From: Brevundimonas halotolerans | GTDB taxonomy: Bacteria > Pseudomonadota > Alphaproteobacteria > Caulobacterales > Caulobacteraceae | Length of the DNA: 64,000 nucleotides | NCBI RefSeq assembly: GCF_003730275.1 | Contig: NZ_QTTA01000021.1 | Coordinates: 1 to 64,000 of the forward strand | Direction: 5' to 3' | Shown: positions 1 through 64,000 of the stretch, piece by piece | Numbering within the stretch: position 1 is the stretch's first letter | How the letters are laid out: each line of letters begins with the position of its first letter | Translations under genes and position numbers: made by a program | Notes under the pieces: model-generated | Databases searched by the model: none | The model's input: the letters and a program-made list of their open reading frames with translations, nothing else | Told to the model about the DNA's origin: nothing

Positions 1-2
1 GC

Positions 3-110
3 TTCAACAAGCTCAAGCACTTCCGCCGCTTCGCGACACGCTTCGACAGGCTCGCCAGCCACTACCTGGCCTTCGTCCACATCGCTGCCTCCATGCTCTG
101 GATGCGCTGA
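3..110 (+). pseudogene. IS5-family transposase, C-terminal end (cut by window)
   Basis: The first 36 codons read FNKLKHFRRFATRFD and continue to ...LWMR before TGA. This is the typical C-terminus of IS5-family DDE transposases, just past the catalytic Glu of the E-x6-(R/K) region. The N-terminal part lies outside the window, so I cannot say whether the element is intact. I see no convincing terminal inverted repeat between 111 and 130. Confidence 0.75.
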
Positions 111-123
111 ATGTCGATTCGTC

Positions 124-318
124 CTAGTCCAGCGCGCGCGCTTCGCCGACCAGCAGGATCGGCACGCCGTCACGGATCGGAAAGGCCAGTTTGGCGCCCT
201 TGGACACCAGCTCCTGACGGGCGCGGTCATAGGCGAGCGTGCCCCGCGTCACGGGGCAGACCAGCACCTCAAGCAGGCGCGGATCGACGGTCGAGGGGGT
301 GTTGAAACTGTCGCTCAT
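124..318 (-). CDS. Trm112/UPF0434-family small protein
   Basis: This 64-aa protein matches the Trm112-like/UPF0434 family: a core [14 protein letters not shown] near residues 16-29 and a C-terminal [11 protein letters not shown] stretch. Zinc-ribbon members usually have more cysteines; only one (Cys23) is seen here, as in many alphaproteobacterial UPF0434 proteins. Eukaryotic/archaeal Trm112 activates methyltransferases, and the bacterial role is poorly defined. The start at 318 (MSDSFNTP) fits the family length; a reading 31 codons longer is open but looks non-coding. It is the last gene of a four-gene minus-strand run that starts at 2545. Confidence 0.85.
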
Positions 319-364
319 GCGCCGATCATAGAAGCGGTGGCGGCCCCGTCCAGACGGATGCGAC

Positions 365-1024
365 CTATTGCAGCGAGGGCGGCGTGTCCTCGTCCCCGCT
401 GTCGGCCGCATTGATGCTCAGCAGGGTGGTCAGGGCCCGGGCCCGCGCGGTCAGGTCCATCGCCTCGACCAGGGCCTGTTTCTCGGCCACCTCGAACGGC
501 AGGGCCATGCAAAGGCTGTTCACCAGCGCCTCGGCCGGGGCGTCCCGCGCCGTGTCCCAGTCGATCTCGAGCCCCCGGTGCTCCAGAAACAGGCGCAGCG
601 CCTCAAGCAGACCGGGGCGACCGATCTCGGCACTGGACGGCGCCGGTATCAGATCGGCGGCATAGGCCTGAAAATCCGCGCGCACCTGTCGATAGGGGGA
701 GCGGGCCGGAATCTCTTCGGCGATCCGAAACCGACAGATGCCGGTCAGGGTGATCATATAGCGACCGTCCGGCGTCTCGGCGAAATTGGTGATCCGGCCG
801 ACGCAGCCGACCGGGGCCAGCGTGGGGTTGTCCGCCGGTCCACCTGTGGTCTGCACCATGCCGACCATCCGGTCGCCGGCCATGGCGTCATCGATCATGT
901 TCAGATAGCGCGGCTCGAAGATATTGAGCGGCAGCTGCCCGCGCGCCAGCAGGACCGCCCCGTTCAGCGGAAAGACGGGGATGACCTGCGGCAGGTCTCC
1001 AGCCTTGACGATGCCCTGGGCCAC
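365..1024 (-). CDS. LON peptidase substrate-binding domain protein
   Basis: The 219-aa protein consists of a stand-alone Lon N-terminal (substrate-binding) domain: [27 protein letters not shown] near residues 14-40, then GDRMVGMVQ and [10 protein letters not shown]. No AAA+ or serine protease domain follows, so it is not Lon itself. Such proteins are common in alphaproteobacteria beside a thioredoxin/TPR gene, as here. Function is unproven; protein-quality-control binding is inferred from the domain. The gap to the upstream thioredoxin gene is about 10 bp, so co-transcription is likely. Confidence 0.9.
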
Positions 1025-1033
1025 CGCGCCGCC

Positions 1034-1948
1034 CTAGGCGAACAGCAGCGAAGACAGGCGACGACGCCCGTCCTTCGCCACGTCGGAATTCAGACCCGCG
1101 GCCTCGAACACGGTCAACAGTTGCTTGCGGGCCGCCTGATCGTTCCACTCGCGGTCGGCCTTGACGATATCCAGCAGCTGGTCGACCGCTCCGGCCAGAT
1201 CCCCCTGGGCCGCCAGTACACCGGCCAGATCAAAGCGCGCCTGATGATCCGACGGGTCGGCGGCAATCTTCGCCTTGAGGGCCTCGACCTCGCTGTCGTC
1301 CGCCACCTGTGCCCCGAGGGCCAGCTGCGCGCGCACGCTCTGGATATCCGGGTCGGTCGAGTTCGGACCCGCCATGGCCAGGGTCTGGATCGCTTGATCC
1401 CGGTCGTCGTCCGCCAGATAGACCCGCGCCATCCCGGCGATGGCCTTGGGATTGTCCGGCTCCAGCGTCAGCACCTGGGCAAAGGCCTGGGCCGCGCCGC
1501 CCAGATCGTCCAGAGACAGGGACTCGGCTCCCAGAGACAACAGTTGATCGACGTCGGAATTGCCGCCCTTGCCGCCGGTCAGCTTGTCGATAAAGGCCTT
1601 CAGCTGGCTCTCGGGCACCGCGCCCTGGAATCCGTCCACCGGCTTGCCGTCGACAAAGGCATAGACGGTCGGGATCGACTGCACCCGCAGCTGGCCCGCA
1701 TAGGCCGGGTTCTTGTCGACATCGATCTTGACCAGCGCCACGGCGCCGGCGGCGGCCCGCACGGCCTTTTCCAGCATCGGCGTCAGCTGGCGGCACGGTC
1801 CGCACCAGGTCGCCCAGAAGTCGACGATGACCGGGCGGCTCTTCGACGCCTCGACCACCTGTTTCATGAACTCCGCATCCGAGCCCTCGACGATCAGGTC
1901 GTCGGTGTTGGTGTGGCCGTTCGGTCGGGCGGGATCGATCAGGGACAT
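1034..1948 (-). CDS. ybbN: Thioredoxin-TPR chaperedoxin (YbbN/CnoX type)
   Basis: This 304-aa cytosolic protein has an N-terminal thioredoxin domain (FWATWCGPCRQL near residue 44-55, with an intact CGPC active site at 49-52) and a C-terminal TPR-like region (residues ~130-304) rich in A-x-A-F-A-Q-V-L-T-L-E-P repeats. This is the YbbN/CnoX architecture, a co-chaperone/holdase that works with GroEL and protects proteins from oxidation. E. coli CnoX has SXXC, so the intact CXXC here suggests redox activity, as in Caulobacter CnoX. Its ATG directly abuts the stop of the upstream gene (TGA at 1949-1951). Confidence 0.92.
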   Translation of the reverse strand: MSLIDPARPNGHTNTDDLIVEGSDAEFMKQVVEASKSRPVIVDFWATWCGPCRQLTPMLEKAVRAAAGAVALVKIDVDKNPAYAGQLRVQSIPTVYAFVDGKPVDGFQGAVPESQLKAFIDKLTGGKGGNSDVDQLLSLGAESLSLDDLGGAAQAFAQVLTLEPDNPKAIAGMARVYLADDDRDQAIQTLAMAGPNSTDPDIQSVRAQLALGAQVADDSEVEALKAKIAADPSDHQARFDLAGVLAAQGDLAGAVDQLLDIVKADREWNDQAARKQLLTVFEAAGLNSDVAKDGRRRLSSLLFA

Positions 1949-2545
1949 TCAGGCTTCCTCAGAAGGGGGCGGGGTGTTCCCCGCCACATGGTCATGGGGC
2001 ACGGGATTGGCAACCGGGTCAACGATGCGCGGTCCCTCTTCCCCGGAGAAATCGACGATCAGGGGGGTCCGTTCCAGCAGGTCGAGGAAACGCCGGAAAT
2101 CCGTCTGGTCCAGCGCCGTCGTCGCCGTATTGGTCAGGGGGTGGAAATTGACCACCTCCGCGGTCCACAGGGCCCGGTCCAGCACGAACTGCACCCGCCG
2201 CTCCGTGTCATTGACCAGACCCAGCGCCGTCACCGACCCCGGCGTCACCCCCAGCGTCTCTCCCATGGCCTCTTCGGAGGCGAACGACAGCCGGTCCGAG
2301 CCCAGCCGCTTTGCCAGTCGCTTCAGGTCGATCGTCGTGTCCTGCCGCGCGCTGACCAGCCACAGCCGGCCGCCCCGGCCCTTCAGGAACAGGTTCTTGG
2401 TGTGGGCCCCGGGCAGGGCCGCCTTGATGTCGTAGCCCTGGTCGACCCGGAACACCGCCGGGTGGTCATGGGTGCGCGGCGCAAGTCCCGCCTCGGCCAT
2501 CCAGGCCAGCAGGCGGTCACGGTCAAAGGGGGCAGGAAGGCTCAT
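1949..2545 (-). CDS. Prolyl-tRNA deacylase-like (YbaK/ProX) protein
   Basis: This 198-aa protein matches the YbaK/aminoacyl-tRNA-editing family of stand-alone ProX-type proteins that clear Ala from tRNA-Pro. Seen: [13 protein letters not shown] near residue 25, [14 protein letters not shown], and the C-terminal [13 protein letters not shown] region conserved in this family. I chose ATG 2545 ([13 protein letters not shown]) rather than a 26-codon extension, which lacks family similarity. First gene of the minus-strand operon with the YbbN-like gene. Confidence 0.88.
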
Positions 2546-2624
2546 CTCGCCATCATAGGTTTTGACCGCGTACAGGGCCACCGGATAGGAGAGGGGCTGA
2601 GGCAATCTGAACCGGAGGTCCAAG

Positions 2625-3365
2625 GTGGAACTGGAGTGCTATCCGATGACGGCGCGGCCGCCGGACATGGTGCCGGGGCGACAGTCGCGCGCCTGGATGG
2701 ACGCCTTTGCCAGCCGCCACCCCTACCGCTGCCTGCCGCTGACCATGGCCAACACCACGGGCTGGGAGATCCTGTGCCCGGTCGGCTTCACGGCCGAGTG
2801 GAACGGCGGCCCGCGTCAGGAAGACCTCCGCATCACGCCCGAGCGGGTCAATTCCGACCTCAGCCACTTCGTCACCTCGCACTTCTCGCGCGGCGTGCTG
2901 ACGATGCATCCCCAGTATATGTTCCGCACCCCGCCGGGCTGGCAGATGATGGCCACCGGCTCGCCCAACCATGTCAAGGACGGCATTCAGGCCCTGACCG
3001 GCCTGATCGAGACCGACTGGCTGCCCTTCCCCTTCACCATGAACTGGATCTTCACCCGCCCGGGCAGCATCACCTTCGAGCGCGGCGAACCGTTCTGCTT
3101 CATCACCCTGATCGAGGCGCGCAAGGTTGAGGACTTCCAGCCCGTGATCCGCTCGCTGGAGTCCAACCCCGGCATGAAGGACCAGTTCGAGGCGTGGAAC
3201 CGCCAGCGCACCGACTTCAACCAGCGGCTGGCCCGCGGCGACCCGGAAGCCGCCAGGGAGGCCTGGCAGCGCTACTACTTCAAGGGTGAGATCCCCGAGG
3301 CGCTCGGCAATGCGCCCGAGACCCACTCCAACAAGCGGCGCCTGAAAACACCCCGGCTGGGCTGA
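2625..3365 (+). CDS. DUF6065 family protein
   Basis: A 246-aa cytosolic protein with no signal peptide or membrane segment. Its composition ([42 protein letters not shown]) matches what I recall as DUF6065, a family of unknown function in alphaproteobacteria. Its C-terminal ~30 residues are basic. The start may instead be Met8 (2646). It is divergent from the YbaK-like gene with about 80 bp between likely starts, so promoters may overlap. Confidence 0.7.
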
Positions 3366-3389
3366 CCCGGCCGGGGCGCGTCCCTGTCC

Positions 3390-3941
3390 CTAGCGCGTCA
3401 CGCGCGGGGCGATGTTGGCGATCACATCGCGCGCGTCAAAGGCATTGGGGTCGCCCGCCGGCTTGGGTCCCCGGCCCATGATGATCTCCGAGGTCGCCTC
3501 GAACCGGTCGATCTGGCGCACATTGATGTCGTTCCAGTACGGGTCGAACCGGCTCCAGCTGCCGCCGCGATAGAAGCGCCAATAGGGGTTCCAGCCCCGG
3601 TAATAGGGGTCATAGAAGGGGTCCCGTCCGCCGACATAGCGGGTGTCGCGATCCGTGGCCCGCTCGACCGTGGCGAACCAGTCAAAGCCCTCCTGCACCG
3701 TCAGCTCGGCGGCGCGCAGCAGCAGCGACATCTCGACCTGCTCGCGTGAGGTCACCGAGTTCCCGGCAAAGGCCACGCGGAAGCGGTTGGCCTCCAGCCG
3801 CTGCTCGGCATAGCCGCCGGCGCGTCCGGGCTGCATGGGGCCATAGGGGGTCGGTGTGGCACAGGCCGCGACCGTCAGGGCCAGGGCGCTTGCGGCCACC
3901 GCAAACAGGGCGGGTCGGCGATTAGTCGTACGAAGGGTCAT
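3390..3941 (-). CDS. CC0125/CC1285-family lipoprotein
   Basis: A 183-aa exported protein. A signal peptide (TTNRRPALFAVAASALALTVAAC) ends in a lipobox-like AAC, so it is probably a lipoprotein. It matches the family NCBI names after Caulobacter CC0125/CC1285; function unknown. The middle is rich in Tyr/Trp/Pro (YDPYYRGWNPYWRFYRG). The start at 3941 is chosen because GGAG at 3951-3954 lies 6 nt upstream; an in-frame ATG at 3947 would leave the GGAG no spacing. Confidence 0.8.
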   Translation of the reverse strand: MTLRTTNRRPALFAVAASALALTVAACATPTPYGPMQPGRAGGYAEQRLEANRFRVAFAGNSVTSREQVEMSLLLRAAELTVQEGFDWFATVERATDRDTRYVGGRDPFYDPYYRGWNPYWRFYRGGSWSRFDPYWNDINVRQIDRFEATSEIIMGRGPKPAGDPNAFDARDVIANIAPRVTR

Positions 3942-4067
3942 GTCCATCTCCGAAAGCGAGGGCGTCCGCATAACAGGTGCGCTCACCCGTCATCCAAAAC
4001 AAGAGGTTGGCTGTGGCCCAGCCAGGCGCTTTCCACCTGAACGACGCCTGAACGCCCCCGGTTCCGT

Positions 4068-4721
4068 CTATAGCCTCAGCCCGATCAGCACCGCCGCCGC
4101 CAGCAACAGCACCCCGACCGCGGCATCAAACCCCCGCCGGAACCCCGGCGCCGTCATCCGCCGCGCCAGCGCCGCCCCGCCCAGGCCGTAGGCATTCATG
4201 GTGATCATATCCATGCCGATGGTCGCCAGGGCGAACAGCGCCAGCTGCGGCCCCAGCGGCCGCCCCAGATCCAGAAACGGCGGCAGCACGGCGGTAAAGA
4301 ACAGCACCGCCTTGGGATTGGCCAGCTGCACCATGAAGCCATCAAAGAACGCGCTGCGCCCCAGCGTCAGGTTGGGCCGCTCAGGCCTGCCCGGCACCTC
4401 ACTCCCCTTTGGCCCCCGCACAGCCCCCCACAGGGCCTTGCCGCCCAGCCAGGCCACATACAGCGCCCCGCCCACGGCGATCACCCGGAAGGCGGCGGGA
4501 AAGGCCAGCACCAGCGCCCCCAGCCCCAGCGCCGCCGCCGTGAACCACACCAGCGTCGCCAGACTCATGCCCAGCACCCCGACCACCACGGCCCGCCGCC
4601 CGCGCGCCATGCCATTGGCGATCGAGAACAGATTGGCCGGCCCCGGTGTCACCGCCAGCACCGCCATCACCCCCAGAAAGGCCGCATACCGCTCAGGATC
4701 GACGGGCAAGGCATAGGTCAT
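4068..4721 (-). CDS. LysE/RhtB-family amino-acid exporter
   Basis: A 217-aa integral membrane protein with about six hydrophobic segments and the LysE-family N-terminal signature VTPGPANLFSIANGMARG (near residues 24-41). The family exports amino acids or homoserine lactones; the substrate cannot be read from sequence. It is a stand-alone gene, convergent with nothing, and faces away from the signalling cluster. Confidence 0.9.
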   Translation of the reverse strand: MTYALPVDPERYAAFLGVMAVLAVTPGPANLFSIANGMARGRRAVVVGVLGMSLATLVWFTAAALGLGALVLAFPAAFRVIAVGGALYVAWLGGKALWGAVRGPKGSEVPGRPERPNLTLGRSAFFDGFMVQLANPKAVLFFTAVLPPFLDLGRPLGPQLALFALATIGMDMITMNAYGLGGAALARRMTAPGFRRGFDAAVGVLLLAAAVLIGLRL

Positions 4722-4838
4722 GCCGCCCGATGGATGAGGGTGCGGGTGCGGTCAAGGGGCGTTGTTGCTGTTGATCCCGGGTAATGTTTCATTCTGGGAT
4801 TGGGACCTATGCTCGCCGCGCCAAGGAGGACTGCGACG

Positions 4839-7541
4839 GTGGACGAGATCTCGAGAGTTCGCGCGCTTCATGAACATGCGGTGCTTGATACGGAGGCTGA
4901 AGAGCGGTTCGATCGTGTCGCTGGGATGGCGGCGGCATATTTTGATGCGCCGATCGCTCTAGTGTCTCTCGTCGATACAGACCGACAGTGGTTCAAGGCA
5001 TGCATCGGCCTCGACGTTCGGCAGACGACGCGGGACTGGGCGTTTTGCCATCACGCGATCCAGCTTGGAGCGGATCAAGTCATGGTGGTCGAGGACGCGA
5101 CCAAAGACCGGCGCTTCGTCGATAATCCCCTCGTCACAGGCGAGCCGAACATCCGCTTCTACGCCGGAGCGACCTTGACCACAAAGGAAGGGGCCAACCT
5201 CGGTACTCTTTGCGTCATCGACACCCAGCCGCGCACCAGGCCCTCGGAGGCCGATTTGGCGCATTTGGCCTCTCTGGCCAAGATGGTGGTGGACCAGATC
5301 GAGCTGTCCAAGGCCCGCAAGGCCTTGGAGGAGCGCCATCAGGTGCTCGACCTCGCGGAGAAGCTGTCTCTGACGGGCTACTGGACCTTGAACACGGATA
5401 CGGGGGCTGTGTTCTGGTCGCCTCAGGTCTATGCGATCCATGGGGTCGACGATGAGAACTACCGACCCGGCCTTGACGACGCGCTGGCCTTCTACGTCGA
5501 CGGCGACCGCCAGATGGTCGAAACCCTTCTCGCCGAGAACGCCGCAGCGGGAAAGGGATGGGATTTCGACGCGACGATACAACGACGGGATGGCACCCTT
5601 CGGAACGTCCGCTCGGTGGCGGCCTGTCAGAAGGACCCCAACGGTCATGTGAGGGGCTTCATCGGCGTCTTCAAGGACCTGACTGACGAGCGGCGCGTCA
5701 TCGCCGAAGCCGTGGAGCAGGAGCGGCGCTACCGACTGCTCGCCGACCACGCCAGCGATGTGATCGCAGTGTATGGAGCTGACGGAAGGTTCACTTACCT
5801 GTCACCGTCCATTACGGAACTGCTCGGCTATCTGCCGGACGAGCTCTTGGGAAAGACGCCCTATGACCTTATCGCCCCCGAAGACCAGGCTCGTGTCGCT
5901 TCCGAGTTCGCCGCTGCGGCCAGGTCGAAGTCCGCTCTGACCGTCGAGTATCGCGTCCGTTCCAAGGACGGTCGAAGCCGCTGGCTCGAAGCGCGGCCCC
6001 GGTTTCATCGGGACGAGGCCGGCAAGGTCATTCAGATCACCGATTCGGTGCGCGACGTGACCGAGCGGCGTGAACGCGAGGTGGCGCTGGCAGAGGCGCG
6101 GGTTGCTGCCGAGAGCGCAGCCACGGCCAAGGCCGAGTTCCTCGCCAACATGAGTCATGAGATCAGGACACCTTTGAACGGCGTGATCGGATTTGCCGAG
6201 GTTCTGGCCAACACCGTTCTGGATACCGACCAAAAGCGTTACGTCGACCGCATTCGCACGGCCGGAAAGGGCCTGTCGGCTCTCATCGACGACATCCTCG
6301 ACTTCTCGAAGATCGAGTCCGGCAACATGACGATCGAGGCGCGCCCGTTCGACCTACGCGCCATGGCGACGGAAATCGTCGATCTCACTCGCGCAAGCAT
6401 CGCCGGGCGGCTGCACCTCGACATCGACTATGACGGCGGCCTTGCCGATCGCGTCATCGGCGACGAACAGAGAACCCGGCAAGTCCTCCTGAACCTGATC
6501 GGGAATGCCGCGAAATTCACCCATGCAGGCTCGGTGCGGCTGGAGGTGCGTCGGCGACAGGATTGGCTGGAGTTCAGGGTCGTGGATACGGGCATCGGTA
6601 TCTCGGCCGAAGCCATGAGCCGTCTGTTCGACGGCTTTACTCAGGCTGACGCATCCGTTGGGCGCCGCTTTGGCGGGACAGGGCTCGGCCTCAACATCAG
6701 TCGTTCGCTGGCACGCCTGATGAATGGGGATGTCACGCTGGAAAGCGAGCCGGACGTGGGCACCACGGCCATCTTCTCCTTGCCCTACAAGCCGAGCGCG
6801 GATCAGCCCGTTTCGCTTCCACTCCGTTCAGCTCGGCAGCGTTCCGAACGCAAGCTGCGCATCCTCGCGGTAGACGATGTTCCGACCAATCTTGAGCTTA
6901 TCGAAATCCTTGTCGCCGGCGTCGGACACGATGTGACTTGCGCGGCTTCCGGGGAAGCGGCACTCGAACGCTTGCGGGCCGATCCGGCTTTCGACCTTAT
7001 TCTCATGGACGTCCAAATGCCCGGGATGGACGGTCTGGAAGCCACCCGGCGTATCCGCAGGATGCCCGAGGCGGCCAACGTCCCGATCGTCGCCCTGACG
7101 GCCAATGTCCTGGCCGATCAGATCGAGGCCTGCCGTGCGGCCGGTATGGACGATCACCTCGCAAAGCCGATCAAGCCGGAGGTGCTGGGCGAAACGCTGG
7201 ACCGCGTGTGCCGCATGGCCGTCCCTCCGCCGTCGAGCCCGACAACCCCGCATGGGGCGGACCCCTTGGCCGCACTCAAGGAACGCTATCGCGAGCAAAT
7301 GAAGACCTTCGCCACTGAGTATTCCCGCATGCTGGCCATGCCTTCCGAAGCGGGGGTCGCCGCCATCGCGGCTTACACCCACTCCATCGCGGGAACGGCG
7401 GGAAGTCTGGGCTTCGCCGACGTCTCGACGGCGGCATTTCAACTGGAGTCCGCCGCCAAACAATGCCGCGAAGACGGAAGCGCCGTCGAGAGTTTGCCTG
7501 CTCTCATTCAGGCCGTGCTTCGAGCTGTAGAACATACATGA
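4839..7541 (+). CDS. Hybrid sensor histidine kinase, GAF-PAS-PAS-HisKA-HATPase-REC-HPt
   Basis: The 900-aa protein has no membrane segment, so it is probably cytosolic. Order: GAF (~15-160, with FCHHAI and GATLTT), PAS (~175-285), PAS (~298-412), HisKA with phospho-acceptor His440 (MSHEIRTPLNGVIGF), HATPase (N-box NLIGNAAKF, G1 DTGIGIS, G2 GGTGLGL), REC with Asp724 (LMDVQMPGMDG), and a C-terminal HPt-like helix pair with His848 (HSIAGTAGSLGF). This is a complete phosphorelay in one chain. The GTG start at 4839 has AAGGAGG (4823-4829) 9 nt upstream, far better than the upstream TTG at 4800. Receiver-only genes follow at once. Confidence 0.93.
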   Translation: MDEISRVRALHEHAVLDTEAEERFDRVAGMAAAYFDAPIALVSLVDTDRQWFKACIGLDVRQTTRDWAFCHHAIQLGADQVMVVEDATKDRRFVDNPLVTGEPNIRFYAGATLTTKEGANLGTLCVIDTQPRTRPSEADLAHLASLAKMVVDQIELSKARKALEERHQVLDLAEKLSLTGYWTLNTDTGAVFWSPQVYAIHGVDDENYRPGLDDALAFYVDGDRQMVETLLAENAAAGKGWDFDATIQRRDGTLRNVRSVAACQKDPNGHVRGFIGVFKDLTDERRVIAEAVEQERRYRLLADHASDVIAVYGADGRFTYLSPSITELLGYLPDELLGKTPYDLIAPEDQARVASEFAAAARSKSALTVEYRVRSKDGRSRWLEARPRFHRDEAGKVIQITDSVRDVTERREREVALAEARVAAESAATAKAEFLANMSHEIRTPLNGVIGFAEVLANTVLDTDQKRYVDRIRTAGKGLSALIDDILDFSKIESGNMTIEARPFDLRAMATEIVDLTRASIAGRLHLDIDYDGGLADRVIGDEQRTRQVLLNLIGNAAKFTHAGSVRLEVRRRQDWLEFRVVDTGIGISAEAMSRLFDGFTQADASVGRRFGGTGLGLNISRSLARLMNGDVTLESEPDVGTTAIFSLPYKPSADQPVSLPLRSARQRSERKLRILAVDDVPTNLELIEILVAGVGHDVTCAASGEAALERLRADPAFDLILMDVQMPGMDGLEATRRIRRMPEAANVPIVALTANVLADQIEACRAAGMDDHLAKPIKPEVLGETLDRVCRMAVPPPSSPTTPHGADPLAALKERYREQMKTFATEYSRMLAMPSEAGVAAIAAYTHSIAGTAGSLGFADVSTAAFQLESAAKQCREDGSAVESLPALIQAVLRAVEHT

Positions 7542-7604
7542 GGGTTGTGTTACGTAACGGTGTGTGGCCGGGGAGCTATTCCAAACCCTTATTCGAGGTT
7601 GGTT

Positions 7605-7970
7605 TTGTCCAAGTGCATCGTGGTCGAGGACGACCCCTTCTGGTCCGCAGAAATCTCTGCCGCTCTGTCGCAGGCCAACATCCAAATTCTGAACGCTCAA
7701 GACGGACGCCAGGCGTTGGACCTGGCGAGCCGCTACCCAGATGCCACCATGGTGCTCGACCTCATTTTGCCAGAGGTGGACGGCGTCGAAGTGCTCCAGA
7801 AGCTTTCCGAGGTGGCCCCACTTATGCGCGTCCTCGCCGTCACCGGCGGCGGTCGACTCGGAGCGGGCTTCTACCTGAAACTGGCGTCGACGTTCGGCGC
7901 CACGGGTCAACTCGCGAAACCTTTCACCGCACAGCAGCTTATAGACAACTGGACGGCCTTGGCGGCTTGA
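7605..7970 (+). CDS. Single-domain response regulator (receiver 1)
   Basis: A 121-aa receiver domain without an output domain. Acidic pocket VVEDDP, phospho-acceptor Asp52 (VLDLILPEVDG), Thr80 (VT) and Lys105 (AKPF) are all present. I chose a TTG start at 7605 because GAGG (7595-7598) lies 6 nt upstream; an upstream TTG at 7545 would add about 20 residues of non-receiver sequence. It lies 63 bp after the hybrid kinase and is probably its partner or sink. Confidence 0.85.
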   Translation: MSKCIVVEDDPFWSAEISAALSQANIQILNAQDGRQALDLASRYPDATMVLDLILPEVDGVEVLQKLSEVAPLMRVLAVTGGGRLGAGFYLKLASTFGATGQLAKPFTAQQLIDNWTALAA

Positions 7971-7989
7971 CGCCTGGAGCTCGGAGCAA

Positions 7990-8364
7990 ATGATGGGAAC
8001 TGCCGCGTTGATCCTGGTGGTCGATGACGACCCGGTCATGCGCGAAATCACGCGCGTTCATTTGGAAGGCGCTGGTTATCGAGTGGCCCTCGCCACCAGT
8101 GCCTCCGACGGTCTTCAGAAGGCGCGGGCTCTTCGACCGTCAGTGGTCGTAATGGATTTCGCCATGCCGGGAGGCTCCGGAGGCGAAGCGCTGCGGGCCC
8201 TTCGGATCGACGACGAGATCGGAAACACACCCGTCTTGATGGTGACGGCCTGGTCTCTGGCAGAGAGCCAATCGTCAGCATCGGGCCTCGCAGCGACTTG
8301 GCTCCAGAAGCCCGTTATGGGCGACCGCCTGATTCAGTCCGTGCGAGATCTTCTTCCCGCATGA
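7990..8364 (+). CDS. Single-domain response regulator (receiver 2)
   Basis: A 124-aa receiver with pocket VVDDDP, Asp56 (VMDFAMPGGSGG), Thr (VTA) and Lys107 (LQKP). No DNA-binding or enzymatic output domain. GGAG just upstream supports ATG 7990 (an adjacent ATG at 7993 is equally possible). Its stop overlaps the next gene's start (ATGA), implying translational coupling. Confidence 0.87.
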   Translation: MMGTAALILVVDDDPVMREITRVHLEGAGYRVALATSASDGLQKARALRPSVVVMDFAMPGGSGGEALRALRIDDEIGNTPVLMVTAWSLAESQSSASGLAATWLQKPVMGDRLIQSVRDLLPA

Positions 8365-8804
8365 TCCGACCTGGGGGCCATGGTTCGCGAGGCGCACGAG
8401 TGCTGGTCGTTGACGACGACCCCTTCATCCAGAAGATGGCCGAAGCACTGCTGGGGCGGGACGGTCGCCGTGTGAGCGTGGCCGCGACCGGCGCGGCCGC
8501 CTTGGCCAAGATGGCAGAGCCCGCGCCGGAGCTCGTGTTGCTGGACCTCGGCCTTCCGGATATTTCCGGCTTGGAAGTTCTGCGACATTTCCGGGCGACG
8601 AGCGCCTGGCAGCAGGTGCGCATCCTGGTGTTCACCGCGTCGCACGAGACCGAGAACATCGTTCGCGCCAAGCAGGCCGGCGCCTCGGGCTATGTCTGCA
8701 AGCCTGTTAAGCCGGACACCCTGGCGGACATGGTCTGCGACCTTCTCGATCAGCCCTCTCTGACCTGGGTCGACGACTACACCCGAGCCCATCGGCCGAT
8801 CTGA
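8361..8804 (+). CDS. Single-domain response regulator (receiver 3)
   Basis: A 147-aa receiver with pocket VVDDDP, Asp62 (LLDLGLPDISG), FTAS and Lys114 (CKPVKP). The start is the ATG at 8361, overlapping the preceding stop by 4 bp (ATGA). The C-terminal ~20 residues (SLTWVDDYTRAHRPI) extend beyond a minimal receiver but contain no recognisable domain. Confidence 0.87.
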   Translation: MIRPGGHGSRGARVLVVDDDPFIQKMAEALLGRDGRRVSVAATGAAALAKMAEPAPELVLLDLGLPDISGLEVLRHFRATSAWQQVRILVFTASHETENIVRAKQAGASGYVCKPVKPDTLADMVCDLLDQPSLTWVDDYTRAHRPI

Positions 8805-8883
8805 TCCGGCTCAACGCGACGTTTACCCCAACTCGGTAGGTTCGACCCCGGCCCGGAAGTAGTTGTCGTCGTCGGAGTATCCC

Positions 8884-9294
8884 GTGATCAAGCCCCGCAT
8901 TCTCGTTGCCGAGGATGACCGCTATCTGGCCGCCTTGATCCGTCAGACCCTGGAAGGGCGAGGGCTGGCGATCACCCTGGCCCAGAATGGCGAAGAGGCG
9001 CTGTTGCAGGCCGATGAGATTTGTCCTGATCTGGTGATCCTGGACGTCGGCATGCCCGTGCTCGACGGCTTCACCGTCCTAAGAACCTTGAAGGCTGACC
9101 GCTTTCACAGCCAGGTGTCGGTCTTGATGCTGACGGCGGCCAGAAGCGAGACCGATGTCCGCCGCGCGATCACGAACGGCGCGTCCGACTATCTTACGAA
9201 GCCGTTCCGGCCCGACAAGTTGATCCTGCGGGTGGACCGTTTGCTCCAGAGGTCACAGAGCAACAATATCCGAATGGGATATGAGTTCGCCTAG
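8884..9294 (+). CDS. Single-domain response regulator (receiver 4)
   Basis: A 136-aa receiver with pocket VAEDDR, Asp54 (ILDVGMPVLDG), LTAA and Lys106 (LTKPFRP), most like the REC domains of PleD/DivK-type proteins. The GTG start at 8884 has GGAG (8874-8877) 6 nt upstream. An 80-bp gap separates it from receiver 3, so it may have its own promoter. It converges on groEL, and the terminator at 9416-9444 lies between them. Confidence 0.86.
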   Translation: MIKPRILVAEDDRYLAALIRQTLEGRGLAITLAQNGEEALLQADEICPDLVILDVGMPVLDGFTVLRTLKADRFHSQVSVLMLTAARSETDVRRAITNGASDYLTKPFRPDKLILRVDRLLQRSQSNNIRMGYEFA

Positions 9295-9415
9295 CGGCAA
9301 CAAGGGCGTATCCGCATTCCTTTCTGGCGAACGAACCGCTCTCTTCGGGCATCCGCTTCGAGCGGAGACACCCGTGCGCAACGCTCCGGGCCAGCCACTA
9401 CAAATCTGGACAGCC

Positions 9416-9444
9416 AAAAAGGCGCCCCCGTTTCCGGGAGCGCC
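9416..9444 (-). terminator. Intrinsic terminator of groESL
   Basis: Read on the minus strand: stem GGCGCTCCCG / CGGGGGCGCC (10 bp with one T-G wobble), a GAAA tetraloop, then TTTTT. It sits about 75 bp after the groEL stop. The reverse strand lacks a good U-run, so it is mainly a terminator for groEL. Confidence 0.9.
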
Positions 9445-9517
9445 CTCTTCTGTCCCGGCTCAAGGCGGGGAGGACAAGGCTGGCTGAGGCGGGCTGACGC
9501 CCGCCCCGAGCGTGGAC

Positions 9518-11296
<1,779 letters not shown>

Positions 11297-11307
11297 GGGG
11301 CTGAGCC

Positions 11308-11595
11308 TTAGCTCAGCACCCCCAGCACGTCCGATTCCTTCATGATGATCAGGTCTTCGCCGTCGATCTTGACCTCGGTGCCCGACCATTTGCCGAACAG
11401 GATGCGGTCGCCGGCCTTCAGCTCCAGGGCATTGACCTTGCCGCTGTCGTCACGGGCGCCGGGCCCGACGGAGACGACTTCGCCTTCCTGGGGCTTTTCC
11501 TTGGCGGTGTCGGGGATGATGATCCCACCCTTGGTCTTGGATTCTTCTTCCACGCGCTTGACCAGCACGCGATCGCCGAGAGGACGAAACGCCAT
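11308..11595 (-). CDS. groS: Co-chaperonin GroES (Hsp10)
   Basis: The 95-aa protein begins [16 protein letters not shown] and contains the mobile-loop region [16 protein letters not shown] (residues ~21-36) and [25 protein letters not shown]. It caps GroEL. GGGAG lies 12 nt upstream of the ATG. First gene of the groESL operon, with CIRCE and a promoter candidate just upstream. Confidence 0.98.
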
Positions 11596-11635
11596 CTGTG
11601 ATATCTCCCTTTGGAATGGTCTCCCGACCGGGGCT

Positions 11636-11662
11636 TTGGCAGCCGCAGGGCGAGAGTGCTAA
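11636..11662 (-). promoter_or_regulatory. CIRCE element (HrcA operator) of groESL
   Basis: A perfect half-site GAGTGCTAA (11654-11662; TTAGCACTC on the coding strand), a 9-bp spacer, then a degenerate half-site TTGGCAGCC matching 6 of 9 positions. Spacing is exactly that of CIRCE (9-N9-9). It lies about 41 bp before the groES start codon, where HrcA represses groESL in Caulobacter and many other bacteria. Confidence 0.88.
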
Positions 11663-11672
11663 TGCGGCCTGC

Positions 11673-11701
11673 AGGTAGGGTCTGACACCCCGGCGCGTCA
11701 A
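11673..11701 (-). promoter_or_regulatory. Candidate groESL promoter
   Basis: Coding strand: -35 TTGACG (11701-11696), 17-bp spacer, -10 CTACCT (11678-11673). Predicted +1 falls near 11666, just upstream of CIRCE, which is the usual geometry. The -10 is weak; a heat-shock sigma-32 promoter nearby cannot be excluded. Confidence 0.45.
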
Positions 11702-11732
11702 GGGTTGAGGGGTCTGCGGGGCGAGAAAAATC

Positions 11733-13271
11733 TCAGCGCGGGGCAGCGTCGACCAGCTGTTCGGCCCGGTCCCAGCTGGCGCGGACCTGCTGGGCGAACA
11801 GGGGCGCGGCCCGGCGCAGGGGATCGCCGCCCTCCAGCGCCATGCCGCTCCGCGCAAACAGGTCCCGCCGCGCCGGCCGCAGCACCGCCAGCGCCTCACC
11901 CGGCCGGTCCCGGTCCGACAGGAAGCCCGCCATCGTCCCCGCCAGCCGCACCGCCTCCGGATGCCCCGGTGCCAGTCGCGCGGCCAGGATCGCCTGCGAC
12001 CGCTGGTACAGGGCCTCAGCGTTGGCGTCGTCGCCGGTCTCCGCCAGCGCCAGCGCCCGCCCTTCCAGCGTTGTCACCAGATCGGGGCTGTCGGCGCCCA
12101 GCCCCGGCTCCAGCACCGCCAGCGCCTCGGCGAACAGCGGCAGGGCCTCGGCGTGGCGTCCCTGACCGGACAGGGTGATGGCCAGATTGGCGCGGGCGAT
12201 GCCGGTGAAGGGGTGCTCGGGCCCGGCCAGTTCGACCGCCATGGCCAGCACCCGCTCGAACACCGGCTGGGCCTCGACGTCCCGGTCGGCCACATGCAGA
12301 TACCAGCCGAAATTGTTCAGCAGCTGCGACAGCAGGAAGGGATCGCCCACCCCCTCGGCAATGCCCACGGCGCGGGCATAGGCGGCCTCGGCCTGATCCA
12401 TCCGGCCGGTCCGGCGCAGCACGTTTCCGAGGTTGCTGAGCACCAGCGCCACGGTGTCGCTGTCGCGGCCATAGGCGACCTCATAGATGCCCAGTGCCCG
12501 GCGAAAGATCGGCTCGGCCTCGACGAACCGCCCCTGGGCCATCAGGGCATTGGCCAACTGGTTCATGGTGTCGGCGGTCAGCGGATCATCGGGCCCCAGC
12601 AGGTCCAGCCTCAGGCCCAGCCCCACCCGCGCCGCGCTTTCGGCCTCGGCGAACCGGCCCAGCGCGTCCAGCGCCCGGCCTTCCTCGAACAGCAGTTCGG
12701 CGACCGTCGCCGTGTCGGTCTGGTCCGCCAGCAGCGCCCGGGCCCGGGCGATATTGACGAGCGCCGCCTCATAGCGCCCCTGAATGTAGAACAGCCGCCC
12801 CTGGATCTGCAGCGGCGTGACCAGAGCCGGATCTGCCGCGCCGTGCGCCGCTTCAATGACGGCGACTGCGGTGGCGAGGGCCTGCTCTGCCTCGGCGGCA
12901 CGATCGGTCGCCAGACGCAGGCGCGCCACCTCGACCCACGCGGCCGAGGCCTCCTCGACCTTGCCGGTTTGCGCGAACGCCGCTGCGGCCTCGACATAGG
13001 CAGCTTCTGCGGCGGCCACCTCCCCGGCATCGCGGGCGGCGACGGCAGCCTGCAGACGTTCGCGGGCAAGGGCATCGGGGCTGGAGATGCGCACATCCGT
13101 CGGTCCGGCCGTCGGAGGGGGCGGCGGCGGTGGTGGTGGGGACGGCGGCCTGTCCTGGGCCAGGGCGGTCCCGGCGATCATCAGGCTGCCTGCCAGCGCC
13201 GCACAGGCAGACAGCGCCCGGGTGACCAGACGGCGCAGCGAAGGATCAAGTCGGGGCGGGGCAAAGGACAT
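11733..13271 (-). CDS. Secreted tetratricopeptide-repeat protein
   Basis: A 512-aa protein with a signal peptide (basic RRLVTRALSACAALAG..., cleavage near ALAQ) followed by a polyproline linker (P x9), then about eight to ten TPR/Kinesin-light-chain-like repeats of ~42 residues (LSNLGNVLRRTGRMDQAEAAYARA, LANALMAQGRFVEAEPIFRRA). Likely a periplasmic scaffold; no catalytic domain is visible. The start is the ATG at 13271 (MSFAPPRLD); the frame stays open upstream for 85 codons but without coding character. Confidence 0.8.
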   Translation of the reverse strand: MSFAPPRLDPSLRRLVTRALSACAALAGSLMIAGTALAQDRPPSPPPPPPPPPTAGPTDVRISSPDALARERLQAAVAARDAGEVAAAEAAYVEAAAAFAQTGKVEEASAAWVEVARLRLATDRAAEAEQALATAVAVIEAAHGAADPALVTPLQIQGRLFYIQGRYEAALVNIARARALLADQTDTATVAELLFEEGRALDALGRFAEAESAARVGLGLRLDLLGPDDPLTADTMNQLANALMAQGRFVEAEPIFRRALGIYEVAYGRDSDTVALVLSNLGNVLRRTGRMDQAEAAYARAVGIAEGVGDPFLLSQLLNNFGWYLHVADRDVEAQPVFERVLAMAVELAGPEHPFTGIARANLAITLSGQGRHAEALPLFAEALAVLEPGLGADSPDLVTTLEGRALALAETGDDANAEALYQRSQAILAARLAPGHPEAVRLAGTMAGFLSDRDRPGEALAVLRPARRDLFARSGMALEGGDPLRRAAPLFAQQVRASWDRAEQLVDAAPR

Positions 13272-13431
13272 GACGCGGCAACCTGCGCTGAACGCCGTTC
13301 TGAGACAAGCCCGCACACGGGATGAGCCGCTCGATGAACGCGGGATGAACAGACCCCTCTCATCGGGTTCAGGTGGGGCGCGCGAGTATGGGGCCATAGT
13401 TTCACCCGACCCTCCACGAAAGGACGGATCC

Positions 13432-13923
13432 ATGACCCGCACCCTGACCTCCGACACCGCCCAACGCACCGCCGTGACGGGCGCCCTGACCGCCGGTGTG
13501 CTGGCGCTCGGCCTCATGGTCGCCAACCCGGTCTCAGCCCAGAACTACCGCTATGACCGCTATCCGGACCGCGACCGCTCTTCCAGCGGCGAGGATGTCT
13601 TGCTGGGCGCGGCTGTCGGCGCTATCGCCGGGGCCATCATCGGCAATGGCGAGGGCGAATATATTCTGGGCGGCGCTGTCGCCGGGGCCGCCATCGGCGC
13701 CACCGCCAACCGGGGCGATGACTGTAACTACTATCGTGGGGGCCGCTGCTACCGGAACCAGGGCCACTGGGAGCGCGAGCACGGCATCAACAGCCGTGAT
13801 CCCCGCTACTATGGCAATGACCGTCGCGACCAGCGTTACGACCAACGGTACGACCGCCGCTACGATCGTCGCGATGACCGCCGGGATGACCGTCGCGACT
13901 ACCGCTACGACCGTCGCTGGTAA
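13432..13923 (+). CDS. Secreted glycine-zipper protein with Arg/Tyr/Asp-rich tail
   Basis: A 163-aa protein: signal peptide (cleavage near VSAQ), a glycine-zipper hairpin (LLGAAVGAIAGAIIGNGEG...LGGAVAGAAIGATANRG, ~57-95), a cysteine pair (CNYYRGGRC), then a tail of repeated RYDRR/DRRDDRR units. Glycine-zipper proteins of this kind associate with the envelope; function unknown. AAAGGA lies ~9 nt upstream of ATG. Divergent from the TPR gene. A similar tail occurs in the protein at 32689. Confidence 0.8.
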   Translation: MTRTLTSDTAQRTAVTGALTAGVLALGLMVANPVSAQNYRYDRYPDRDRSSSGEDVLLGAAVGAIAGAIIGNGEGEYILGGAVAGAAIGATANRGDDCNYYRGGRCYRNQGHWEREHGINSRDPRYYGNDRRDQRYDQRYDRRYDRRDDRRDDRRDYRYDRRW

Positions 13924-13926
13924 GGT

Positions 13927-15576
13927 CTAGATCAGCCGCTCAAACAACGACCGCGTGGACGGGTCCCAGCTCTCTGGGGCCCGTTTCGCTGAGTCGCGGC
14001 TCTCTTGCGCAGCCCCCAGCACTCGCTTCGCCAGCACCTTGCCCAGTTCGACCCCCCACTGGTCAAAGCTGTTGATGTCCCAGATCACGCCCTCGATGAA
14101 GGTCTTGTGCTCATAAAGCGCCAGAAGCGCGCCCAGCGCCTGCGGCGTCAGCCGGTCCATCAGGATGGTGGTCGAGGGCCGGTTGCCCGGAAAGGCGCGG
14201 TGGGGCGCCAGTCGTTCGGCCTCGCCCTGGTCCATCCCCTGCTCCATCATTTCAGCCAGCGCAGCCTCGGCCGTCCGTCCCCGCATCAGGGCCTCGGACT
14301 GGGCCACCGCATTCGACCACAGGGGCGCGCCGTCCCGGCCCTCCAGAGTCTGCTTCACCACCACGAATTCGGCCGGCACCACATCGGGTCCCTGATGCAG
14401 CTGCTGGAAAAAGGCGTGCTGGCCGTTGGTGCCGGGCTCGCCGAACACCACCGGCCCGGTGCCGCGCGTCGCCGGCTTGCCCTCGCGGGTCACCCGCTTT
14501 CCGTTCGACTCCATCTCCAGCTGCTGCAGAAAGGCCGCAAGACGCCGGAGGCCATGGGCATAGGGCGCGACCGTACGCGCCCGCCGCTTCAGCCCCTCGA
14601 CATTATAGACCTGCGCCAGCGCCATCAGTACCGGCGCATTGTAGGCCAGCGGGGTCTCGAGAAAGTGCCGGTCCATCTCGCTGGCCCCGGCCAGCAGGCT
14701 GCGAAAGACCTCTCCGCCCAGACCGATCGCGCACGACAGGCTGACCGCCGACCACAGGGAATAGCGCCCCCCGACCCAGTCCGAAAAGCCGAACACCTGA
14801 CCACAGCCGAACGACTCGACCTTGTCGGGCGCCGCTGACACGCCGACCAGATGCCGCCGCAAGCCCTCTTCCGGCAGGGCGGCGGCCAGCCAGTCCCGCG
14901 CGAGCACGGCATTGGTCAGGGTCTCCTGCGTCGTGAAGGTCTTGGAGACGACGATAACCAGCGTCGAGGCCGGATCCAGCCCCGTCAGCGCCTCGGCTAT
15001 CTCCTGCGGATCGATATTGGCGACGAACCGCACGTCGATCGCCGGGTCCAGCGGCCTCAGCGCGTCCCACACCAGACGCGGCCCCAGATCCGAGCCGCCA
15101 ATGCCGATGTGAACCACCGCCCGGAACCTTTCGCCCGTCGCACCAGCCTCTTCACCGGCCCGGATCGCTTCGGCATAGGCGACCATCTGGTCGCGCACCT
15201 GTTCGACCTCGCGCGACACCGGCTCGCCCAGCGCCTCGAAATGCGCCCCGTCGGGGGCCCGCAGCGCAGGGTGCAGCACCGCCCGCCCCTCGGAGGCATT
15301 GACAGCAGCCCCGTTGAACAGGGCCCGCTTCCAGTCGCCGACGTCACAGGCCTCGGCCAGCGCCAGACAGGCATCCAGCCCCTCTGCGGTAAAGGCCTGT
15401 TTCGACAGGTCGAGGGTCAGGCCCGCTACCTCCAGCGTCAGCCGCCCGACCCGCCCTGCCTCCGCCTCGAACAGGGTCTCGATCCGGGCATCCCCGTCGC
15501 GGGCGGCGACAGCGTCAAACCGGGTCCAGGCCTCCGCCCGGCGCTTTTCATCAGTCAGGGGCAGGGCGATAGACAT
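13927..15576 (-). CDS. pgi: Glucose-6-phosphate isomerase
   Basis: This 549-aa cytosolic enzyme interconverts glucose-6-P and fructose-6-P. Seen: the sugar-phosphate site GIGGSDLGPR, PGI signature 1 (DWVGGRYSLWSAV) and signature 2 (NSFDQWGVELGK) near the C-terminus. Full length. It converges with the glycine-zipper gene (3-bp gap to its stop). Confidence 0.97.
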   Translation of the reverse strand: MSIALPLTDEKRRAEAWTRFDAVAARDGDARIETLFEAEAGRVGRLTLEVAGLTLDLSKQAFTAEGLDACLALAEACDVGDWKRALFNGAAVNASEGRAVLHPALRAPDGAHFEALGEPVSREVEQVRDQMVAYAEAIRAGEEAGATGERFRAVVHIGIGGSDLGPRLVWDALRPLDPAIDVRFVANIDPQEIAEALTGLDPASTLVIVVSKTFTTQETLTNAVLARDWLAAALPEEGLRRHLVGVSAAPDKVESFGCGQVFGFSDWVGGRYSLWSAVSLSCAIGLGGEVFRSLLAGASEMDRHFLETPLAYNAPVLMALAQVYNVEGLKRRARTVAPYAHGLRRLAAFLQQLEMESNGKRVTREGKPATRGTGPVVFGEPGTNGQHAFFQQLHQGPDVVPAEFVVVKQTLEGRDGAPLWSNAVAQSEALMRGRTAEAALAEMMEQGMDQGEAERLAPHRAFPGNRPSTTILMDRLTPQALGALLALYEHKTFIEGVIWDINSFDQWGVELGKVLAKRVLGAAQESRDSAKRAPESWDPSTRSLFERLI

Positions 15577-15721
15577 GGGCGACTCCGGATCGGGGGGTGG
15601 GCGTCAAGGGCTCGTTTACGGCTGGGGCGTAAACCGGTGCAATCCCCAAGGTCGCCCCGATTCGGGAAACGACCAGAAGATTGATGTCATCATGGGCGCT
15701 CTGGCGCCCGGAAAGGTTCCC

Positions 15722-16204
15722 ATGTCCTGCGGACTGGCCCTCGCGACTGCCCTGCTGCTCACCAACCCCGATGTGGCGCTGGCCGCTTCGGTGGATCCGG
15801 CCACCGTGCCCGCCGACCTGACGGGTCTGGCCGCCGAGCCCCTGTTCGTCGACATCGTCTCCCGGTCCGGACGCCTCAAGGGTGTGGCCGAGGGCTGGGC
15901 CGTGTCCGGTGCCGTTCACGCGCCCGGTTTTCTGACCGGCAGCGAATGGCTGACCTTCCGCACCGAGGCCACGGCGCTGGGTGAGCTCAATATGCAGGGC
16001 CATCTGATCCTCAAGTCGCGCGAGAGCGAAGGCGACATGACCTGCATCCTGCGCGGCCTGTCCGAGGACCTGCCGGTCCGTCTGGCCGATATGGAAGCCG
16101 CCGATAGCCCGGGTGCCCGCGATCTGGCCCTGGCCGAACTGGTGCACCTGTTCGACGACAACATCGCCGTCATCACCAGCCCGGCCCAAACCTTCCCGGA
16201 ATAG
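15722..16204 (+). CDS. Secreted hypothetical protein
   Basis: A 160-aa protein with an N-terminal signal peptide (CGLALATALLLTNPDVALA, cleavage near ALA-A) and a mature domain with one Cys pair candidate. I recognise no family. The start at 15722 is preferred because a GGAAAGG-like site sits ~7 nt upstream; an in-frame ATG at 15692 would add 10 residues before the signal peptide. Single-gene unit between divergent pgi and the convergent redoxin. Confidence 0.65.
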   Translation: MSCGLALATALLLTNPDVALAASVDPATVPADLTGLAAEPLFVDIVSRSGRLKGVAEGWAVSGAVHAPGFLTGSEWLTFRTEATALGELNMQGHLILKSRESEGDMTCILRGLSEDLPVRLADMEAADSPGARDLALAELVHLFDDNIAVITSPAQTFPE

Positions 16205-16243
16205 GGGCGTTTCCGGAATAAAGCCGTTCCGGAGTAAGGGTCC

Positions 16244-16903
16244 CTACGCCCCGTCCAGCTCGTCCGCATATTTGATCGAGCAGCCATAGGGCGTGGCGAA
16301 CGGGGTCGCGACCGGACGTCCGGCCTCCATGTCCGTCAGCGCCGCCTTTACATAGTTGTTGGCCCCTTCCAGATCCTCGATCTTGTTGGTCGGGCGGTCG
16401 TCGATGCCGCCCACGAACAACAGTCGTCCTTCCGGATCGATGATCCGCATGTCCGGCGTGGTCTTCGCGTCATACAGGCGGCCGACCGTGCCCTCGGGGT
16501 CCAGCAGCAGATGGGTGGCGGCGGCATTGTTGCGCGACTGCCATTCCCGCGCCGCCTCGCCCTCGACATAACCCTGCTGGCCGGGGGCCGAGGATATGAT
16601 GGTCAGCCACACGACGCCGTCGCCGGTCGCCTCGCGCTGGAGGGCCTGCATGGCGCCGGCCTCATAATGTTTCTGGACATAGGGACAGCCCTCATTGGTC
16701 CATTCCAGAACGACCGTCCTGCCGCGGAAATCGGCCAGGCTGCGTTCCACCCCCTCGGCATCGACCAGGGTAAAGGCCGGGGCCATGTCGGCGGTCGGGG
16801 CTTCCGCGGTCTCTGTCGCTCCGGTCTCGGGGGCCTCGGTGGCGGGGCTACAGGCGGCCAGAAGCGCCAGGGCGGCGCCGGTGGCCAGCAGTCGGATGAT
16901 CAT
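16244..16903 (-). CDS. Redoxin/thioredoxin-fold lipoprotein
   Basis: The 219-aa protein has a lipoprotein signal (LLATGAALALLAAC) and a Thr/Glu/Ala-rich linker, then an AhpC/TSA-like redoxin domain (APAFTLVDAEGVERSLADFRG) with the Cys motif EWTNEGCPYVQKHY. A second Cys lies near the C-terminus (YGCSIKY), so a 2-Cys mechanism is possible. Periplasmic thiol peroxidase/reductase role is inferred. It sits about 40 bp downstream of the DsbD-like gene on the same strand, which could supply its electrons. Confidence 0.85.
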   Translation of the reverse strand: MIIRLLATGAALALLAACSPATEAPETGATETAEAPTADMAPAFTLVDAEGVERSLADFRGRTVVLEWTNEGCPYVQKHYEAGAMQALQREATGDGVVWLTIISSAPGQQGYVEGEAAREWQSRNNAAATHLLLDPEGTVGRLYDAKTTPDMRIIDPEGRLLFVGGIDDRPTNKIEDLEGANNYVKAALTDMEAGRPVATPFATPYGCSIKYADELDGA

Positions 16904-16941
16904 CGCAGTCTCTCCGTCAGGGTGGGCAGGAAATCAGAACC

Positions 16942-19128
16942 TCATGAACCGGCGTCGCGGATCGCCTCGGCGACCAGTCCCGGCGTCAACAGTTGCGGCA
17001 GCACGCGCGGGGCCTCGGCGCCCGGCGCATACAGCAGATAAAGCGGAACGCCCGACCGCCCGTGGCGCTCCAGCTCGCGGGTGATGGCGGGATCGCGCAC
17101 CGTCCAGTCGCCGACCAGATAGACGGCATTCGTCTCGTCCATGGCCGTGCGGACCTGACCGGACGACAGCGCCACCCGCTCATTGATCTTGCAGGTCACG
17201 CACCAGTCGGCGGTGAAATTGACCAGCACAGGGCGTCCGTCGGCCTGTGCCGCCGCAACGGCCTCCGCTGACCAGACCCCGGCCTGTGGCCCGGCGTCTG
17301 CCGATGCGGTGGCCTCCGTCGGCGGGACCGGCTCCATCCGGCTGACGACGACCAGTGATGCGATCATGGCGACCCCCGACACGGCGGCGAGGATCAGGGC
17401 CCAACGTCCTGCCCCGGCCTGCCGCACGCCCCACAGCCACAGGGCAAGGGCCAGCATCAGCCCGGCGATCAGCCCCAGCGCCAGCACCTCACTGCCCGCC
17501 TGCCGCGCCGCCACCCAGGCCAGCCACAGGGCGGTCGCATACATGGGAAAGGCCAGCAGGCCCTTCATCCGGTCCATCCACAGCCCCGGTCGGGGCAGCC
17601 GCGCCAGCAGGGCCGGGCTGAACGCCACGACCACGAACGGCAGGGCCAGTCCCAGCCCCAGCATCAGGAACACGATCAGGGCCGCGGCCCACGGCATGAT
17701 CAGGGCCGCCCCCAGCGCTGCGGCCATAAACGGGGCGGTGCAGGGCGCGGCCACGGCCACGGCCAGCACGCCGGTAAAGAAAGCCCCCGTGCCCCCGGGC
17801 AGGCGCGACAGCCGGGCCTCGCCCAGCCCCTGCAAGGACTGGCCGATGTGATAGACGCCCGACAGGTTCAGCCCGACGGCCAGCGTCAGCAGCGACAGCG
17901 ACAGCACCACGACCGGGCTCTGCAGCTGAAAGCCCCAGCCGACCGCCTCGCCCGCCGCCCGCAGCCCCAGCATCAGCCCGGCCAGCAGCAGGAAGGTCAC
18001 CAGCACCCCGGCCAGGAACATCAGACCGTCGCGCCGCGCTTCCTGCGGGGCGTGTGCCGCCCGCGCCAGCGCCGCCGCCTTCATCGCCAGAATGGGAAAC
18101 ACACAGGGCATCAGGTTCAGGATCAGTCCCCCGACCAGCGCCAGCAGCGCCGCCTGCATCAGGGCCGAGGGGTCGAATCCGGCCGGACCGGCGGCATCTT
18201 CCGCCCGCAGGGTGCCGCCGCCGCTGATCCCGTCGGGCAGAAGGCCGGGCTCGGCAACGATCTCGAAGGCGCCCTGTCCGGTGGTGATGACCCCGGCCAC
18301 CGGCCCGATCAGCCCGCCCGCGCGCACCTTGCCGCCGGGTGTCAGGTTCAGTCTCAGCCCCTCGGGACCCCAGGTACCGGTCTGGGTCGCAGCATGGTCG
18401 ATGATCCCGCCCTCGAAGGGGAAGAAGTAGACAGGCCCGGGGCCCTCGGGCCCCTGAACGGCCTCGCCGGTGATCGCCAGGGTGAGGCTCCCGTCGTCGC
18501 CGCGCGCGACCCGGGCGGCCAGCCCTGCCGGACGCGGCGAGGACTCCAGCACAGTCTGAATGGCGCTCGCATGGCGGGTCTCCAGCGGGGTCTGGTCCGC
18601 CGCCCCGACCGGGAGGCGCAGGCCCAGCGTCAACTCGTCCGGTACGCACATCTCGGCGCTGCACACCAGAAACAGGGCCGTGACCGACAGGTTCAGAATC
18701 CGGCCCGGCTCGGCGTCGGCGGGCACGGTGATCGGCACCGGCAGATAGACCACGTCCGAATAGCCATAGTTCATCAGACCCGAGAGCGGCTGCCGCTCCG
18801 GCAGGGGCCAGACGATCTCGCCCGCCTCGAGGCCATCGGGCAGGCGCCAGTCCAGGGTGGTGGCCCCGCCCGAATCTCCGGGATTGCGCCAATAGGTATG
18901 CCAGTCCGGCTCGATGTCCTGACGCACGGCCAGGATCAGCGTCGAGCCGGGCGTCGCGCTCGCGGTCATGGAGACCAGTTCGGCCGTGATCCGTTCGGTC
19001 GAGGCCGGACCGACGGTCGACGAGGCGTCCTGCGCCGGGACCGGCACGGCCACCAGCGCCAGCCAGCCCCCGATCAGGAGGGCGAGCAGGCAAGCCACAA
19101 GGGAAGTCGGTCGCCGCAGCCTCGTCAC
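16942..19128 (-). CDS. DsbD-type protein-disulfide reductase
   Basis: A 728-aa inner-membrane protein. Order: signal/anchor (~1-32), periplasmic DsbD N-terminal-like beta domain (to ~300), an eight-helix transmembrane domain with the paired cysteines in LNLMPCVFPIL and AAPCTAPFMAAALG, and a C-terminal thioredoxin domain with TADWCVTCK. It moves electrons from cytoplasmic thioredoxin to the periplasm. I chose GTG 19128 (GAGG 6 nt upstream) over two upstream TTGs. Confidence 0.9.
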   Translation of the reverse strand: MTRLRRPTSLVACLLALLIGGWLALVAVPVPAQDASSTVGPASTERITAELVSMTASATPGSTLILAVRQDIEPDWHTYWRNPGDSGGATTLDWRLPDGLEAGEIVWPLPERQPLSGLMNYGYSDVVYLPVPITVPADAEPGRILNLSVTALFLVCSAEMCVPDELTLGLRLPVGAADQTPLETRHASAIQTVLESSPRPAGLAARVARGDDGSLTLAITGEAVQGPEGPGPVYFFPFEGGIIDHAATQTGTWGPEGLRLNLTPGGKVRAGGLIGPVAGVITTGQGAFEIVAEPGLLPDGISGGGTLRAEDAAGPAGFDPSALMQAALLALVGGLILNLMPCVFPILAMKAAALARAAHAPQEARRDGLMFLAGVLVTFLLLAGLMLGLRAAGEAVGWGFQLQSPVVVLSLSLLTLAVGLNLSGVYHIGQSLQGLGEARLSRLPGGTGAFFTGVLAVAVAAPCTAPFMAAALGAALIMPWAAALIVFLMLGLGLALPFVVVAFSPALLARLPRPGLWMDRMKGLLAFPMYATALWLAWVAARQAGSEVLALGLIAGLMLALALWLWGVRQAGAGRWALILAAVSGVAMIASLVVVSRMEPVPPTEATASADAGPQAGVWSAEAVAAAQADGRPVLVNFTADWCVTCKINERVALSSGQVRTAMDETNAVYLVGDWTVRDPAITRELERHGRSGVPLYLLYAPGAEAPRVLPQLLTPGLVAEAIRDAGS

Positions 19129-19221
19129 CCGGATCCTCGTCAACAATCGATCTGGGCCTACCCTAGACAGGGAAGGGCCGACAGGTCACGCCCCGGGGCT
19201 CTGTGCGACGGCAGGTCGCGG

Positions 19222-19689
19222 TTAGCGGCGCGGGGCCGCGTCCACGATGACCTCGGTGCGGCGACGCAGCGGCTCGGCTGTGCCATCGGCAGTGACCGCT
19301 CCGGTGTCGCCCTCGACCGCGATCTCGAACGCCGGCAGGGGCCAGCCCTCGGCCTCGAGCGCCTCGGTGACGGCGACCGCGCGCCGCTCTGACAGGCCCT
19401 GATTGGCCGCCGACGACCCCGTGGCCGAGGCCAGGCCGACGATCTGCACCTTGCGGATGTCGCAGTCCCTGAGCTGGTCAGCGGTCATGCGGATCGCCCG
19501 CCAGGCGGGATCCGTCAGCTGGGCCTGGCCTTCACCAAAATAGATGTCGAACCGCTTGGTCGTGCAGGTCGTCGGCGTCGAGACCAGATCGCTCCTGTCA
19601 CGGAAGAGGCCCGAACCCTCGCACCCCGTCAGAACCAGGGCCGCGGCCCCCGCTACAGCCATAAAACGCAGCGTCGATATCGATGACAT
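19222..19689 (-). CDS. OmpA-family lipoprotein
   Basis: 155 aa: lipoprotein signal (AVAGAAALVLTGC) and a compact OmpA_C-like domain (FDIYFGEGQAQLTDPAWRAI ... GLASATGSSAANQGLSERRAVAV...), the peptidoglycan-binding fold. The usual NxxLSxxRA helix appears as NQGLSERRA. Probably an outer-membrane lipoprotein contacting the wall. No clear operon partner. Confidence 0.82.
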   Translation of the reverse strand: MSSISTLRFMAVAGAAALVLTGCEGSGLFRDRSDLVSTPTTCTTKRFDIYFGEGQAQLTDPAWRAIRMTADQLRDCDIRKVQIVGLASATGSSAANQGLSERRAVAVTEALEAEGWPLPAFEIAVEGDTGAVTADGTAEPLRRRTEVIVDAAPRR

Positions 19690-19726
19690 GATCAGCTCCC
19701 ACCCGGACAGGGCTCCACCCTAACAG

Positions 19727-19759
19727 AAAAAGGCGGCCCTCCCGCATGGAAAGGCCGCC
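19727..19759 (-). terminator. Intrinsic terminator
   Basis: Minus strand: stem GGCGGCC / GGCCGCC (7 bp perfect) with a 14-nt loop, then TTTTTCTGTT. It ends transcription of the glycine-zipper lipoprotein gene at 19786. Confidence 0.82.
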
Positions 19760-19785
19760 TGTCTCATCAGATTATCACACCGGGA

Positions 19786-20136
19786 TCAGTACCGCGGCGG
19801 GTTCCGGCGCGTCCCGTCTTCCCAATAGCAGTCCCCTTCCGGATAGCAGTAGTAATAGGCGCCGCGCTGCTGGTCATAGTTGCGGCGCTGGTTGGCGCGG
19901 TCTTGCTGCGACCCGCGGATGGCGCCGGCGGCCCCGCCAACGGCAGCACCGATGGCGGCGCCCGTTCCGGCACTGCCGTCACCCACATTGTTCCCGATAA
20001 TGGCGCCGGCAACGGCACCAATGGCGGCACCGGCAGCGCCCTGCCGGACGGTCTGGTTCGGATTGCCATACGGATCACTGGCGCAGGCCGAGGTGAGCAG
20101 ACCCGCAGCCGCAACGGCCAAAAATACCTTCTTCAT
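19786..20136 (-). CDS. Glycine-zipper lipoprotein
   Basis: 116 aa: short lipoprotein signal (KKVFLAVAAAGLLTSAC), then a glycine zipper (AAGAAIGAVAGAIIGNNVG...AAIGAAVGGAAGAIRG, ~35-80) and a Tyr/Cys-containing tail (YYYCYPEGDCYWEDG). Similar to 17-kDa surface-antigen-like proteins. The ATG at 20136 (MKKVF) is preferred to a TTG two codons upstream. Terminator immediately downstream. Confidence 0.82.
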   Translation of the reverse strand: MKKVFLAVAAAGLLTSACASDPYGNPNQTVRQGAAGAAIGAVAGAIIGNNVGDGSAGTGAAIGAAVGGAAGAIRGSQQDRANQRRNYDQQRGAYYYCYPEGDCYWEDGTRRNPPRY

Positions 20137-20297
20137 CGTCAATCCCTTTTCCCTTCGGTTCGCCCCCGAGGTGAGAACGCTGGATTACTGTCCCGGTTCC
20201 TCGACTATATCTCGCATTAAGACTGTACTAAGGTCCGGGAGACGGGGCCGGGGGGCGTCTGTGCCACCGGTACTCCCGAACGTAGGGGGTTTAGCGT

Positions 20298-20657
20298 ATG
20301 CGTTTCAACCAGATCACTCGCATGGCCGACGATGGCCACACCGGTCCTGTCTGGGCCCGCAAGAGCCGCCGGTCGGGCGGTGGCCTGTCGGGCATCTTCG
20401 GCCTGATCGTCACCCTTCTGGCCGTGTTCGGGGCCCTGACGGCCGCGCTCGGTGTCAAGGAACAGTCGCTCGCCGAGGGCGGGGCGGTCCTCGACAGCTG
20501 GATCACCAAGGGCGTCGATGGTGCCAAGGGTCTGGTCGGCCAGGCTCCTGAGGCCGCAGAGGCGGTGGCGGATGATGCCGGCGACCTCGCGGAAAAGACC
20601 GGGGATGCCCTGGAAGCCGGAGCCGAGAAGACGGCCGAAGAACTGTCCAACCCCTGA
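20298..20657 (+). CDS. Small single-pass membrane protein
   Basis: 119 aa with one hydrophobic segment (IFGLIVTLLAVFGALTAALG, ~33-52) after a basic N-terminus, then an acidic/Ala-rich tail (~75-119) likely helical (AADDAGDLAEKTGDALEAGAEKT). No family recognised. About 60 bp upstream of the DAG-kinase gene, so possibly co-transcribed. Confidence 0.7.
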   Translation: MRFNQITRMADDGHTGPVWARKSRRSGGGLSGIFGLIVTLLAVFGALTAALGVKEQSLAEGGAVLDSWITKGVDGAKGLVGQAPEAAEAVADDAGDLAEKTGDALEAGAEKTAEELSNP

Positions 20658-20716
20658 GCGGTCGCGCGTCGCGCATCGGGTTGGAACGCCATGGCCTGTC
20701 GGCACGTTGACGGGCC

Positions 20717-21670
20717 ATGGCTGAAACCTTGACCGTAGATGAGTCGTCGCCCGAGCGCACGCTGACGACAGCCGTGCCGCTGGGCACAATCGTCGTTCTG
20801 GTCAATCCTCTGTCCGGGAGTGTCGGGGCCAATGCGGTGGCCGAGGTGGAGGCTATTCTGGCCGACTATCCCCTCACGGCGACGGTTGTCGCGCTGACGC
20901 CCGACGATTTCGACGACCAGGTGGACGCGGCCTTCGAGGCGAAGGTGGATGCCCTGTTCGTGCTGGCGGGCGACGGCACGGCTGGCACCATCGCCGCCCG
21001 GGCCGGGCCCAAGGGTCCGCTGGTGGCCCCCTTGCCCGGCGGTACGATGAACATGTTGCCCAAGGCGCTTTACGGCACGGGTGACTGGAAAGAGGCTCTG
21101 CGGCGGGCGCTCGAATCCGGCACCGAAATCGCCGTCGCCGGAGGACGCGTCGTGGATGCGACCGACTCCCGACCCTTTTTCTGCGCCGCCATTCTGGGCG
21201 CGCCCGCCCTGTGGGCCCCTGCGCGGGAAGCGGTCCGCACCGGACGTCTGCGACTGGCGTGGCTTTATGGCGTGAGGGCGCTGCGCCGCGCTTTCAGCGG
21301 ACGGCTGCGCTATACACTGGTCGGTGAGCATCCGTCCCGAACCGAGGCCCTGGTCCTGATCAGTCCGACGATCTCCCGCGCAATCGACGCCGGTGCCGGG
21401 CTGGAAGCTGCCGCCATGAACACCACCGGCGCGGCCGAGGCCTTCCGGCTGGCGGCTCACGCCCTGTTCGACGACTGGCGACGGGATCCGGCAGTCCGGA
21501 CACGCCCCACCCGCTATGCCAGCGTGGCGGCCCGCTCGCGCATCCCCGCTGTGATCGACGGCGAACCGACCCTTCTGGACTCCGAAGCCGAGGTCATCTT
21601 CGACGCCGTGGCCTTCCGCGCCCTCGCCCCCGCCCCCGAGCCGCAAGCCGAGGCGGAGGCAGGCGTCTGA
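20717..21670 (+). CDS. Diacylglycerol-kinase-family lipid kinase
   Basis: 317 aa with the DAGK catalytic fold: VVLVNPLSGSVG near residue 26, the nucleotide-binding loop LAGDGTAGTIAA, and PLPGGTMNMLPKAL. Members phosphorylate diacylglycerol or sphingoid lipids; the substrate is unknown here (Caulobacterales make sphingolipids, so a sphingosine-kinase-like role is possible but unproven). The stop overlaps the next start (TGATG). Confidence 0.88.
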   Translation: MAETLTVDESSPERTLTTAVPLGTIVVLVNPLSGSVGANAVAEVEAILADYPLTATVVALTPDDFDDQVDAAFEAKVDALFVLAGDGTAGTIAARAGPKGPLVAPLPGGTMNMLPKALYGTGDWKEALRRALESGTEIAVAGGRVVDATDSRPFFCAAILGAPALWAPAREAVRTGRLRLAWLYGVRALRRAFSGRLRYTLVGEHPSRTEALVLISPTISRAIDAGAGLEAAAMNTTGAAEAFRLAAHALFDDWRRDPAVRTRPTRYASVAARSRIPAVIDGEPTLLDSEAEVIFDAVAFRALAPAPEPQAEAEAGV

Positions 21671-22548
21671 TGGGACAGATCGTCCAGATATCCGACATTC
21701 ACTTCGGCTGCGAGATCCCCGAGGCGGTCGCGGCCGCCCATGACCTGCTGCACGCCACCCGCCCGGACCTGACCCTGATCACCGGCGATATCACCCAGGT
21801 CGGGGCCCGCTCTGAATTTCTGGCGGCGGCCCGGTGGATCGACAGTCTGCCCACGCCGGTGTTCGTCACGGTCGGCAACCACGATGTGCCCTATTGGGAC
21901 GTGATCGCCCGGGTCTTTCATCCCTGGACAGCCTTTGAGGCAGCCGTCGGCCATCCGGCTCATGATCACCAGTTCAGCGCGCGCCTCAGCGATACGGCCC
22001 TGATGGTCCGCGGCATCACGACGGCGCGCGGCTGGCAGGCCCGACCCAACTGGTCAAAGGGGGTGATCGACCTCGACCAGACGGCCCGGGCTGCAGAGGC
22101 CCTGTCGCGGGCCCCGGCGGGTGCGCTCCGGATCGTGGCCGTGCATCACCCGCTGATCGAGATGGAGGGCGCCCCTGTCACCGGCGACGTCAAACGGGGT
22201 CGCCGGGCGGCAGAACTGTTCGCGGACGCCGGGGTCGATCTGGTGCTGAGCGGCCATGTGCATGTGCCTTTCGCCCTGCCGATCCAGCTGGGCGATCACC
22301 GGTCCTATGCCGTGGGTTGCGGAACCCTGTCGCGTCGCCTGCGCGGTGTGCCTCCCAGCATCAACCGCATCGAATGGGACGATGAGACCATCACCGTCAC
22401 GGTACTGGCCTTTGATGGACAATCCTTTGTCGAGGACACGACCTGGACCCTGTCGCGCCGTCAGGACACCCGCAGTGCCGCGACCGCCCCCCGCCCCGAA
22501 GCCGTGGCCGAAGAGATGCGCCAGCTGGCCGAGGACGACCCGGACTGA
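21670..22548 (+). CDS. Calcineurin-like metallophosphoesterase
   Basis: 292 aa with the full metallophosphoesterase motif set: ISDIHFG (D-x-H), GDITQ (GD), GNHDVP (GNHD), VAVHHP and SGHVHVP (GHxH). Resembles CpdA-type cyclic-nucleotide phosphodiesterases, but the substrate is unknown. Translationally coupled to the lipid kinase (1-bp TGATG overlap), which suggests a shared lipid-phosphate role. Confidence 0.9.
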
Positions 22549-22639
22549 GGTCGAACGGGGTCTTTTGCGCAGGCGTCCGGGCGGTGCTAGACGCGCGGCC
22601 ATCCGCCGCCTCCCCGCGCCCTCCAGACCGAGCCCGCTC

Positions 22640-24241
22640 ATGCCCGCCGCCCCCGACTTTCCGCCCGCCCCCGATGCCGTCCGCCCCGTCCGGGCGCTGA
22701 TCTCCCTGTCTGACAAGTCGGGCCTGGTCGAGGTTGCACAGGCGCTCAACGATCTGGGCGTGGAACTGGTCTCGACCGGCGGCACGCGGGCTTCGATCGA
22801 AAAGGCCGGCCTGCCGGTGCGCGACGTCGCCGACCTGACCGGCTTTCCGGAAATGATGGACGGCCGGGTCAAGACCCTGCACCCGGTTGTGCACGGCGGG
22901 CTGCTGGGGGTCCGCAATGCGCCGGCGCATGCCGAGGCGATGGATCAACACAGCATCGGGCCGATCGATATCGCCTGGATCGATCTCTACCCGTTTGAGT
23001 CCACAGTTGAGTCGGGCGCGGGCTTCGAGGCCTGTATCGAGAACATCGACATCGGCGGGCCGGCCATGATCCGCTCGGCGGCCAAGAACCACGGCCACGT
23101 CGCCGTCTGCGTCGACCGCGACGCCATGGATCAGGTGATCGCCGCCCTGACGGCAGATGGAGCGACCTCGCTGAACCTGCGCAAGCAATTGGCCGCCCGC
23201 GCCTTTGCCCGCACCGCCGCCTATGACGCCGCCGTCAGCGGCTGGTTCGCGGCGCAGGTCGAGGACGCGGCTCCGCTGCGCAAATCCATCGCCGGCACCC
23301 TCGCCCAGACCCTGCGCTACGGCGAGAACCCGCACCAGACGGGCGCCTTCTACCGCACGGCCGACCGTCGTCCCGGCGTCGCCAACGCCCGCCAACTGCA
23401 GGGCAAGGAACTGGGTTACAACAACATCGCCGACGCCGACGCCGCCTGTGAGCTGGTGGCCGAGTTCGCCGAGCCCGCCTGCGTGATCGTCAAGCATGCC
23501 AACCCGTGCGGCGTGGCGGTCGGGGCCGATCTCTCGAGCGCCTATCAGCGGGCCCTGGCCTGTGACGCGGTGTCGGCCTTCGGCGGGGTGGTCGCGGTCA
23601 ACCGGCCCCTGACCGAGTCGGACGCGCGGCTGATCACCGACATCTTCACCGAGGTCGTCATCGCTCCCGGTGCGGACGACGCGGCCATGGCCGTCTTTGC
23701 GGCCAAGAAGAACCTCAGGCTGCTGCTGACCGACGGCCTGCCCGATCCCATGCAGGCTGGCTCGGTGTTCCGCTCGGTCGCCGGGGGCTTCCTCGTCCAG
23801 TCGCGCGATCTGGCGCGGATCACCCCCGCCGACCTGACCATCGTCACCAAACGCCAGCCGAGCGACGCCGAGGTGCGTGACATGCTGTTCGCCTTCACCG
23901 TGGCCAAGCACGTCAAGTCCAACGCCATCGTCTATGCGAAGGACGGCCAGACCGCCGGCATCGGCGCGGGCCAGATGAACCGGCGCGACAGCGCCCGCAT
24001 CGCCGCCATCCGCGCCCGCGAGGCCGGAGAGGCCCAGGGCCTGCCCTCACTGGCTGAGGGTTCCGCCTGTGCGTCCGAGGCCTTCTTTCCCTTCGCCGAC
24101 GGCCTGCTGGAGGCGGTGGCCGCCGGGGCCACCTCGGTCATCCAGCCGGGCGGCTCGATCCGCGATGCCGAGGTGATCGCCGCCGCCGACGACAAGGGCA
24201 TCGCCATGGCCTTTACCGGCGCCCGAGTGTTCAGGCATTGA
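22640..24241 (+). CDS. purH: Bifunctional AICAR formyltransferase/IMP cyclohydrolase
   Basis: 533-aa enzyme for the last two steps of IMP synthesis. N-terminal MGS-like cyclohydrolase ([23 protein letters not shown]) and C-terminal transformylase ([17 protein letters not shown]). The ATG at 22640 gives the usual length with a short Pro-rich leader; the frame is open further upstream but overlaps the phosphoesterase. About 90 bp after that gene. Confidence 0.97.
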
Positions 24242-24247
24242 TGGTCG

Positions 24248-25012
24248 ATGGACGCGCTTGCGGAACGCTGGGCCCGGCTGGAGCCGCATGTGACGGAGGT
24301 TGGGCCGGACGACGACCGGCCGCGTCCGGCGGTGCTGCTGTTCCACGGGTGCGGCGGGATCCGCGATCACCTGCCGGCCTATGCCGAGGCGGCGAGGGCG
24401 GCGGGCTGGCGGGCGTACATCATTGATTCCTTCGCGCCCAGGGGCTGGAGCCGGACCTTCGCCATGGCCACGGTCTGCACCGGTCTGCACTTCCGGGGGC
24501 ATGCCAGGGGCGGGGATGTGCTGGCCACGATCGACGGCCTGTCGCGCAAGCCCGAGGTCGACGCCGGCCGCCTGTGTCTGGCCGGGTGGAGCCACGGCGG
24601 CTGGGGCATTATGGAAGCAATGAGCGCCGACTCCCGGCCCGGGGCGCTGGGCCTGTCGGACCCCGCCGCCTGCGATCTGGCGGGGGTCAAGGGGGCCTGG
24701 CTGGCCTACCCCTACGTCGGCCTGCTGGCAGCCAACCGGATGAAGCCCTGGCGGCACTGCCCCCGGACCATCGGGGTCATCGCCCGGACCGACCACCTGA
24801 CCACGGTCCGCAACGCCGAGCGGGTCCACGGCATGGTCCGCAACTGCGGCGTCGAGGTTGAGACCTGGATCGCCGAGGGCACCCATTCCTTTGACGAGCC
24901 GATGAGCGCCCCGCCGATGCGCCACGACCCCGAACTGACGCAGGAAGCGATCCGGCGCTTCACCGCCCTGCTGACCGACCTCGCCCCCTCATTCCAGGAT
25001 ACGGGCCTCTAG
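24248..25012 (+). CDS. Dienelactone-hydrolase-like alpha/beta hydrolase
   Basis: 254 aa. AVLLFHGCGGIRDH (oxyanion loop), nucleophile elbow GWSHGGWG (Ser in G-x-S-x-G) and late His in EGTHSFDEP; a catalytic Asp lies near RTDHL. Cytosolic, substrate unknown. It starts 6 bp after purH and overlaps the OsmC gene's stop at the convergent end by 4 bp. Confidence 0.85.
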   Translation: MDALAERWARLEPHVTEVGPDDDRPRPAVLLFHGCGGIRDHLPAYAEAARAAGWRAYIIDSFAPRGWSRTFAMATVCTGLHFRGHARGGDVLATIDGLSRKPEVDAGRLCLAGWSHGGWGIMEAMSADSRPGALGLSDPAACDLAGVKGAWLAYPYVGLLAANRMKPWRHCPRTIGVIARTDHLTTVRNAERVHGMVRNCGVEVETWIAEGTHSFDEPMSAPPMRHDPELTQEAIRRFTALLTDLAPSFQDTGL

Positions 25013-25458
25013 ACGGGCTCGACGACCACCTCGCCCCGGATGGAATTGGCCAGATAGCAGGCCTCATGCGCCCGGTGGTGGAGGTCGTCCAGAACCTCGG
25101 CCGAGGGGGCCTCGCCGCCCCACCGGATGTCGGGGAGCAGGGTCACCCGCGTGATCGACACCTTGCCCCGCTCGTCCCGGCCCATGCTGGCGACAGCCGC
25201 GTCTGTATAGCGATCGACCGTCAGGCCCGCCTTGGCCGCAAAGGCCAGGAAGAACAGCATGTGGCAGGCGGACACGGCCGCGACCAGCGCCTCTTCCGGA
25301 TCCACGGCGGCCGGGTCCGAGCCGGGCACCGGCGGGGCGGACGAACCGCGCACCACGGCACCCCCGTCAAACCGCCAGTCGTGGCCCCGGGAATAGGCCC
25401 CGTCGGTGAACGATTGATCGCCGCGCGACCAGTCGACGGTGGCGGTGTGGGTGCTCAT
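25009..25458 (-). CDS. OsmC-family peroxidase/thiol protein
   Basis: 149 aa. OsmC/Ohr fold with PEEALVAAVSACHMLFFL carrying one conserved Cys; a second candidate Cys is in HEACYLANSIRG. OsmC proteins reduce organic hydroperoxides. Last gene of the murJ-trpS-osmC run; the trpS stop is 1 bp from its start. Confidence 0.88.
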   Translation of the reverse strand: MSTHTATVDWSRGDQSFTDGAYSRGHDWRFDGGAVVRGSSAPPVPGSDPAAVDPEEALVAAVSACHMLFFLAFAAKAGLTVDRYTDAAVASMGRDERGKVSITRVTLLPDIRWGGEAPSAEVLDDLHHRAHEACYLANSIRGEVVVEPV

Positions 25459-25459
25459 C

Positions 25460-26494
25460 TCAGGCCCTCCAGAAGCCCACGATCCGTTTGACCTCGTCGA
25501 CGACCGGGTCGGCGACGGCTGAGGCGCGTTCGGCGCCGTCGGCCAGCACGCGGTCGATCTCGGCCGGGTCGGCCATCAGGCGGCGCATCTCGGCCGTGAC
25601 CGGCGCCATGGCGGCGACCGCCACCTCGGCCAGTTTCGGCTTGAAGGCGCCAAAGCCTTGCCCGGCGAACTCGGCCAGCACGGCCTCCTTCGTCTGGTCC
25701 GAGAGGGCGGCATACAGGGTGACGAGGTTCTTGGCCTCGGACCGTCCTTCCAGTTCCTCCATCGTCTCGGGCAGGGGCTCGGGGTCGGTCTTGGCCTTCC
25801 TCACCTTGGCGGCGATGGTGTCGGCATCGTCGGTCAGATTGATGCGGCTGAGGTCCGACGGGTCTGACTTGGACATCTTGGCCTGACCGTCCCGCAGACT
25901 CATCACGCGCGGGGCGGGCCCCTGGATGACGGGATCGGGGATGGGGAAGAAGCCCGGCACGCCAAAGTCATTGTTGAACTTCTGGGCGATGTCGCGCGTC
26001 AGCTCGAGGTGCTGTTTCTGGTCCTCGCCGGTCGGGACCTCGGTCGCCTTGTAGACGAGGATGTCGGCGGCCTGCAGCACCGGATAGGTATAGAGGCCGA
26101 CCGAGGCGCGTTCCTTGTGCTTGCCCGACTTCTCCTTGAACTGGGTCATGCGGTCCAGCCAGCCGAGGCGGGCGACGCAGTTGAACACCCAGGCCAGCTC
26201 CGCATGGGCACGGACGGCCGACTGCGGGAAGATCACCGACCGCGCCGGATCGAGGCCCGAGGCCAGATAGGCGGCGGCGATCTCGCGCGTCTGGGCGGCC
26301 AGCTTTTCGGGCTCCTGCCAGACGGTGATGGCGTGCAGATCGGCGACGAACAGGAAGCAGGGAGCGCCCGCGTCCTGCAGCTGGGTGAAGCGCTTCAGCG
26401 CCCCCAGATAGTTGCCGAGGTGCAGGGCACCCGAAGCCTGAATGCCGCTGAGGATGCGGCGCGAACCGGAATAGACGGGAGGCGTATCAGTCAT
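25460..26494 (-). CDS. trpS: Tryptophanyl-tRNA synthetase
   Basis: 344 aa class I enzyme. HIGH-like motif in [18 protein letters not shown] and KMSKS motif in [12 protein letters not shown]. It charges tRNA-Trp. I chose ATG 26494 (MTDTPP); ATG 26506 (four codons earlier) is possible. Follows murJ by ~46 bp. Confidence 0.97.
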
Positions 26495-26539
26495 GGTCAG
26501 GGCCATGCCCCAGCCGGGGCGGGAGGGCAAGTGGGGGCA

Positions 26540-28282
26540 TCAGGCCTTGCCTCCATTGCCACGCTGGACCAGCGCCTTCAGCTCGGAGATGCGGACCGCG
26601 CGGGTGGCGAGGGCGAGGACGGCATAGGTCAGGCCGCCGACGGCGGTGACCAGCAGGACCGAAAGCTCCTTGGCGCCATGGTCAAGGCCTAGGCCGGACA
26701 GGGCCTGTCCGATGGAGGGCTCATAATACGGCCGGGCCCAGGTGGCGACGGCGGCCAGCAGGCCCATGCCGGCAGCGGCGAAGGCGATGCGGATCAGGCG
26801 CGAGACCAGCGCCGGGCCGGGCCGGTAATGGTCCCGCCGCCACAGGGTCAGCGCCAGCAGGCCGGCATTGGACCAGGCGGCGGCGCTGACGGCGGCGGCG
26901 ATGCCGGGCACGCCCATATTGGCCCCGAAGAACAGTCCGACGGCCAGCGTCACATTGACGACCACCGAGACCAGGGCAAAGCGCATCGGGCTTTTGGTAT
27001 CGCCGCGCGCGAAGAAGGCGGGGGCCAGAATCCGGATCAGCACAAAGGCCGGCACGCCCCAGCCGAACTGGAACAGGGCCTCGGCGGTGGCGCGGGCATC
27101 GACGTCGAGGAAGGCGCCGCGCGTGAACAGGGCGTCGATCAGGAAATAGGGCATGCCCATCAGGGCGGCGGCGGCGGGCAGGGTCAGGGCCATGGACAAG
27201 AGCACCGCCTGATCCATCGAGGTCTTTTGCTGGGCGCGGTCATTGGAGGCCACGGCCGCTGACAGACGGGGCAGAAGGGCAATGCCGATCGCCACCCCGA
27301 CCAGCCCGAGCGGCAGCTGGTACAGCCGGTCTGCGGTCGCCAGCCAGCTGCGGCCGCCCTCAACGAAGCTGGCCAGATTGCCCGAGACGAAGACGTTCAG
27401 CTGGGTCGCCGAATTGCCGATGGCGGCGGGGATGGCGGTGATGATGATGGCCTTGACCGCCGGCGTCAGGCGCGGGATCGCCAGATGGATGTTGGCCCCG
27501 GCCTTGCGCACGGCCCACCAGCACAGGCCGGCCTGGGCCACGCCCGCAGCCAGCACCGCCCACGACGCCGCATAGGCCGCGCCGACCTGTCCGCCCGTGG
27601 CTGGAATGACGGCGGCCAGCATGATCAGGTTCAGCAGGATCGGATAGGCGCCCGAGACGATGAACCGCCCGCGCGCATTCAACACACCCGACAGCAGGGC
27701 GGCGACGGCCATGCAGGGCAGATAGGGCATGGTGATCTGGGTCAGGACCACGGCCAGCTTGAACCGCGCCGGATCGTCGAGGTAGCCGACGTTGATGACC
27801 GTCATGATCCACGGCATGGCCAGCTGGGCGACGATCGTCAGGATCACGGTGACCATGGCGACCATGGCCAGCGCCTGGGTGGCGACGCGGTCGGCGGCCT
27901 CGGGGCCTTCGGTCTCCAGCGTACGGGCATAGGCGGGGACGAAGGCGGCGGCAAAGGCCCCCTCGGCAAAGATGCGCCGGAACAGATTGGGGAAGCTGAG
28001 GGCCGTATTATAGGCGTCGGCGGCAGGCCCGGCCGAGGCCCCGAGCGCCGCCGAGATCACCACATCGCGGGCAAAGCCAGCCCCGCGACTGATCAGGGTC
28101 AGGCCGCTGAAGATGGCCGAGGACCGCATCATGCCGCCCTCACGACGGGAGGGCGCTGCCGCCGGGGTGGTCCCGCCGGGGGTGGTGGTGGCCGTGGCCT
28201 CGGGCGTCGGAACGGTCTCGGGCGGCAGGCTCACAGGATCGGGCTCACGGGCGTTGGCTCTGGCAGGCGGAACACCAGCCAT
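26540..28282 (-). CDS. murJ: Lipid II flippase MurJ
   Basis: 580-aa MurJ/MviN-type flippase with about 14 transmembrane helices; it moves lipid II across the inner membrane for peptidoglycan synthesis. The family begins at SSAIFSGLTLISRGAGFARD (here from residue ~53). The first ~50 residues are a Pro/Thr/Ala-rich extension without family similarity, so the true start might be Met51/Met52 (near 28132). It heads a likely operon with trpS and osmC. Confidence 0.93.
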   Translation of the reverse strand: MAGVPPARANAREPDPVSLPPETVPTPEATATTTPGGTTPAAAPSRREGGMMRSSAIFSGLTLISRGAGFARDVVISAALGASAGPAADAYNTALSFPNLFRRIFAEGAFAAAFVPAYARTLETEGPEAADRVATQALAMVAMVTVILTIVAQLAMPWIMTVINVGYLDDPARFKLAVVLTQITMPYLPCMAVAALLSGVLNARGRFIVSGAYPILLNLIMLAAVIPATGGQVGAAYAASWAVLAAGVAQAGLCWWAVRKAGANIHLAIPRLTPAVKAIIITAIPAAIGNSATQLNVFVSGNLASFVEGGRSWLATADRLYQLPLGLVGVAIGIALLPRLSAAVASNDRAQQKTSMDQAVLLSMALTLPAAAALMGMPYFLIDALFTRGAFLDVDARATAEALFQFGWGVPAFVLIRILAPAFFARGDTKSPMRFALVSVVVNVTLAVGLFFGANMGVPGIAAAVSAAAWSNAGLLALTLWRRDHYRPGPALVSRLIRIAFAAAGMGLLAAVATWARPYYEPSIGQALSGLGLDHGAKELSVLLVTAVGGLTYAVLALATRAVRISELKALVQRGNGGKA

Positions 28283-28320
28283 AGGCCGATTTCAGATGCG
28301 TTGCACTCATCGAAAAACAC

Positions 28321-28347
28321 CGTCTGAATAGTCTGAACCGTCTGGAA
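28321..28347 (+). repeat. Nonamer array (CGTCTGAAN), copy 1
   Basis: Three tandem 9-bp units: CGTCTGAAT, AGTCTGAAC, CGTCTGGAA. It abuts folded repeat A; a second array of four units lies on its other side at 28528. Confidence 0.7.
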
Positions 28348-28353
28348 TGGACT

Positions 28354-28513
28354 CTCCGCCCGCCAGACTTCATCCCTTCTCCCGATGGGAGAAGGTGGCG
28401 CGTGAGCGCCGGATGAGGGGCGGAGGTGTCCGTCGGCGACCGCCGTGGCAGCGCCTGCATGCGGCAAGAACCCCTCCACCACTCCGTGGTCCCCGTCCCC
28501 ATGAATGGGGAGG
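28354..28513. repeat. Folded intergenic repeat A
   Basis: Outer arms CTCCGCC (28354-28360) and GGCGGAG (28419-28425) enclose a 9-bp hairpin CCTTCTCCC-GAT-GGGAGAAGG (28375-28395) and GGCGC-GTGA-GCGCC (28397-28410), giving a branched fold. The right half (to 28513) carries CCAC-TCC-GTGG and CCCCAT-GA-ATGGGG. That right half matches repeat B. Confidence 0.65.
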
Positions 28514-28527
28514 AGATGAATTTATAC

Positions 28528-28563
28528 CGTCTGAACCGTCTGAAACGTCTGAATAGTCTCAAT
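28528..28563 (+). repeat. Nonamer array (CGTCTGAAN), copy 2
   Basis: Four tandem 9-bp units: CGTCTGAAC, CGTCTGAAA, CGTCTGAAT, AGTCTCAAT. Same orientation and unit as the array at 28321, flanking repeat A. Confidence 0.72.
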
Positions 28564-28689
28564 TCGCCCTCCTCCGGTCGGGGTATCGGCAACCGGACAG
28601 TATGGGGGATGCGGCGGCCAGGGCGGGCAGAACGGTGCGGGACGTGCGGGGACTACTCAAAACGCAGGGGATTCGGGCGGCGGCTATCG

Positions 28690-28833
28690 CAATTGCAGTC
28701 TCCTCCCTGGCGAAGCCGGGGAGGTGGCGCGGCGCATTGGCGCCGTGACGGAGGGGATCTTGAGGGCGAGCGCGCGGTGAAGAACTCCTCCACCGCTTCG
28801 CGGTCCCCCTCCCCATCAAGATGGGGAGGAGAC
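28690..28833. repeat. Folded intergenic repeat B
   Basis: The right part carries CCGC-TT-CGCGG and a 9-bp stem CCTCCCCAT-CAAG-ATGGGGAGG (28808-28829). It shares with repeat A the right-end pattern CTCCACC...GGTCCCC...CCCCAT...ATGGGGAGGAG, so the two are diverged copies of one family, probably non-autonomous intergenic elements. Confidence 0.65.
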
Positions 28834-28841
28834 GCCGGGCC

Positions 28842-29369
28842 TCAGTCCTCGGGGGCAGCCTCGAGCTCGGCGTCGACTTCGTCCATGGCCATGCCGAGGG
28901 CATAGTCGGCCATGAGGCCGTAGGTGGCCTGATGTTCGGGGTCGTCGGTGGCCCATGCGCCGTTGGTCATCATGCCCTGACCCACGGCCATCGCCTCGGC
29001 GATGCCCATGCCGCCGGCCTGATCGGCCTCGGCCAGAGCCTCAGCCACGACCGCCTCGATGTCGACTTCGGCCAGGGCCTCGGCGACGATGCCGGACACG
29101 GACACCGAGACCGTCTGGGTGAAGGCCAGGACGTCGGGCTGATACTCGCCCCACAGCGCCATGACGGCGGCTTCCTTCTGGTCCTCGGTCAGGCTGTCGT
29201 CTTCCGAGATCGCTTCGGCGCGTTCGGCGAACTCGTCCATCCGGCCCTCGAAGACCTCGGCGGCGGCTTCCAGAGCGGCTTCAGCGGATTCCGGCTCGGC
29301 GGCCTGGGCTACGGCGGCGGAAACCGGCAGCAGGGCCAGGGCGGCGGCAAGCGACAGGGCACGGATCAT
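28842..29369 (-). CDS. Secreted hypothetical protein, acidic (paralogue 1)
   Basis: 175 aa: signal peptide (RALSLAAALALLPVSAAVAQA) then an acidic Ala/Glu-rich helical domain. The stretch DSLTEDQKEAAVMALWGEYQPDVLAFTQTV aligns with the next gene's TSLTEEDRQARMQAAIDRKKPEIDGFVAML, so the two are paralogues. No known family recognised. ATG 29369 chosen; the open frame extends upstream 23 codons without signal-peptide logic. Confidence 0.7.
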   Translation of the reverse strand: MIRALSLAAALALLPVSAAVAQAAEPESAEAALEAAAEVFEGRMDEFAERAEAISEDDSLTEDQKEAAVMALWGEYQPDVLAFTQTVSVSVSGIVAEALAEVDIEAVVAEALAEADQAGGMGIAEAMAVGQGMMTNGAWATDDPEHQATYGLMADYALGMAMDEVDAELEAAPED

Positions 29370-29400
29370 GGTCAGACCTCCTGAGCGAGATAGGGGCGGC

Positions 29401-29847
29401 TTATTCGCCTTCGGCGGCCATGGCAGCAGCCAGTTCACCGGACAGCAGACCGGGGACCAGCATTTCGACGAACATGTCCTCGATCATGCCTGCGGCCAGT
29501 TCGGCGTCCTCGGCGGTGCCGCCCTCGTCGAGGGTCTGCTGGCGGACGAAGCCCGACAGCATGGCGACGAAGCCGTCGATTTCGGGCTTCTTGCGGTCGA
29601 TGGCGGCCTGCATGCGGGCCTGACGGTCTTCTTCGGTCAGGCTGGTGTCGGCGCGGATGGCCTCGATCTCGACGACCAGCGCCTCGAGCGTGACCTCAAA
29701 GGCCGCGGCGCGGGCTTCAAGCTCGGCCTCGGTGACCGGGTCCTGGGCGATGGCAACCGCCGCAACGGGCGCGGCTACGGCGGGCAGGGCGAAGGCCGAC
29801 AGGCCGAGGGCGGAGACGGCAACGGCGGAGAGGATCAGACGACGCAT
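29401..29847 (-). CDS. Secreted hypothetical protein, acidic (paralogue 2)
   Basis: 148 aa: signal peptide (RRLILSAVAVSALGLSAFALPAVA) and a helical acidic domain (EAELEARAAAFEVTLEALVVEIEAI). It lies 31 bp upstream of its paralogue at 28842 on the same strand, so the pair is probably one transcript and arose by tandem duplication. Function unknown. Confidence 0.7.
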   Translation of the reverse strand: MRRLILSAVAVSALGLSAFALPAVAAPVAAVAIAQDPVTEAELEARAAAFEVTLEALVVEIEAIRADTSLTEEDRQARMQAAIDRKKPEIDGFVAMLSGFVRQQTLDEGGTAEDAELAAGMIEDMFVEMLVPGLLSGELAAAMAAEGE

Positions 29848-29947
29848 GGGAGGGCCTTTGGGCTTGGGGATAATCGTTACCCCAAGACTTTACCCATCAG
29901 CCCCGCCCTTCAAGTGAAATCGCGGTAAGGCTGCGTCAGGCCCCGGA

Positions 29948-31183
<1,236 letters not shown>

Positions 31184-31277
31184 GGCGGATACCTCGGGGA
31201 CGGGGCGCGGGGAGGCGCACGAAACGATGGCCGCGCTTAAAGAACCAGACGCCTGCGAGCGCAAGCCCCGGCTTGTT

Positions 31278-32222
31278 CTAACCCCACGGCCCGCGCGGGG
31301 CGGAGGGGGTGGCCGGCACGGTGGTGCCGGGCGCGGCACTGACCGGCGGGCGCGGATGCAGGGGCGTGGCGCCCGTGGAAACGGCCAGCGCCATCAGGGC
31401 CTTGATGCGGTTGCCGGTCGCCGGGTGGGTCGAGAACAGGCTGTCGGCCCCCTTGCCGGCCAGCGGATTGATGATGAACAGCTGGCCCGAGGCCGGATTG
31501 CGCTCGGCCACCGGATTGTGGATGCGACGGGCATAAGCCTCGATTTTTTCGAGAGCGGCGGCGAGGGCATGCGGGTCGCCGGCGATCCCGGCGCCGATAC
31601 GGTCGGCCTCGTACTCGCGGGTGCGGCTGATGGCCATCTGCACCAGACCGGCGGCCAGCGGGGCCAGCAGCATCAGGGCAATCGTGCCGATCAGACCGCC
31701 GGTGCGCTCGCGGTCGCCGCCAAAGAACAGGGCGAAATTGGCCAGCGCCGAAATGGCGCCCGCGACCGTGGCGGTGACCGTCATCACCAGGGTGTCGCGG
31801 TTCTTCACATGGGCCAGCTCATGGGCCATGACGCCGCGCACCTCATCCCGCGTCAGCAGGTCCAGCAGGCCCGAGGTGGCGCAGACGGCGGCGTTCTCCG
31901 GATTGCGGCCGGTGGCAAAGGCGTTGGGCTGGTCCGAAGGGATGATGGCCACCACCGGACGGGGCAGGCCGGCGCCTTCGGCCATCGCCAGCACATCGGC
32001 GACATAGGCGCGCACCACGGCATTGGGGTGGGTCTCATCGACCGGCTGGGCCTTGTAGAGCCGCATGACGATCTTGTCGGCGTTCCAGTAGCTGACCAGA
32101 TTGAGGGCCGCCGCCAGACCCAGGGCAATGACCATGCCCACGGCGCCGCCGATCAGATAGCCGATGCCGACGAACAGGGCCGTCAGGGCGGCCAGCAGGA
32201 TGAAGGTCTTGGCGTGGTTCAT
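31278..32222 (-). CDS. htpX: Membrane metalloprotease HtpX
   Basis: 314 aa inner-membrane zinc protease that degrades damaged membrane proteins. Two N-terminal membrane segments (~8-45), zinc motif HELAH at 134-138, two further membrane segments, and the downstream Glu in REYEADRIG. The Pro/Ala-rich C-terminal ~30 residues are a less-conserved tail. Divergent from the SdhAF4-like gene. Confidence 0.96.
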
Positions 32223-32330
32223 GACCGGACGGGAACTCTGACTGTTGGTCGGCGAGACGGACGGACTGGCCGTCGTGTCACCGGTCTCCTATGTGTCCTC
32301 AGCCCCGCCGCGCCTCAAGAGGACCCGCCT

Positions 32331-32576
32331 GTGACCGAAGCGCCCACCCCCACCGATGACGTGCCGGACGCCGTGGTCCACAACGCCGACCTTCCGGGGG
32401 CCACGCCGCACCGGCCCCTGACCGATCTGGAGCGCCGCGTGCTCGAGGAGGCCGCCGCCCGCAATGCCGAGGCCGATGCGGCCGGGCCCCCCTCGGACGA
32501 GGTCGGCGGCCCGCGCGGCCCCGAGCCGACCCGCTATGGCGACTGGGAGCGCAAGGGTCTGGCCGTCGACTTCTAG
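32331..32576 (+). CDS. DUF1674/SdhAF4-like succinate dehydrogenase assembly factor
   Basis: 81 aa. The C-terminus GPEPTRYGDWERKGLAVDF is the DUF1674 signature seen in SDHAF4, which assists flavinylated SdhA. The GTG start at 32331 has AAGAGGA (32317-32323) 7 nt upstream. Short, acidic N-terminus. The next gene, a secreted protein, starts about 110 bp later. Confidence 0.85.
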   Translation: MTEAPTPTDDVPDAVVHNADLPGATPHRPLTDLERRVLEEAAARNAEADAAGPPSDEVGGPRGPEPTRYGDWERKGLAVDF

Positions 32577-32688
32577 GTCATGCCCTGAGCGAATCCGTCG
32601 CCTCACGAGGGAAAAGCGAACGATCCGCCGGGCATGGCGTTAACGTTTCGTTCATCCCCGCCGCACCGGCGATTTCGAGGATAAGGCG

Positions 32689-33324
32689 ATGCCGACTCCG
32701 CGCTCCTTTCGCGCCCTGACCCCCCGCACTCTGGCACTGGGTGCCGGCCTTGCGGCCCTGACGCTGGCCGCTGCCACGCCCGCCGCGGCACAATACCGGG
32801 ATCAGTATCGCCCGCCGGCGCAGGCCTATGCCAGCTATGGCAGTTACGGCCAGTCCTATGGCCGGGCCGATACCCGGGTGGTCGTCACCTACGGCCAGCC
32901 CTCGCCCTATGACTATGGCTACAGCTATCCGCGCACCGGGGCTGCGGGTGCAGTCTATGAAGGCGAGACGCGGGTCTATGCCGCGACCGGGGCTGCGGCC
33001 ACCGGGCGGGGTAGCTACGGCTATGACGACTACGGATACGGTGGAGGCTATTACCAGTCGCCGCGTCCGCATGACGGCTATGCCTATCGCTACCGCCAGC
33101 GTCACGACAGCTATGGCCTTGGTCACGACCGGGATTACGACCGGGGCGGGCGCTATGGCTACAGCCGCTATCAGGGCTATCGCGACGAATACGGCTATCA
33201 GGACGACCGGCCCCGGTCCGACCACCGCCGTGATCGCTATGACGACCGCTATGACCGGAGGGACCGTCGCTATGACCGCCGGCGCGACTGCGACTGCTCC
33301 GACGTCTATATGTACGACCGCTAG
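32689..33324 (+). CDS. Secreted Tyr/Gly/Arg-rich protein
   Basis: 211 aa: signal peptide (ALGAGLAALTLAAATPAAAQ) then a low-complexity Tyr/Gly/Ser region (YASYGSYGQSYG, YDDYGYGGGYY) and an Arg/Asp/Tyr tail (DRYDDRYDRRDRRYDRRRD) ending CDCSDVYMYDR. The tail resembles that at 13432-13923. Likely disordered, possibly surface-associated; no family recognised. Its stop overlaps the pyrF stop at the convergent end by 4 bp. Confidence 0.72.
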   Translation: MPTPRSFRALTPRTLALGAGLAALTLAAATPAAAQYRDQYRPPAQAYASYGSYGQSYGRADTRVVVTYGQPSPYDYGYSYPRTGAAGAVYEGETRVYAATGAAATGRGSYGYDDYGYGGGYYQSPRPHDGYAYRYRQRHDSYGLGHDRDYDRGGRYGYSRYQGYRDEYGYQDDRPRSDHRRDRYDDRYDRRDRRYDRRRDCDCSDVYMYDR

Positions 33325-34043
33325 ACTTCGAGCATTTCGGCGGCAATCCGCGCCGCCGCCATCGATGGACTGTCTGCGGCCACCACCGGGCGCGCCACCA
33401 CCAGATGAGTGGCCCCGGCCCTGAGCGCGTCTGACGGGGTTGCCACCCGCTGCTGATCGCCCCTGTCGGCCCCGGCCGGCCTTACGCCCGGGGTGACGAT
33501 CAGGAAGTCCGGCCGGCCGGCCGCCTGTGCCAGCGCGCGCACCCGGGCGGCTTCGAGCGGGCTGGACACCACCCCGTCCATGCCCAGATCCAGCGCCTGA
33601 CGGACCCGCCGCTCGACCAGATCGGACGCCGACTGGCCGTAACCGATCTCGACCAGATCCGTGTCGGACAGGCTGGTCATGACGGTCACGCCCAGAAGTT
33701 TCGTCCCGGTGCCCGCCGCGTTCCGGCCCCGGATCGCGGCCGCCATCACCTGGGGCTCGGCATGGACGGTCAGCAGGTCGCAGCCGCCCTCGGCCACGGC
33801 GCGCGCCGCGCCCTCCACCTGGGCGCCGATGTCGTGAAGCTTCCAGTCCTGAAACACCGTCTTGCCGCGCGCCCGCAGTTTTTGGGCGAACGCGACGCCG
33901 CCCGGACGGGCCAGCAGGCTCAGCCCGACCTTATAGGCCAGAACCCCGTCGGCAATCCGGTCGACCAGTGCCCCGGCCGCCTCGACCGACGGCAGGTCCA
34001 GCCCGACGATCAAACGCGGATCGGCCAGAACGGGAGAGGTCAT
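33321..34043 (-). CDS. pyrF: Orotidine-5'-phosphate decarboxylase
   Basis: 240 aa, last step of UMP synthesis. Seen: GLDLPSVEAAG, the catalytic DWKLHDIG (D-x-K-x-x-D), and the phosphate-binding VTPGVRPAGADRGDQ. Full length. Upstream gap to marC's divergent start ~95 bp. Confidence 0.95.
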   Translation of the reverse strand: MTSPVLADPRLIVGLDLPSVEAAGALVDRIADGVLAYKVGLSLLARPGGVAFAQKLRARGKTVFQDWKLHDIGAQVEGAARAVAEGGCDLLTVHAEPQVMAAAIRGRNAAGTGTKLLGVTVMTSLSDTDLVEIGYGQSASDLVERRVRQALDLGMDGVVSSPLEAARVRALAQAAGRPDFLIVTPGVRPAGADRGDQQRVATPSDALRAGATHLVVARPVVAADSPSMAAARIAAEMLEV

Positions 34044-34138
34044 CGACGGGCTCCTTGCAAGCGGCTATGGGGAGGACATGGGTGCGCCGTGGCGCGCCAC
34101 ACCATCACCGGACGGATTTACACAGGGGACTTTCAGCC

Positions 34139-34837
34139 ATGGGCGCGGTCGATCTTGGCGTCAACCTGTTCGTAGCCCTGTTCGCCCTGGTCGATCCGAT
34201 CGGCAACATCCCGATTTTCGCGGCGGCCACAGCGGGGGCGACCCTCAGCCAGCGGATGTCGGTGTCGGCGCTGATCTGCCTGTTCATCGTCGCCTTTCTG
34301 GTCTTCTTCTTTTTCACCGGTCTGGCGCTGCTGGAGTTTTTCGGCATTTCGCTGGCGGCCTTCAGGATCGCCGGCGGCATTCTGCTGCTGCTGCTCGGCC
34401 TCGACATGGCGCGCGAGGACTTCCTCAAGATCTTTGCCGATGCCGATTCCCAGTCTGATCTGGCCGATGTGCGGGGTTATGCCCGGCGACGCTTCCAGCG
34501 GCTGATCGTGCCGTTCGCCATGCCGCTGCTGATCGGCCCGGGCGCCATTTCCACCATCATCATCCAGGCGGGTGAGGCGACCAAGATCGGCCCGTCCGGT
34601 CAGGTCGCAGGCGTGGCCGCCATCGTCGCCGCCGGTCTGGCCACCTTCATCTGTTTCGCCATGACCGGGCCGATCAGCCGCCTGCTGGGCGAAGTCGGCA
34701 TGGCCATTGTTGTGCGGGTTCTGGGCCTGATCCTGTGCGCCCTGGCCATTCAGTTCATCCTGGCGGGCCTCGGCGAGGCCATCCCCGGCATGTTCTCGGG
34801 CGCCGTGACCGCGCCCTACCCGGCCGGCGGGCACTGA
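34139..34837 (+). CDS. MarC-family integral membrane protein
   Basis: 232 aa with about six hydrophobic segments and the MarC N-terminal signature FVALFALVDPIGNIPIFAA. The family was once linked to multiple-antibiotic resistance but its function is undefined. The ATG at 34139 is chosen; the frame is open upstream 57 codons without membrane signature. Confidence 0.9.
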   Translation: MGAVDLGVNLFVALFALVDPIGNIPIFAAATAGATLSQRMSVSALICLFIVAFLVFFFFTGLALLEFFGISLAAFRIAGGILLLLLGLDMAREDFLKIFADADSQSDLADVRGYARRRFQRLIVPFAMPLLIGPGAISTIIIQAGEATKIGPSGQVAGVAAIVAAGLATFICFAMTGPISRLLGEVGMAIVVRVLGLILCALAIQFILAGLGEAIPGMFSGAVTAPYPAGGH

Positions 34838-34851
34838 CAGAGGCGTGAATA

Positions 34852-34930
34852 GTGAGTGGTGAGTCGTGAGTAGTGGGGCCTCCGCCTGCTCAGCCGGCCC
34901 TGCTCACCAATCACTGCTCACTACTCACCC
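34852..34930. repeat. Heptad palindrome between convergent marC and SDR genes
   Basis: Left arm of 7-bp units AGTGAGT, GGTGAGT, CGTGAGT (34852-34878); right arm the inverse CTCACCAATCACTGCTCACTACTCACC pattern (34904-34930). Same family as 11185-11296. Located in the 98-bp gap between stops, so it may also act as a bidirectional transcript end. Confidence 0.72.
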
Positions 34931-34935
34931 TTCGC

Positions 34936-35736
34936 TCAGATCCGCTTCAGCCGTTTCGCGTGACCGCCGACCATGGACAGGGCCATGCCGTCGGGCAGGT
35001 GTTTGGCGAGGCCCGCCATGAGATTGTTCATGACGCCCGGGGTCACCTGAGGGCGGTTGGCCTCGCAGGCGCGCCAGCCGACCCGGGCCACATGGTCCGC
35101 AGTCTGCCACATCCATGAGGGATAGGCCGAGGACACCTCCTCGCGGGTGCCGTTGACGTCGTGAAACTCGGTCAGCGTATAGCCGGGACACAGCGCGGTG
35201 ACGTGCACCCCCGTGCCACGCATCTCCAGCCACAGACCCTGTGAGGCCTTGATCATGAAGCTCTTGATCGGGCCGTACAGGGTGTCGCCGCCGGTTGCGG
35301 GCATGCGCCCGGCCAGGGAGGCGACATTCAGCACCCGGCCGAAGCTCCGCTCGACCATGCCCGGAACCAGCGCCCGACTGAGCTGAACCGGCACGGTCAG
35401 CATGACGCGGATCATGGCCTGCTGATCTTCGGGCGGGGTTTTCAGAAATCCCTCGGTGCGGCTGAAGCCGGCATTGTTGATCAGGCCGTCGACCGTCAGC
35501 CCCTGCGCCTGAATATCGGCCGCCAGCTGGTCGGCCGCGCCCTCGACCCCCAGATCGGCGAGGATGACGCGGGCGTCGCAGCTATGGGCCGCGCTCAGCT
35601 CGGCCGCCAGCGCATCGAGGGGCGCCTTGCGACGCGCCGTCAGGATCAGGTCCCAGCCCTCGGCGGCATAGACGGTGGCCAGCGCCCGGCCGATGCCGGC
35701 CGAAGCGCCGGTGACCAGCACCCGCCTGCGGGTCAT
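34936..35736 (-). CDS. Short-chain dehydrogenase/reductase
   Basis: 266 aa SDR. Rossmann GASAGIGRA near residue 10, NNAG in LINNAGFSRTEG, catalytic Ser/Tyr/Lys as VASLAG...YGPIKSF. NAD(P)-dependent; substrate unknown. Its start overlaps the Rrf2 stop by 4 bp (ATGA), so the two are co-translated. Confidence 0.9.
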   Translation of the reverse strand: MTRRRVLVTGASAGIGRALATVYAAEGWDLILTARRKAPLDALAAELSAAHSCDARVILADLGVEGAADQLAADIQAQGLTVDGLINNAGFSRTEGFLKTPPEDQQAMIRVMLTVPVQLSRALVPGMVERSFGRVLNVASLAGRMPATGGDTLYGPIKSFMIKASQGLWLEMRGTGVHVTALCPGYTLTEFHDVNGTREEVSSAYPSWMWQTADHVARVGWRACEANRPQVTPGVMNNLMAGLAKHLPDGMALSMVGGHAKRLKRI

Positions 35737-36197
35737 TTGCCGGCTGCGACCGGCAGGGCGAAACCGGCCAGGGAGGGCGGGTTGTCGGCCAGAAGGTCGG
35801 CGATGGTGATACGCGACAGGGCCTCGCCCGCCGCCCGGTCTGCGGCGATCAGCGCCCGGGCGACCTGTCGGGGGATATGTTCGCCGACCGGACAGCCCTT
35901 GGCCCCGGCAGGCGGCGAGCCCAGATGGGCGCAGCCGTGTACCGCCTTCAGCACCTCGTCCAGACGAATGGTCTCGGGACGGCGCAGCAGCCAGGCCCCG
36001 CCGCTGGCCCCCGAGCGCGTCTCGATCAGGCCGGCGCGCGCCAGAAGGCCGGTCACGCGGCGGATCACCACGGGGTTGGTGGGCACCGAGGCGGCCAGAA
36101 TGGCGCTTGGCACCGCCTGCGCAGGTCCATAGGCGCCCTTGTGGGCCAGGTAAGCCAGGGCGTGGGCCGCGACGGGGAATCTTTGACTGTCGGACAT
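35733..36197 (-). CDS. Rrf2-family transcriptional regulator
   Basis: 154 aa. Winged-helix N-terminus (AVPSAILAASVPTNPVVIRRVTGLLARAGLIETRSGASGGAWL) typical of Rrf2. Only two cysteines (GCAHLG...KGCPVGEH), one fewer than NsrR/IscR-type iron-sulfur members, so a 2Fe-2S cluster is uncertain. Probably controls the overlapping SDR gene. Confidence 0.9.
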   Translation of the reverse strand: MSDSQRFPVAAHALAYLAHKGAYGPAQAVPSAILAASVPTNPVVIRRVTGLLARAGLIETRSGASGGAWLLRRPETIRLDEVLKAVHGCAHLGSPPAGAKGCPVGEHIPRQVARALIAADRAAGEALSRITIADLLADNPPSLAGFALPVAAGK

Positions 36198-36363
36198 GGG
36201 TTTCGGGTTCCGTATGCGGACTTAGGCGTTTGTCGCAAGAATCACAAACGCACGCGCGCACGGTGCGGTGCAGGGGGCCACGATTGAACCGTCCGACGAA
36301 AGGGTCTAAAGCCCCGCGGCTTCATGGAAGGGTCCGTCCTCCCACGGCACCCGGAGACCAGGC

Positions 36364-38346
36364 ATGACCGGGGATACCCCCAGGCCCGACGCATCGCCCC
36401 CGGGTGACGCGTCCGGCCCCGCAGCGCCTCAGGCTACATCCGATACGACCGCGCCCGGAAACGGGCACGGCAGTCACGGACTGGCGGCCAAGGGCAAGCT
36501 GGGTCTGGTCATCGGGGCCATCGGTGTGGTGTTCGGCGACATCGGCACCAGCCCGCTCTACGCCATGCGTGAAGCTCTCAGTCACAGCCGCTCGGGCGGC
36601 GAGGCCGAACTGGCGGTGCTGGGAACGGTCTCGCTGGTGTTCTGGGCGCTGATCCTCGTGGTGACGGTCAAATACGTCGTCTTCCTGATGCGTGCCGACA
36701 ACAAGGGCGAGGGCGGCAGTCTGGCGCTGATGGCGCTGGCCCAGCATGCGATCGGCAAGCGATCGGCGCTGGTGTTCTTCCTCGGCATCTGCGGCGCGGC
36801 CATGTTCTATGGCGATGGCGTGCTGACGCCTGCGGTCTCCGTGCTCTCCGCCGTCGAAGGTCTGGGCCAGGCCCCCGGCATCGGCCGCAATCTGATGCCC
36901 TTCGTCGTGCCCATCGCGGCCGGCATTCTGGTCAGCCTGTTCATGGTGCAGTCGCGCGGCACGGCCAGCATGGCCCGCGCCTTTGGCCCGATCACCACCG
37001 TCTGGTTCCTGATTCTGGCCAGCCTCGGCGTGTTTCACATCTTCGACGATCTTTCGATCCTGAGGGCGCTATCCCCCCACTACGGGGTGATGTTCCTGAT
37101 CGACAACGGCGTGCTGGGCTTCATCCTGCTGGGCAGCGTCTTTCTGGCCGTCACCGGCGCCGAGGCGCTCTACACCGACATGGGCCATTTCGGTAAGGCG
37201 CCGATCCGCGCCGGCTGGCTGTGGTTCGTCCTGCCGTGTCTGATGCTCAACTATCTGGGTCAGGGCGCGCTGGTGCTCAGCGATCGTTCCGCCGCCGCCA
37301 ACCCCTTCTGGGAGATGATCCCCCAGCCGATCTACTGGCCCGTGCTGATCATGGCGACGCTCGCCACCATCATCGCCAGTCAGGCGGTCATTACCGGGGC
37401 CTTCTCCCTGACGCAGCAAGCCGTGCAACTGGGCCTGCTGCCCCGCATCAGCATCCTGCAGACCAGCGAGACCCAGGCCGGCCAGATCTACATCCCCGCC
37501 ATCAACGGGATCATGCTGGTCGGCGTGTTGCTGCTGCTGGTCATGTTCCCGACCTCGTCGCAGCTGGCCGGGGCCTATGGTGTCTCGGTGACCGGGGCCA
37601 TGCTGGTCGACAGCCTGCTGGCCTGGTTCATCGTCAGACGTCTGTGGAAGTGGAGCCTGCCGCTCAGCATTGCGGCCATCACCCCTTTCCTGATCATCGA
37701 TATAGGTTTCTTTGGCTCCAACCTGATGAAGGTCCCCGACGGAGCCTGGGCGCCGTTGCTGATGGGCGCCGGTATCGTTCTGATCATGTGGACCTGGGTG
37801 CGCGGCACGCAGATCCTGACCGCCAAGACTCGGCGCGACAGCCTGCCCCTGTCCGACCTGGTCGACATGCTGTCGGCGCGGCCGCCGCACCGCACGGCGG
37901 GCACGGCCATCTTCCTGACCTCGGACCCCGGGGTCGCCCCGGTCGCCCTGATGCACAATCTGAAGCACAACAAGGTGCTGCACGAGAAGAACATCATCCT
38001 GACGGTCAAGACCGTCGATCAGCCCCGCGTGCGCGACGACAACCGCATCGCAATCGAGCCGATCAACGACGACTTCAAACGTGTGGTGCTGTCCTATGGC
38101 TTCATGGAACAGCCCAATGTGCCCAAGGCGCTGGGTCTGTGCCGCAAACAGGGGCTGAAGTTCGACATCATGTCGACCAGCTTCTTCCTCGGCCGCCGGT
38201 CGGTGGTGCCCTCTTCGACCCAGGGCATGCCCCTGTGGCAGGATCGGCTCTATATCTTCCTGATGCGCAACGCGGCCAATCCGACCGACTTCTTCCATAT
38301 CCCGCCCGGCCGCGTGGTCGAGCTGGGCACCCAGGTGTCGGTCTAG
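36364..38346 (+). CDS. kup: KUP-family potassium uptake protein
   Basis: 660 aa. About 12 transmembrane segments with GVVFGDIGTSPLYA near residue 57 and a cytosolic C-terminal domain (~480-660). K+/H+ symport at the inner membrane. GGAG 7 nt before ATG. A hydrophilic Pro/Ala-rich leader of ~40 residues precedes the first helix. Followed 1 bp later by rsmB. Confidence 0.95.
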   Translation: MTGDTPRPDASPPGDASGPAAPQATSDTTAPGNGHGSHGLAAKGKLGLVIGAIGVVFGDIGTSPLYAMREALSHSRSGGEAELAVLGTVSLVFWALILVVTVKYVVFLMRADNKGEGGSLALMALAQHAIGKRSALVFFLGICGAAMFYGDGVLTPAVSVLSAVEGLGQAPGIGRNLMPFVVPIAAGILVSLFMVQSRGTASMARAFGPITTVWFLILASLGVFHIFDDLSILRALSPHYGVMFLIDNGVLGFILLGSVFLAVTGAEALYTDMGHFGKAPIRAGWLWFVLPCLMLNYLGQGALVLSDRSAAANPFWEMIPQPIYWPVLIMATLATIIASQAVITGAFSLTQQAVQLGLLPRISILQTSETQAGQIYIPAINGIMLVGVLLLLVMFPTSSQLAGAYGVSVTGAMLVDSLLAWFIVRRLWKWSLPLSIAAITPFLIIDIGFFGSNLMKVPDGAWAPLLMGAGIVLIMWTWVRGTQILTAKTRRDSLPLSDLVDMLSARPPHRTAGTAIFLTSDPGVAPVALMHNLKHNKVLHEKNIILTVKTVDQPRVRDDNRIAIEPINDDFKRVVLSYGFMEQPNVPKALGLCRKQGLKFDIMSTSFFLGRRSVVPSSTQGMPLWQDRLYIFLMRNAANPTDFFHIPPGRVVELGTQVSV

Positions 38347-38347
38347 G

Positions 38348-39631
38348 ATGACGGAGGATCCCGGAATCCAGGCGCGTCATGCCGCCGGTCTGCTGCTGAA
38401 CGCCGCGCTGGAGCGGCGCAATGGCCTCGACGAGGCCCTGTCGAAGCCGCCGGTCTCAAGTCTTGAGCCGCAGGACCGCGCCTTTGCCCGGGCGGTGGCC
38501 ATGGCCGCCCTCCGACGTCTGGGTGAGATCGACGCCATCCTCGATGCGCGGCTGAAGCGGTCGCCTCCGCCCGCTGTCCGCACCCTGATGCGCACCGCCC
38601 TGGCCCAGACCCTGACGCTGAAGACGCCCGCCTTTGCCGCCGTCTCCAGCGCCGTCAAACTGGCCGAGCGCGATCCGGCCACCCGGCCCTACAAGGCGCT
38701 GATCAATGCCGTACTGCGCGGGATCGACCGCGACGGCACCGGGCCCACCGATCCGGTGGCCAACTTTCCCGACTGGCTGACCGCCCGCTGGCGACAGACT
38801 TACGGCGGGGCCGCGCTGCAGGCCATGGCCCGGGCCGCCAGCCTGGAGCCGCCCACCGACCTCAGCCTCAAGCCCGGCGCAGATGCCGAGGCCCTGGCTG
38901 AAGTTCTTGAGGCCCGCATTCTCGCCCCCGACACCCTGCGCACCGACCGCCGGGGCGATCTGCGGGACTGGACAGGCTTCGAGGACGGCATCTGGTGGGT
39001 GCAGGACGCCGCCGCCGCCGTGCCCGCCCGCCTGCTGCAGGTGCGCCCCGACCACAGCGTGCTCGACCTGTGCGCGGCTCCCGGCGGCAAGACGCTGCAA
39101 CTGGCGGCCACCGGCGCGACCGTCACGGCGCTGGACCGCTCCGACAAGCGGCTGGATCGCCTGCGGGACAATCTGAAACGGATGGGTCTGTCGGCCGAGG
39201 TCATCGCCTCGCCCGCCGAGGACTGGACCGATCCGCGCCAGTTCGACCGGGTGCTGCTGGATGCGCCCTGTTCGGCGACCGGCACCTTCCGCCGCAATCC
39301 CGAGGCCCTGCGCGCCACCCGGCCCGCCGATATCGGCAATCTGGCCGATGTGCAGCACCGGCTGCTGGATGCGGCAGCCGCCCGGGTCGTCCCCGGCGGG
39401 CGGCTGGTCTATTGCACCTGTTCGCTGGAGCGTGAGGAGGGTGAGACCCAGGTCACGGCCTTCCTGCGCCGCAATGTGGCGTTTCGCACCGTGCCGGCCG
39501 ATCCGGCGGCGGTGGGCGCCCCGGTTGAGGCCCTGACGTCCGAGGGCTGGCTGCGCATCCTGCCCGGTCAGTGGGCCGACCGGGGCGGGCTGGACGGCTT
39601 CTTCATCGCCGCGCTGGAACGCGTGGACTAA
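38348..39631 (+). CDS. rsmB: 16S rRNA m5C methyltransferase (RsmB/NOP2 family)
   Basis: 427 aa. N-terminal NusB-like domain (ERRNGLDEALS...), then SAM-binding LDLCAAPGGKT, motif IV DAPCSATGTFRRNPE and catalytic Cys in YCTCSLEREEGE. Methylates a cytosine of 16S rRNA (C967 in E. coli). Starts 1 bp after kup's stop; its stop overlaps the adenosine kinase stop by 4 bp at the convergent end. Confidence 0.93.
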   Translation: MTEDPGIQARHAAGLLLNAALERRNGLDEALSKPPVSSLEPQDRAFARAVAMAALRRLGEIDAILDARLKRSPPPAVRTLMRTALAQTLTLKTPAFAAVSSAVKLAERDPATRPYKALINAVLRGIDRDGTGPTDPVANFPDWLTARWRQTYGGAALQAMARAASLEPPTDLSLKPGADAEALAEVLEARILAPDTLRTDRRGDLRDWTGFEDGIWWVQDAAAAVPARLLQVRPDHSVLDLCAAPGGKTLQLAATGATVTALDRSDKRLDRLRDNLKRMGLSAEVIASPAEDWTDPRQFDRVLLDAPCSATGTFRRNPEALRATRPADIGNLADVQHRLLDAAAARVVPGGRLVYCTCSLEREEGETQVTAFLRRNVAFRTVPADPAAVGAPVEALTSEGWLRILPGQWADRGGLDGFFIAALERVD

Positions 39632-40632
39632 AGGCGGATACCGGCGGCCTCGGCCAGATCCTTCAGCGAGGTCATGGGGCGCGGGCCCCAGTGCGAGATG
39701 ACCTCGGCGGCGGCAATGGCGCCCAGACGCCCGCAGGTCTCCAGCGGCAGGCCGCGCGCCAGACCGAACAGCACACCGGCGGCATATTGGTCGCCTGCGC
39801 CGGTCGTATCGACGACCTTGCCGACCGGCTCGGCGGCGATGTCGGCCCGCTCGTCGCCGCGCACCAGCACCGAGCCCTTCGGCCCGTGGGTCACGGCCAC
39901 GACCTCGACCTTTTCAGCCAGGGCGCGCGTGGCCGCCTCGACGTCATCGGTCTCGAACAGGGCGCAGGCCTCGGCCTCATTGGCAAAGACGATGTCGGTC
40001 GAGCCGTCGAGGAAGGCCAGCAGCTCGCTGCGCCAGCGGGCCACGACGAAGGTGTCCGACAGGGTGATGGCGACCTTGCGGCCCGCCTTGTGCGCCGCCT
40101 CGGCTGCCGCCTCGAAGGCTGCGCGGGCCGGGGCCGGGTCGAACAGATAGCCTTCCAGATAGACGATGGCGCTATCGGCGACCTGCGCCAGATCGACGTC
40201 TTCGGGCGCCAGCTGGTTGGCGGCACCCAAGAAGGTGCACATGGTGCGTTGGCCATCCGGCGTGACATTGATCAGGCAGCGGCCCGTGCCCTGCCCCCCG
40301 GTCAGCACCGGCGTATCGAAGGTCACCCCCGCCGCGCGGATGTCGTGGGCGAAGACCCCGCCCAGCTGGTCGTCGGCGACCTTGCCGATATAGGCCGCGC
40401 GTCCGCCCAGGCTGCCGATGCCGGCCACCGTGTTGCCCGCCGATCCGCCCGAGGCCTCGACCCCGGCCGCCATGGCGTCATAGAGGGTGGCGCTTTCGGT
40501 CTCATCGACCAGCCGCATGGAGCCGGGCTCCAGCCCCTTGTCGCTCAGGAATTCGGGGGTGCACGGGCTCAGCACATCGACGATGGCATTGCCGACAGCG
40601 CAGACGTCGTGGGTGGGGACGGAATGGGTCAT
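39628..40632 (-). CDS. PfkB-family adenosine kinase
   Basis: 334 aa ribokinase fold. N-terminal GGSAGNTVAGIGSLGG and C-terminal DTTGAGDQYAAG with the catalytic Asp. The family in alphaproteobacteria is annotated as adenosine kinase; inosine or another nucleoside is possible. Monocistronic, convergent with rsmB. Confidence 0.9.
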   Translation of the reverse strand: MTHSVPTHDVCAVGNAIVDVLSPCTPEFLSDKGLEPGSMRLVDETESATLYDAMAAGVEASGGSAGNTVAGIGSLGGRAAYIGKVADDQLGGVFAHDIRAAGVTFDTPVLTGGQGTGRCLINVTPDGQRTMCTFLGAANQLAPEDVDLAQVADSAIVYLEGYLFDPAPARAAFEAAAEAAHKAGRKVAITLSDTFVVARWRSELLAFLDGSTDIVFANEAEACALFETDDVEAATRALAEKVEVVAVTHGPKGSVLVRGDERADIAAEPVGKVVDTTGAGDQYAAGVLFGLARGLPLETCGRLGAIAAAEVISHWGPRPMTSLKDLAEAAGIRL

Positions 40633-40722
40633 GGGCGCCGCTTAGCCCGCCCCACCGCAGATGGCCAGTGGGGGCGCCGGAAGGCGGCTTTTCCGCGCCG
40701 CATTTTCCGCTAAGAGGCGCCC

Positions 40723-41598
40723 ATGACCGATATCGTGATCCTGACCCCCAACCCCGACGACCCGTCCTTTGCCGGCCAGTGGCCGCAGGTGCGCGACCGA
40801 CTGATCGGCGCCCTTGCCGAAGGCGGGCTGGCCGCCCGGTCCGAGGCCTGGACCGACCATATCGATCGCGCCGACGGTCTGGCGGGCGCCGATCTGGTGA
40901 TGCCACTGGTCGCCTGGGGCTATCACCGCGACCATCTGCGCTGGATTCGGGCCTGTGCGACCTGGCAGGCGGCGGGGGTCCGCATGCTGAACCCGGCCGG
41001 GGTGCTGGCCTGGAATTCCGACAAATCCTATCTGAAGCGGCTGGGCGAGGCGGGCCTGCCCGTCCCGCCGACGATCTGGAGCGAGCAGGTCACGCCGGAT
41101 CAGGTCGCCGACGCCTTTGACGCGCTGGGCACCGACGATCTGGTGGTCAAACCCCGTGTCTCGGGCGGCGGCTGGCAGACCACGCGGCTGGCGCGCGGCG
41201 AGGCCCTGACCGAGGCGCCGGATGGCCCGGCGCTGATCCAGCCCTTCATCGCGGCGCTGGAGACCGAGGGCGAGCTGTCCCTGTTGTTCTTCGGCGGTCG
41301 TTTCAGCCATGCGGTGCGCAAACGCCCCCGCGCCGGCGAGTTCCGCATCCAGCAACAGTTCGGCGGCCTCTATGCGCCCGAGCCCGACCCGGACCCTGTG
41401 GCCCTCGCACTGGCCGAACGGGTGCTGGCCACGGTCGAGGAAGAGCTGTTGTACGCCCGGATCGACCTCGCGCGCGGCCCCGACGGCCAGTGGCTGTTGA
41501 TGGAGGCCGAACTGATCGAACCGGACTTCTATCTCAACCATGCACCGGACGGGGGGAAGGCCTTCGTCACCGCGGTCGCCGCTCGCGTCAATCGTTGA
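40723..41598 (+). CDS. ATP-grasp enzyme (glutathione synthetase/RimK-like)
   Basis: 291 aa. ATP-grasp fold: DLVVKPRVSGGGW, LIQPFIAALETEGELSLLFF, and metal-binding MEAELIEPDFYLN near the C-terminus. Substrate unknown. About 90 bp from divergent adenosine kinase; convergent with nth (11-bp overlap of ends). Confidence 0.85.
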   Translation: MTDIVILTPNPDDPSFAGQWPQVRDRLIGALAEGGLAARSEAWTDHIDRADGLAGADLVMPLVAWGYHRDHLRWIRACATWQAAGVRMLNPAGVLAWNSDKSYLKRLGEAGLPVPPTIWSEQVTPDQVADAFDALGTDDLVVKPRVSGGGWQTTRLARGEALTEAPDGPALIQPFIAALETEGELSLLFFGGRFSHAVRKRPRAGEFRIQQQFGGLYAPEPDPDPVALALAERVLATVEEELLYARIDLARGPDGQWLLMEAELIEPDFYLNHAPDGGKAFVTAVAARVNR

Positions 41599-42283
41599 CC
41601 ACGGGCGAGACGGACGGGCACAGGTCGCGGATCACGCAGGACTCGCATTTCGGCTTGCGCGCCACGCAGGTGTAGCGGCCGTGCAGGATCAGCCAGTGGT
41701 GGGCTTTCGGCAGCCAGGCGGGCGGTACGATCTGGTGCAGCTGGGCCTCGACCTTGTCGGGGGTCGCGGCATTGGCCAGCGCCAGCCGGTGCGAGACCCG
41801 GAACACATGGGTGTCGACGGCGATGGCCGGTTCGATCTCCAGCTCGTTCAGCACCACACTGGCGGTCTTGCGGCCCACGCCGGGCAGGGCCTGTAGCTCG
41901 CCCCTAGTCAGGGGCACCTCGCCGTCGTGCTGCTCCAGCACCATGCGGCTGAGGGCGATGACGTTCTTCGCCTTGTTCCGGTAGAGGCCGATCGAGGCGA
42001 TGTAGGGGATCAGGCCTTCCTCCCCCAGGGCCAGCATCTTTTCCGGCGTGTCGGCGACGGCGAACAGCCGGTCGGTGGCCTTGTTGACCGAGACGTCGGT
42101 CGCCTGGGCCGACAGGGCGACGGCAACCACCAGCGTATAGGGGCTGCTGAAATTCAGTTCGGTCTTCGGCTCGGGCATGACCGCCGCCAGCCGGGCGAAG
42201 AGGGTCTCGACCCGTGCGGGATCGGGCGGCCAGCCGCGCGCGCCCCGCGCCCGGCCGTTCTTCGCCTTAGCTTTCGTTTTCAC
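41588..42283 (-). CDS. nth: Endonuclease III
   Basis: 231 aa base-excision glycosylase/AP lyase. LSAQATDVSVNKAT, the helix-hairpin-helix with catalytic Lys in LPGVGRKTASVV, Asp in VDTHVFRV, and the 4Fe-4S motif C-x6-C-x2-C-x5-C at the C-terminus. The GTG start at 42283 is tentative (no strong Shine-Dalgarno); a TTG at 42373 gives 30 more residues lacking similarity. Confidence 0.93.
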   Translation of the reverse strand: MKTKAKAKNGRARGARGWPPDPARVETLFARLAAVMPEPKTELNFSSPYTLVVAVALSAQATDVSVNKATDRLFAVADTPEKMLALGEEGLIPYIASIGLYRNKAKNVIALSRMVLEQHDGEVPLTRGELQALPGVGRKTASVVLNELEIEPAIAVDTHVFRVSHRLALANAATPDKVEAQLHQIVPPAWLPKAHHWLILHGRYTCVARKPKCESCVIRDLCPSVSPVVND

Positions 42284-42447
42284 GGTCGTCCGGGCCAGAT
42301 CCGCCTCCCTCAAGCGCCGTTCCTGCCAGCCCGTGCCCGCCGGGCCAAGCCGCGATTTGTCGGCTGCGACCAATCGGCGTATGCGATTCTGGCCCGTGGG
42401 GGCCCCAGTCCATTATCCTGCCCTGTATCTGAGTTCCGGAGTTTGTC

Positions 42448-43200
42448 ATGCTGATCCACCTGTCGTCCTGGCCCGAGATCGAGGCCCGGCTGAAGACCAA
42501 CAAGACGGTCATCGTGCCGATCGGCTCGAACGAACAGCATGGCCCGACGGGCCTACTCGGCACCGACTGGCTGTGCCCGGAAATCATCGCCCACGCCGCC
42601 GAAAGACAGGACGACGGCCTGGTCATCGCCCCGACCTTCAACATCGGCATGGCCCAGCACCATCTGGCGTTTGCGGGGACGATCTCGCTGCGCCCCTCGA
42701 CCTTCATGGCCGCCATTTCCGACTGGGTCAGCTCGCTGACGCGTCACGGCTTCGAGCGGATCTATTTCCTCAATGGCCACGGCGGCAATGTCGCGACCAT
42801 CGAGGCCACCTTTGCCGAGATCTATGCGGAGTGGAGCTTCCTTGAGGAACGCGCGCCCTTCGCCCTGAAACTGGTCAATTGGTGGGACCTGCCGGGGGTG
42901 CACGCCCTGTGCAGCTCGATCTTCCCGACCGGCCACGGGATGCACGCCACGCCCTCCGAGATTGCCGTCACCCAGGCCGCCTATCCGGACCGGATCAAGA
43001 CCGCCGACTATTCGCCCAAGATCGCCCCTGTCGGCCCGATCCGCGATGCGCTGGACTATCGCGCCCGCTTCCCCGACGGGCGGATCGGCTCGGACCCGGC
43101 CCAGGCCAGTCCCGAAAAGGGCCAGCGGATCATCGACGCCGCCGTGCCGGCCCTGATCAAGGATGTGGCGGCCTTTACGAATGAAGTCGTCCCTGACTGA
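42448..43200 (+). CDS. Creatininase-family amidohydrolase
   Basis: 250 aa. Metal-ligand motifs VPIGSNEQHGPTG (E-x-H), LNGHGGN and the GTDW region place it in the creatininase/mycofactocin MftE-like family. Substrate unknown. Followed 22 bp later by the phasin-like gene. Confidence 0.88.
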   Translation: MLIHLSSWPEIEARLKTNKTVIVPIGSNEQHGPTGLLGTDWLCPEIIAHAAERQDDGLVIAPTFNIGMAQHHLAFAGTISLRPSTFMAAISDWVSSLTRHGFERIYFLNGHGGNVATIEATFAEIYAEWSFLEERAPFALKLVNWWDLPGVHALCSSIFPTGHGMHATPSEIAVTQAAYPDRIKTADYSPKIAPVGPIRDALDYRARFPDGRIGSDPAQASPEKGQRIIDAAVPALIKDVAAFTNEVVPD

Positions 43201-43222
43201 TGGAATGGTCTAGGCTGGGCGC

Positions 43223-43726
43223 ATGACCTCCCCCAAATCGATGACGCGTGACGGCAAACACATGGCCCGCAATGCGCGGACCGCCCTCGGCACAGCCACC
43301 GACAGCCATGAAATGCTGACGGCCTCGTCCGACGTCATCGCCGCCCGGATGGAGATCATGGCCCGCGCCCTGGCCGATCCGCTGCGTGCCGACGTCACCG
43401 AGTTGTCGCTGATGGGCACCGAAAAGCTGGAGGCCCTGAGCGCCTCGGCCGCTTCGGTGGCCGGAAACGTCAGCACGCTTGCCGCCCGTGCCTCAAAGTC
43501 GGCGATGGACGAGGTCGGCCATGCCCAGCGCGCCGCCACCGCCATGGCATCGGCCCGGACACCGGCGGGTCTGGCTTCAGCCCAGTTCAGCTACGCCATG
43601 GGCTGGTGGGGCCGGGCGGCCGGCCAGATGCTGACCTTCAACACCGGCCTGCTGAAAACCCAGGCCGAAGCGCTGAAGCCCCTGCACACCGCCGCCGTCG
43701 CCAACGCCAAACGCCTGAAGCGCTAA
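43223..43726 (+). CDS. Phasin-family-like protein
   Basis: 167 aa, helical and Ala/Ser-rich; typical phasin pattern (VIAARMEIMARALADPLRAD; EVGHAQRAATAMASARTP). Phasins coat polyhydroxyalkanoate granules. No phaC lies near, so the role is inferred only from sequence. Its stop overlaps the Rieske gene's stop by 4 bp (convergent). Confidence 0.75.
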   Translation: MTSPKSMTRDGKHMARNARTALGTATDSHEMLTASSDVIAARMEIMARALADPLRADVTELSLMGTEKLEALSASAASVAGNVSTLAARASKSAMDEVGHAQRAATAMASARTPAGLASAQFSYAMGWWGRAAGQMLTFNTGLLKTQAEALKPLHTAAVANAKRLKR

Positions 43727-44115
43727 GCTGTCCGCACGACCCCGCCCGAGGCCTCGACCGGCCACGGCGTGAGGCGGGCCCCGGCACAGGGTCCGCCGAC
43801 GCAGGCGCCGTCCAGTGGCTCGAACACCGCCCCGTGCCAGCCGCACAGGATCAGCGAGCCGTCGGGCGTCAGATAGCGGTCCAGCTCGATGGCCATGGGG
43901 AAACCCTGATGCGGGCAGCGGTCGACCCAGCCCGCCACCTGACCGTCCTTGCGCACGACAAAGCCATGGAAATAGGTCTCGCCGATCTGCAGAACAAAGC
44001 CGCGTGAGCCGGGCTCGGCGATGTCGTCCAGCGCGCACAGGGCCACGCCTGCCGGGGTCTTCCACACCCGTTTCCGCTCCAGGTCCGGGGCCTCGGGTTT
44101 CGCCTCGTTGGTCAT
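43723..44115 (-). CDS. Rieske [2Fe-2S] ferredoxin-like protein
   Basis: 130 aa. Rieske ligands C-P-H (RCPHQGFP) and C-x2-H (LCGWHGA); single domain, no membrane anchor. Electron-transfer role inferred. Its ATG overlaps the gpsA stop by 4 bp, making it the last gene of tsaD-gpsA-Rieske. Confidence 0.9.
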
Positions 44116-45113
44116 CCGTCGGTCTCGGCCCGCAGGGGGCGCGACAGCAGGCTGCCGATCACCTGATCAACCGTTGCTTCCCCGGCCAGAAGGGCGGCGA
44201 CGCCATAGGCGATCGGCATGTCGAGGCCCAGTTTGAGGCCCAGATCACGCACGGCGGGCGCGCTCTGATAGCCCTCGGCCACCGAGCGCTTTCCGGCCAG
44301 CGCCTGCTCGACTGTCTGGCCCTCGCCCAGTGCCAGCCCGAGGCTCATATTGCGCGATTGCGGGCTGGAGCAGGTCAGCACCAGATCGCCCAGTCCACAT
44401 AGACCCGCGACCGTCTCGGCCCGGCCGCCCAGCGCCACGCACAGACGGGTCATTTCGGCAAAGCCCCGGGTGATCAGGGCGGCGTGGGCGCTGCGGCCCA
44501 GTTGTCGCCCCTCGACAATGCCACAGGCGATGGCCAGCACATTCTTGAGCGCCCCGCCGGCCTCGGCCCCGATCAGGTCGTCGGTCAGGTACAGGCGGAA
44601 GCCCGGCGGCGACAAGCGCGCCATCAAGGCTTCGCCCAGATCGGCATCAGCCACCGCCAGCGTCACGGCGGTCGGCAGGCCGCGCGCCACCTCGCCCGCG
44701 AAACTGGGGCCCGACAGCACAGCGGGCGTGGCCTCGGGCAGGGTCTCGGCCAAGACATCGGTCATCAGCTTCAGCGTGCCGCGCTCGATCCCCTTGGAGC
44801 ACAGGATGACCGGCGTGCCGGGCCGGAAGTGCGGGCGAAAGGCCTCCAGCGTGCCGCGCAGATGCTGGGCGGGCGGCACCGCCAGCACCAGATCGCAGTC
44901 GGCCAGATCGGCCATCTCGGTCTTCGCACGGATGGCCGGGTCCAGTTCGATGCCCGGCAGGAAGGCGGCATTGACCCGGTCGCGCGTGATGCTGTCGACC
45001 ACTTCGGTCTCGCGGGCCTGAAGCGTTACCGCCAGCCCGGCGCGCGCCACCACCTGGGCCAGGGCCGTGCCCCAGGCGCCGCCGCCGATCACCCCTGCCG
45101 TCTTCATCTGCAT
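44112..45113 (-). CDS. gpsA: NAD(P)+-dependent glycerol-3-phosphate dehydrogenase
   Basis: 333 aa. Rossmann [14 protein letters not shown] near residue 7, [11 protein letters not shown], and catalytic Lys in [12 protein letters not shown]. Supplies G3P for phospholipids. GGAG 7 nt before ATG 45113. Starts 22 bp after the tsaD stop. Confidence 0.96.
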
Positions 45114-45135
45114 TGCTCTGCTCCGTTACGACAGG

Positions 45136-46287
45136 TCATGACTTGGCGCCCTTGCGGCCCGGCGCGTGGGTGGGATCAGACAACGCCCGGGCCTCGTCCA
45201 GCGGCCAACGGGGGCGCGCCGCCACCGCGAGGTCACTGGTCAGGCCCAGCCGCAGCCGTTCGGCGCCCGCCAGGGCGATCATGGCGGCATTGTCGGTGCA
45301 ATAGGCCATGGGCGGGGCGACAAAGTCGAATCCGCGGGCCTCAGCCACTGCGGTCAGGCGAGCGCGCACCGTGGCATTGGCCGCCACCCCGCCGGCGACG
45401 ACAAAGGCGGGCCGGTCGAGGTCCGGATGGCTTTCGGAAAACAGGTCCAGCGCCCGCACCGAGCGTTCGGCCAGCTGGCGGGCGATCGCATTCTGGACGG
45501 CGCGGGCCAGATCGGCCTTGTCGGCCTCGGTCTCCAGCCCCTGCGACAGGCGCGCGGCGGCCGTCTTCAGACCCGAGAAGGAAAAGTCACAGTCGCGCCG
45601 TCCCAGCAGCGACCGGGGCAGGTCGAACCGCTCGGCCCCCGCGTCCGTGCCGGTGGCCGCCAGCCGTTCCAGCGCCGGGCCGCCGGGATAGCCCAGCCCC
45701 ATGGCCTTGGCGATCTTGTCAAAGGCCTCGCCCGCCGCATCGTCCAGCGTGGTCCCCAGCCGGGACATGTCGCCGATGCCGCGCACCTCCAGCAGCTGGC
45801 AATGCCCGCCCGAGACCAGCAGTAGCAGGAAGGGATAGGCCACCGGCCGGCCCAGCCGGGCCGAGACCGCATGCCCTTCCAGATGGTTGACCGCGACCAG
45901 CGGCAGGCCGCGCCCCATGGCCACACCCTTGGCATAGCTGAGCCCGACCATGACCCCGCCGACCAACCCGGGCCCGGCGGTCGCCGCCACCCCGTCCAGC
46001 CCGCTCCAGTCGCAGCCAGCCTCAACCAGCGCCCGCTTCACCACGCCGTCGATCGTCTCGACATGGCTGCGCGCCGCGATTTCCGGCACCACCCCGCCAT
46101 AGGCCGCATGGTCGTCGATCTGGCTGTGGACCACCGAGGACAGCACCTCGACCGTGCCGTCTGCGGCCTGACGCACCACCGAGGCCGCCGTCTCGTCGCA
46201 GCTCGTCTCGATGCCCAGCAGGACGAGCGGCCCGGTTGCCGTGCCCGGCCCCGTGCTATAGGGCGCGGCTCTGGTGTCCATGCTCAT
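45136..46287 (-). CDS. tsaD: tRNA t6A threonylcarbamoyltransferase TsaD
   Basis: 383 aa. N-terminal GIETSCDETAASVV, metal motif NHLEGH, LLVSGGHCQL, and GGVAANATVRARL. Transfers threonylcarbamoyl to A37 of ANN-decoding tRNAs. The ATG at 46287 (or 46281) is chosen; the frame is open upstream far into hemC antisense, which is not coding. Confidence 0.95.
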   Translation of the reverse strand: MSMDTRAAPYSTGPGTATGPLVLLGIETSCDETAASVVRQAADGTVEVLSSVVHSQIDDHAAYGGVVPEIAARSHVETIDGVVKRALVEAGCDWSGLDGVAATAGPGLVGGVMVGLSYAKGVAMGRGLPLVAVNHLEGHAVSARLGRPVAYPFLLLLVSGGHCQLLEVRGIGDMSRLGTTLDDAAGEAFDKIAKAMGLGYPGGPALERLAATGTDAGAERFDLPRSLLGRRDCDFSFSGLKTAAARLSQGLETEADKADLARAVQNAIARQLAERSVRALDLFSESHPDLDRPAFVVAGGVAANATVRARLTAVAEARGFDFVAPPMAYCTDNAAMIALAGAERLRLGLTSDLAVAARPRWPLDEARALSDPTHAPGRKGAKS

Positions 46288-46362
46288 CGGGGTGGCCACA
46301 ATCCTGTTCACCGGGTCGAGGTAGCGGCCCGCAACCCGCGACGCAACGGCGACGATCCGACC

Positions 46363-47307
46363 ATGACGCTCACCCTCCGCATCGGCACCCGCCGCTCGAC
46401 CCTGGCGATGACCCAGACCGGTCACATCCGTCAGGCTCTGGCCGGGGCGCTGGGCGTGGACGCGGCCGACATCGACGCCCGCCTGCCGCTGGTGCCGATC
46501 GTCACCACCGGCGACCGGATTCAGGACCGGCGCCTGCTTGAGGTCGGCGGCAAGGCGCTGTTCACCAAGGAGATCGAGGCCGCCCTGATCGATGGCCGCT
46601 GCGATCTGGCGGTTCATTCGCTGAAGGATGTACCGGTCGAGCCGCCGCCCGGACTGAAACTGGCCGCCATTCCGGTGCGTGAGGACCCGCGCGACGCCTT
46701 CGTCAGCGAGCGTTTCGACAGCGTCCTGGACCTGCCCGAAGGGGCCCGGGTCGGCACCGCCAGCCTGAGACGCCAGGCGCAGCTGCTGGCCCTGCGCCCC
46801 GACCTGCGCATCGAGCTGCTGCGCGGCAATGTCGACACCCGGCTGAAGCGCGTCGCCGACGGCGAGTTCGAGGCCATTCTGCTGGCCGCCTCGGGCCTCA
46901 ACCGGCTGGGCCGCGGTGACCGCATCCGCGCCCTGCTGCCGGTCGAGGATTTCGTCCCGGCGCCCGGTCAGGGGGCCCTGGCCCTTCAGACGCGCGAGGA
47001 CGGCGCGCCCGGCCTCGATCAGTGGGGTGCGGCGCTCAACCACCCCGCCACGGCGCTGGCGATCATCGCCGAGCGGGCCGCCATGCGGGCGCTCGAGGGC
47101 TCCTGCCGCACCGCCGTCGGCGCCCATGCCTGGCTGGAGGGTGAGGATCTGGTCCTGATCGCCGAGCGCCTGCGCCCCGACGGCACCCGCCGCTGGCGCG
47201 AGACGGCCCGCATCCCGCTGTCCTCCGACGTCGAGGCGGCAGCCGAAGCTCTCGGCCAGACGGTCCAGAACCGCGCCCTCGTCGACGGCGAGCCGTTCGA
47301 GAACTAA
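46363..47307 (+). CDS. hemC: Porphobilinogen deaminase
   Basis: 314 aa. GTRRSTLAMTQT, LAVHSLKDVP, LRGNVDTRL, and Cys248 (EGSCRTAVGA), which carries the dipyrromethane cofactor. Makes hydroxymethylbilane for heme. Divergent from tsaD (~75 bp). hemD follows 6 bp later. Confidence 0.96.
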   Translation: MTLTLRIGTRRSTLAMTQTGHIRQALAGALGVDAADIDARLPLVPIVTTGDRIQDRRLLEVGGKALFTKEIEAALIDGRCDLAVHSLKDVPVEPPPGLKLAAIPVREDPRDAFVSERFDSVLDLPEGARVGTASLRRQAQLLALRPDLRIELLRGNVDTRLKRVADGEFEAILLAASGLNRLGRGDRIRALLPVEDFVPAPGQGALALQTREDGAPGLDQWGAALNHPATALAIIAERAAMRALEGSCRTAVGAHAWLEGEDLVLIAERLRPDGTRRWRETARIPLSSDVEAAAEALGQTVQNRALVDGEPFEN

Positions 47308-47313
47308 AGCCCC

Positions 47314-47994
47314 ATGCGCCTCTGGATCACCCGCACCCGGCCGGCCGCCCGCGAGACAGCGGACCGGCTGGTGGCGCTGGGTCATGATCCGGTGATCGCG
47401 CCCCTGCTGGCCGTCCGCGCCCTGCCTGCCGACAGCCCCGTCCCCGACCACGCGGCGCTGGCCTTCACCAGTCGCAATGCCGTGGCCGTCTGGGCCGGGC
47501 TCAACCCGGAGCGCGCGCTGCCGGTGTTCTGCGTCGGTGATGCCACGGCAGACGCCGCCCGAGTGGTCGGCTTCAGCGACGTTCGCTCGGCGTCCGGCGA
47601 TGCCCGCGCCCTGGCCGCCCTGATCCGGCACGCGGCCACCTGCCCCGTGCTGGTGCCCGGCCCAACCCGACCGGCTGCCGACCTTGCCGCCCTGGTCGGC
47701 CCCGGCGTTTCGATCATGCCCCATGCGGTCTATGAGACGGTCGAGGCCGACATCGCCGCCCCCGACCCCATCGACGGCATCCTGTTCCATTCGGCGCGGG
47801 CGGCCAGCGCCTTTGCCCGCCGCCATGCCGCCTCAGCCCGGGGGCGCCTCGCCTGCGCCCTGTCCGACGCCGTGGCCGAACCGCTGATGGCGCTGGGCTT
47901 TTCCGAGGTTCGCATCGCCGCCCGACCGGACGAGGACGCCCTTCTCGACACGCTTCGCCCAGAGACGCTTGGCAAGCCGCCCGGCCCCGTATAA
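47314..47994 (+). CDS. hemD: Uroporphyrinogen-III synthase
   Basis: 226 aa HemD-like protein: WITRTRPAARETADRLVALGH, ALAFTSRNAV, and a second lobe with FHSARAASAF. Weakly conserved family, so assignment rests on fold pattern and adjacency to hemC. Final gene before tRNA-Thr. Confidence 0.88.
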   Translation: MRLWITRTRPAARETADRLVALGHDPVIAPLLAVRALPADSPVPDHAALAFTSRNAVAVWAGLNPERALPVFCVGDATADAARVVGFSDVRSASGDARALAALIRHAATCPVLVPGPTRPAADLAALVGPGVSIMPHAVYETVEADIAAPDPIDGILFHSARAASAFARRHAASARGRLACALSDAVAEPLMALGFSEVRIAARPDEDALLDTLRPETLGKPPGPV

Positions 47995-48035
47995 ACACCG
48001 CCCTCGCGCCGGGCCGGTCACGCCCGCCGACATAG

Positions 48036-48111
48036 GCCGCCTTAGCTCAGCCGGTAGAGCATCGCATTCGTAATGCGGGGGTCAGGTGTTCGAGTCACCT
48101 AGGCGGCACCA
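48036..48111 (+). tRNA. tRNA-Thr(CGT), island attachment site
   Basis: Cloverleaf: acceptor GCCGCCT / AGGCGGC, D-arm GCTC...GAGC, anticodon stem TCGCA/TGCGG with loop TTCGTAA (anticodon CGT, reads ACG = Thr), T-arm AGGTG-TTCGAGT-CACCT, discriminator A at 48108 and encoded CCA (48109-48111). Its 3' half (48067-48113) is the left attachment site of the genomic island. Confidence 0.95.
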
Positions 48112-48113
48112 CC
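48067..48113 (+). repeat. attL: 47-bp core in tRNA-Thr 3' end
   Basis: Perfect 47-bp direct repeat shared with 63418-63464, from the anticodon loop through CCA plus two bases. It is the recombination core of the island; position 48114 is the first base that differs from the right copy. Confidence 0.93.
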
Positions 48114-48272
48114 ACTCTAGAGCCACTCTAGCTAGGAAGACACCGCCCTTTGGGCGGAGAGGTGCTTCCGCGTGGGTGTTGCGTGGGTATGCGGTGGGAG
48201 CGCCCCCGCGCGCTTGGGTTTGGACGAGCTGTAAATCTTGGGCACAGCCGAACGCATGCAGAGCCCCGGCCG
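48114..48272. other. Left end of the island, non-coding
   Basis: No gene. A direct repeat CCACTCTAG occurs at 48112-48120 and 48123-48131 (11-bp period), and a hairpin CCGCCC-TTT-GGGCGG at 48143-48157. The repeats may be arm-type integrase sites; the hairpin lacks a U-run on either strand. Confidence 0.45.
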
Positions 48273-49910
48273 TCAGCGAGTCGGCAGGAGGGGCAACCCA
48301 AGCGCCTTTAGAAACTCGTTATGCTTAGTCGCCGCGTCCGAAACGGTCTTTTCGATCGAGACCAACTCCGCGTGCGTCGCGTCCAAGTCGATCTCTTTCT
48401 CTCCCACGGCCGTGCTGATGTACCGTGAGATGTTAAGATTGAAGCCCTCTTCAGCGATCCGCTCCATGCCGACACGCTTGGAATAACGATCTTCCTCGGT
48501 GCGGAATTGGTAGGTGGAGACGATCTTGCCGATGTGATCCGGCGTCCCATTCTTGCCGTCCCCGAGCTTGTTCTGGCGCTTGTCCTTCACGAAGTGCTCG
48601 GCAGCATTGATGAAGAGGACGTCATCGGGCTTTTTGCATTTCTTCAGCACGAGGATGCAGACCGGAATGCCCGTCGAGTAGAACAGGTTGGCAGGCAGGC
48701 CGATAACCGTGTCGATATGGCCATCCTTCAGCAGCTTCGTGCGGATGCGTTCTTCCGCCCCGCCTCTGAACAGCACGCCGTGCGGCAGGATGATTGCCAT
48801 GACACCCTCATCCTTCAGGTAGTGGAAGCCGTGTAGAAGGAATGCAAAGTCCGCAGCCGACTTGGGGGCTAGGCCGTAGTTCTTGAATCGCACATCGTCG
48901 CTCATCGCCTCGGTCGGTTCCCAGCGGAGACTGAAGGGCGGGTTGGCCACGATGGCGTCGAAAGCTGGCTTCTTGGCCGGATTCAACTCGCGCAGGATGT
49001 CCCAGTCATTTGACAGCGTGTCCCCGTGGTAGATTTCGAACTCGGTGTCCTTCACGCCGTGCAACAGCATGTTCATGCGGGCAAGGTTGTAGGTGGTGAT
49101 ATTCTTTTCTTGCCCGTAGATTTTGCCGATGCCGTGCGGCCCCATGCGCTTGCGCACATTCAGCAGCAGCGAACCCGAGCCGCATGCGAAGTCGAGCACG
49201 CTGGCGAGCCGTTCTTTCTTGCCGGTTGCAGGCTCCTGGCTGTCGAGCGTCACGATCGCGGACAGGATGTCTGACACCTGTTGCGGGGTATAGAACTCGC
49301 CCGCCTTCTTTCCGGAGCCGGCGGCGAATTGGCCGATCAGATATTCGTAGGCATCGCCCAGCGCATCCACGTCGGATGAGAAGTCGGCGAGGCCTTTCGC
49401 AATCTCGGTGATAATGGCGCAGAGTTTGGCGTTGCGATCAGCGTAGGACCGGCCGAGCTTTTCTGAGCCAAGATTGATTTCTGAGAAGAGGCCGCCAAAC
49501 GTGCTCTGGAACGACTCGTTTTCGATATATTTGAAGCCCGCTTGTAGGGTGTTCAGCAGTTCGTCGCTCTGCGTCCGCGCCATATGGGCGATGCTGGTCC
49601 AGAGGTGTTCCGGCTTGATGACGTAGTGCGCCTTGAGGCGCATCTGCTTTTCAAAAGCCGCGATATCATCGGGGTTCTCCGCGTACCAAACGGAGAGGGG
49701 CGAGCGCCCGCCGTTGCCGATCGAGTTGGGATCGGGGTAGTCGCGCCCTAGCTCCTTCTTCGCCGCCGCCTCGTAATTGTCAGAGAGGTAGCGAAGAAAC
49801 AGGAAAGACAGCATGTAGTCGCGGAAATCGTCCGCATTCATCGCCCCGCGCAGCGTGTCGGCGATGTTCCAGAGCGTCTTCCCCAGCTGTTTTTGGTTGT
49901 GGTCGTTCAT
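48273..49910 (-). CDS. hsdM: Type I restriction methyltransferase HsdM
   Basis: 545 aa N6-adenine methyltransferase subunit. HsdM N-terminal helical domain, target GEFYTPQQVSDIL (~205-217), SAM motif DFACGSGSLLL (240-250) and catalytic NPPF (323-326). It is the last gene of hsdR-hsdS-prrC-hsdM and overlaps prrC by 4 bp (ATGA), so methylation depends on the same transcript. Confidence 0.95.
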   Translation of the reverse strand: MNDHNQKQLGKTLWNIADTLRGAMNADDFRDYMLSFLFLRYLSDNYEAAAKKELGRDYPDPNSIGNGGRSPLSVWYAENPDDIAAFEKQMRLKAHYVIKPEHLWTSIAHMARTQSDELLNTLQAGFKYIENESFQSTFGGLFSEINLGSEKLGRSYADRNAKLCAIITEIAKGLADFSSDVDALGDAYEYLIGQFAAGSGKKAGEFYTPQQVSDILSAIVTLDSQEPATGKKERLASVLDFACGSGSLLLNVRKRMGPHGIGKIYGQEKNITTYNLARMNMLLHGVKDTEFEIYHGDTLSNDWDILRELNPAKKPAFDAIVANPPFSLRWEPTEAMSDDVRFKNYGLAPKSAADFAFLLHGFHYLKDEGVMAIILPHGVLFRGGAEERIRTKLLKDGHIDTVIGLPANLFYSTGIPVCILVLKKCKKPDDVLFINAAEHFVKDKRQNKLGDGKNGTPDHIGKIVSTYQFRTEEDRYSKRVGMERIAEEGFNLNISRYISTAVGEKEIDLDATHAELVSIEKTVSDAATKHNEFLKALGLPLLPTR

Positions 49911-51136
49911 TGTACTTGGGCTTCCTGGGCGACGGGCGCTGGCGCCGGGGCGGGGTGCGGTGCCGGAGCGGCGCCTGGCAGGTGGAACTCGAAGCGCGTT
50001 ACGAACTCGCGAAGTATACGGCGAAACAGTTCCTTGTTGTCCTCGCCCATCTCCGTGGGTTCATGGATGGCGTAGGCGCCGTGGCTGAGGAGATTTAGCG
50101 CACGGTTGAACAGTGCCCGATCTTCGTCGTTGTCCAGTGCCCTCAGGCAAAAGGAGATGCTCGGGTGTCCGAAAAAGGACGCTGTCTTCTCCATAACGCT
50201 GCGCAGGGCATTGAAGTGGAAGGTGTAGAGCTTTCCCTTCTTCGGATCGGCCGCGCGCTGCAATTCGGCGAGCGTCGCCACATGATGAAAGAAGGGCGTA
50301 TCTTCTGTCGCCTGAAGCGTGTAGGTGCCGTCGCCGCTTGGGCGGTGCAGGAAATAGCGCCGATGGTCGACCGACGGTAAGTCATCAGTCTTTCTGCCGA
50401 CTTCGTTGCACATGACGTTGAAGAACAGCGCGTGATGGGACGAGAAGATCACCTTTATGGGGGCCGGCTCACCGTCGGCATTTTTTCGCGTTGCCGCCCG
50501 GCGGAGGAGCTTGGCGAGATCGCAGGCGACGGAGATCGCGTTGTTGTCATCCAGCGACGAGATCGGGTCGTCGATATAGAGGTATTTCCTGCCCTGATAG
50601 GATTGATTGCCATCCAGCATGCGTTCGCAGATCGCCATGAACACGCACCAGATAAAGATGTTCTGCTCGCCGCGCGACACCTTGATGTTGGTCTCCGCGC
50701 CTTTGCTGAAGCTCACATAGTCCGGCTTGGAAACGGTTTCCTTCCCTTGCCGGACCTCCTTGTAGGCGAAGTCGAAATCGAAATCGGCGTAGCGCGAAAG
50801 ATATTGGGCGATCGTCTGGTCGAGCGCGAGTTCCGTCATCGCGTTGAAGAAGGACGACTTCTCGTTCAATTGCAGGCGGCGCACGCTGTCGCCTTCAAGG
50901 TCATTTTCCCAGACGAACAGATCCTCGGTGAAGGCGTTGAAATAAAGCGTGTCCGGCGTTCCGGTCGGGTTCCTCTTGTTCTTGCGTTTCCCCGCGTCTT
51001 TGAACTCCATCGACAAGCGGGTCTTACCCGTGCGGTTGTAAGCGTATATCAATAGCAGAGAGGCTGGTCCTGTGGGATTGTTCAGATCGTCACGAAGCCG
51101 GGCCACCAGGCTTTTCAGGTTTTTGTAGGTGCTCAT
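49907..51136 (-). CDS. prrC: PrrC-type anticodon nuclease embedded in the hsd operon
   Basis: 409 aa. ABC-type ATPase: Walker A YAYNRTGKT (31-39), FNAFTEDLFVWENDL, signature-like SRGEQ (154-158), Walker B/D-loop YLYIDDPISSLDD (185-197). The C-terminal nuclease region retains the catalytic triad known from E. coli PrrC as Arg312, Glu316 (LRSVMEKTASFFGH) and His352 (SHGAYA). PrrC cleaves tRNA-Lys in the anticodon loop when the type I enzyme it rides on is disabled by a phage. The Pro/Ala tail (~389-409) is extra. Overlaps hsdS (upstream) and hsdM (downstream) by 4 bp each. Confidence 0.92.
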   Translation of the reverse strand: MSTYKNLKSLVARLRDDLNNPTGPASLLLIYAYNRTGKTRLSMEFKDAGKRKNKRNPTGTPDTLYFNAFTEDLFVWENDLEGDSVRRLQLNEKSSFFNAMTELALDQTIAQYLSRYADFDFDFAYKEVRQGKETVSKPDYVSFSKGAETNIKVSRGEQNIFIWCVFMAICERMLDGNQSYQGRKYLYIDDPISSLDDNNAISVACDLAKLLRRAATRKNADGEPAPIKVIFSSHHALFFNVMCNEVGRKTDDLPSVDHRRYFLHRPSGDGTYTLQATEDTPFFHHVATLAELQRAADPKKGKLYTFHFNALRSVMEKTASFFGHPSISFCLRALDNDEDRALFNRALNLLSHGAYAIHEPTEMGEDNKELFRRILREFVTRFEFHLPGAAPAPHPAPAPAPVAQEAQVQ

Positions 51137-52425
51137 GCGCCAACCTCCCCAACTTGGGGGAAAAGCTGCTGCATCAGGCCCTTCTTGTGAGTCTTGAGCG
51201 TGTCGAGCTTTCGGGTCTCTGCGGCGATGAGGTCGTCAAGGGAGGTGAGGCAGTCCGCGATGCGCTGTTGTTCCGGCGGCTTTGGAACAAAGAATTTATA
51301 CCGCAGGAACTGCGAGCCATTTATTGAGTTGATGGTAGCCCCAAGATCACCGGCGACCTGCTTCTGATATCTTGAAGTTTGGAAAAGCTGAAAGGCGAAC
51401 TTCGGCGTCTTTGAGCGGAAAACGGTCATGAATGCGCCATGGGTGCAGAGCGGCATTCCTTCTGGAATTAATGCCGTCTTACCGATTAGGGCTGTTGAAC
51501 CATTTCGTACACAAACCAGAATGTCATTCGGTCTAGAGAGGTTCGCTCTCTTTATGTTCGGGTCAACGTAGACACAATCCTTCAGATCGATTTTCCCACC
51601 TTGGATGTTTGACGAACGCAGGACCAAAAGGCCCTCCTCCTGGACGTCATCAGGGCTGTAGGTTAGCCCAGAAACAAGGTCGCCCAGCGAGTTGAGGCGA
51701 ACCTCCTTCCACTCACCCGCCCCCTCAAACTCAGGGAAGCGGAGGCGGGGTTGGGTTTCGCCTTCCTGTGGGAAAAGCTGTTGCATCAAGCCCTTCTTGT
51801 GGGCCCCTAGCGCCTCTACCTTCTGCCGCTGCGCAGCAATCAGTGCGTCCGCCGAGTCCAGACAGTTGGCGATCTTTTGTTGCTCGGCTTCGTCTGGCCG
51901 CCACGCGTTTGTCGACAAGAACTGAGTGACGGAGATATTGAACCGGCCAGCTCGTGCACCCTCGTTGACCAGCCCTCCCAGCGCTGGATCATGGCTTCCA
52001 GACTCGAAGTACCACTCCCAAAAGGCAGGGTTCTCGCTCGGCTGGAACCGGAAGCACTTATAGATCGGCGAGACAACCCCACCCGAATAGTTCGAAAGCC
52101 GTTTGATCGTGCCGAAACTTGATGCTTTCGTTGTACGGTCGTTGTAGACAAAGTCGTCTTTTCGAATCTTCAGATAGCGGTCGGTCCTGTCACCAGCGAT
52201 CTTCTTTCCAAAATAGTCGCTTTGCAGTACAAGGCCGCGCTCCCCCGAAAGACTCAGAACGTTGTCGGCATCTCCGGTTGTCGCCCTGTCAGTTACTGGC
52301 CTGGCCAGCTTCTGTAGCGAAATCTCCTTCCAACCATCCGCTGTCCGAAACTCCGGAAACCGCAGCCTTGGCACCAGCGTAGCCCCATCGATCGGCTCGG
52401 CAGATGATTTCCCCTTACTGATCAT
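51133..52425 (-). CDS. hsdS: Type I restriction specificity subunit HsdS
   Basis: 430 aa. Two target-recognition domains (~20-180 and ~227-385) each followed by a coiled-coil spacer (EQQKIANCLDSADALIAAQ; EQQRIADCLTSLDDLIAAE) and the same motif HKKGLMQQLFPQ at 209-220 and 413-424. The repeated block is a known place for domain swapping. The start overlaps hsdR by 11 bp. Confidence 0.94.
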   Translation of the reverse strand: MISKGKSSAEPIDGATLVPRLRFPEFRTADGWKEISLQKLARPVTDRATTGDADNVLSLSGERGLVLQSDYFGKKIAGDRTDRYLKIRKDDFVYNDRTTKASSFGTIKRLSNYSGGVVSPIYKCFRFQPSENPAFWEWYFESGSHDPALGGLVNEGARAGRFNISVTQFLSTNAWRPDEAEQQKIANCLDSADALIAAQRQKVEALGAHKKGLMQQLFPQEGETQPRLRFPEFEGAGEWKEVRLNSLGDLVSGLTYSPDDVQEEGLLVLRSSNIQGGKIDLKDCVYVDPNIKRANLSRPNDILVCVRNGSTALIGKTALIPEGMPLCTHGAFMTVFRSKTPKFAFQLFQTSRYQKQVAGDLGATINSINGSQFLRYKFFVPKPPEQQRIADCLTSLDDLIAAETRKLDTLKTHKKGLMQQLFPQVGEVGA

Positions 52426-55400
52426 AAGCGCTCAGCCCTGAAACCTCGCGCCCAGCCGCCCGCTTCAGCAGCAGCGGCATCAGGTCGGCCATCAAGTCCA
52501 GTTCCTTCACCCGCCGCGTCTTCCAGTTCAGGCCGAGAGGTTCCATCAGGTCGGTGAGCGCCTCACCGTCAAAGATCATGCGTTGCAGGATGGTATCGAC
52601 AAAGCCTTGCAGCGCCTCGGTGGCCAGCCCGTGCTTGCCAGCGATGCCTGCCAGCTCCGCCGCATTCTTCTCCGTTTTGAAGCGACTGTAGCCTTCGCGG
52701 ATGGCCTTTTCGCTCAAGCCCTCGCCCGCCTTCAGGGTGTTGATATAGGCCGCGATATCCTCGCGCTCGTCCATGAACTTGGCATCGGACTGGATCAGGC
52801 CGATCAGCTCTGCGCTGCTCATCTTCTGCTTGCCGGGCGCGCTTTCCGAATAGCGGGCGATCAGACCCATGATGTAGTCATAGTCGATGACAGCCGAGGC
52901 GAAGAGAACGAACTCGAAGTCCAGTTGGTCGGCGTCTTGGCTTGGCTTGCCATCGCCCTGATCTTGGCGGTTGCCCTGCTGCGCGCGGAGGCGCTGGGCG
53001 GTTTCGAGGTATGCGCCACGGAAGCCCAGAAGGTTGTCGCGGGGCAGAACCTGTTCGATGGCGTTGCGGTTTTCGTCGGTCAGGTCGGTATACTGATCGA
53101 GTTGGGTCTTTAGGCGCTGAACCTCTTTGAAATGCTCGATGAACGCTGCGCGAGCTGCGTCGCCCTTGAGGTTCGGCACCGCTTCGGGGGCACAATCGAG
53201 ACCTTGCGACTCCATGAAGGCGTCGAGCTTTTGGACGGCAGCTTCCAGCTTATGGATGACCACCGGGGCCTTATCGACCAGCCAGATTTCGCGCGCCTTT
53301 TCGCCGGCGGCCTCCCCTGAAAAAAGGGCAATGGCAGCATCCACTGCGCCCTGCTGCTGGCGAAAATCAAGGATGTTGCCATAGGGCTTGGTCGCGTTCA
53401 GCACGCGGTTCGTGCGCGAGAAGGCCTGGATCAGCCCGTGATGCTTCAGGTTCTTGTCGACGTAGAGGGTGTTCAGAAATTTTGAGTCAAAGCCCGTCAG
53501 TAACATGTCCACCACGATCGTGATGTCGATCTTGTGGTGCGGTTGGTTGGGGTAGGCCTTCTTGAGATCGGCATCCGGCCATTGCTGATCTTTGATGCGC
53601 TTCTGCACGTCCTGATAATAGAGATCGAATTCACCGATCTTGTGATTGGTGCCGTACTGGGCGTTGTAGTCGGCGAGGATGGCCTTCAGCGCTTCCTTCT
53701 TTTTTTCAGGCTCGACTGCGTTGTCTTCCTTCTCCTGCGGCAGGTCTTCCTGGATCTGCTTCACATCAGGATCGCCGTCAGCCGGCGGGGAGAAGACGCA
53801 GGCGATGTTCAGCGGCCGGAAGCCGGGATCAGCGGCTAGTTTCTCGGCCTGCATGGCCTTGAAGAGGGCGTGATATTCGATGGCGTCATTGATCGACGAC
53901 GTGGCGAGCAAGGCATTAAACCGGCGCTGCCCGGTGGCCGCGTCGTGCTTGGCGAGAATCGCCTCGATCACCGCCCGCTTGGCCAGCGGTTCGCCCGGCT
54001 TGGGCACGGTCTTGCCCTGCGGCTTGTAATAGTCGACGTGGAACCGCAGGACGTTGCCGTCTTCGATCGCATGCGTGATCGTGTAGGTGTGAAGACGCTG
54101 TTGGAAGAGGTCTTCCGTCGTCTTCATGCTGGCCTGCGTGTCCTCGATTTTCTGCTGGGCAGCGTTCTGATCGAAGATGGGGGTTCCCGTGAAGCCGAAA
54201 AGCTGGGCACGCGGGAAGAATTCCTTAATGGCCTTGTGGTTCTCGCCGAACTGCGAGCGGTGGCATTCGTCGAAGATGAAGGCAATGCGCTTGTCGCGAA
54301 GGGGTTCGAGCTGTTCCTTGAAGCTCTTCTTGCCGTCCTTCTTCTGCTGCTTGTTACGCTTGCTATTTTCGTCCAGCGCCAAGCCCAGCTTCTGGATCGT
54401 GCAGACGATGACCTTATCGGCGTAGTTATGCGAGAGGAGGCGGCGAACGAGGGAGGCGGTGTTGGTGTTCTCCTCGACGCAGCCCTCCTGAAACTTGTTG
54501 AACTCTTCACGCGTCTGCCGGTCGAGGTCCTTGCGGTCCACCACGAAAAGACATTTCTCGATGTCGGGATTGTCCTTCAGGAGCGTAGACGCCTTGAAGG
54601 AGGTGAGCGTCTTCCCGCTTCCCGTAGTGTGCCAGATGTAGCCGTTGCCGCAGTCTTGGGCGATCGAATCGATGATCGCCTTCACCGCGTACACTTGATA
54701 GGGGCGCATCATCAGGAGCTTTTGCTCGCTAGCGACCAGAACCATATAGCGGCTGATTGTCTGGCCGAGATTGCACTTCCCAAGGAAAGTCTCGGCGAAG
54801 CCGTCGAGATGAACGACCTTCTTGTTGTCTATATCCGCAAACTCATAGACCGGCAGGAAGCGCTCTTCGGCATTGAACGCGAAATGGCGCGCATTGTTGT
54901 TTGCGAAGTAGAACGTCCGATCGCGGTTGCTCACAATGAACAACTGCAGAAAACACAAGATTGTCTTGGAATAGCCGTTTCCGGGATCATTCTTGTACTC
55001 GACGATCTGCTCCATGGCACGTCGAGGGCTTATGCCGAGGGTTTTCAGTTCGACCTGAACGACCGGCACCCCGTTGATCAGGAGAATGACGTCGTAGCGA
55101 TGGTGGCTGTTGTCCGTGTTGATGCGGAGCTGGTTGACCACCTCGAAGGAATTTTTGCACCAGTCCCTGATGTTGACGAGCGTATAGTTCAGCGGCGTTC
55201 CATCATCTCGGACGAAACTATTGCGCTCGCGCAGCGTCCGGGCGGCGGTGTAGACATCCGGCGTTACAATCTCGTCCAGCAGGCGCTGGAACTCGCTGTC
55301 GGTCAGGGTGACACAGTTCAGCGCTTCAAACTTTTCTCTGAAGTTCGCCTCAAGCGCGTATCGATCGCGGATGTCCGCTCGGAGCTCATATTTCAGGTCG

Positions 55401-55456
55401 CGCAGCTTCGAAAGAAGCATGTCTTCGAGCTGTCGCTCCGTCGTGATCATCGCCAT
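52415..55456 (-). CDS. hsdR: Type I restriction endonuclease/translocase HsdR
   Basis: 1013 aa. N-terminal PD-(D/E)xK nuclease (Asp122, Glu136-x-Lys138 in YDVILLINGVPVVQVELKT), helicase Walker A TGSGKT (278-283), Walker B DECHRS, and later motifs (DMLLTGFDS, QAFSRTNR). First gene of the hsd operon. Overlaps hsdS by 11 bp. A possible second ATG two codons on. Confidence 0.95.
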   Translation of the reverse strand: MAMITTERQLEDMLLSKLRDLKYELRADIRDRYALEANFREKFEALNCVTLTDSEFQRLLDEIVTPDVYTAARTLRERNSFVRDDGTPLNYTLVNIRDWCKNSFEVVNQLRINTDNSHHRYDVILLINGVPVVQVELKTLGISPRRAMEQIVEYKNDPGNGYSKTILCFLQLFIVSNRDRTFYFANNNARHFAFNAEERFLPVYEFADIDNKKVVHLDGFAETFLGKCNLGQTISRYMVLVASEQKLLMMRPYQVYAVKAIIDSIAQDCGNGYIWHTTGSGKTLTSFKASTLLKDNPDIEKCLFVVDRKDLDRQTREEFNKFQEGCVEENTNTASLVRRLLSHNYADKVIVCTIQKLGLALDENSKRNKQQKKDGKKSFKEQLEPLRDKRIAFIFDECHRSQFGENHKAIKEFFPRAQLFGFTGTPIFDQNAAQQKIEDTQASMKTTEDLFQQRLHTYTITHAIEDGNVLRFHVDYYKPQGKTVPKPGEPLAKRAVIEAILAKHDAATGQRRFNALLATSSINDAIEYHALFKAMQAEKLAADPGFRPLNIACVFSPPADGDPDVKQIQEDLPQEKEDNAVEPEKKKEALKAILADYNAQYGTNHKIGEFDLYYQDVQKRIKDQQWPDADLKKAYPNQPHHKIDITIVVDMLLTGFDSKFLNTLYVDKNLKHHGLIQAFSRTNRVLNATKPYGNILDFRQQQGAVDAAIALFSGEAAGEKAREIWLVDKAPVVIHKLEAAVQKLDAFMESQGLDCAPEAVPNLKGDAARAAFIEHFKEVQRLKTQLDQYTDLTDENRNAIEQVLPRDNLLGFRGAYLETAQRLRAQQGNRQDQGDGKPSQDADQLDFEFVLFASAVIDYDYIMGLIARYSESAPGKQKMSSAELIGLIQSDAKFMDEREDIAAYINTLKAGEGLSEKAIREGYSRFKTEKNAAELAGIAGKHGLATEALQGFVDTILQRMIFDGEALTDLMEPLGLNWKTRRVKELDLMADLMPLLLKRAAGREVSGLSAYDQ

Positions 55457-55586
55457 CTAGTGGGCTCAATTTCCTAAGCGGGGGCATACCCTGACTAGCT
55501 GACGCCCGCGCCTAACGCGAGCCCTAGCGAGGTATTTGAGCCTGCAGGAATGCTCCCCCCATCGGTGTCGCCGCCAGGGGAGAGCG

Positions 55587-55829
55587 TCAACAGCGGAGAT
55601 CGATAAACTTCTGCAGCAGCTTCGCCGGATCGTGACCGAGCGCCTCGGCGACTAGGCAAAACTCGATCACGTCCAGGCGGCGCTCGCCTCGCTCCACCTT
55701 GGAAACGAAGCTCTGAGGCCGTCCCAGTCGCGCCGCCAGCTCGACCTGAGTGAGCCCGGCAGCCTTCCGCGCTGAGGCGATGAAGCCGATGAACTCCTGA
55801 TGCCGTTGCGTGAAGATCGATGACGGCAA
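55587..55829 (-). CDS. XRE-family helix-turn-helix regulator
   Basis: 80 aa. HTH GLTQVELAARLGRPQSFVSKVERGER (~25-50) then DVIEFCLVAEALGHDPAKLLQ. It sits 130 bp upstream of hsdR on the same strand. Likely the controller of the hsd operon (C-protein-like in position, though C proteins are typically associated with type II systems). A palindrome GGGATATCCC lies 45 bp upstream of its start. Confidence 0.85.
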   Translation of the reverse strand: MPSSIFTQRHQEFIGFIASARKAAGLTQVELAARLGRPQSFVSKVERGERRLDVIEFCLVAEALGHDPAKLLQKFIDLRC

Positions 55830-55863
55830 CGCGCGCCCCTGACAGGTGAGGCGCTTTCGCTAA

Positions 55864-55883
55864 ATCCCAATCCGGGATATCCC
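55864..55883. promoter_or_regulatory. Candidate operator for the XRE regulator
   Basis: ATCCC-N5-GGGAT followed directly by ATCCC, giving a perfect GGGATATCCC palindrome (55874-55883) and an overlapping inverted repeat. It lies between the XRE gene (start 55829) and the divergent lipoprotein gene at 56034. Confidence 0.5.
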
Positions 55884-56033
55884 AGAACCGGTTATTTTGT
55901 TGGAGGGGCGCGGGCCTGCCGAACCTGCGCTTTTGGCCCGCATCGCGGCCAAGACAGCACCTGCGCAAACACCGGTATCTTATATGATGTGACCAAGGTG
56001 GCGCATCTGAACGCACAGATGAAAGTAGACCAC

Positions 56034-56474
56034 ATGAACAAGACCAAGATCCGACTGGGGCTGGTTGTTGCAGCCTTGGCGTTCAGCGGGTGCGCTTCCG
56101 CGCCAGCAATGACGCCGGGTTCCTATGTCAGCCGAAGCGAGCCTGTGTTCCTGATCTCTGAAACCGAAGCCGACCAAATCTTGGTCGACGCCATGAATGC
56201 CGAGTTCGGCACGAGCCCGATCGTGCGCGTCGAGTACCCCCACAAGGGGTATCAGGCCACGATCAAGTTCCTGTTCGACAGCCACCAGATCGTCGCCACC
56301 ATGGTTCCTTCAACGGGACTTAGAGCCGACGGATCAGCGGAGGCTGGGTACTACTTCAACGTCACGCACAGCGGGACCATGCCGCTGTCAGGTATCGCCC
56401 GCTCCAATCGCCTGCGAAAACGGCTGTCTGACGCAGCCACAAGCCTGTCGCCAAGCGTCCCGGCGGCTAGGTAG
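56034..56474 (+). CDS. Small lipoprotein of the island
   Basis: 146 aa. Lipoprotein signal NKTKIRLGLVVAALAFSGC, then a globular domain with EADQILVDAMNAEFG and SGIARSNRLRKRL. No family recognised. The ATG at 56034 gives a clean lipobox; upstream in-frame starts exist at 55989 (GTG) and 56019. Cargo of unknown role, divergent from the XRE gene. Confidence 0.7.
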   Translation: MNKTKIRLGLVVAALAFSGCASAPAMTPGSYVSRSEPVFLISETEADQILVDAMNAEFGTSPIVRVEYPHKGYQATIKFLFDSHQIVATMVPSTGLRADGSAEAGYYFNVTHSGTMPLSGIARSNRLRKRLSDAATSLSPSVPAAR

Positions 56475-56579
56475 GCGAGCAGGTCGGCGTTTGTCCGGGG
56501 GCGAAAGTCCTTGTTGCTCATCGACCTTCAGGCCGTTCACTAGGCCAGCCTGACATTCCCCCAGACCCCTGCTCATCGA

Positions 56580-56609
56580 CCCCCGTGGCATCCCGCTGCG
56601 GGGGTTTTT
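56580..56609 (+). terminator. Terminator/attenuator-like hairpin 1
   Basis: CCCCCG (56580-56585) pairs with CGGGGG (56599-56604), then TTTTT (56605-56609). It is 23 bp before the ATG at 56632, so it either ends the lipoprotein transcript or attenuates the next gene. Confidence 0.72.
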
Positions 56610-56631
56610 CTTTGCCTTGAAAGGCCCCTCC

Positions 56632-57030
56632 ATGCTCTCACTCACCGACCGTGACGCTGTCACACACGCCCTCACAGACCCGACCTTAGACCCCACCCTG
56701 CGCGCCCTAATCGGCCTTCGCGTCTGGCAGGTAGACACCGACCGCCGGCGTCCCCTTGGCGAAACCCTCCAGATCGTCGTCGTCCAACCCGGCGACACTT
56801 CCGAGGTCATCCACGAGGCGGTGGGCATCCCGATCACATGGGAGCAAGCCGATCAGCCGGGCTTCGAGTGGATGAACGACCACGGCTCATGGTTCGAGCT
56901 GGCCTACGTCCTCACTGACGACTTCGGGATGCTGGTGTTCGTGGCTGACCATTCCGAGACCAACCCCACCCTGCGCTTCAACTGCCTCGGCTTCGCAAAC
57001 CGTCCGGACCTCACGGAGAGCAAGGCTTGA
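56632..57030 (+). CDS. Island protein of unknown function (duplicate 1)
   Basis: 132 aa, no signal peptide or membrane segment. LSLTDRDAVTHALTDPTLDPTLRALIG..., VVQPGDTSEVIHEAVGIPIT, and DHGSWFELAYV align with the next gene. The ATG at 56632 has AAAGG ~7 nt upstream. No known family recognised. Confidence 0.68.
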   Translation: MLSLTDRDAVTHALTDPTLDPTLRALIGLRVWQVDTDRRRPLGETLQIVVVQPGDTSEVIHEAVGIPITWEQADQPGFEWMNDHGSWFELAYVLTDDFGMLVFVADHSETNPTLRFNCLGFANRPDLTESKA

Positions 57031-57080
57031 TCTAGGCCTGCCCACCTCCGCCTGACGACCAACCAACCAATCCGCACCGA

Positions 57081-57111
57081 GCCTCCACGACACCGTCGCG
57101 GGGGCTTTCTT
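57081..57111 (+). terminator. Terminator/attenuator-like hairpin 2
   Basis: GCCTCC-A-CGAC / GTCG-C-GGGGGC (57081-57105; one wobble, one mismatch), ACC loop, then TTTCTT. Again just before the next gene (start 57134), repeating the layout of hairpin 1. Confidence 0.68.
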
Positions 57112-57133
57112 CATGCCCGAAAGGAGTCTGCCT

Positions 57134-57496
57134 ATGCTTACCCTGACTGACCGAGCCTCTGTGACCAGCGCGCTCACGAACCCTGACTTAGACCCCGACC
57201 TGCGAACTCTCATTGGCGATCGCGCTTCGTCCCTGAGGGAGAACACCAAGCTCTTCGTCGTCCAGGGCGGCGACACACCAGAGGTCATCAACGCAGCCCT
57301 CGGCTTTGCGATCACAGGCGACCAAGCGGAGGAGCCGAACTACAGCTGGATCAAGGATCACGGACGGTGGTTCGAGATCACCTATCTGTGCCGTCGCACC
57401 GTGGTCCTTGTCGAAAATGACCCCGGCACCGAACTGGGGATCCACTACCTGTGTCTGGCTCACTTCTGGCCGGACGACGAGGAGCCCGGTCGGTGA
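57134..57496 (+). CDS. Island protein of unknown function (duplicate 2)
   Basis: 120 aa, clear paralogue of the gene at 56632: LTLTDRASVTSALTNPDLDP, VVQGGDTPEVINAALGFAIT, KDHGRWFEITYL. AAGGAG (57121-57126) is 7 nt from the ATG. Its stop overlaps the next start (GTGA). Confidence 0.7.
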   Translation: MLTLTDRASVTSALTNPDLDPDLRTLIGDRASSLRENTKLFVVQGGDTPEVINAALGFAITGDQAEEPNYSWIKDHGRWFEITYLCRRTVVLVENDPGTELGIHYLCLAHFWPDDEEPGR

Positions 57497-57819
57497 GCAG
57501 GTTCCTCACCTTCGTGATGCTTCTCATAGGTCTGGCGGTGGTCCAGGCGGTGGCGGTCGCCCTCGTGGCGGGTCTGCTGCTTGCGCTGCTTTTCTGCTTC
57601 GCCACCCGACCGCGCGAGGCGCTTCTTTATCTGGGCTCGCTCGCGTTGCTAGGTCTGGCAAGCGCCCGACCTGTCGCCCTCATCGTTGCCTTGGCGGTCA
57701 TCGGCGTGGCCTTGATGCTGGCTAGGGGTCGGGGGAGATGGGGAAGGTCGAGGTTCGCAGGCGCTGGCTGCGCACGCCGCCATCGTACCCCTCGGCTAGA
57801 CGGCGATGTCTCTCGATAG
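57493..57819 (+). CDS. Small membrane protein
   Basis: 108 aa. Two to three hydrophobic segments (TFVMLLIGLAVVQAVAVALV; LLALLFCFATRP; ALIVALAVIGVALML) then a basic tail. GTG start at 57493, overlapping the previous stop, with GGAG 8 nt upstream. Function unknown; probably coupled to the duplicated gene. Confidence 0.6.
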   Translation: MSRFLTFVMLLIGLAVVQAVAVALVAGLLLALLFCFATRPREALLYLGSLALLGLASARPVALIVALAVIGVALMLARGRGRWGRSRFAGAGCARRHRTPRLDGDVSR

Positions 57820-58038
57820 CCGCTTCAACACCTCGGCAAACAGCCGCGCCGGGTCTGCCTCCATCGCCCTCGCGGTAGCGCTTCCAAGTAGAGCCTATCC
57901 CGCCCGTCAACTGGCATGAGTCGGAGGACGGGTGGGTCATCGGCCGGTGGACGTCGGTGTTGGCGAGGCGCGCCCATCGTCGCGCAATTAAGCTCTGGAG
58001 GGCTTGGGCGCGCTCGGAGGAACCCGGAGGTCTTTGAC

Positions 58039-58362
58039 CTAAGTCTTTTTTGGCTCTGCCAGGCCCGCCGAGAGCTTTCGCGCTTCCGCCATGACGTCCA
58101 CCACATTGTCCGCGACCGATACGAACGCCTCTCCCTGTTCGGTCAGCTTCGTCGGAACGCTGTCGTGATATACCAGCACCTTCTGGCTCCACCTTTCGAG
58201 GTTCTGGATATGCTTCGTGACCGCGCTCTGGGTGATCCCCAGCTTCTTGGCGGCCACCGACCGATTTTCCGACCGCGAGACGACGACGAACGTCTCCAGC
58301 CAAGATAGGCGCAAGTCTCCTAACTTTAGCGCGGGGTAACTGCGTTCTAGAGGCTTTCGCAC
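58039..58362 (-). CDS. LysR-type HTH domain, stand-alone
   Basis: 107 aa. LysR-like helix-turn-helix SWLETFVVVSRSENRSVAAKKLG...ITQSAVTKHIQNLERW (~20-58), then a short tail. The ~200-aa effector domain of full LysR proteins is absent. Its start overlaps the upstream 82-aa gene's stop by 16 bp. Possibly a regulator of island excision or of the helicase gene. Confidence 0.75.
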   Translation of the reverse strand: MRKPLERSYPALKLGDLRLSWLETFVVVSRSENRSVAAKKLGITQSAVTKHIQNLERWSQKVLVYHDSVPTKLTEQGEAFVSVADNVVDVMAEARKLSAGLAEPKKT

Positions 58363-58595
58363 GGCTGATTCGCTCCGAACCTAATCTCAAACAGCGCTGA
58401 GACGTCAGTCCATAACGGAATAGTGCGCAGCTCGGCATCCTTCAAGTGGACTTTTCCAGCACGGAATGCGGCCCAATATCTTGCTGTTTTCAAAACGATT
58501 TTTTGGCGCATGATTTGGTCGTCGGCCTGAGGGACGACACCGAGATCGTCGCACTCAACAGCGGCATGGAGGTGTCGGAAACAAGGTCGATCCAT
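58347..58595 (-). CDS. Small island protein, unknown
   Basis: 82 aa with no recognised domain. AAAGGAG (58598-58604) precedes the ATG at 58595 closely (TAA spacer). Its stop overlaps the HTH gene's start. It is divergent from the helicase gene by only 22 bp, so the promoters overlap. An internal ATG at 58511 would give 54 aa but has no Shine-Dalgarno. Confidence 0.55.
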   Translation of the reverse strand: MDRPCFRHLHAAVECDDLGVVPQADDQIMRQKIVLKTARYWAAFRAGKVHLKDAELRTIPLWTDVSALFEIRFGANQPCESL

Positions 58596-58617
58596 TTACT
58601 CCTTTGAGGATCACACC

Positions 58618-60261
58618 ATGGGACTTCGACCCAAGCCCAGCCCGCCTCCGCCCAGTCTTCGGGTCCCACCGCCCCCGCCCTCGATGCCTGTGAAAGAGGT
58701 AGAGGGGGAAGCCCCTCTCGTCGCCGCAACGCTCCCCTCTCCCCCTTTGCAGACACCCATGGCCAGCAGCGCCCTCGCTGTCGTCGTCACGCATCCCGAA
58801 GCGATCTTCCCGGCAAAACTGATCGTCCAGATCACGCCCGGTGAAGAGCACCTCGCTGTGTTTGAGGCTGAACGCGTCTTGGCCGAAACGGGACTGTACT
58901 ACGTCTCAGGGGGCCAGCTGGCTCGGCTGGTCCCGACCGCAGGCTCGATGCAGTGCGAAGTCGTCAACTCGCAGACGCTGTACGTGGTCATGTCAGAGAT
59001 GATCGAGTGGCAGCGTCCGAACTCGAAGGGGGAGTGGGTCACGTGCAATCCGCCCCATCACCTCCTCAACACCTTGATCTACACTCAGGACCGCAAATAC
59101 CTGCAGACGCTCATGGGTATAGCCCATCAGCCCTATTTCGACGCCAACGAGCAGTTGGTCACGACGCCCGGTTTCAACTCAACGACCGGCATTTACGCCA
59201 GCTTCGGCGCCAACGAGTATGCGATTTCTGCACCTACGGAGGAGGATGCCCAGCTGAGCCTGATGGCGCTGAAAGCAGAACTGGCGGAGTTTGAGTTCGA
59301 AAAGGCGGAGGATCTGTCTGCGGCCCTGTGTGCGATGCTCACAGCCGCTATTCGTCCAGGCCTTCCTTTGGCGCCCGCATTCAACTTCAACGCCGCCTCG
59401 TCAGGCAGCGGAAAGAGCTTTCTGGCCGGCCTCGTCGTGCTCTTCGCCACGCCGTTGCATCCGTATGTTACCAGCTATCCCACGACCGCTACCGAAGCCA
59501 TCAAGGTGATTCTGGCCATGCTATTGGAGAAGCCGCCGGTCATCCTCTTCGACGATATGCAGACTGACTGGAAGCCTTTCGGTGCCATCAACAAGGCGCT
59601 CACCAGCCACACCACCACCGAGCGCCTCCTTGGCAAAAGCGGCACCGCGACAGCGCGGACGAACTCCCTATTCCTCGGAACGGGGAACAATACAGGCCCG
59701 ATCAAAGATATGCGTCGGCGCGTGGTGACCGCGCGGCTCGCCGCCAAATCCAGCCTGCGGACTTTCGAACGCAACCCCCAGAAGCAAATATCGAAACACC
59801 GCTCCGTCTATGTCGGCTTTGCTCTGACCATCATCCAGGCCTTCCTGCTCCACGGGAAGCGTGACGACACCCTCACATCGATCGGCTCATATGAGGACTG
59901 GTCGAGGTTCTGCCGCGAACCCCTCATCTGGCTGGGTGAGCCAGACCCGGCCTTAAGCCTGATCAATCAGGTCAAAGACAACACAGACGATGAAGCGTTG
60001 GCGGTGCTCCTGAAGCTGTGGCGTGACCTCTACCACGATGAGTCAATGACTGTCCGCGAACTCCTTTCTGAAGCCCCGAGAAAGCCGAAGCTTCAGGAAA
60101 TCATCGACGAGATCCTCGGCGTCGAACGCGGAGCCAGCCCCCCGCACCTGCTGGGGCAATATCTCAAGCGCCACCGTGGTGTCCGGGTGAACGGACTGCG
60201 CATTGAAGACGGGTACAGCTCCGAGCGTAAGGCTTGGCGCGTCCTGACGGACTACGAGTAG
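58618..60261 (+). CDS. D5-like primase-helicase (replication protein)
   Basis: 547 aa. A Pro-rich leader (~1-48), a region with GIAHQPYFDANEQLVTTPGF and TGIYASF (~167-196) seen in phage/island helicases, Walker A ASSGSGKSF (260-268) and Walker B VILFDDM (308-314). No TOPRIM or PrimPol motif is visible, so it may be the helicase half only. GAGG 8 nt before ATG. It could replicate the excised island. Confidence 0.72.
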   Translation: MGLRPKPSPPPPSLRVPPPPPSMPVKEVEGEAPLVAATLPSPPLQTPMASSALAVVVTHPEAIFPAKLIVQITPGEEHLAVFEAERVLAETGLYYVSGGQLARLVPTAGSMQCEVVNSQTLYVVMSEMIEWQRPNSKGEWVTCNPPHHLLNTLIYTQDRKYLQTLMGIAHQPYFDANEQLVTTPGFNSTTGIYASFGANEYAISAPTEEDAQLSLMALKAELAEFEFEKAEDLSAALCAMLTAAIRPGLPLAPAFNFNAASSGSGKSFLAGLVVLFATPLHPYVTSYPTTATEAIKVILAMLLEKPPVILFDDMQTDWKPFGAINKALTSHTTTERLLGKSGTATARTNSLFLGTGNNTGPIKDMRRRVVTARLAAKSSLRTFERNPQKQISKHRSVYVGFALTIIQAFLLHGKRDDTLTSIGSYEDWSRFCREPLIWLGEPDPALSLINQVKDNTDDEALAVLLKLWRDLYHDESMTVRELLSEAPRKPKLQEIIDEILGVERGASPPHLLGQYLKRHRGVRVNGLRIEDGYSSERKAWRVLTDYE

Positions 60262-60563
60262 CCAGCTTCCCTTCAGCCCAGCCAACTCGGGCCGGCGCAA
60301 AGTGGAAAAGAGGTAGTTCCCCTTTCCCCCTTTGATTGCGGCGCGGCGCTCGTCACCCACGCCCCAAACGCGGCCCCCTGAGGCCCGCTCCGGGCTCCCC
60401 ATGGCCCGACCCCATCCCCGCCCCCGACGCGTGGCCCCTGCGGCTCAGTCTGGGGCAACGCGGGCCTGACCCGCTCAACACCACCCCCACCCCAACCGGC
60501 TGCCCTTCTGGGCGGCCTGACGACACTCGCCCGTCGATCATCAAACACGCAAGGAAACTACAC
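60262..60563. other. 302-bp non-coding gap before the integrase
   Basis: No gene seen. It holds a GGAAAAGAGG...CCCCTTTCC inverted pair near 60301-60328 and a GC-rich stretch. The integrase promoter and possible Int/Xis sites should lie here, but I see no clear -10/-35. Confidence 0.4.
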
Positions 60564-61715
60564 ATGCCCAAGGCACACCTGACTCAGGCCTTCGTCGACA
60601 AGGCTGGTTGCGAAGTCGGCAAGAACAAGACCGACTACTACGACACCATTATCCCGGGTTTCATGCTGGAGCGCCGTTCCAGCGGCAAAGGCACCTACTC
60701 GTTACGCTACAATGATCTGAGCGGCCGTCAGAGGCAGCACAAGATCGGCGGCGTTGATGACGTCACATGCGCTGCGGCCAGGAAAAGGGCTCAGCAACTG
60801 AGATCGGAAGTGGTCATGGGCGGCGACCCCGGCGCAACGAAGGCGCTGGCGAAGTCCATACCCCTCTACGGCGAACTGGCCGCCAAGCACCTTGAGTCCT
60901 TTAGGGGTCGGAAGTCCTACGAGGATGTCGAAAGTGTCATGCGCGTGCATGTCCTTCCGAGGTGGGGAAAGACGCGCCTGACGGACATGAACAGCCGGTC
61001 TGTGGCCCAATGGCTGGACGAGAAACGATCGAAGGGCTTGGCACCGGCGACGGTGGAAAAAATGCGCGTGATCCTCGGTCGGTCATTCGTGCTGGGCGCT
61101 AGCTGGGACATCCCGGGCACTGAAAAGAACCCGGCCCGAAACATACCACGAGCGCCACTAAACAACGCCCGCGAACGGTTCCTGACGGGGGAAGAGGCAG
61201 TAAGGCTGAAGGAAGCGGTCGCGGCTTCCAACAACCCTCAGCTTCAGCACATTGTCGGGCTGCTCCTTCTTACAGGAGCCCGGCTGCGCGAGCTGCTCGA
61301 TGCTGAGTGGAAAAACGTGGATGTCGAACGTCGATCGTGGTTCATCCCCGACAGTAAGACCGGCAAGTCGCGCTACGTCCCGCTTTCAACGCCCGCCGTG
61401 GCGATCATTGAGGCGCTGCCGCGCTTCAAGGGCTGCCCATGGTTGGTGCCGAACCCGGACACCCGGAAGCCTTATGTCTCCGTAAAAGGAACGTGGGGGA
61501 CGGCGATAAAGGCCGCAAAACTGCCGGGCTTACGGCTGCATGATCTGCGGCACTCGGCGGCGTCTTTCATGGTGAACAGCGGTGTAGACCTGTTCGCCGT
61601 TGGCAAGGTGCTAGGCCACGCCAACTATCAGAGCACGCAAAGGTACGCTCACCTCGCCAACGACACCCTTCTGAAGGCGGTCGAGGCAGGAGCGGCCAAG
61701 CAGTCGGCCTTCTGA
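60564..61715 (+). CDS. Tyrosine recombinase (island integrase)
   Basis: 383 aa. Catalytic residues Arg240 (TGARLREL), Lys265, His326 and Arg329 (HDLRH), His352 (LGHANY) and Tyr361 (QRYAHL) are all present. N-terminal arm-binding region and core-binding helices. It integrates the island at tRNA-Thr. AAGGAA 7 nt before ATG. Strong terminator downstream. Confidence 0.95.
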   Translation: MPKAHLTQAFVDKAGCEVGKNKTDYYDTIIPGFMLERRSSGKGTYSLRYNDLSGRQRQHKIGGVDDVTCAAARKRAQQLRSEVVMGGDPGATKALAKSIPLYGELAAKHLESFRGRKSYEDVESVMRVHVLPRWGKTRLTDMNSRSVAQWLDEKRSKGLAPATVEKMRVILGRSFVLGASWDIPGTEKNPARNIPRAPLNNARERFLTGEEAVRLKEAVAASNNPQLQHIVGLLLLTGARLRELLDAEWKNVDVERRSWFIPDSKTGKSRYVPLSTPAVAIIEALPRFKGCPWLVPNPDTRKPYVSVKGTWGTAIKAAKLPGLRLHDLRHSAASFMVNSGVDLFAVGKVLGHANYQSTQRYAHLANDTLLKAVEAGAAKQSAF

Positions 61716-61727
61716 ACCCAAGCGCTT

Positions 61728-61776
61728 CACCCGCATCCTGGCATTACGTCGGGGTGCGGGTGGGCGCCTTTTTTTT
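61728..61776 (+). terminator. Integrase terminator
   Basis: CACCCGCATCC / GGGGTGCGGGTG stem (11 bp, one wobble) with a 12-nt loop, GGCGCC linker, then eight T (61769-61776). Confidence 0.85.
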
Positions 61777-61811
61777 GAGGCTAATCTGGCTGGTCAGAGA
61801 AGCCGGCCCTT

Positions 61812-63155
61812 TCAAGCTTCACCTTCGGCTTCCGGCAAGGGCATCGCTAGCTTTGACAGGCGATCCGCAGCCTCTCTCGCGACGCGCTGACCAGCAGACC
61901 AAGCGTAGAGGATTGACCAATCTTCCGCGAGATAGAACTCGCCGCCTAGCTTCTCAGCGCCATCGTCGACTAGCCTTGCCTTCATTGCGTCCTCACCTGC
62001 CCGAGCAACGTCGCCGCAGGGCCACGGGGCAGTTGCGTAAGGGTCATCAGGCTTGAAAACTTTCCACACATAACAGCCCTCAGGATACGCCCATTGAACT
62101 TGGTCGCGACGGGCAAGGGGACTCTTAGAGAATCCAACCTTGATGATCTTTCGATCGCCAATCTCAGCCGCCGATCGGCCGAGCCAGACCGACAGATCGC
62201 CTTCCAGCGTGAAGATGTAGAGGTGACGAGGCCCATCGGGTTCACCAACCCAGAAAGGACGGGTAGCCACCGGTCCGGCACGGCCGCTCGAAACGGAGCG
62301 TTCAAGGGTTGTGATCGAGGCGTCGATCTCACCAGATCGCCCATAGACGGGAACTTCGTAGACATCGAGGGCGAGAAGTGCGCCGGCTTCCTCCGACGGC
62401 ACAGCCACCCCGTCAGAGCCGATGTACTGAGGGTCCGCGCTGGCATAGGCGGACGGTAGTATTTCTTCGATCGGTCTCCAATCCTCGGGCACTACACGCC
62501 AAGCTCGAGTTGCCCTGACCGCGTAGGACCACTTGCCGCGTGAGTCGGGATCAGCTTCTTTCTTTGCCCATCGGTCACCGGCGATGAACGCCTGTGCAGG
62601 GCCTACCTCGTGCGAAACCTCGAGAATGCCGACGAGTTTGCCGCGCATCCCTTCAGGGCCCTTACCCTTGGTGACGTAGATGGCGACCAACACGCCTGGC
62701 CGGGTAGCCCTAAGGAAGTTGTTCCGCTTAGCCTCGCTTGCGAAGCCTATGCAGCCCCAATCAGCCGGATCGAACCCCCAAAACGAGGTCAGCCACACCT
62801 GCCGACCGTCGGGCAGTTCGTCTGGCCGTGACGCCAATTCTGGTATGACCGACCAATCGAAGCCAAAGACGCGTTCTTGCTCGGCTTGGACGTCGATATC
62901 TCCAAGCCTCGCGCGGATATGGGCCATGGCGTCCTCATCAGGTCGAGTCTTGCCCTTGGGAACTAGGATGAGGGTTAGGGGCGGCAGACCTCGGTCTGCC
63001 AACTCGTGGAGGATGACTTCGAGGTGACGTCCAAGGCCTCTCCCGGTCGGATGTCCCCACCCGACTTGGTCCGCGACCATTTGGTAGGTCACCCGGCTGC
63101 GCTGCATGGCCTTGGCTGCCAAATAGCGCGCGATTTGGGTTTCAATGACGTCCAT
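61812..63155 (-). CDS. Candidate modification-dependent nuclease: EVE-like plus GIY-YIG-like
   Basis: 447 aa. (1) N-terminus ~1-100: helical, VTYQMVADQVGWG...GRGLGRHL and GLPPLTLILVPKGK, a pattern I recall from N-termini of various restriction-type proteins. (2) ~118-235: WLTSFWGFDPADWGC...GVLVAIYVTKGK...GKLVGILEVSHE...YAVRATRAWRV, which looks like an EVE/PUA-type modified-base pocket (inference). (3) ~310-412: LYIFTLEGD, KIIKVGFSKSPLARRDQ, GEDAMKARL, GGEFYLAE, resembling T5orf172/MUG113 GIY-YIG nucleases, with Arg349/350, Glu388 and Glu406 as possible active-site residues. ATG 63155 chosen. It lies between the integrase terminator and attR on the opposite strand. Confidence 0.6.
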   Translation of the reverse strand: MDVIETQIARYLAAKAMQRSRVTYQMVADQVGWGHPTGRGLGRHLEVILHELADRGLPPLTLILVPKGKTRPDEDAMAHIRARLGDIDVQAEQERVFGFDWSVIPELASRPDELPDGRQVWLTSFWGFDPADWGCIGFASEAKRNNFLRATRPGVLVAIYVTKGKGPEGMRGKLVGILEVSHEVGPAQAFIAGDRWAKKEADPDSRGKWSYAVRATRAWRVVPEDWRPIEEILPSAYASADPQYIGSDGVAVPSEEAGALLALDVYEVPVYGRSGEIDASITTLERSVSSGRAGPVATRPFWVGEPDGPRHLYIFTLEGDLSVWLGRSAAEIGDRKIIKVGFSKSPLARRDQVQWAYPEGCYVWKVFKPDDPYATAPWPCGDVARAGEDAMKARLVDDGAEKLGGEFYLAEDWSILYAWSAGQRVAREAADRLSKLAMPLPEAEGEA

Positions 63156-63471
63156 GACACCCCGTCTCCCCTGCAATACTGTCTCTCTGACCTCTTCACA
63201 GAACCCCAGCCGCTCCACCACCCCGCGCAAGTCTTTTGCAGGTATGGCGCAGGTGGGATTTCGGCCTAGATCTGAGTTAGCGTTCGTTCGCTAGGAAGCG
63301 CGTGCACCACGCGGTCAGGCCAGATTGGGAAATGTATGGGTGGAGGCCCTCGGATGGGTTTAGATTGTCCGTCAAAGCCATGCCGAGCATAGATCTCTCG
63401 GGTTCCTTTCAGTCGTTTTCGTAATGCGGGGGTCAGGTGTTCGAGTCACCTAGGCGGCACCACCTTCTTCC
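63156..63471. other. 316-bp right end of the island, including attR
   Basis: No gene seen. It contains the promoter of the minus-strand nuclease gene, unrecognised, and the attR core at 63418-63464. Confidence 0.5.
63418..63464 (+). repeat. attR: 47-bp copy of tRNA-Thr 3' end
   Basis: Identical to 48067-48113. It lacks the tRNA 5' half, so it is not a functional tRNA. It marks the right boundary; chromosomal sequence resumes at 63465. Confidence 0.93.
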
Positions 63472-64000
63472 ATGACCCCATCTCCTCTTGTTCGTCATCT
63501 TCCGGCCCTTGCCGCCACCCTCGGCTTCGTGGGGTTGATCGCGCTTGGGGCCCGGGTCGATGTGGCGGTGCCGGGGTCGCCGGTGCCGCAGTCGCTGCAG
63601 ACGCTGGCTGTGCTGGCGGCCGGGCTGGCGCTGGGGCCGCGGTGGGGGCTGGTGGCAGGCCTTCTATATCTTGGGGCGGGGGCGCTGGGCCTGCCGGTGT
63701 TTGCGGGCGGGGCCTCGGGCCTGTCGGCGCTTTCCGGGCCGACCGTCGGCTATCTGGTCGGGTTTCCGCTGGCGGCGCTGCTGGTCGGGATCGGGAGCCG
63801 CACCCTGTCCCCCGGCCCCGTGTGGCGTACCATGCTGCTCGGCTTCGGCCTCGGGCTGGCCGGTCATCTGTTGATTTTGGCGCTTGGCTGGGCGGGTCTC
63901 AGCCTCAGGATTGGCGCATCCGAGGCCCTTTCGGCGGGCGTCACGCCCTTCCTGTGGGGCATGGCGGTCAAGTCGGCGGCGCTGGTGCTGAGCGCGTCGC
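63472..64000 (+). CDS. bioY: Biotin transporter BioY (partial)
   Basis: 176 codons to the window end. Membrane protein with BioY features: ALGARVDVAVPGSPVPQSLQTLAVL, GALGLPVFAGGASGL, and GPTVGYLVGFPLAALLVG. It is the S-component of an ECF biotin importer. The ATG at 63472 is 7 bp after attR, so the insertion may have separated it from its native promoter. Confidence 0.88.
   Translation, partial: MTPSPLVRHLPALAATLGFVGLIALGARVDVAVPGSPVPQSLQTLAVLAAGLALGPRWGLVAGLLYLGAGALGLPVFAGGASGLSALSGPTVGYLVGFPLAALLVGIGSRTLSPGPVWRTMLLGFGLGLAGHLLILALGWAGLSLRIGASEALSAGVTPFLWGMAVKSAALVLSAS

Follow-up and report, generated by a model that had tools for sequence, protein, structure and literature searches.

The island and its genes

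The stretch of DNA analysed here, referred to below as the window, comprises 64,000 nucleotides of a Brevundimonas halotolerans contig (NZ_QTTA01000021.1). Towards its right-hand end lies an island of ~15.4 kb which is bounded by 47-bp att repeats and associated with a tyrosine integrase gene and a tRNA-Thr gene, Table 1. The G+C content of the island is 59% compared with 68% for the window sequence left of it. The gene of interest occupies the end of the island between the integrase gene and attR, as the preliminary description had stated. The same description had treated the gene as isolated cargo and this part did not hold, since the island also contains a type I restriction-modification (R-M) system (hsdM, hsdS and hsdR) and a gene for a PrrC-like ATPase. 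The mobile island is thus a defence island and not the carrier of a single isolated cargo gene. A distance of 6.3 kb, which includes the integrase gene, separates the gene from hsdR, and it shares no operon with the type I genes. Beside the integrase, positions 58618-60261 (+) encode a protein of 547 amino acids which has a P-loop pattern resembling Walker A/B (ASSGSGKS ... VILFDDM) and for which Pfam gave no match.

Table 1. Features of the island and of the EVE-GIY-YIG gene. Coordinates are those of the window.
Feature	Position	Strand	Basis
attL, 47-bp exact repeat	48067..48113	+	3' end of the tRNA-Thr(CGT) gene, 48036-48111
HsdM, type I methyltransferase	48273..49910	-	
PrrC-like ATPase, between hsdM and hsdS	49907..51136	-	PADLOC PrrC E=1.4e-128; Pfam AAA_13
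HsdS, type I specificity subunit	51133..52425	-	
HsdR, type I restriction subunit	52415..55456	-	
Tyrosine integrase	60564..61715	+	ATG at 60564, mechanical ORF 60336-61715; Pfam Phage_integrase 1.2e-27, Arm-DNA-bind_3
EVE-GIY-YIG protein gene (P0001, the window protein)	61812..63155	-	ORF, homologues, dN/dS
T5orf172-type GIY-YIG nuclease domain (predicted)	61920..62234	-	residues ~308-412: Y313, K339-V-G341, R349, E388, E406
Glu406 codon, predicted catalytic/metal-binding glutamate	61938..61940	-	conservation and analogy with Odn
EVE (PUA-superfamily) domain, predicted modified-base reader	62346..62804	-	residues ~118-270; Foldseek, PH1033 hmmsearch, Pfam EVE weak in relatives
All-helical N-terminal module, clade-specific, HTH-like	62805..63155	-	residues ~1-117
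attR, 47-bp exact repeat of the tRNA-Thr 3' end	63418..63464	+	repeat identity

The window protein and its relatives

The open reading frame corresponds exactly to the gene given in Table 1, starts with ATG a few bp downstream of a purine-rich, GGGGAG-like ribosome site and encodes a protein of 447 amino acids. The ratio dN/dS was ~0.17 between the window gene and its close relative L019 and ~0.08 between the relatives L019 and L025, with dS near saturation in both comparisons. These ratios indicate that the gene is under purifying selection in its clade and is not a chance reading frame.

The single sequence had no match to any Pfam or NCBIfam family and PADLOC yielded only noise, including a match to BrxH (E=0.038) that was judged to be due to chance. 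The domain assignment therefore rests on the relatives and on the predicted structure. An AF2 model made from 33 sequences had a mean pLDDT of 83; its pTM of 0.49 leaves the mutual arrangement of the domains uncertain. Together, the relatives and the model bore out the three-part order that had been proposed, namely a helical N-terminus followed by an EVE-like and then a GIY-YIG-like domain.

Scanning genome contigs with the single sequence found no relatives and an alignment-based scan was needed, which gave 32 loci on GTDB contigs. Full-length homologues with 53-61% identity were found in eight other genomes or plasmids (seven GTDB loci and one plasmid). Using tblastn, a full-length homologue of 58% identity was located on a Limimaricola plasmid and a Thioclava homologue of 27% identity was found to be annotated as 'GIY-YIG nuclease family protein'. 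Counting the window's own genome, 13 of 398 genomes of the same order had a match. The remaining relatives share only the EVE-GIY-YIG core (residues ~116-430, 36-50% identity) and begin with different N-termini or with none. In a tree of the core, the window protein falls within a fully supported branch of proteins with the N-terminal module; two members of this branch, L026 and L027, are without it. Aminobacter plasmid pUSP2 carries, in a place with no annotated gene (L004, 4001-4298), a frameshifted remnant with ~53% identity to the GIY-YIG part, a case of gene decay on a plasmid.

The EVE domain

An EVE fold had been proposed for residues ~118-235. When the AF2 model was compared with the PDB using Foldseek, the first four ranks were taken by 2p5d, 1zce, 2gbs and 2ar1 (E values of 2.1e-4 to 0.016), all of them EVE structures and the sole strong matches of the model. 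A genuine Pfam-EVE protein, examined as a family check, also matched 1zce, 2gbs and 2ar1, showing that top matches of this kind mean EVE. An hmmsearch with PH1033 matched the EVE region at E=0.02. Pfam family PF01878 had no match to the window protein itself and its best match among the relatives (E=0.0092), at 16.4 bits, fell short of the cut-off of 23, while alignment with hhalign to canonical EVE domains was weak, 0.8-14%, though the register was sensible. Judged from the model and these searches, the domain is EVE-like by fold and divergent by sequence.

Four tryptophans (W121, W133, W209 and W219) are present in 33/33 close relatives and Y160 in 32/33. Trp133, a candidate for the base pocket, is replaced by D, V or L in 6/16 of the wider relatives. 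No canonical EVE gene (PF01878) was found in the host genome (G000); of 41 genomes sampled from the host's class, 29 have such a gene scoring above the family cut-off.

The GIY-YIG domain

The C-terminal part of the model gave no match to a GIY-YIG structure in the PDB, the EVE part being the only one matched there. In BFVD the best named matches, which are viral models, included T5orf172/GIY-YIG nucleases with probabilities of 0.97-1.00, and the order of strands and helices in the model fits the T5orf172/GIY-YIG fold. Pfam T5orf172 was matched by 10 of 16 homologues, the best E value of 1.7e-4 being above the gathering cut-off; L017 exceeded the gathering score and L013 was at the cut-off. 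When the profile of the C-terminus was aligned with those of YeeC-type T5orf172 proteins, the motifs fell in the right register but at a low probability of 2-4%, so the assignment relies on the fold search and on the Pfam matches in the relatives. On this evidence the T5orf172-type fold put forward in the preliminary description is supported.

Y313, K339, G341 and R349 are invariant in all 33 rows of the alignment of close relatives (A3) and all 16 rows of the wider one (A1). Where the rows extend far enough, position 406 is always glutamate (32/32 in A3 and 15/15 in A1) and E388 is likewise always kept. Conservation of Glu406 and Arg349 among homologues had been suggested as a check on the nuclease and both residues passed it. 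The second Tyr of the canonical GIY-YIG motif is Lys in the window protein, as it is in YeeC-type proteins. The glutamate corresponding to Glu406 is needed for DNA cutting by Odn, the T5orf172 nuclease of phage ICP1 (PMC8263062). In a further protein, L083 (247-1986 +), a related GIY-YIG domain is joined to DUF3427 (E=2.1e-6), which suggests that this nuclease domain may be combined with different front-end domains.

The N-terminal module

The N-terminal module is strongly conserved in the full-length clade, where eight sequences have 44-63% identity to the window protein. Helices are predicted at residues 3-17, 24-31, 43-54, 61-64, 74-84 and 89-96. Foldseek found no match in the PDB for a model of the module, which was of low confidence (pLDDT 67). 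An assignment as an AGT/ATL (alkyltransferase)-like domain with its helix-turn-helix was considered because the order of motifs was suggestive, but is not claimed; hhalign gave a probability of only 29% over 15 columns and no fold in the PDB matched.

A profile of the module also matched L072 (3-1292 +) and L073 (1459-2466 +), in which it precedes nuclease-like C-terminal halves that otherwise differ from that of the window protein; the C-terminal half of L073 weakly matches a restriction-endonuclease-fold family (E=0.003). Its occurrence with different C-terminal halves suggests that the helical segment is probably a shuffled module.

Neighbourhoods of the relatives

An MmeI-like methyltransferase (MTase) is encoded nearby in 18 of the 32 loci, usually directly upstream and with an ATGA-type overlap. 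A DEAD-box helicase is also present in 14 of the 32 and a T5orf172 protein in 13. In the alphaproteobacterial operons that combine these genes, start and stop codons mostly overlap. The complete operon (MmeI-like MTase, EVE-GIY-YIG, DEAD-box helicase, T5orf172 protein) occurs at L028, L030, L031, L037, L039-L041, L043 and L044 and part of it at L029, L032, L035, L042 and L050. The operons of this sister clade, the EVE gene apart, share the gene set of DnmA-YeeB-YeeC, which consists of an MmeI-like MTase, a helicase and a T5orf172 protein and whose DnmA has no nuclease motif (PMC9973331). They differ from it in the additional EVE-GIY-YIG gene, usually placed between the MTase and helicase genes. 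The EVE-GIY-YIG gene in most MTase loci is an extra, translationally coupled gene, usually the second, of a DnmA-YeeB-YeeC-type operon. Among relatives, L028, L030 and L044 are examples with this gene set, whereas the window protein is not encoded in an operon of this kind, the genes of its island being type I hsdMSR and that of the PrrC-like ATPase.

Other neighbours of relatives include Mrr, Gabija, MTases of the C5-cytosine and N6/N4 kinds and a PLD-helicase together with a type ISP MTase. Members of the window protein's own clade mostly have no conserved partner and most differ from one another in their neighbours; L019, for example, adjoins two C5-cytosine MTase-like genes. In two Bradyrhizobium genomes (L023 and L024, 9400-10275 +) a homologous protein, matched by DUF6615 in L023, is encoded 88 bp 3' of the gene.

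The coupled operons raise the question of whether the EVE-GIY-YIG chain acts alone. It might instead be an R-M accessory, with MTase and helicase partners, that checks the modification state of the system's DNA; the partner would be the type I system of the island in the window and the DnmA-YeeB-YeeC-type operon in the sister clade. The frequency of the coupled MmeI-like MTase, followed by the helicase and the T5orf172 protein, is in line with this, as is the type I system in the window's island. Furthermore, no EXK nuclease motif could be recognised in 12 full-length MmeI-like MTases, so that any nuclease action in those systems must come from elsewhere. However, conserved partners are mostly lacking from the window protein's clade, and the distance to hsdR, past the integrase gene, excludes a common operon. 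For the window protein we regard an accessory role as rather unlikely.

Proposed function

The reading we prefer, with a probability of about 0.7, is that the window protein is a single-chain, NTP-independent, modification-dependent restriction endonuclease (MDRE) of a type IV-like kind, which would probably destroy phage DNA containing chemically altered bases. A reader domain and a nuclease in one system, one of the features of type IV enzymes, are both found in the predicted structure. No MTase gene adjoins the window gene, although that of the type I HsdM lies in its island and many relatives have an MmeI-like MTase close by. The defence genes beside the window gene or its relatives (type I R-M, Gabija, Mrr, PLD-helicase, MTase) support a role in restriction. 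From these observations we infer binding of modified bases, DNA cleavage, phage defence and a specificity of the 5mC/5hmC type.

In the mechanism envisaged, the EVE domain would flip a modified base of the invading phage DNA, with cytosine the likeliest candidate, into its pocket, and capture of the base would tether the C-terminal GIY-YIG domain to the target. This domain could then cut nearby using Tyr313, Arg349 and a metal bound at Glu406, and to do so would probably act as a dimer or nick each of the two strands. The N-terminal helical module would probably add a DNA contact, dimerisation or a sequence preference.

Cytosine is favoured as the target since those EVE readers of DNA that have been characterised recognise 5mC/5hmC (PMC7897488, PMC11347163) and the host genome had no match to a C5-cytosine MTase, so a cytosine modification as target would bring no obvious self-conflict. 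The genome did have one N6/N4-MTase match and, given this and the type I MTase, a reader directed broadly at adenine would risk damage to the cell's own DNA. The C5-MTase-like genes adjoining L019 argue against indiscriminate cutting at 5mC.

Two further explanations are much less probable. A toxin-like nuclease directed against RNA (tRNA or mRNA), with the EVE domain recognising a modified ribonucleotide and the GIY-YIG domain as the cutter, could be imagined given that PUA-superfamily domains were first linked to RNA bases (PMC11347163), but this is very improbable as no conserved, paired antitoxin-like gene lies next to the relatives, the neighbours are DNA restriction genes and the T5orf172 nuclease Odn cuts DNA (PMC8263062). 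Equally remote is a role as a selfish nuclease of the homing type belonging to the mobile island: T5orf172 domains are common in homing endonucleases of phages and figure prominently in one study of their genes (PMC10448857), yet no relatives were found in 50,697 phage records (E<=0.01) or in IMG/VR contigs, and fusion to a base reader, residence in MTase/helicase operons and the variety of island contexts all fit homing poorly.

Relation to known systems

The restriction endonuclease proposed here had initially been described as possibly new, which holds only in part. 'Numerous' EVE-GIY-YIG fusions, predicted to be type IV enzymes, were already reported by Bell, Wolf and Koonin in 2020 (PMC7641849) and, going by that account, likewise unite the two core domains in a single chain; MDREs that combine GIY-YIG with a different reader have been characterised. 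What is added to the core is the N-terminal module. The main text of the 2020 paper describes neither this module nor the MmeI-type operons and the term MmeI is absent from it. The window protein is therefore of a known, predicted EVE-GIY-YIG kind with an N-terminal module in addition. A full-text literature search for 'EVE-GIY-YIG' returned no paper and no biochemical test was found in open-access papers.

Among characterised enzymes, the EVE-HNH MDRE VcaM4I, whose pocket residues are P24, W82 and Y130, resembles the window protein in being a single chain with the EVE domain N-terminal to the nuclease and no NTPase domain; the window protein differs in having GIY-YIG in place of HNH and the extra helical module (PMC7897488). 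CMoRE, or PD-T4-3, is also a single-component GIY-YIG nuclease with a sensor of modified cytosine, a sensor only predicted for the window protein, but its GIY-YIG domain is N-terminal with a GIYxY-YIG motif and an inhibitory loop, and its reader has a fold for which no homologues were found and which is not EVE (PMC12923530). With the domain order reversed and EVE as reader, the window protein is not a member of CMoRE. The type IV enzymes Ahi29725I and Apa233I similarly fuse GIY-YIG to a reader of DNA modification, in their case a winged helix (wH) for G6mATC rather than EVE (PMC11037411).

No description of an extra EVE-GIY-YIG gene in DnmA-YeeB-YeeC loci was found in the main texts of the open-access papers searched. 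A defence role for DnmA-YeeB-YeeC is itself disputed, the system being inactive in B. subtilis while effects on phage in Vibrio crassostreae are among the work cited in PMC9973331. As a tentative proposal going beyond the main one, the N-terminal module may be a second DNA reader, so that two features of the target are checked before cutting, and the alphaproteobacterial DnmA-YeeB-YeeC operons with an extra EVE-GIY-YIG core gene might attack unmodified phage DNA as well as phage DNA with the wrong modification.

The window gene offers a compact, single-gene candidate for the predicted EVE-GIY-YIG class with clear predicted catalytic residues. If the enzyme does read modified cytosine, it may find use as a detection enzyme.
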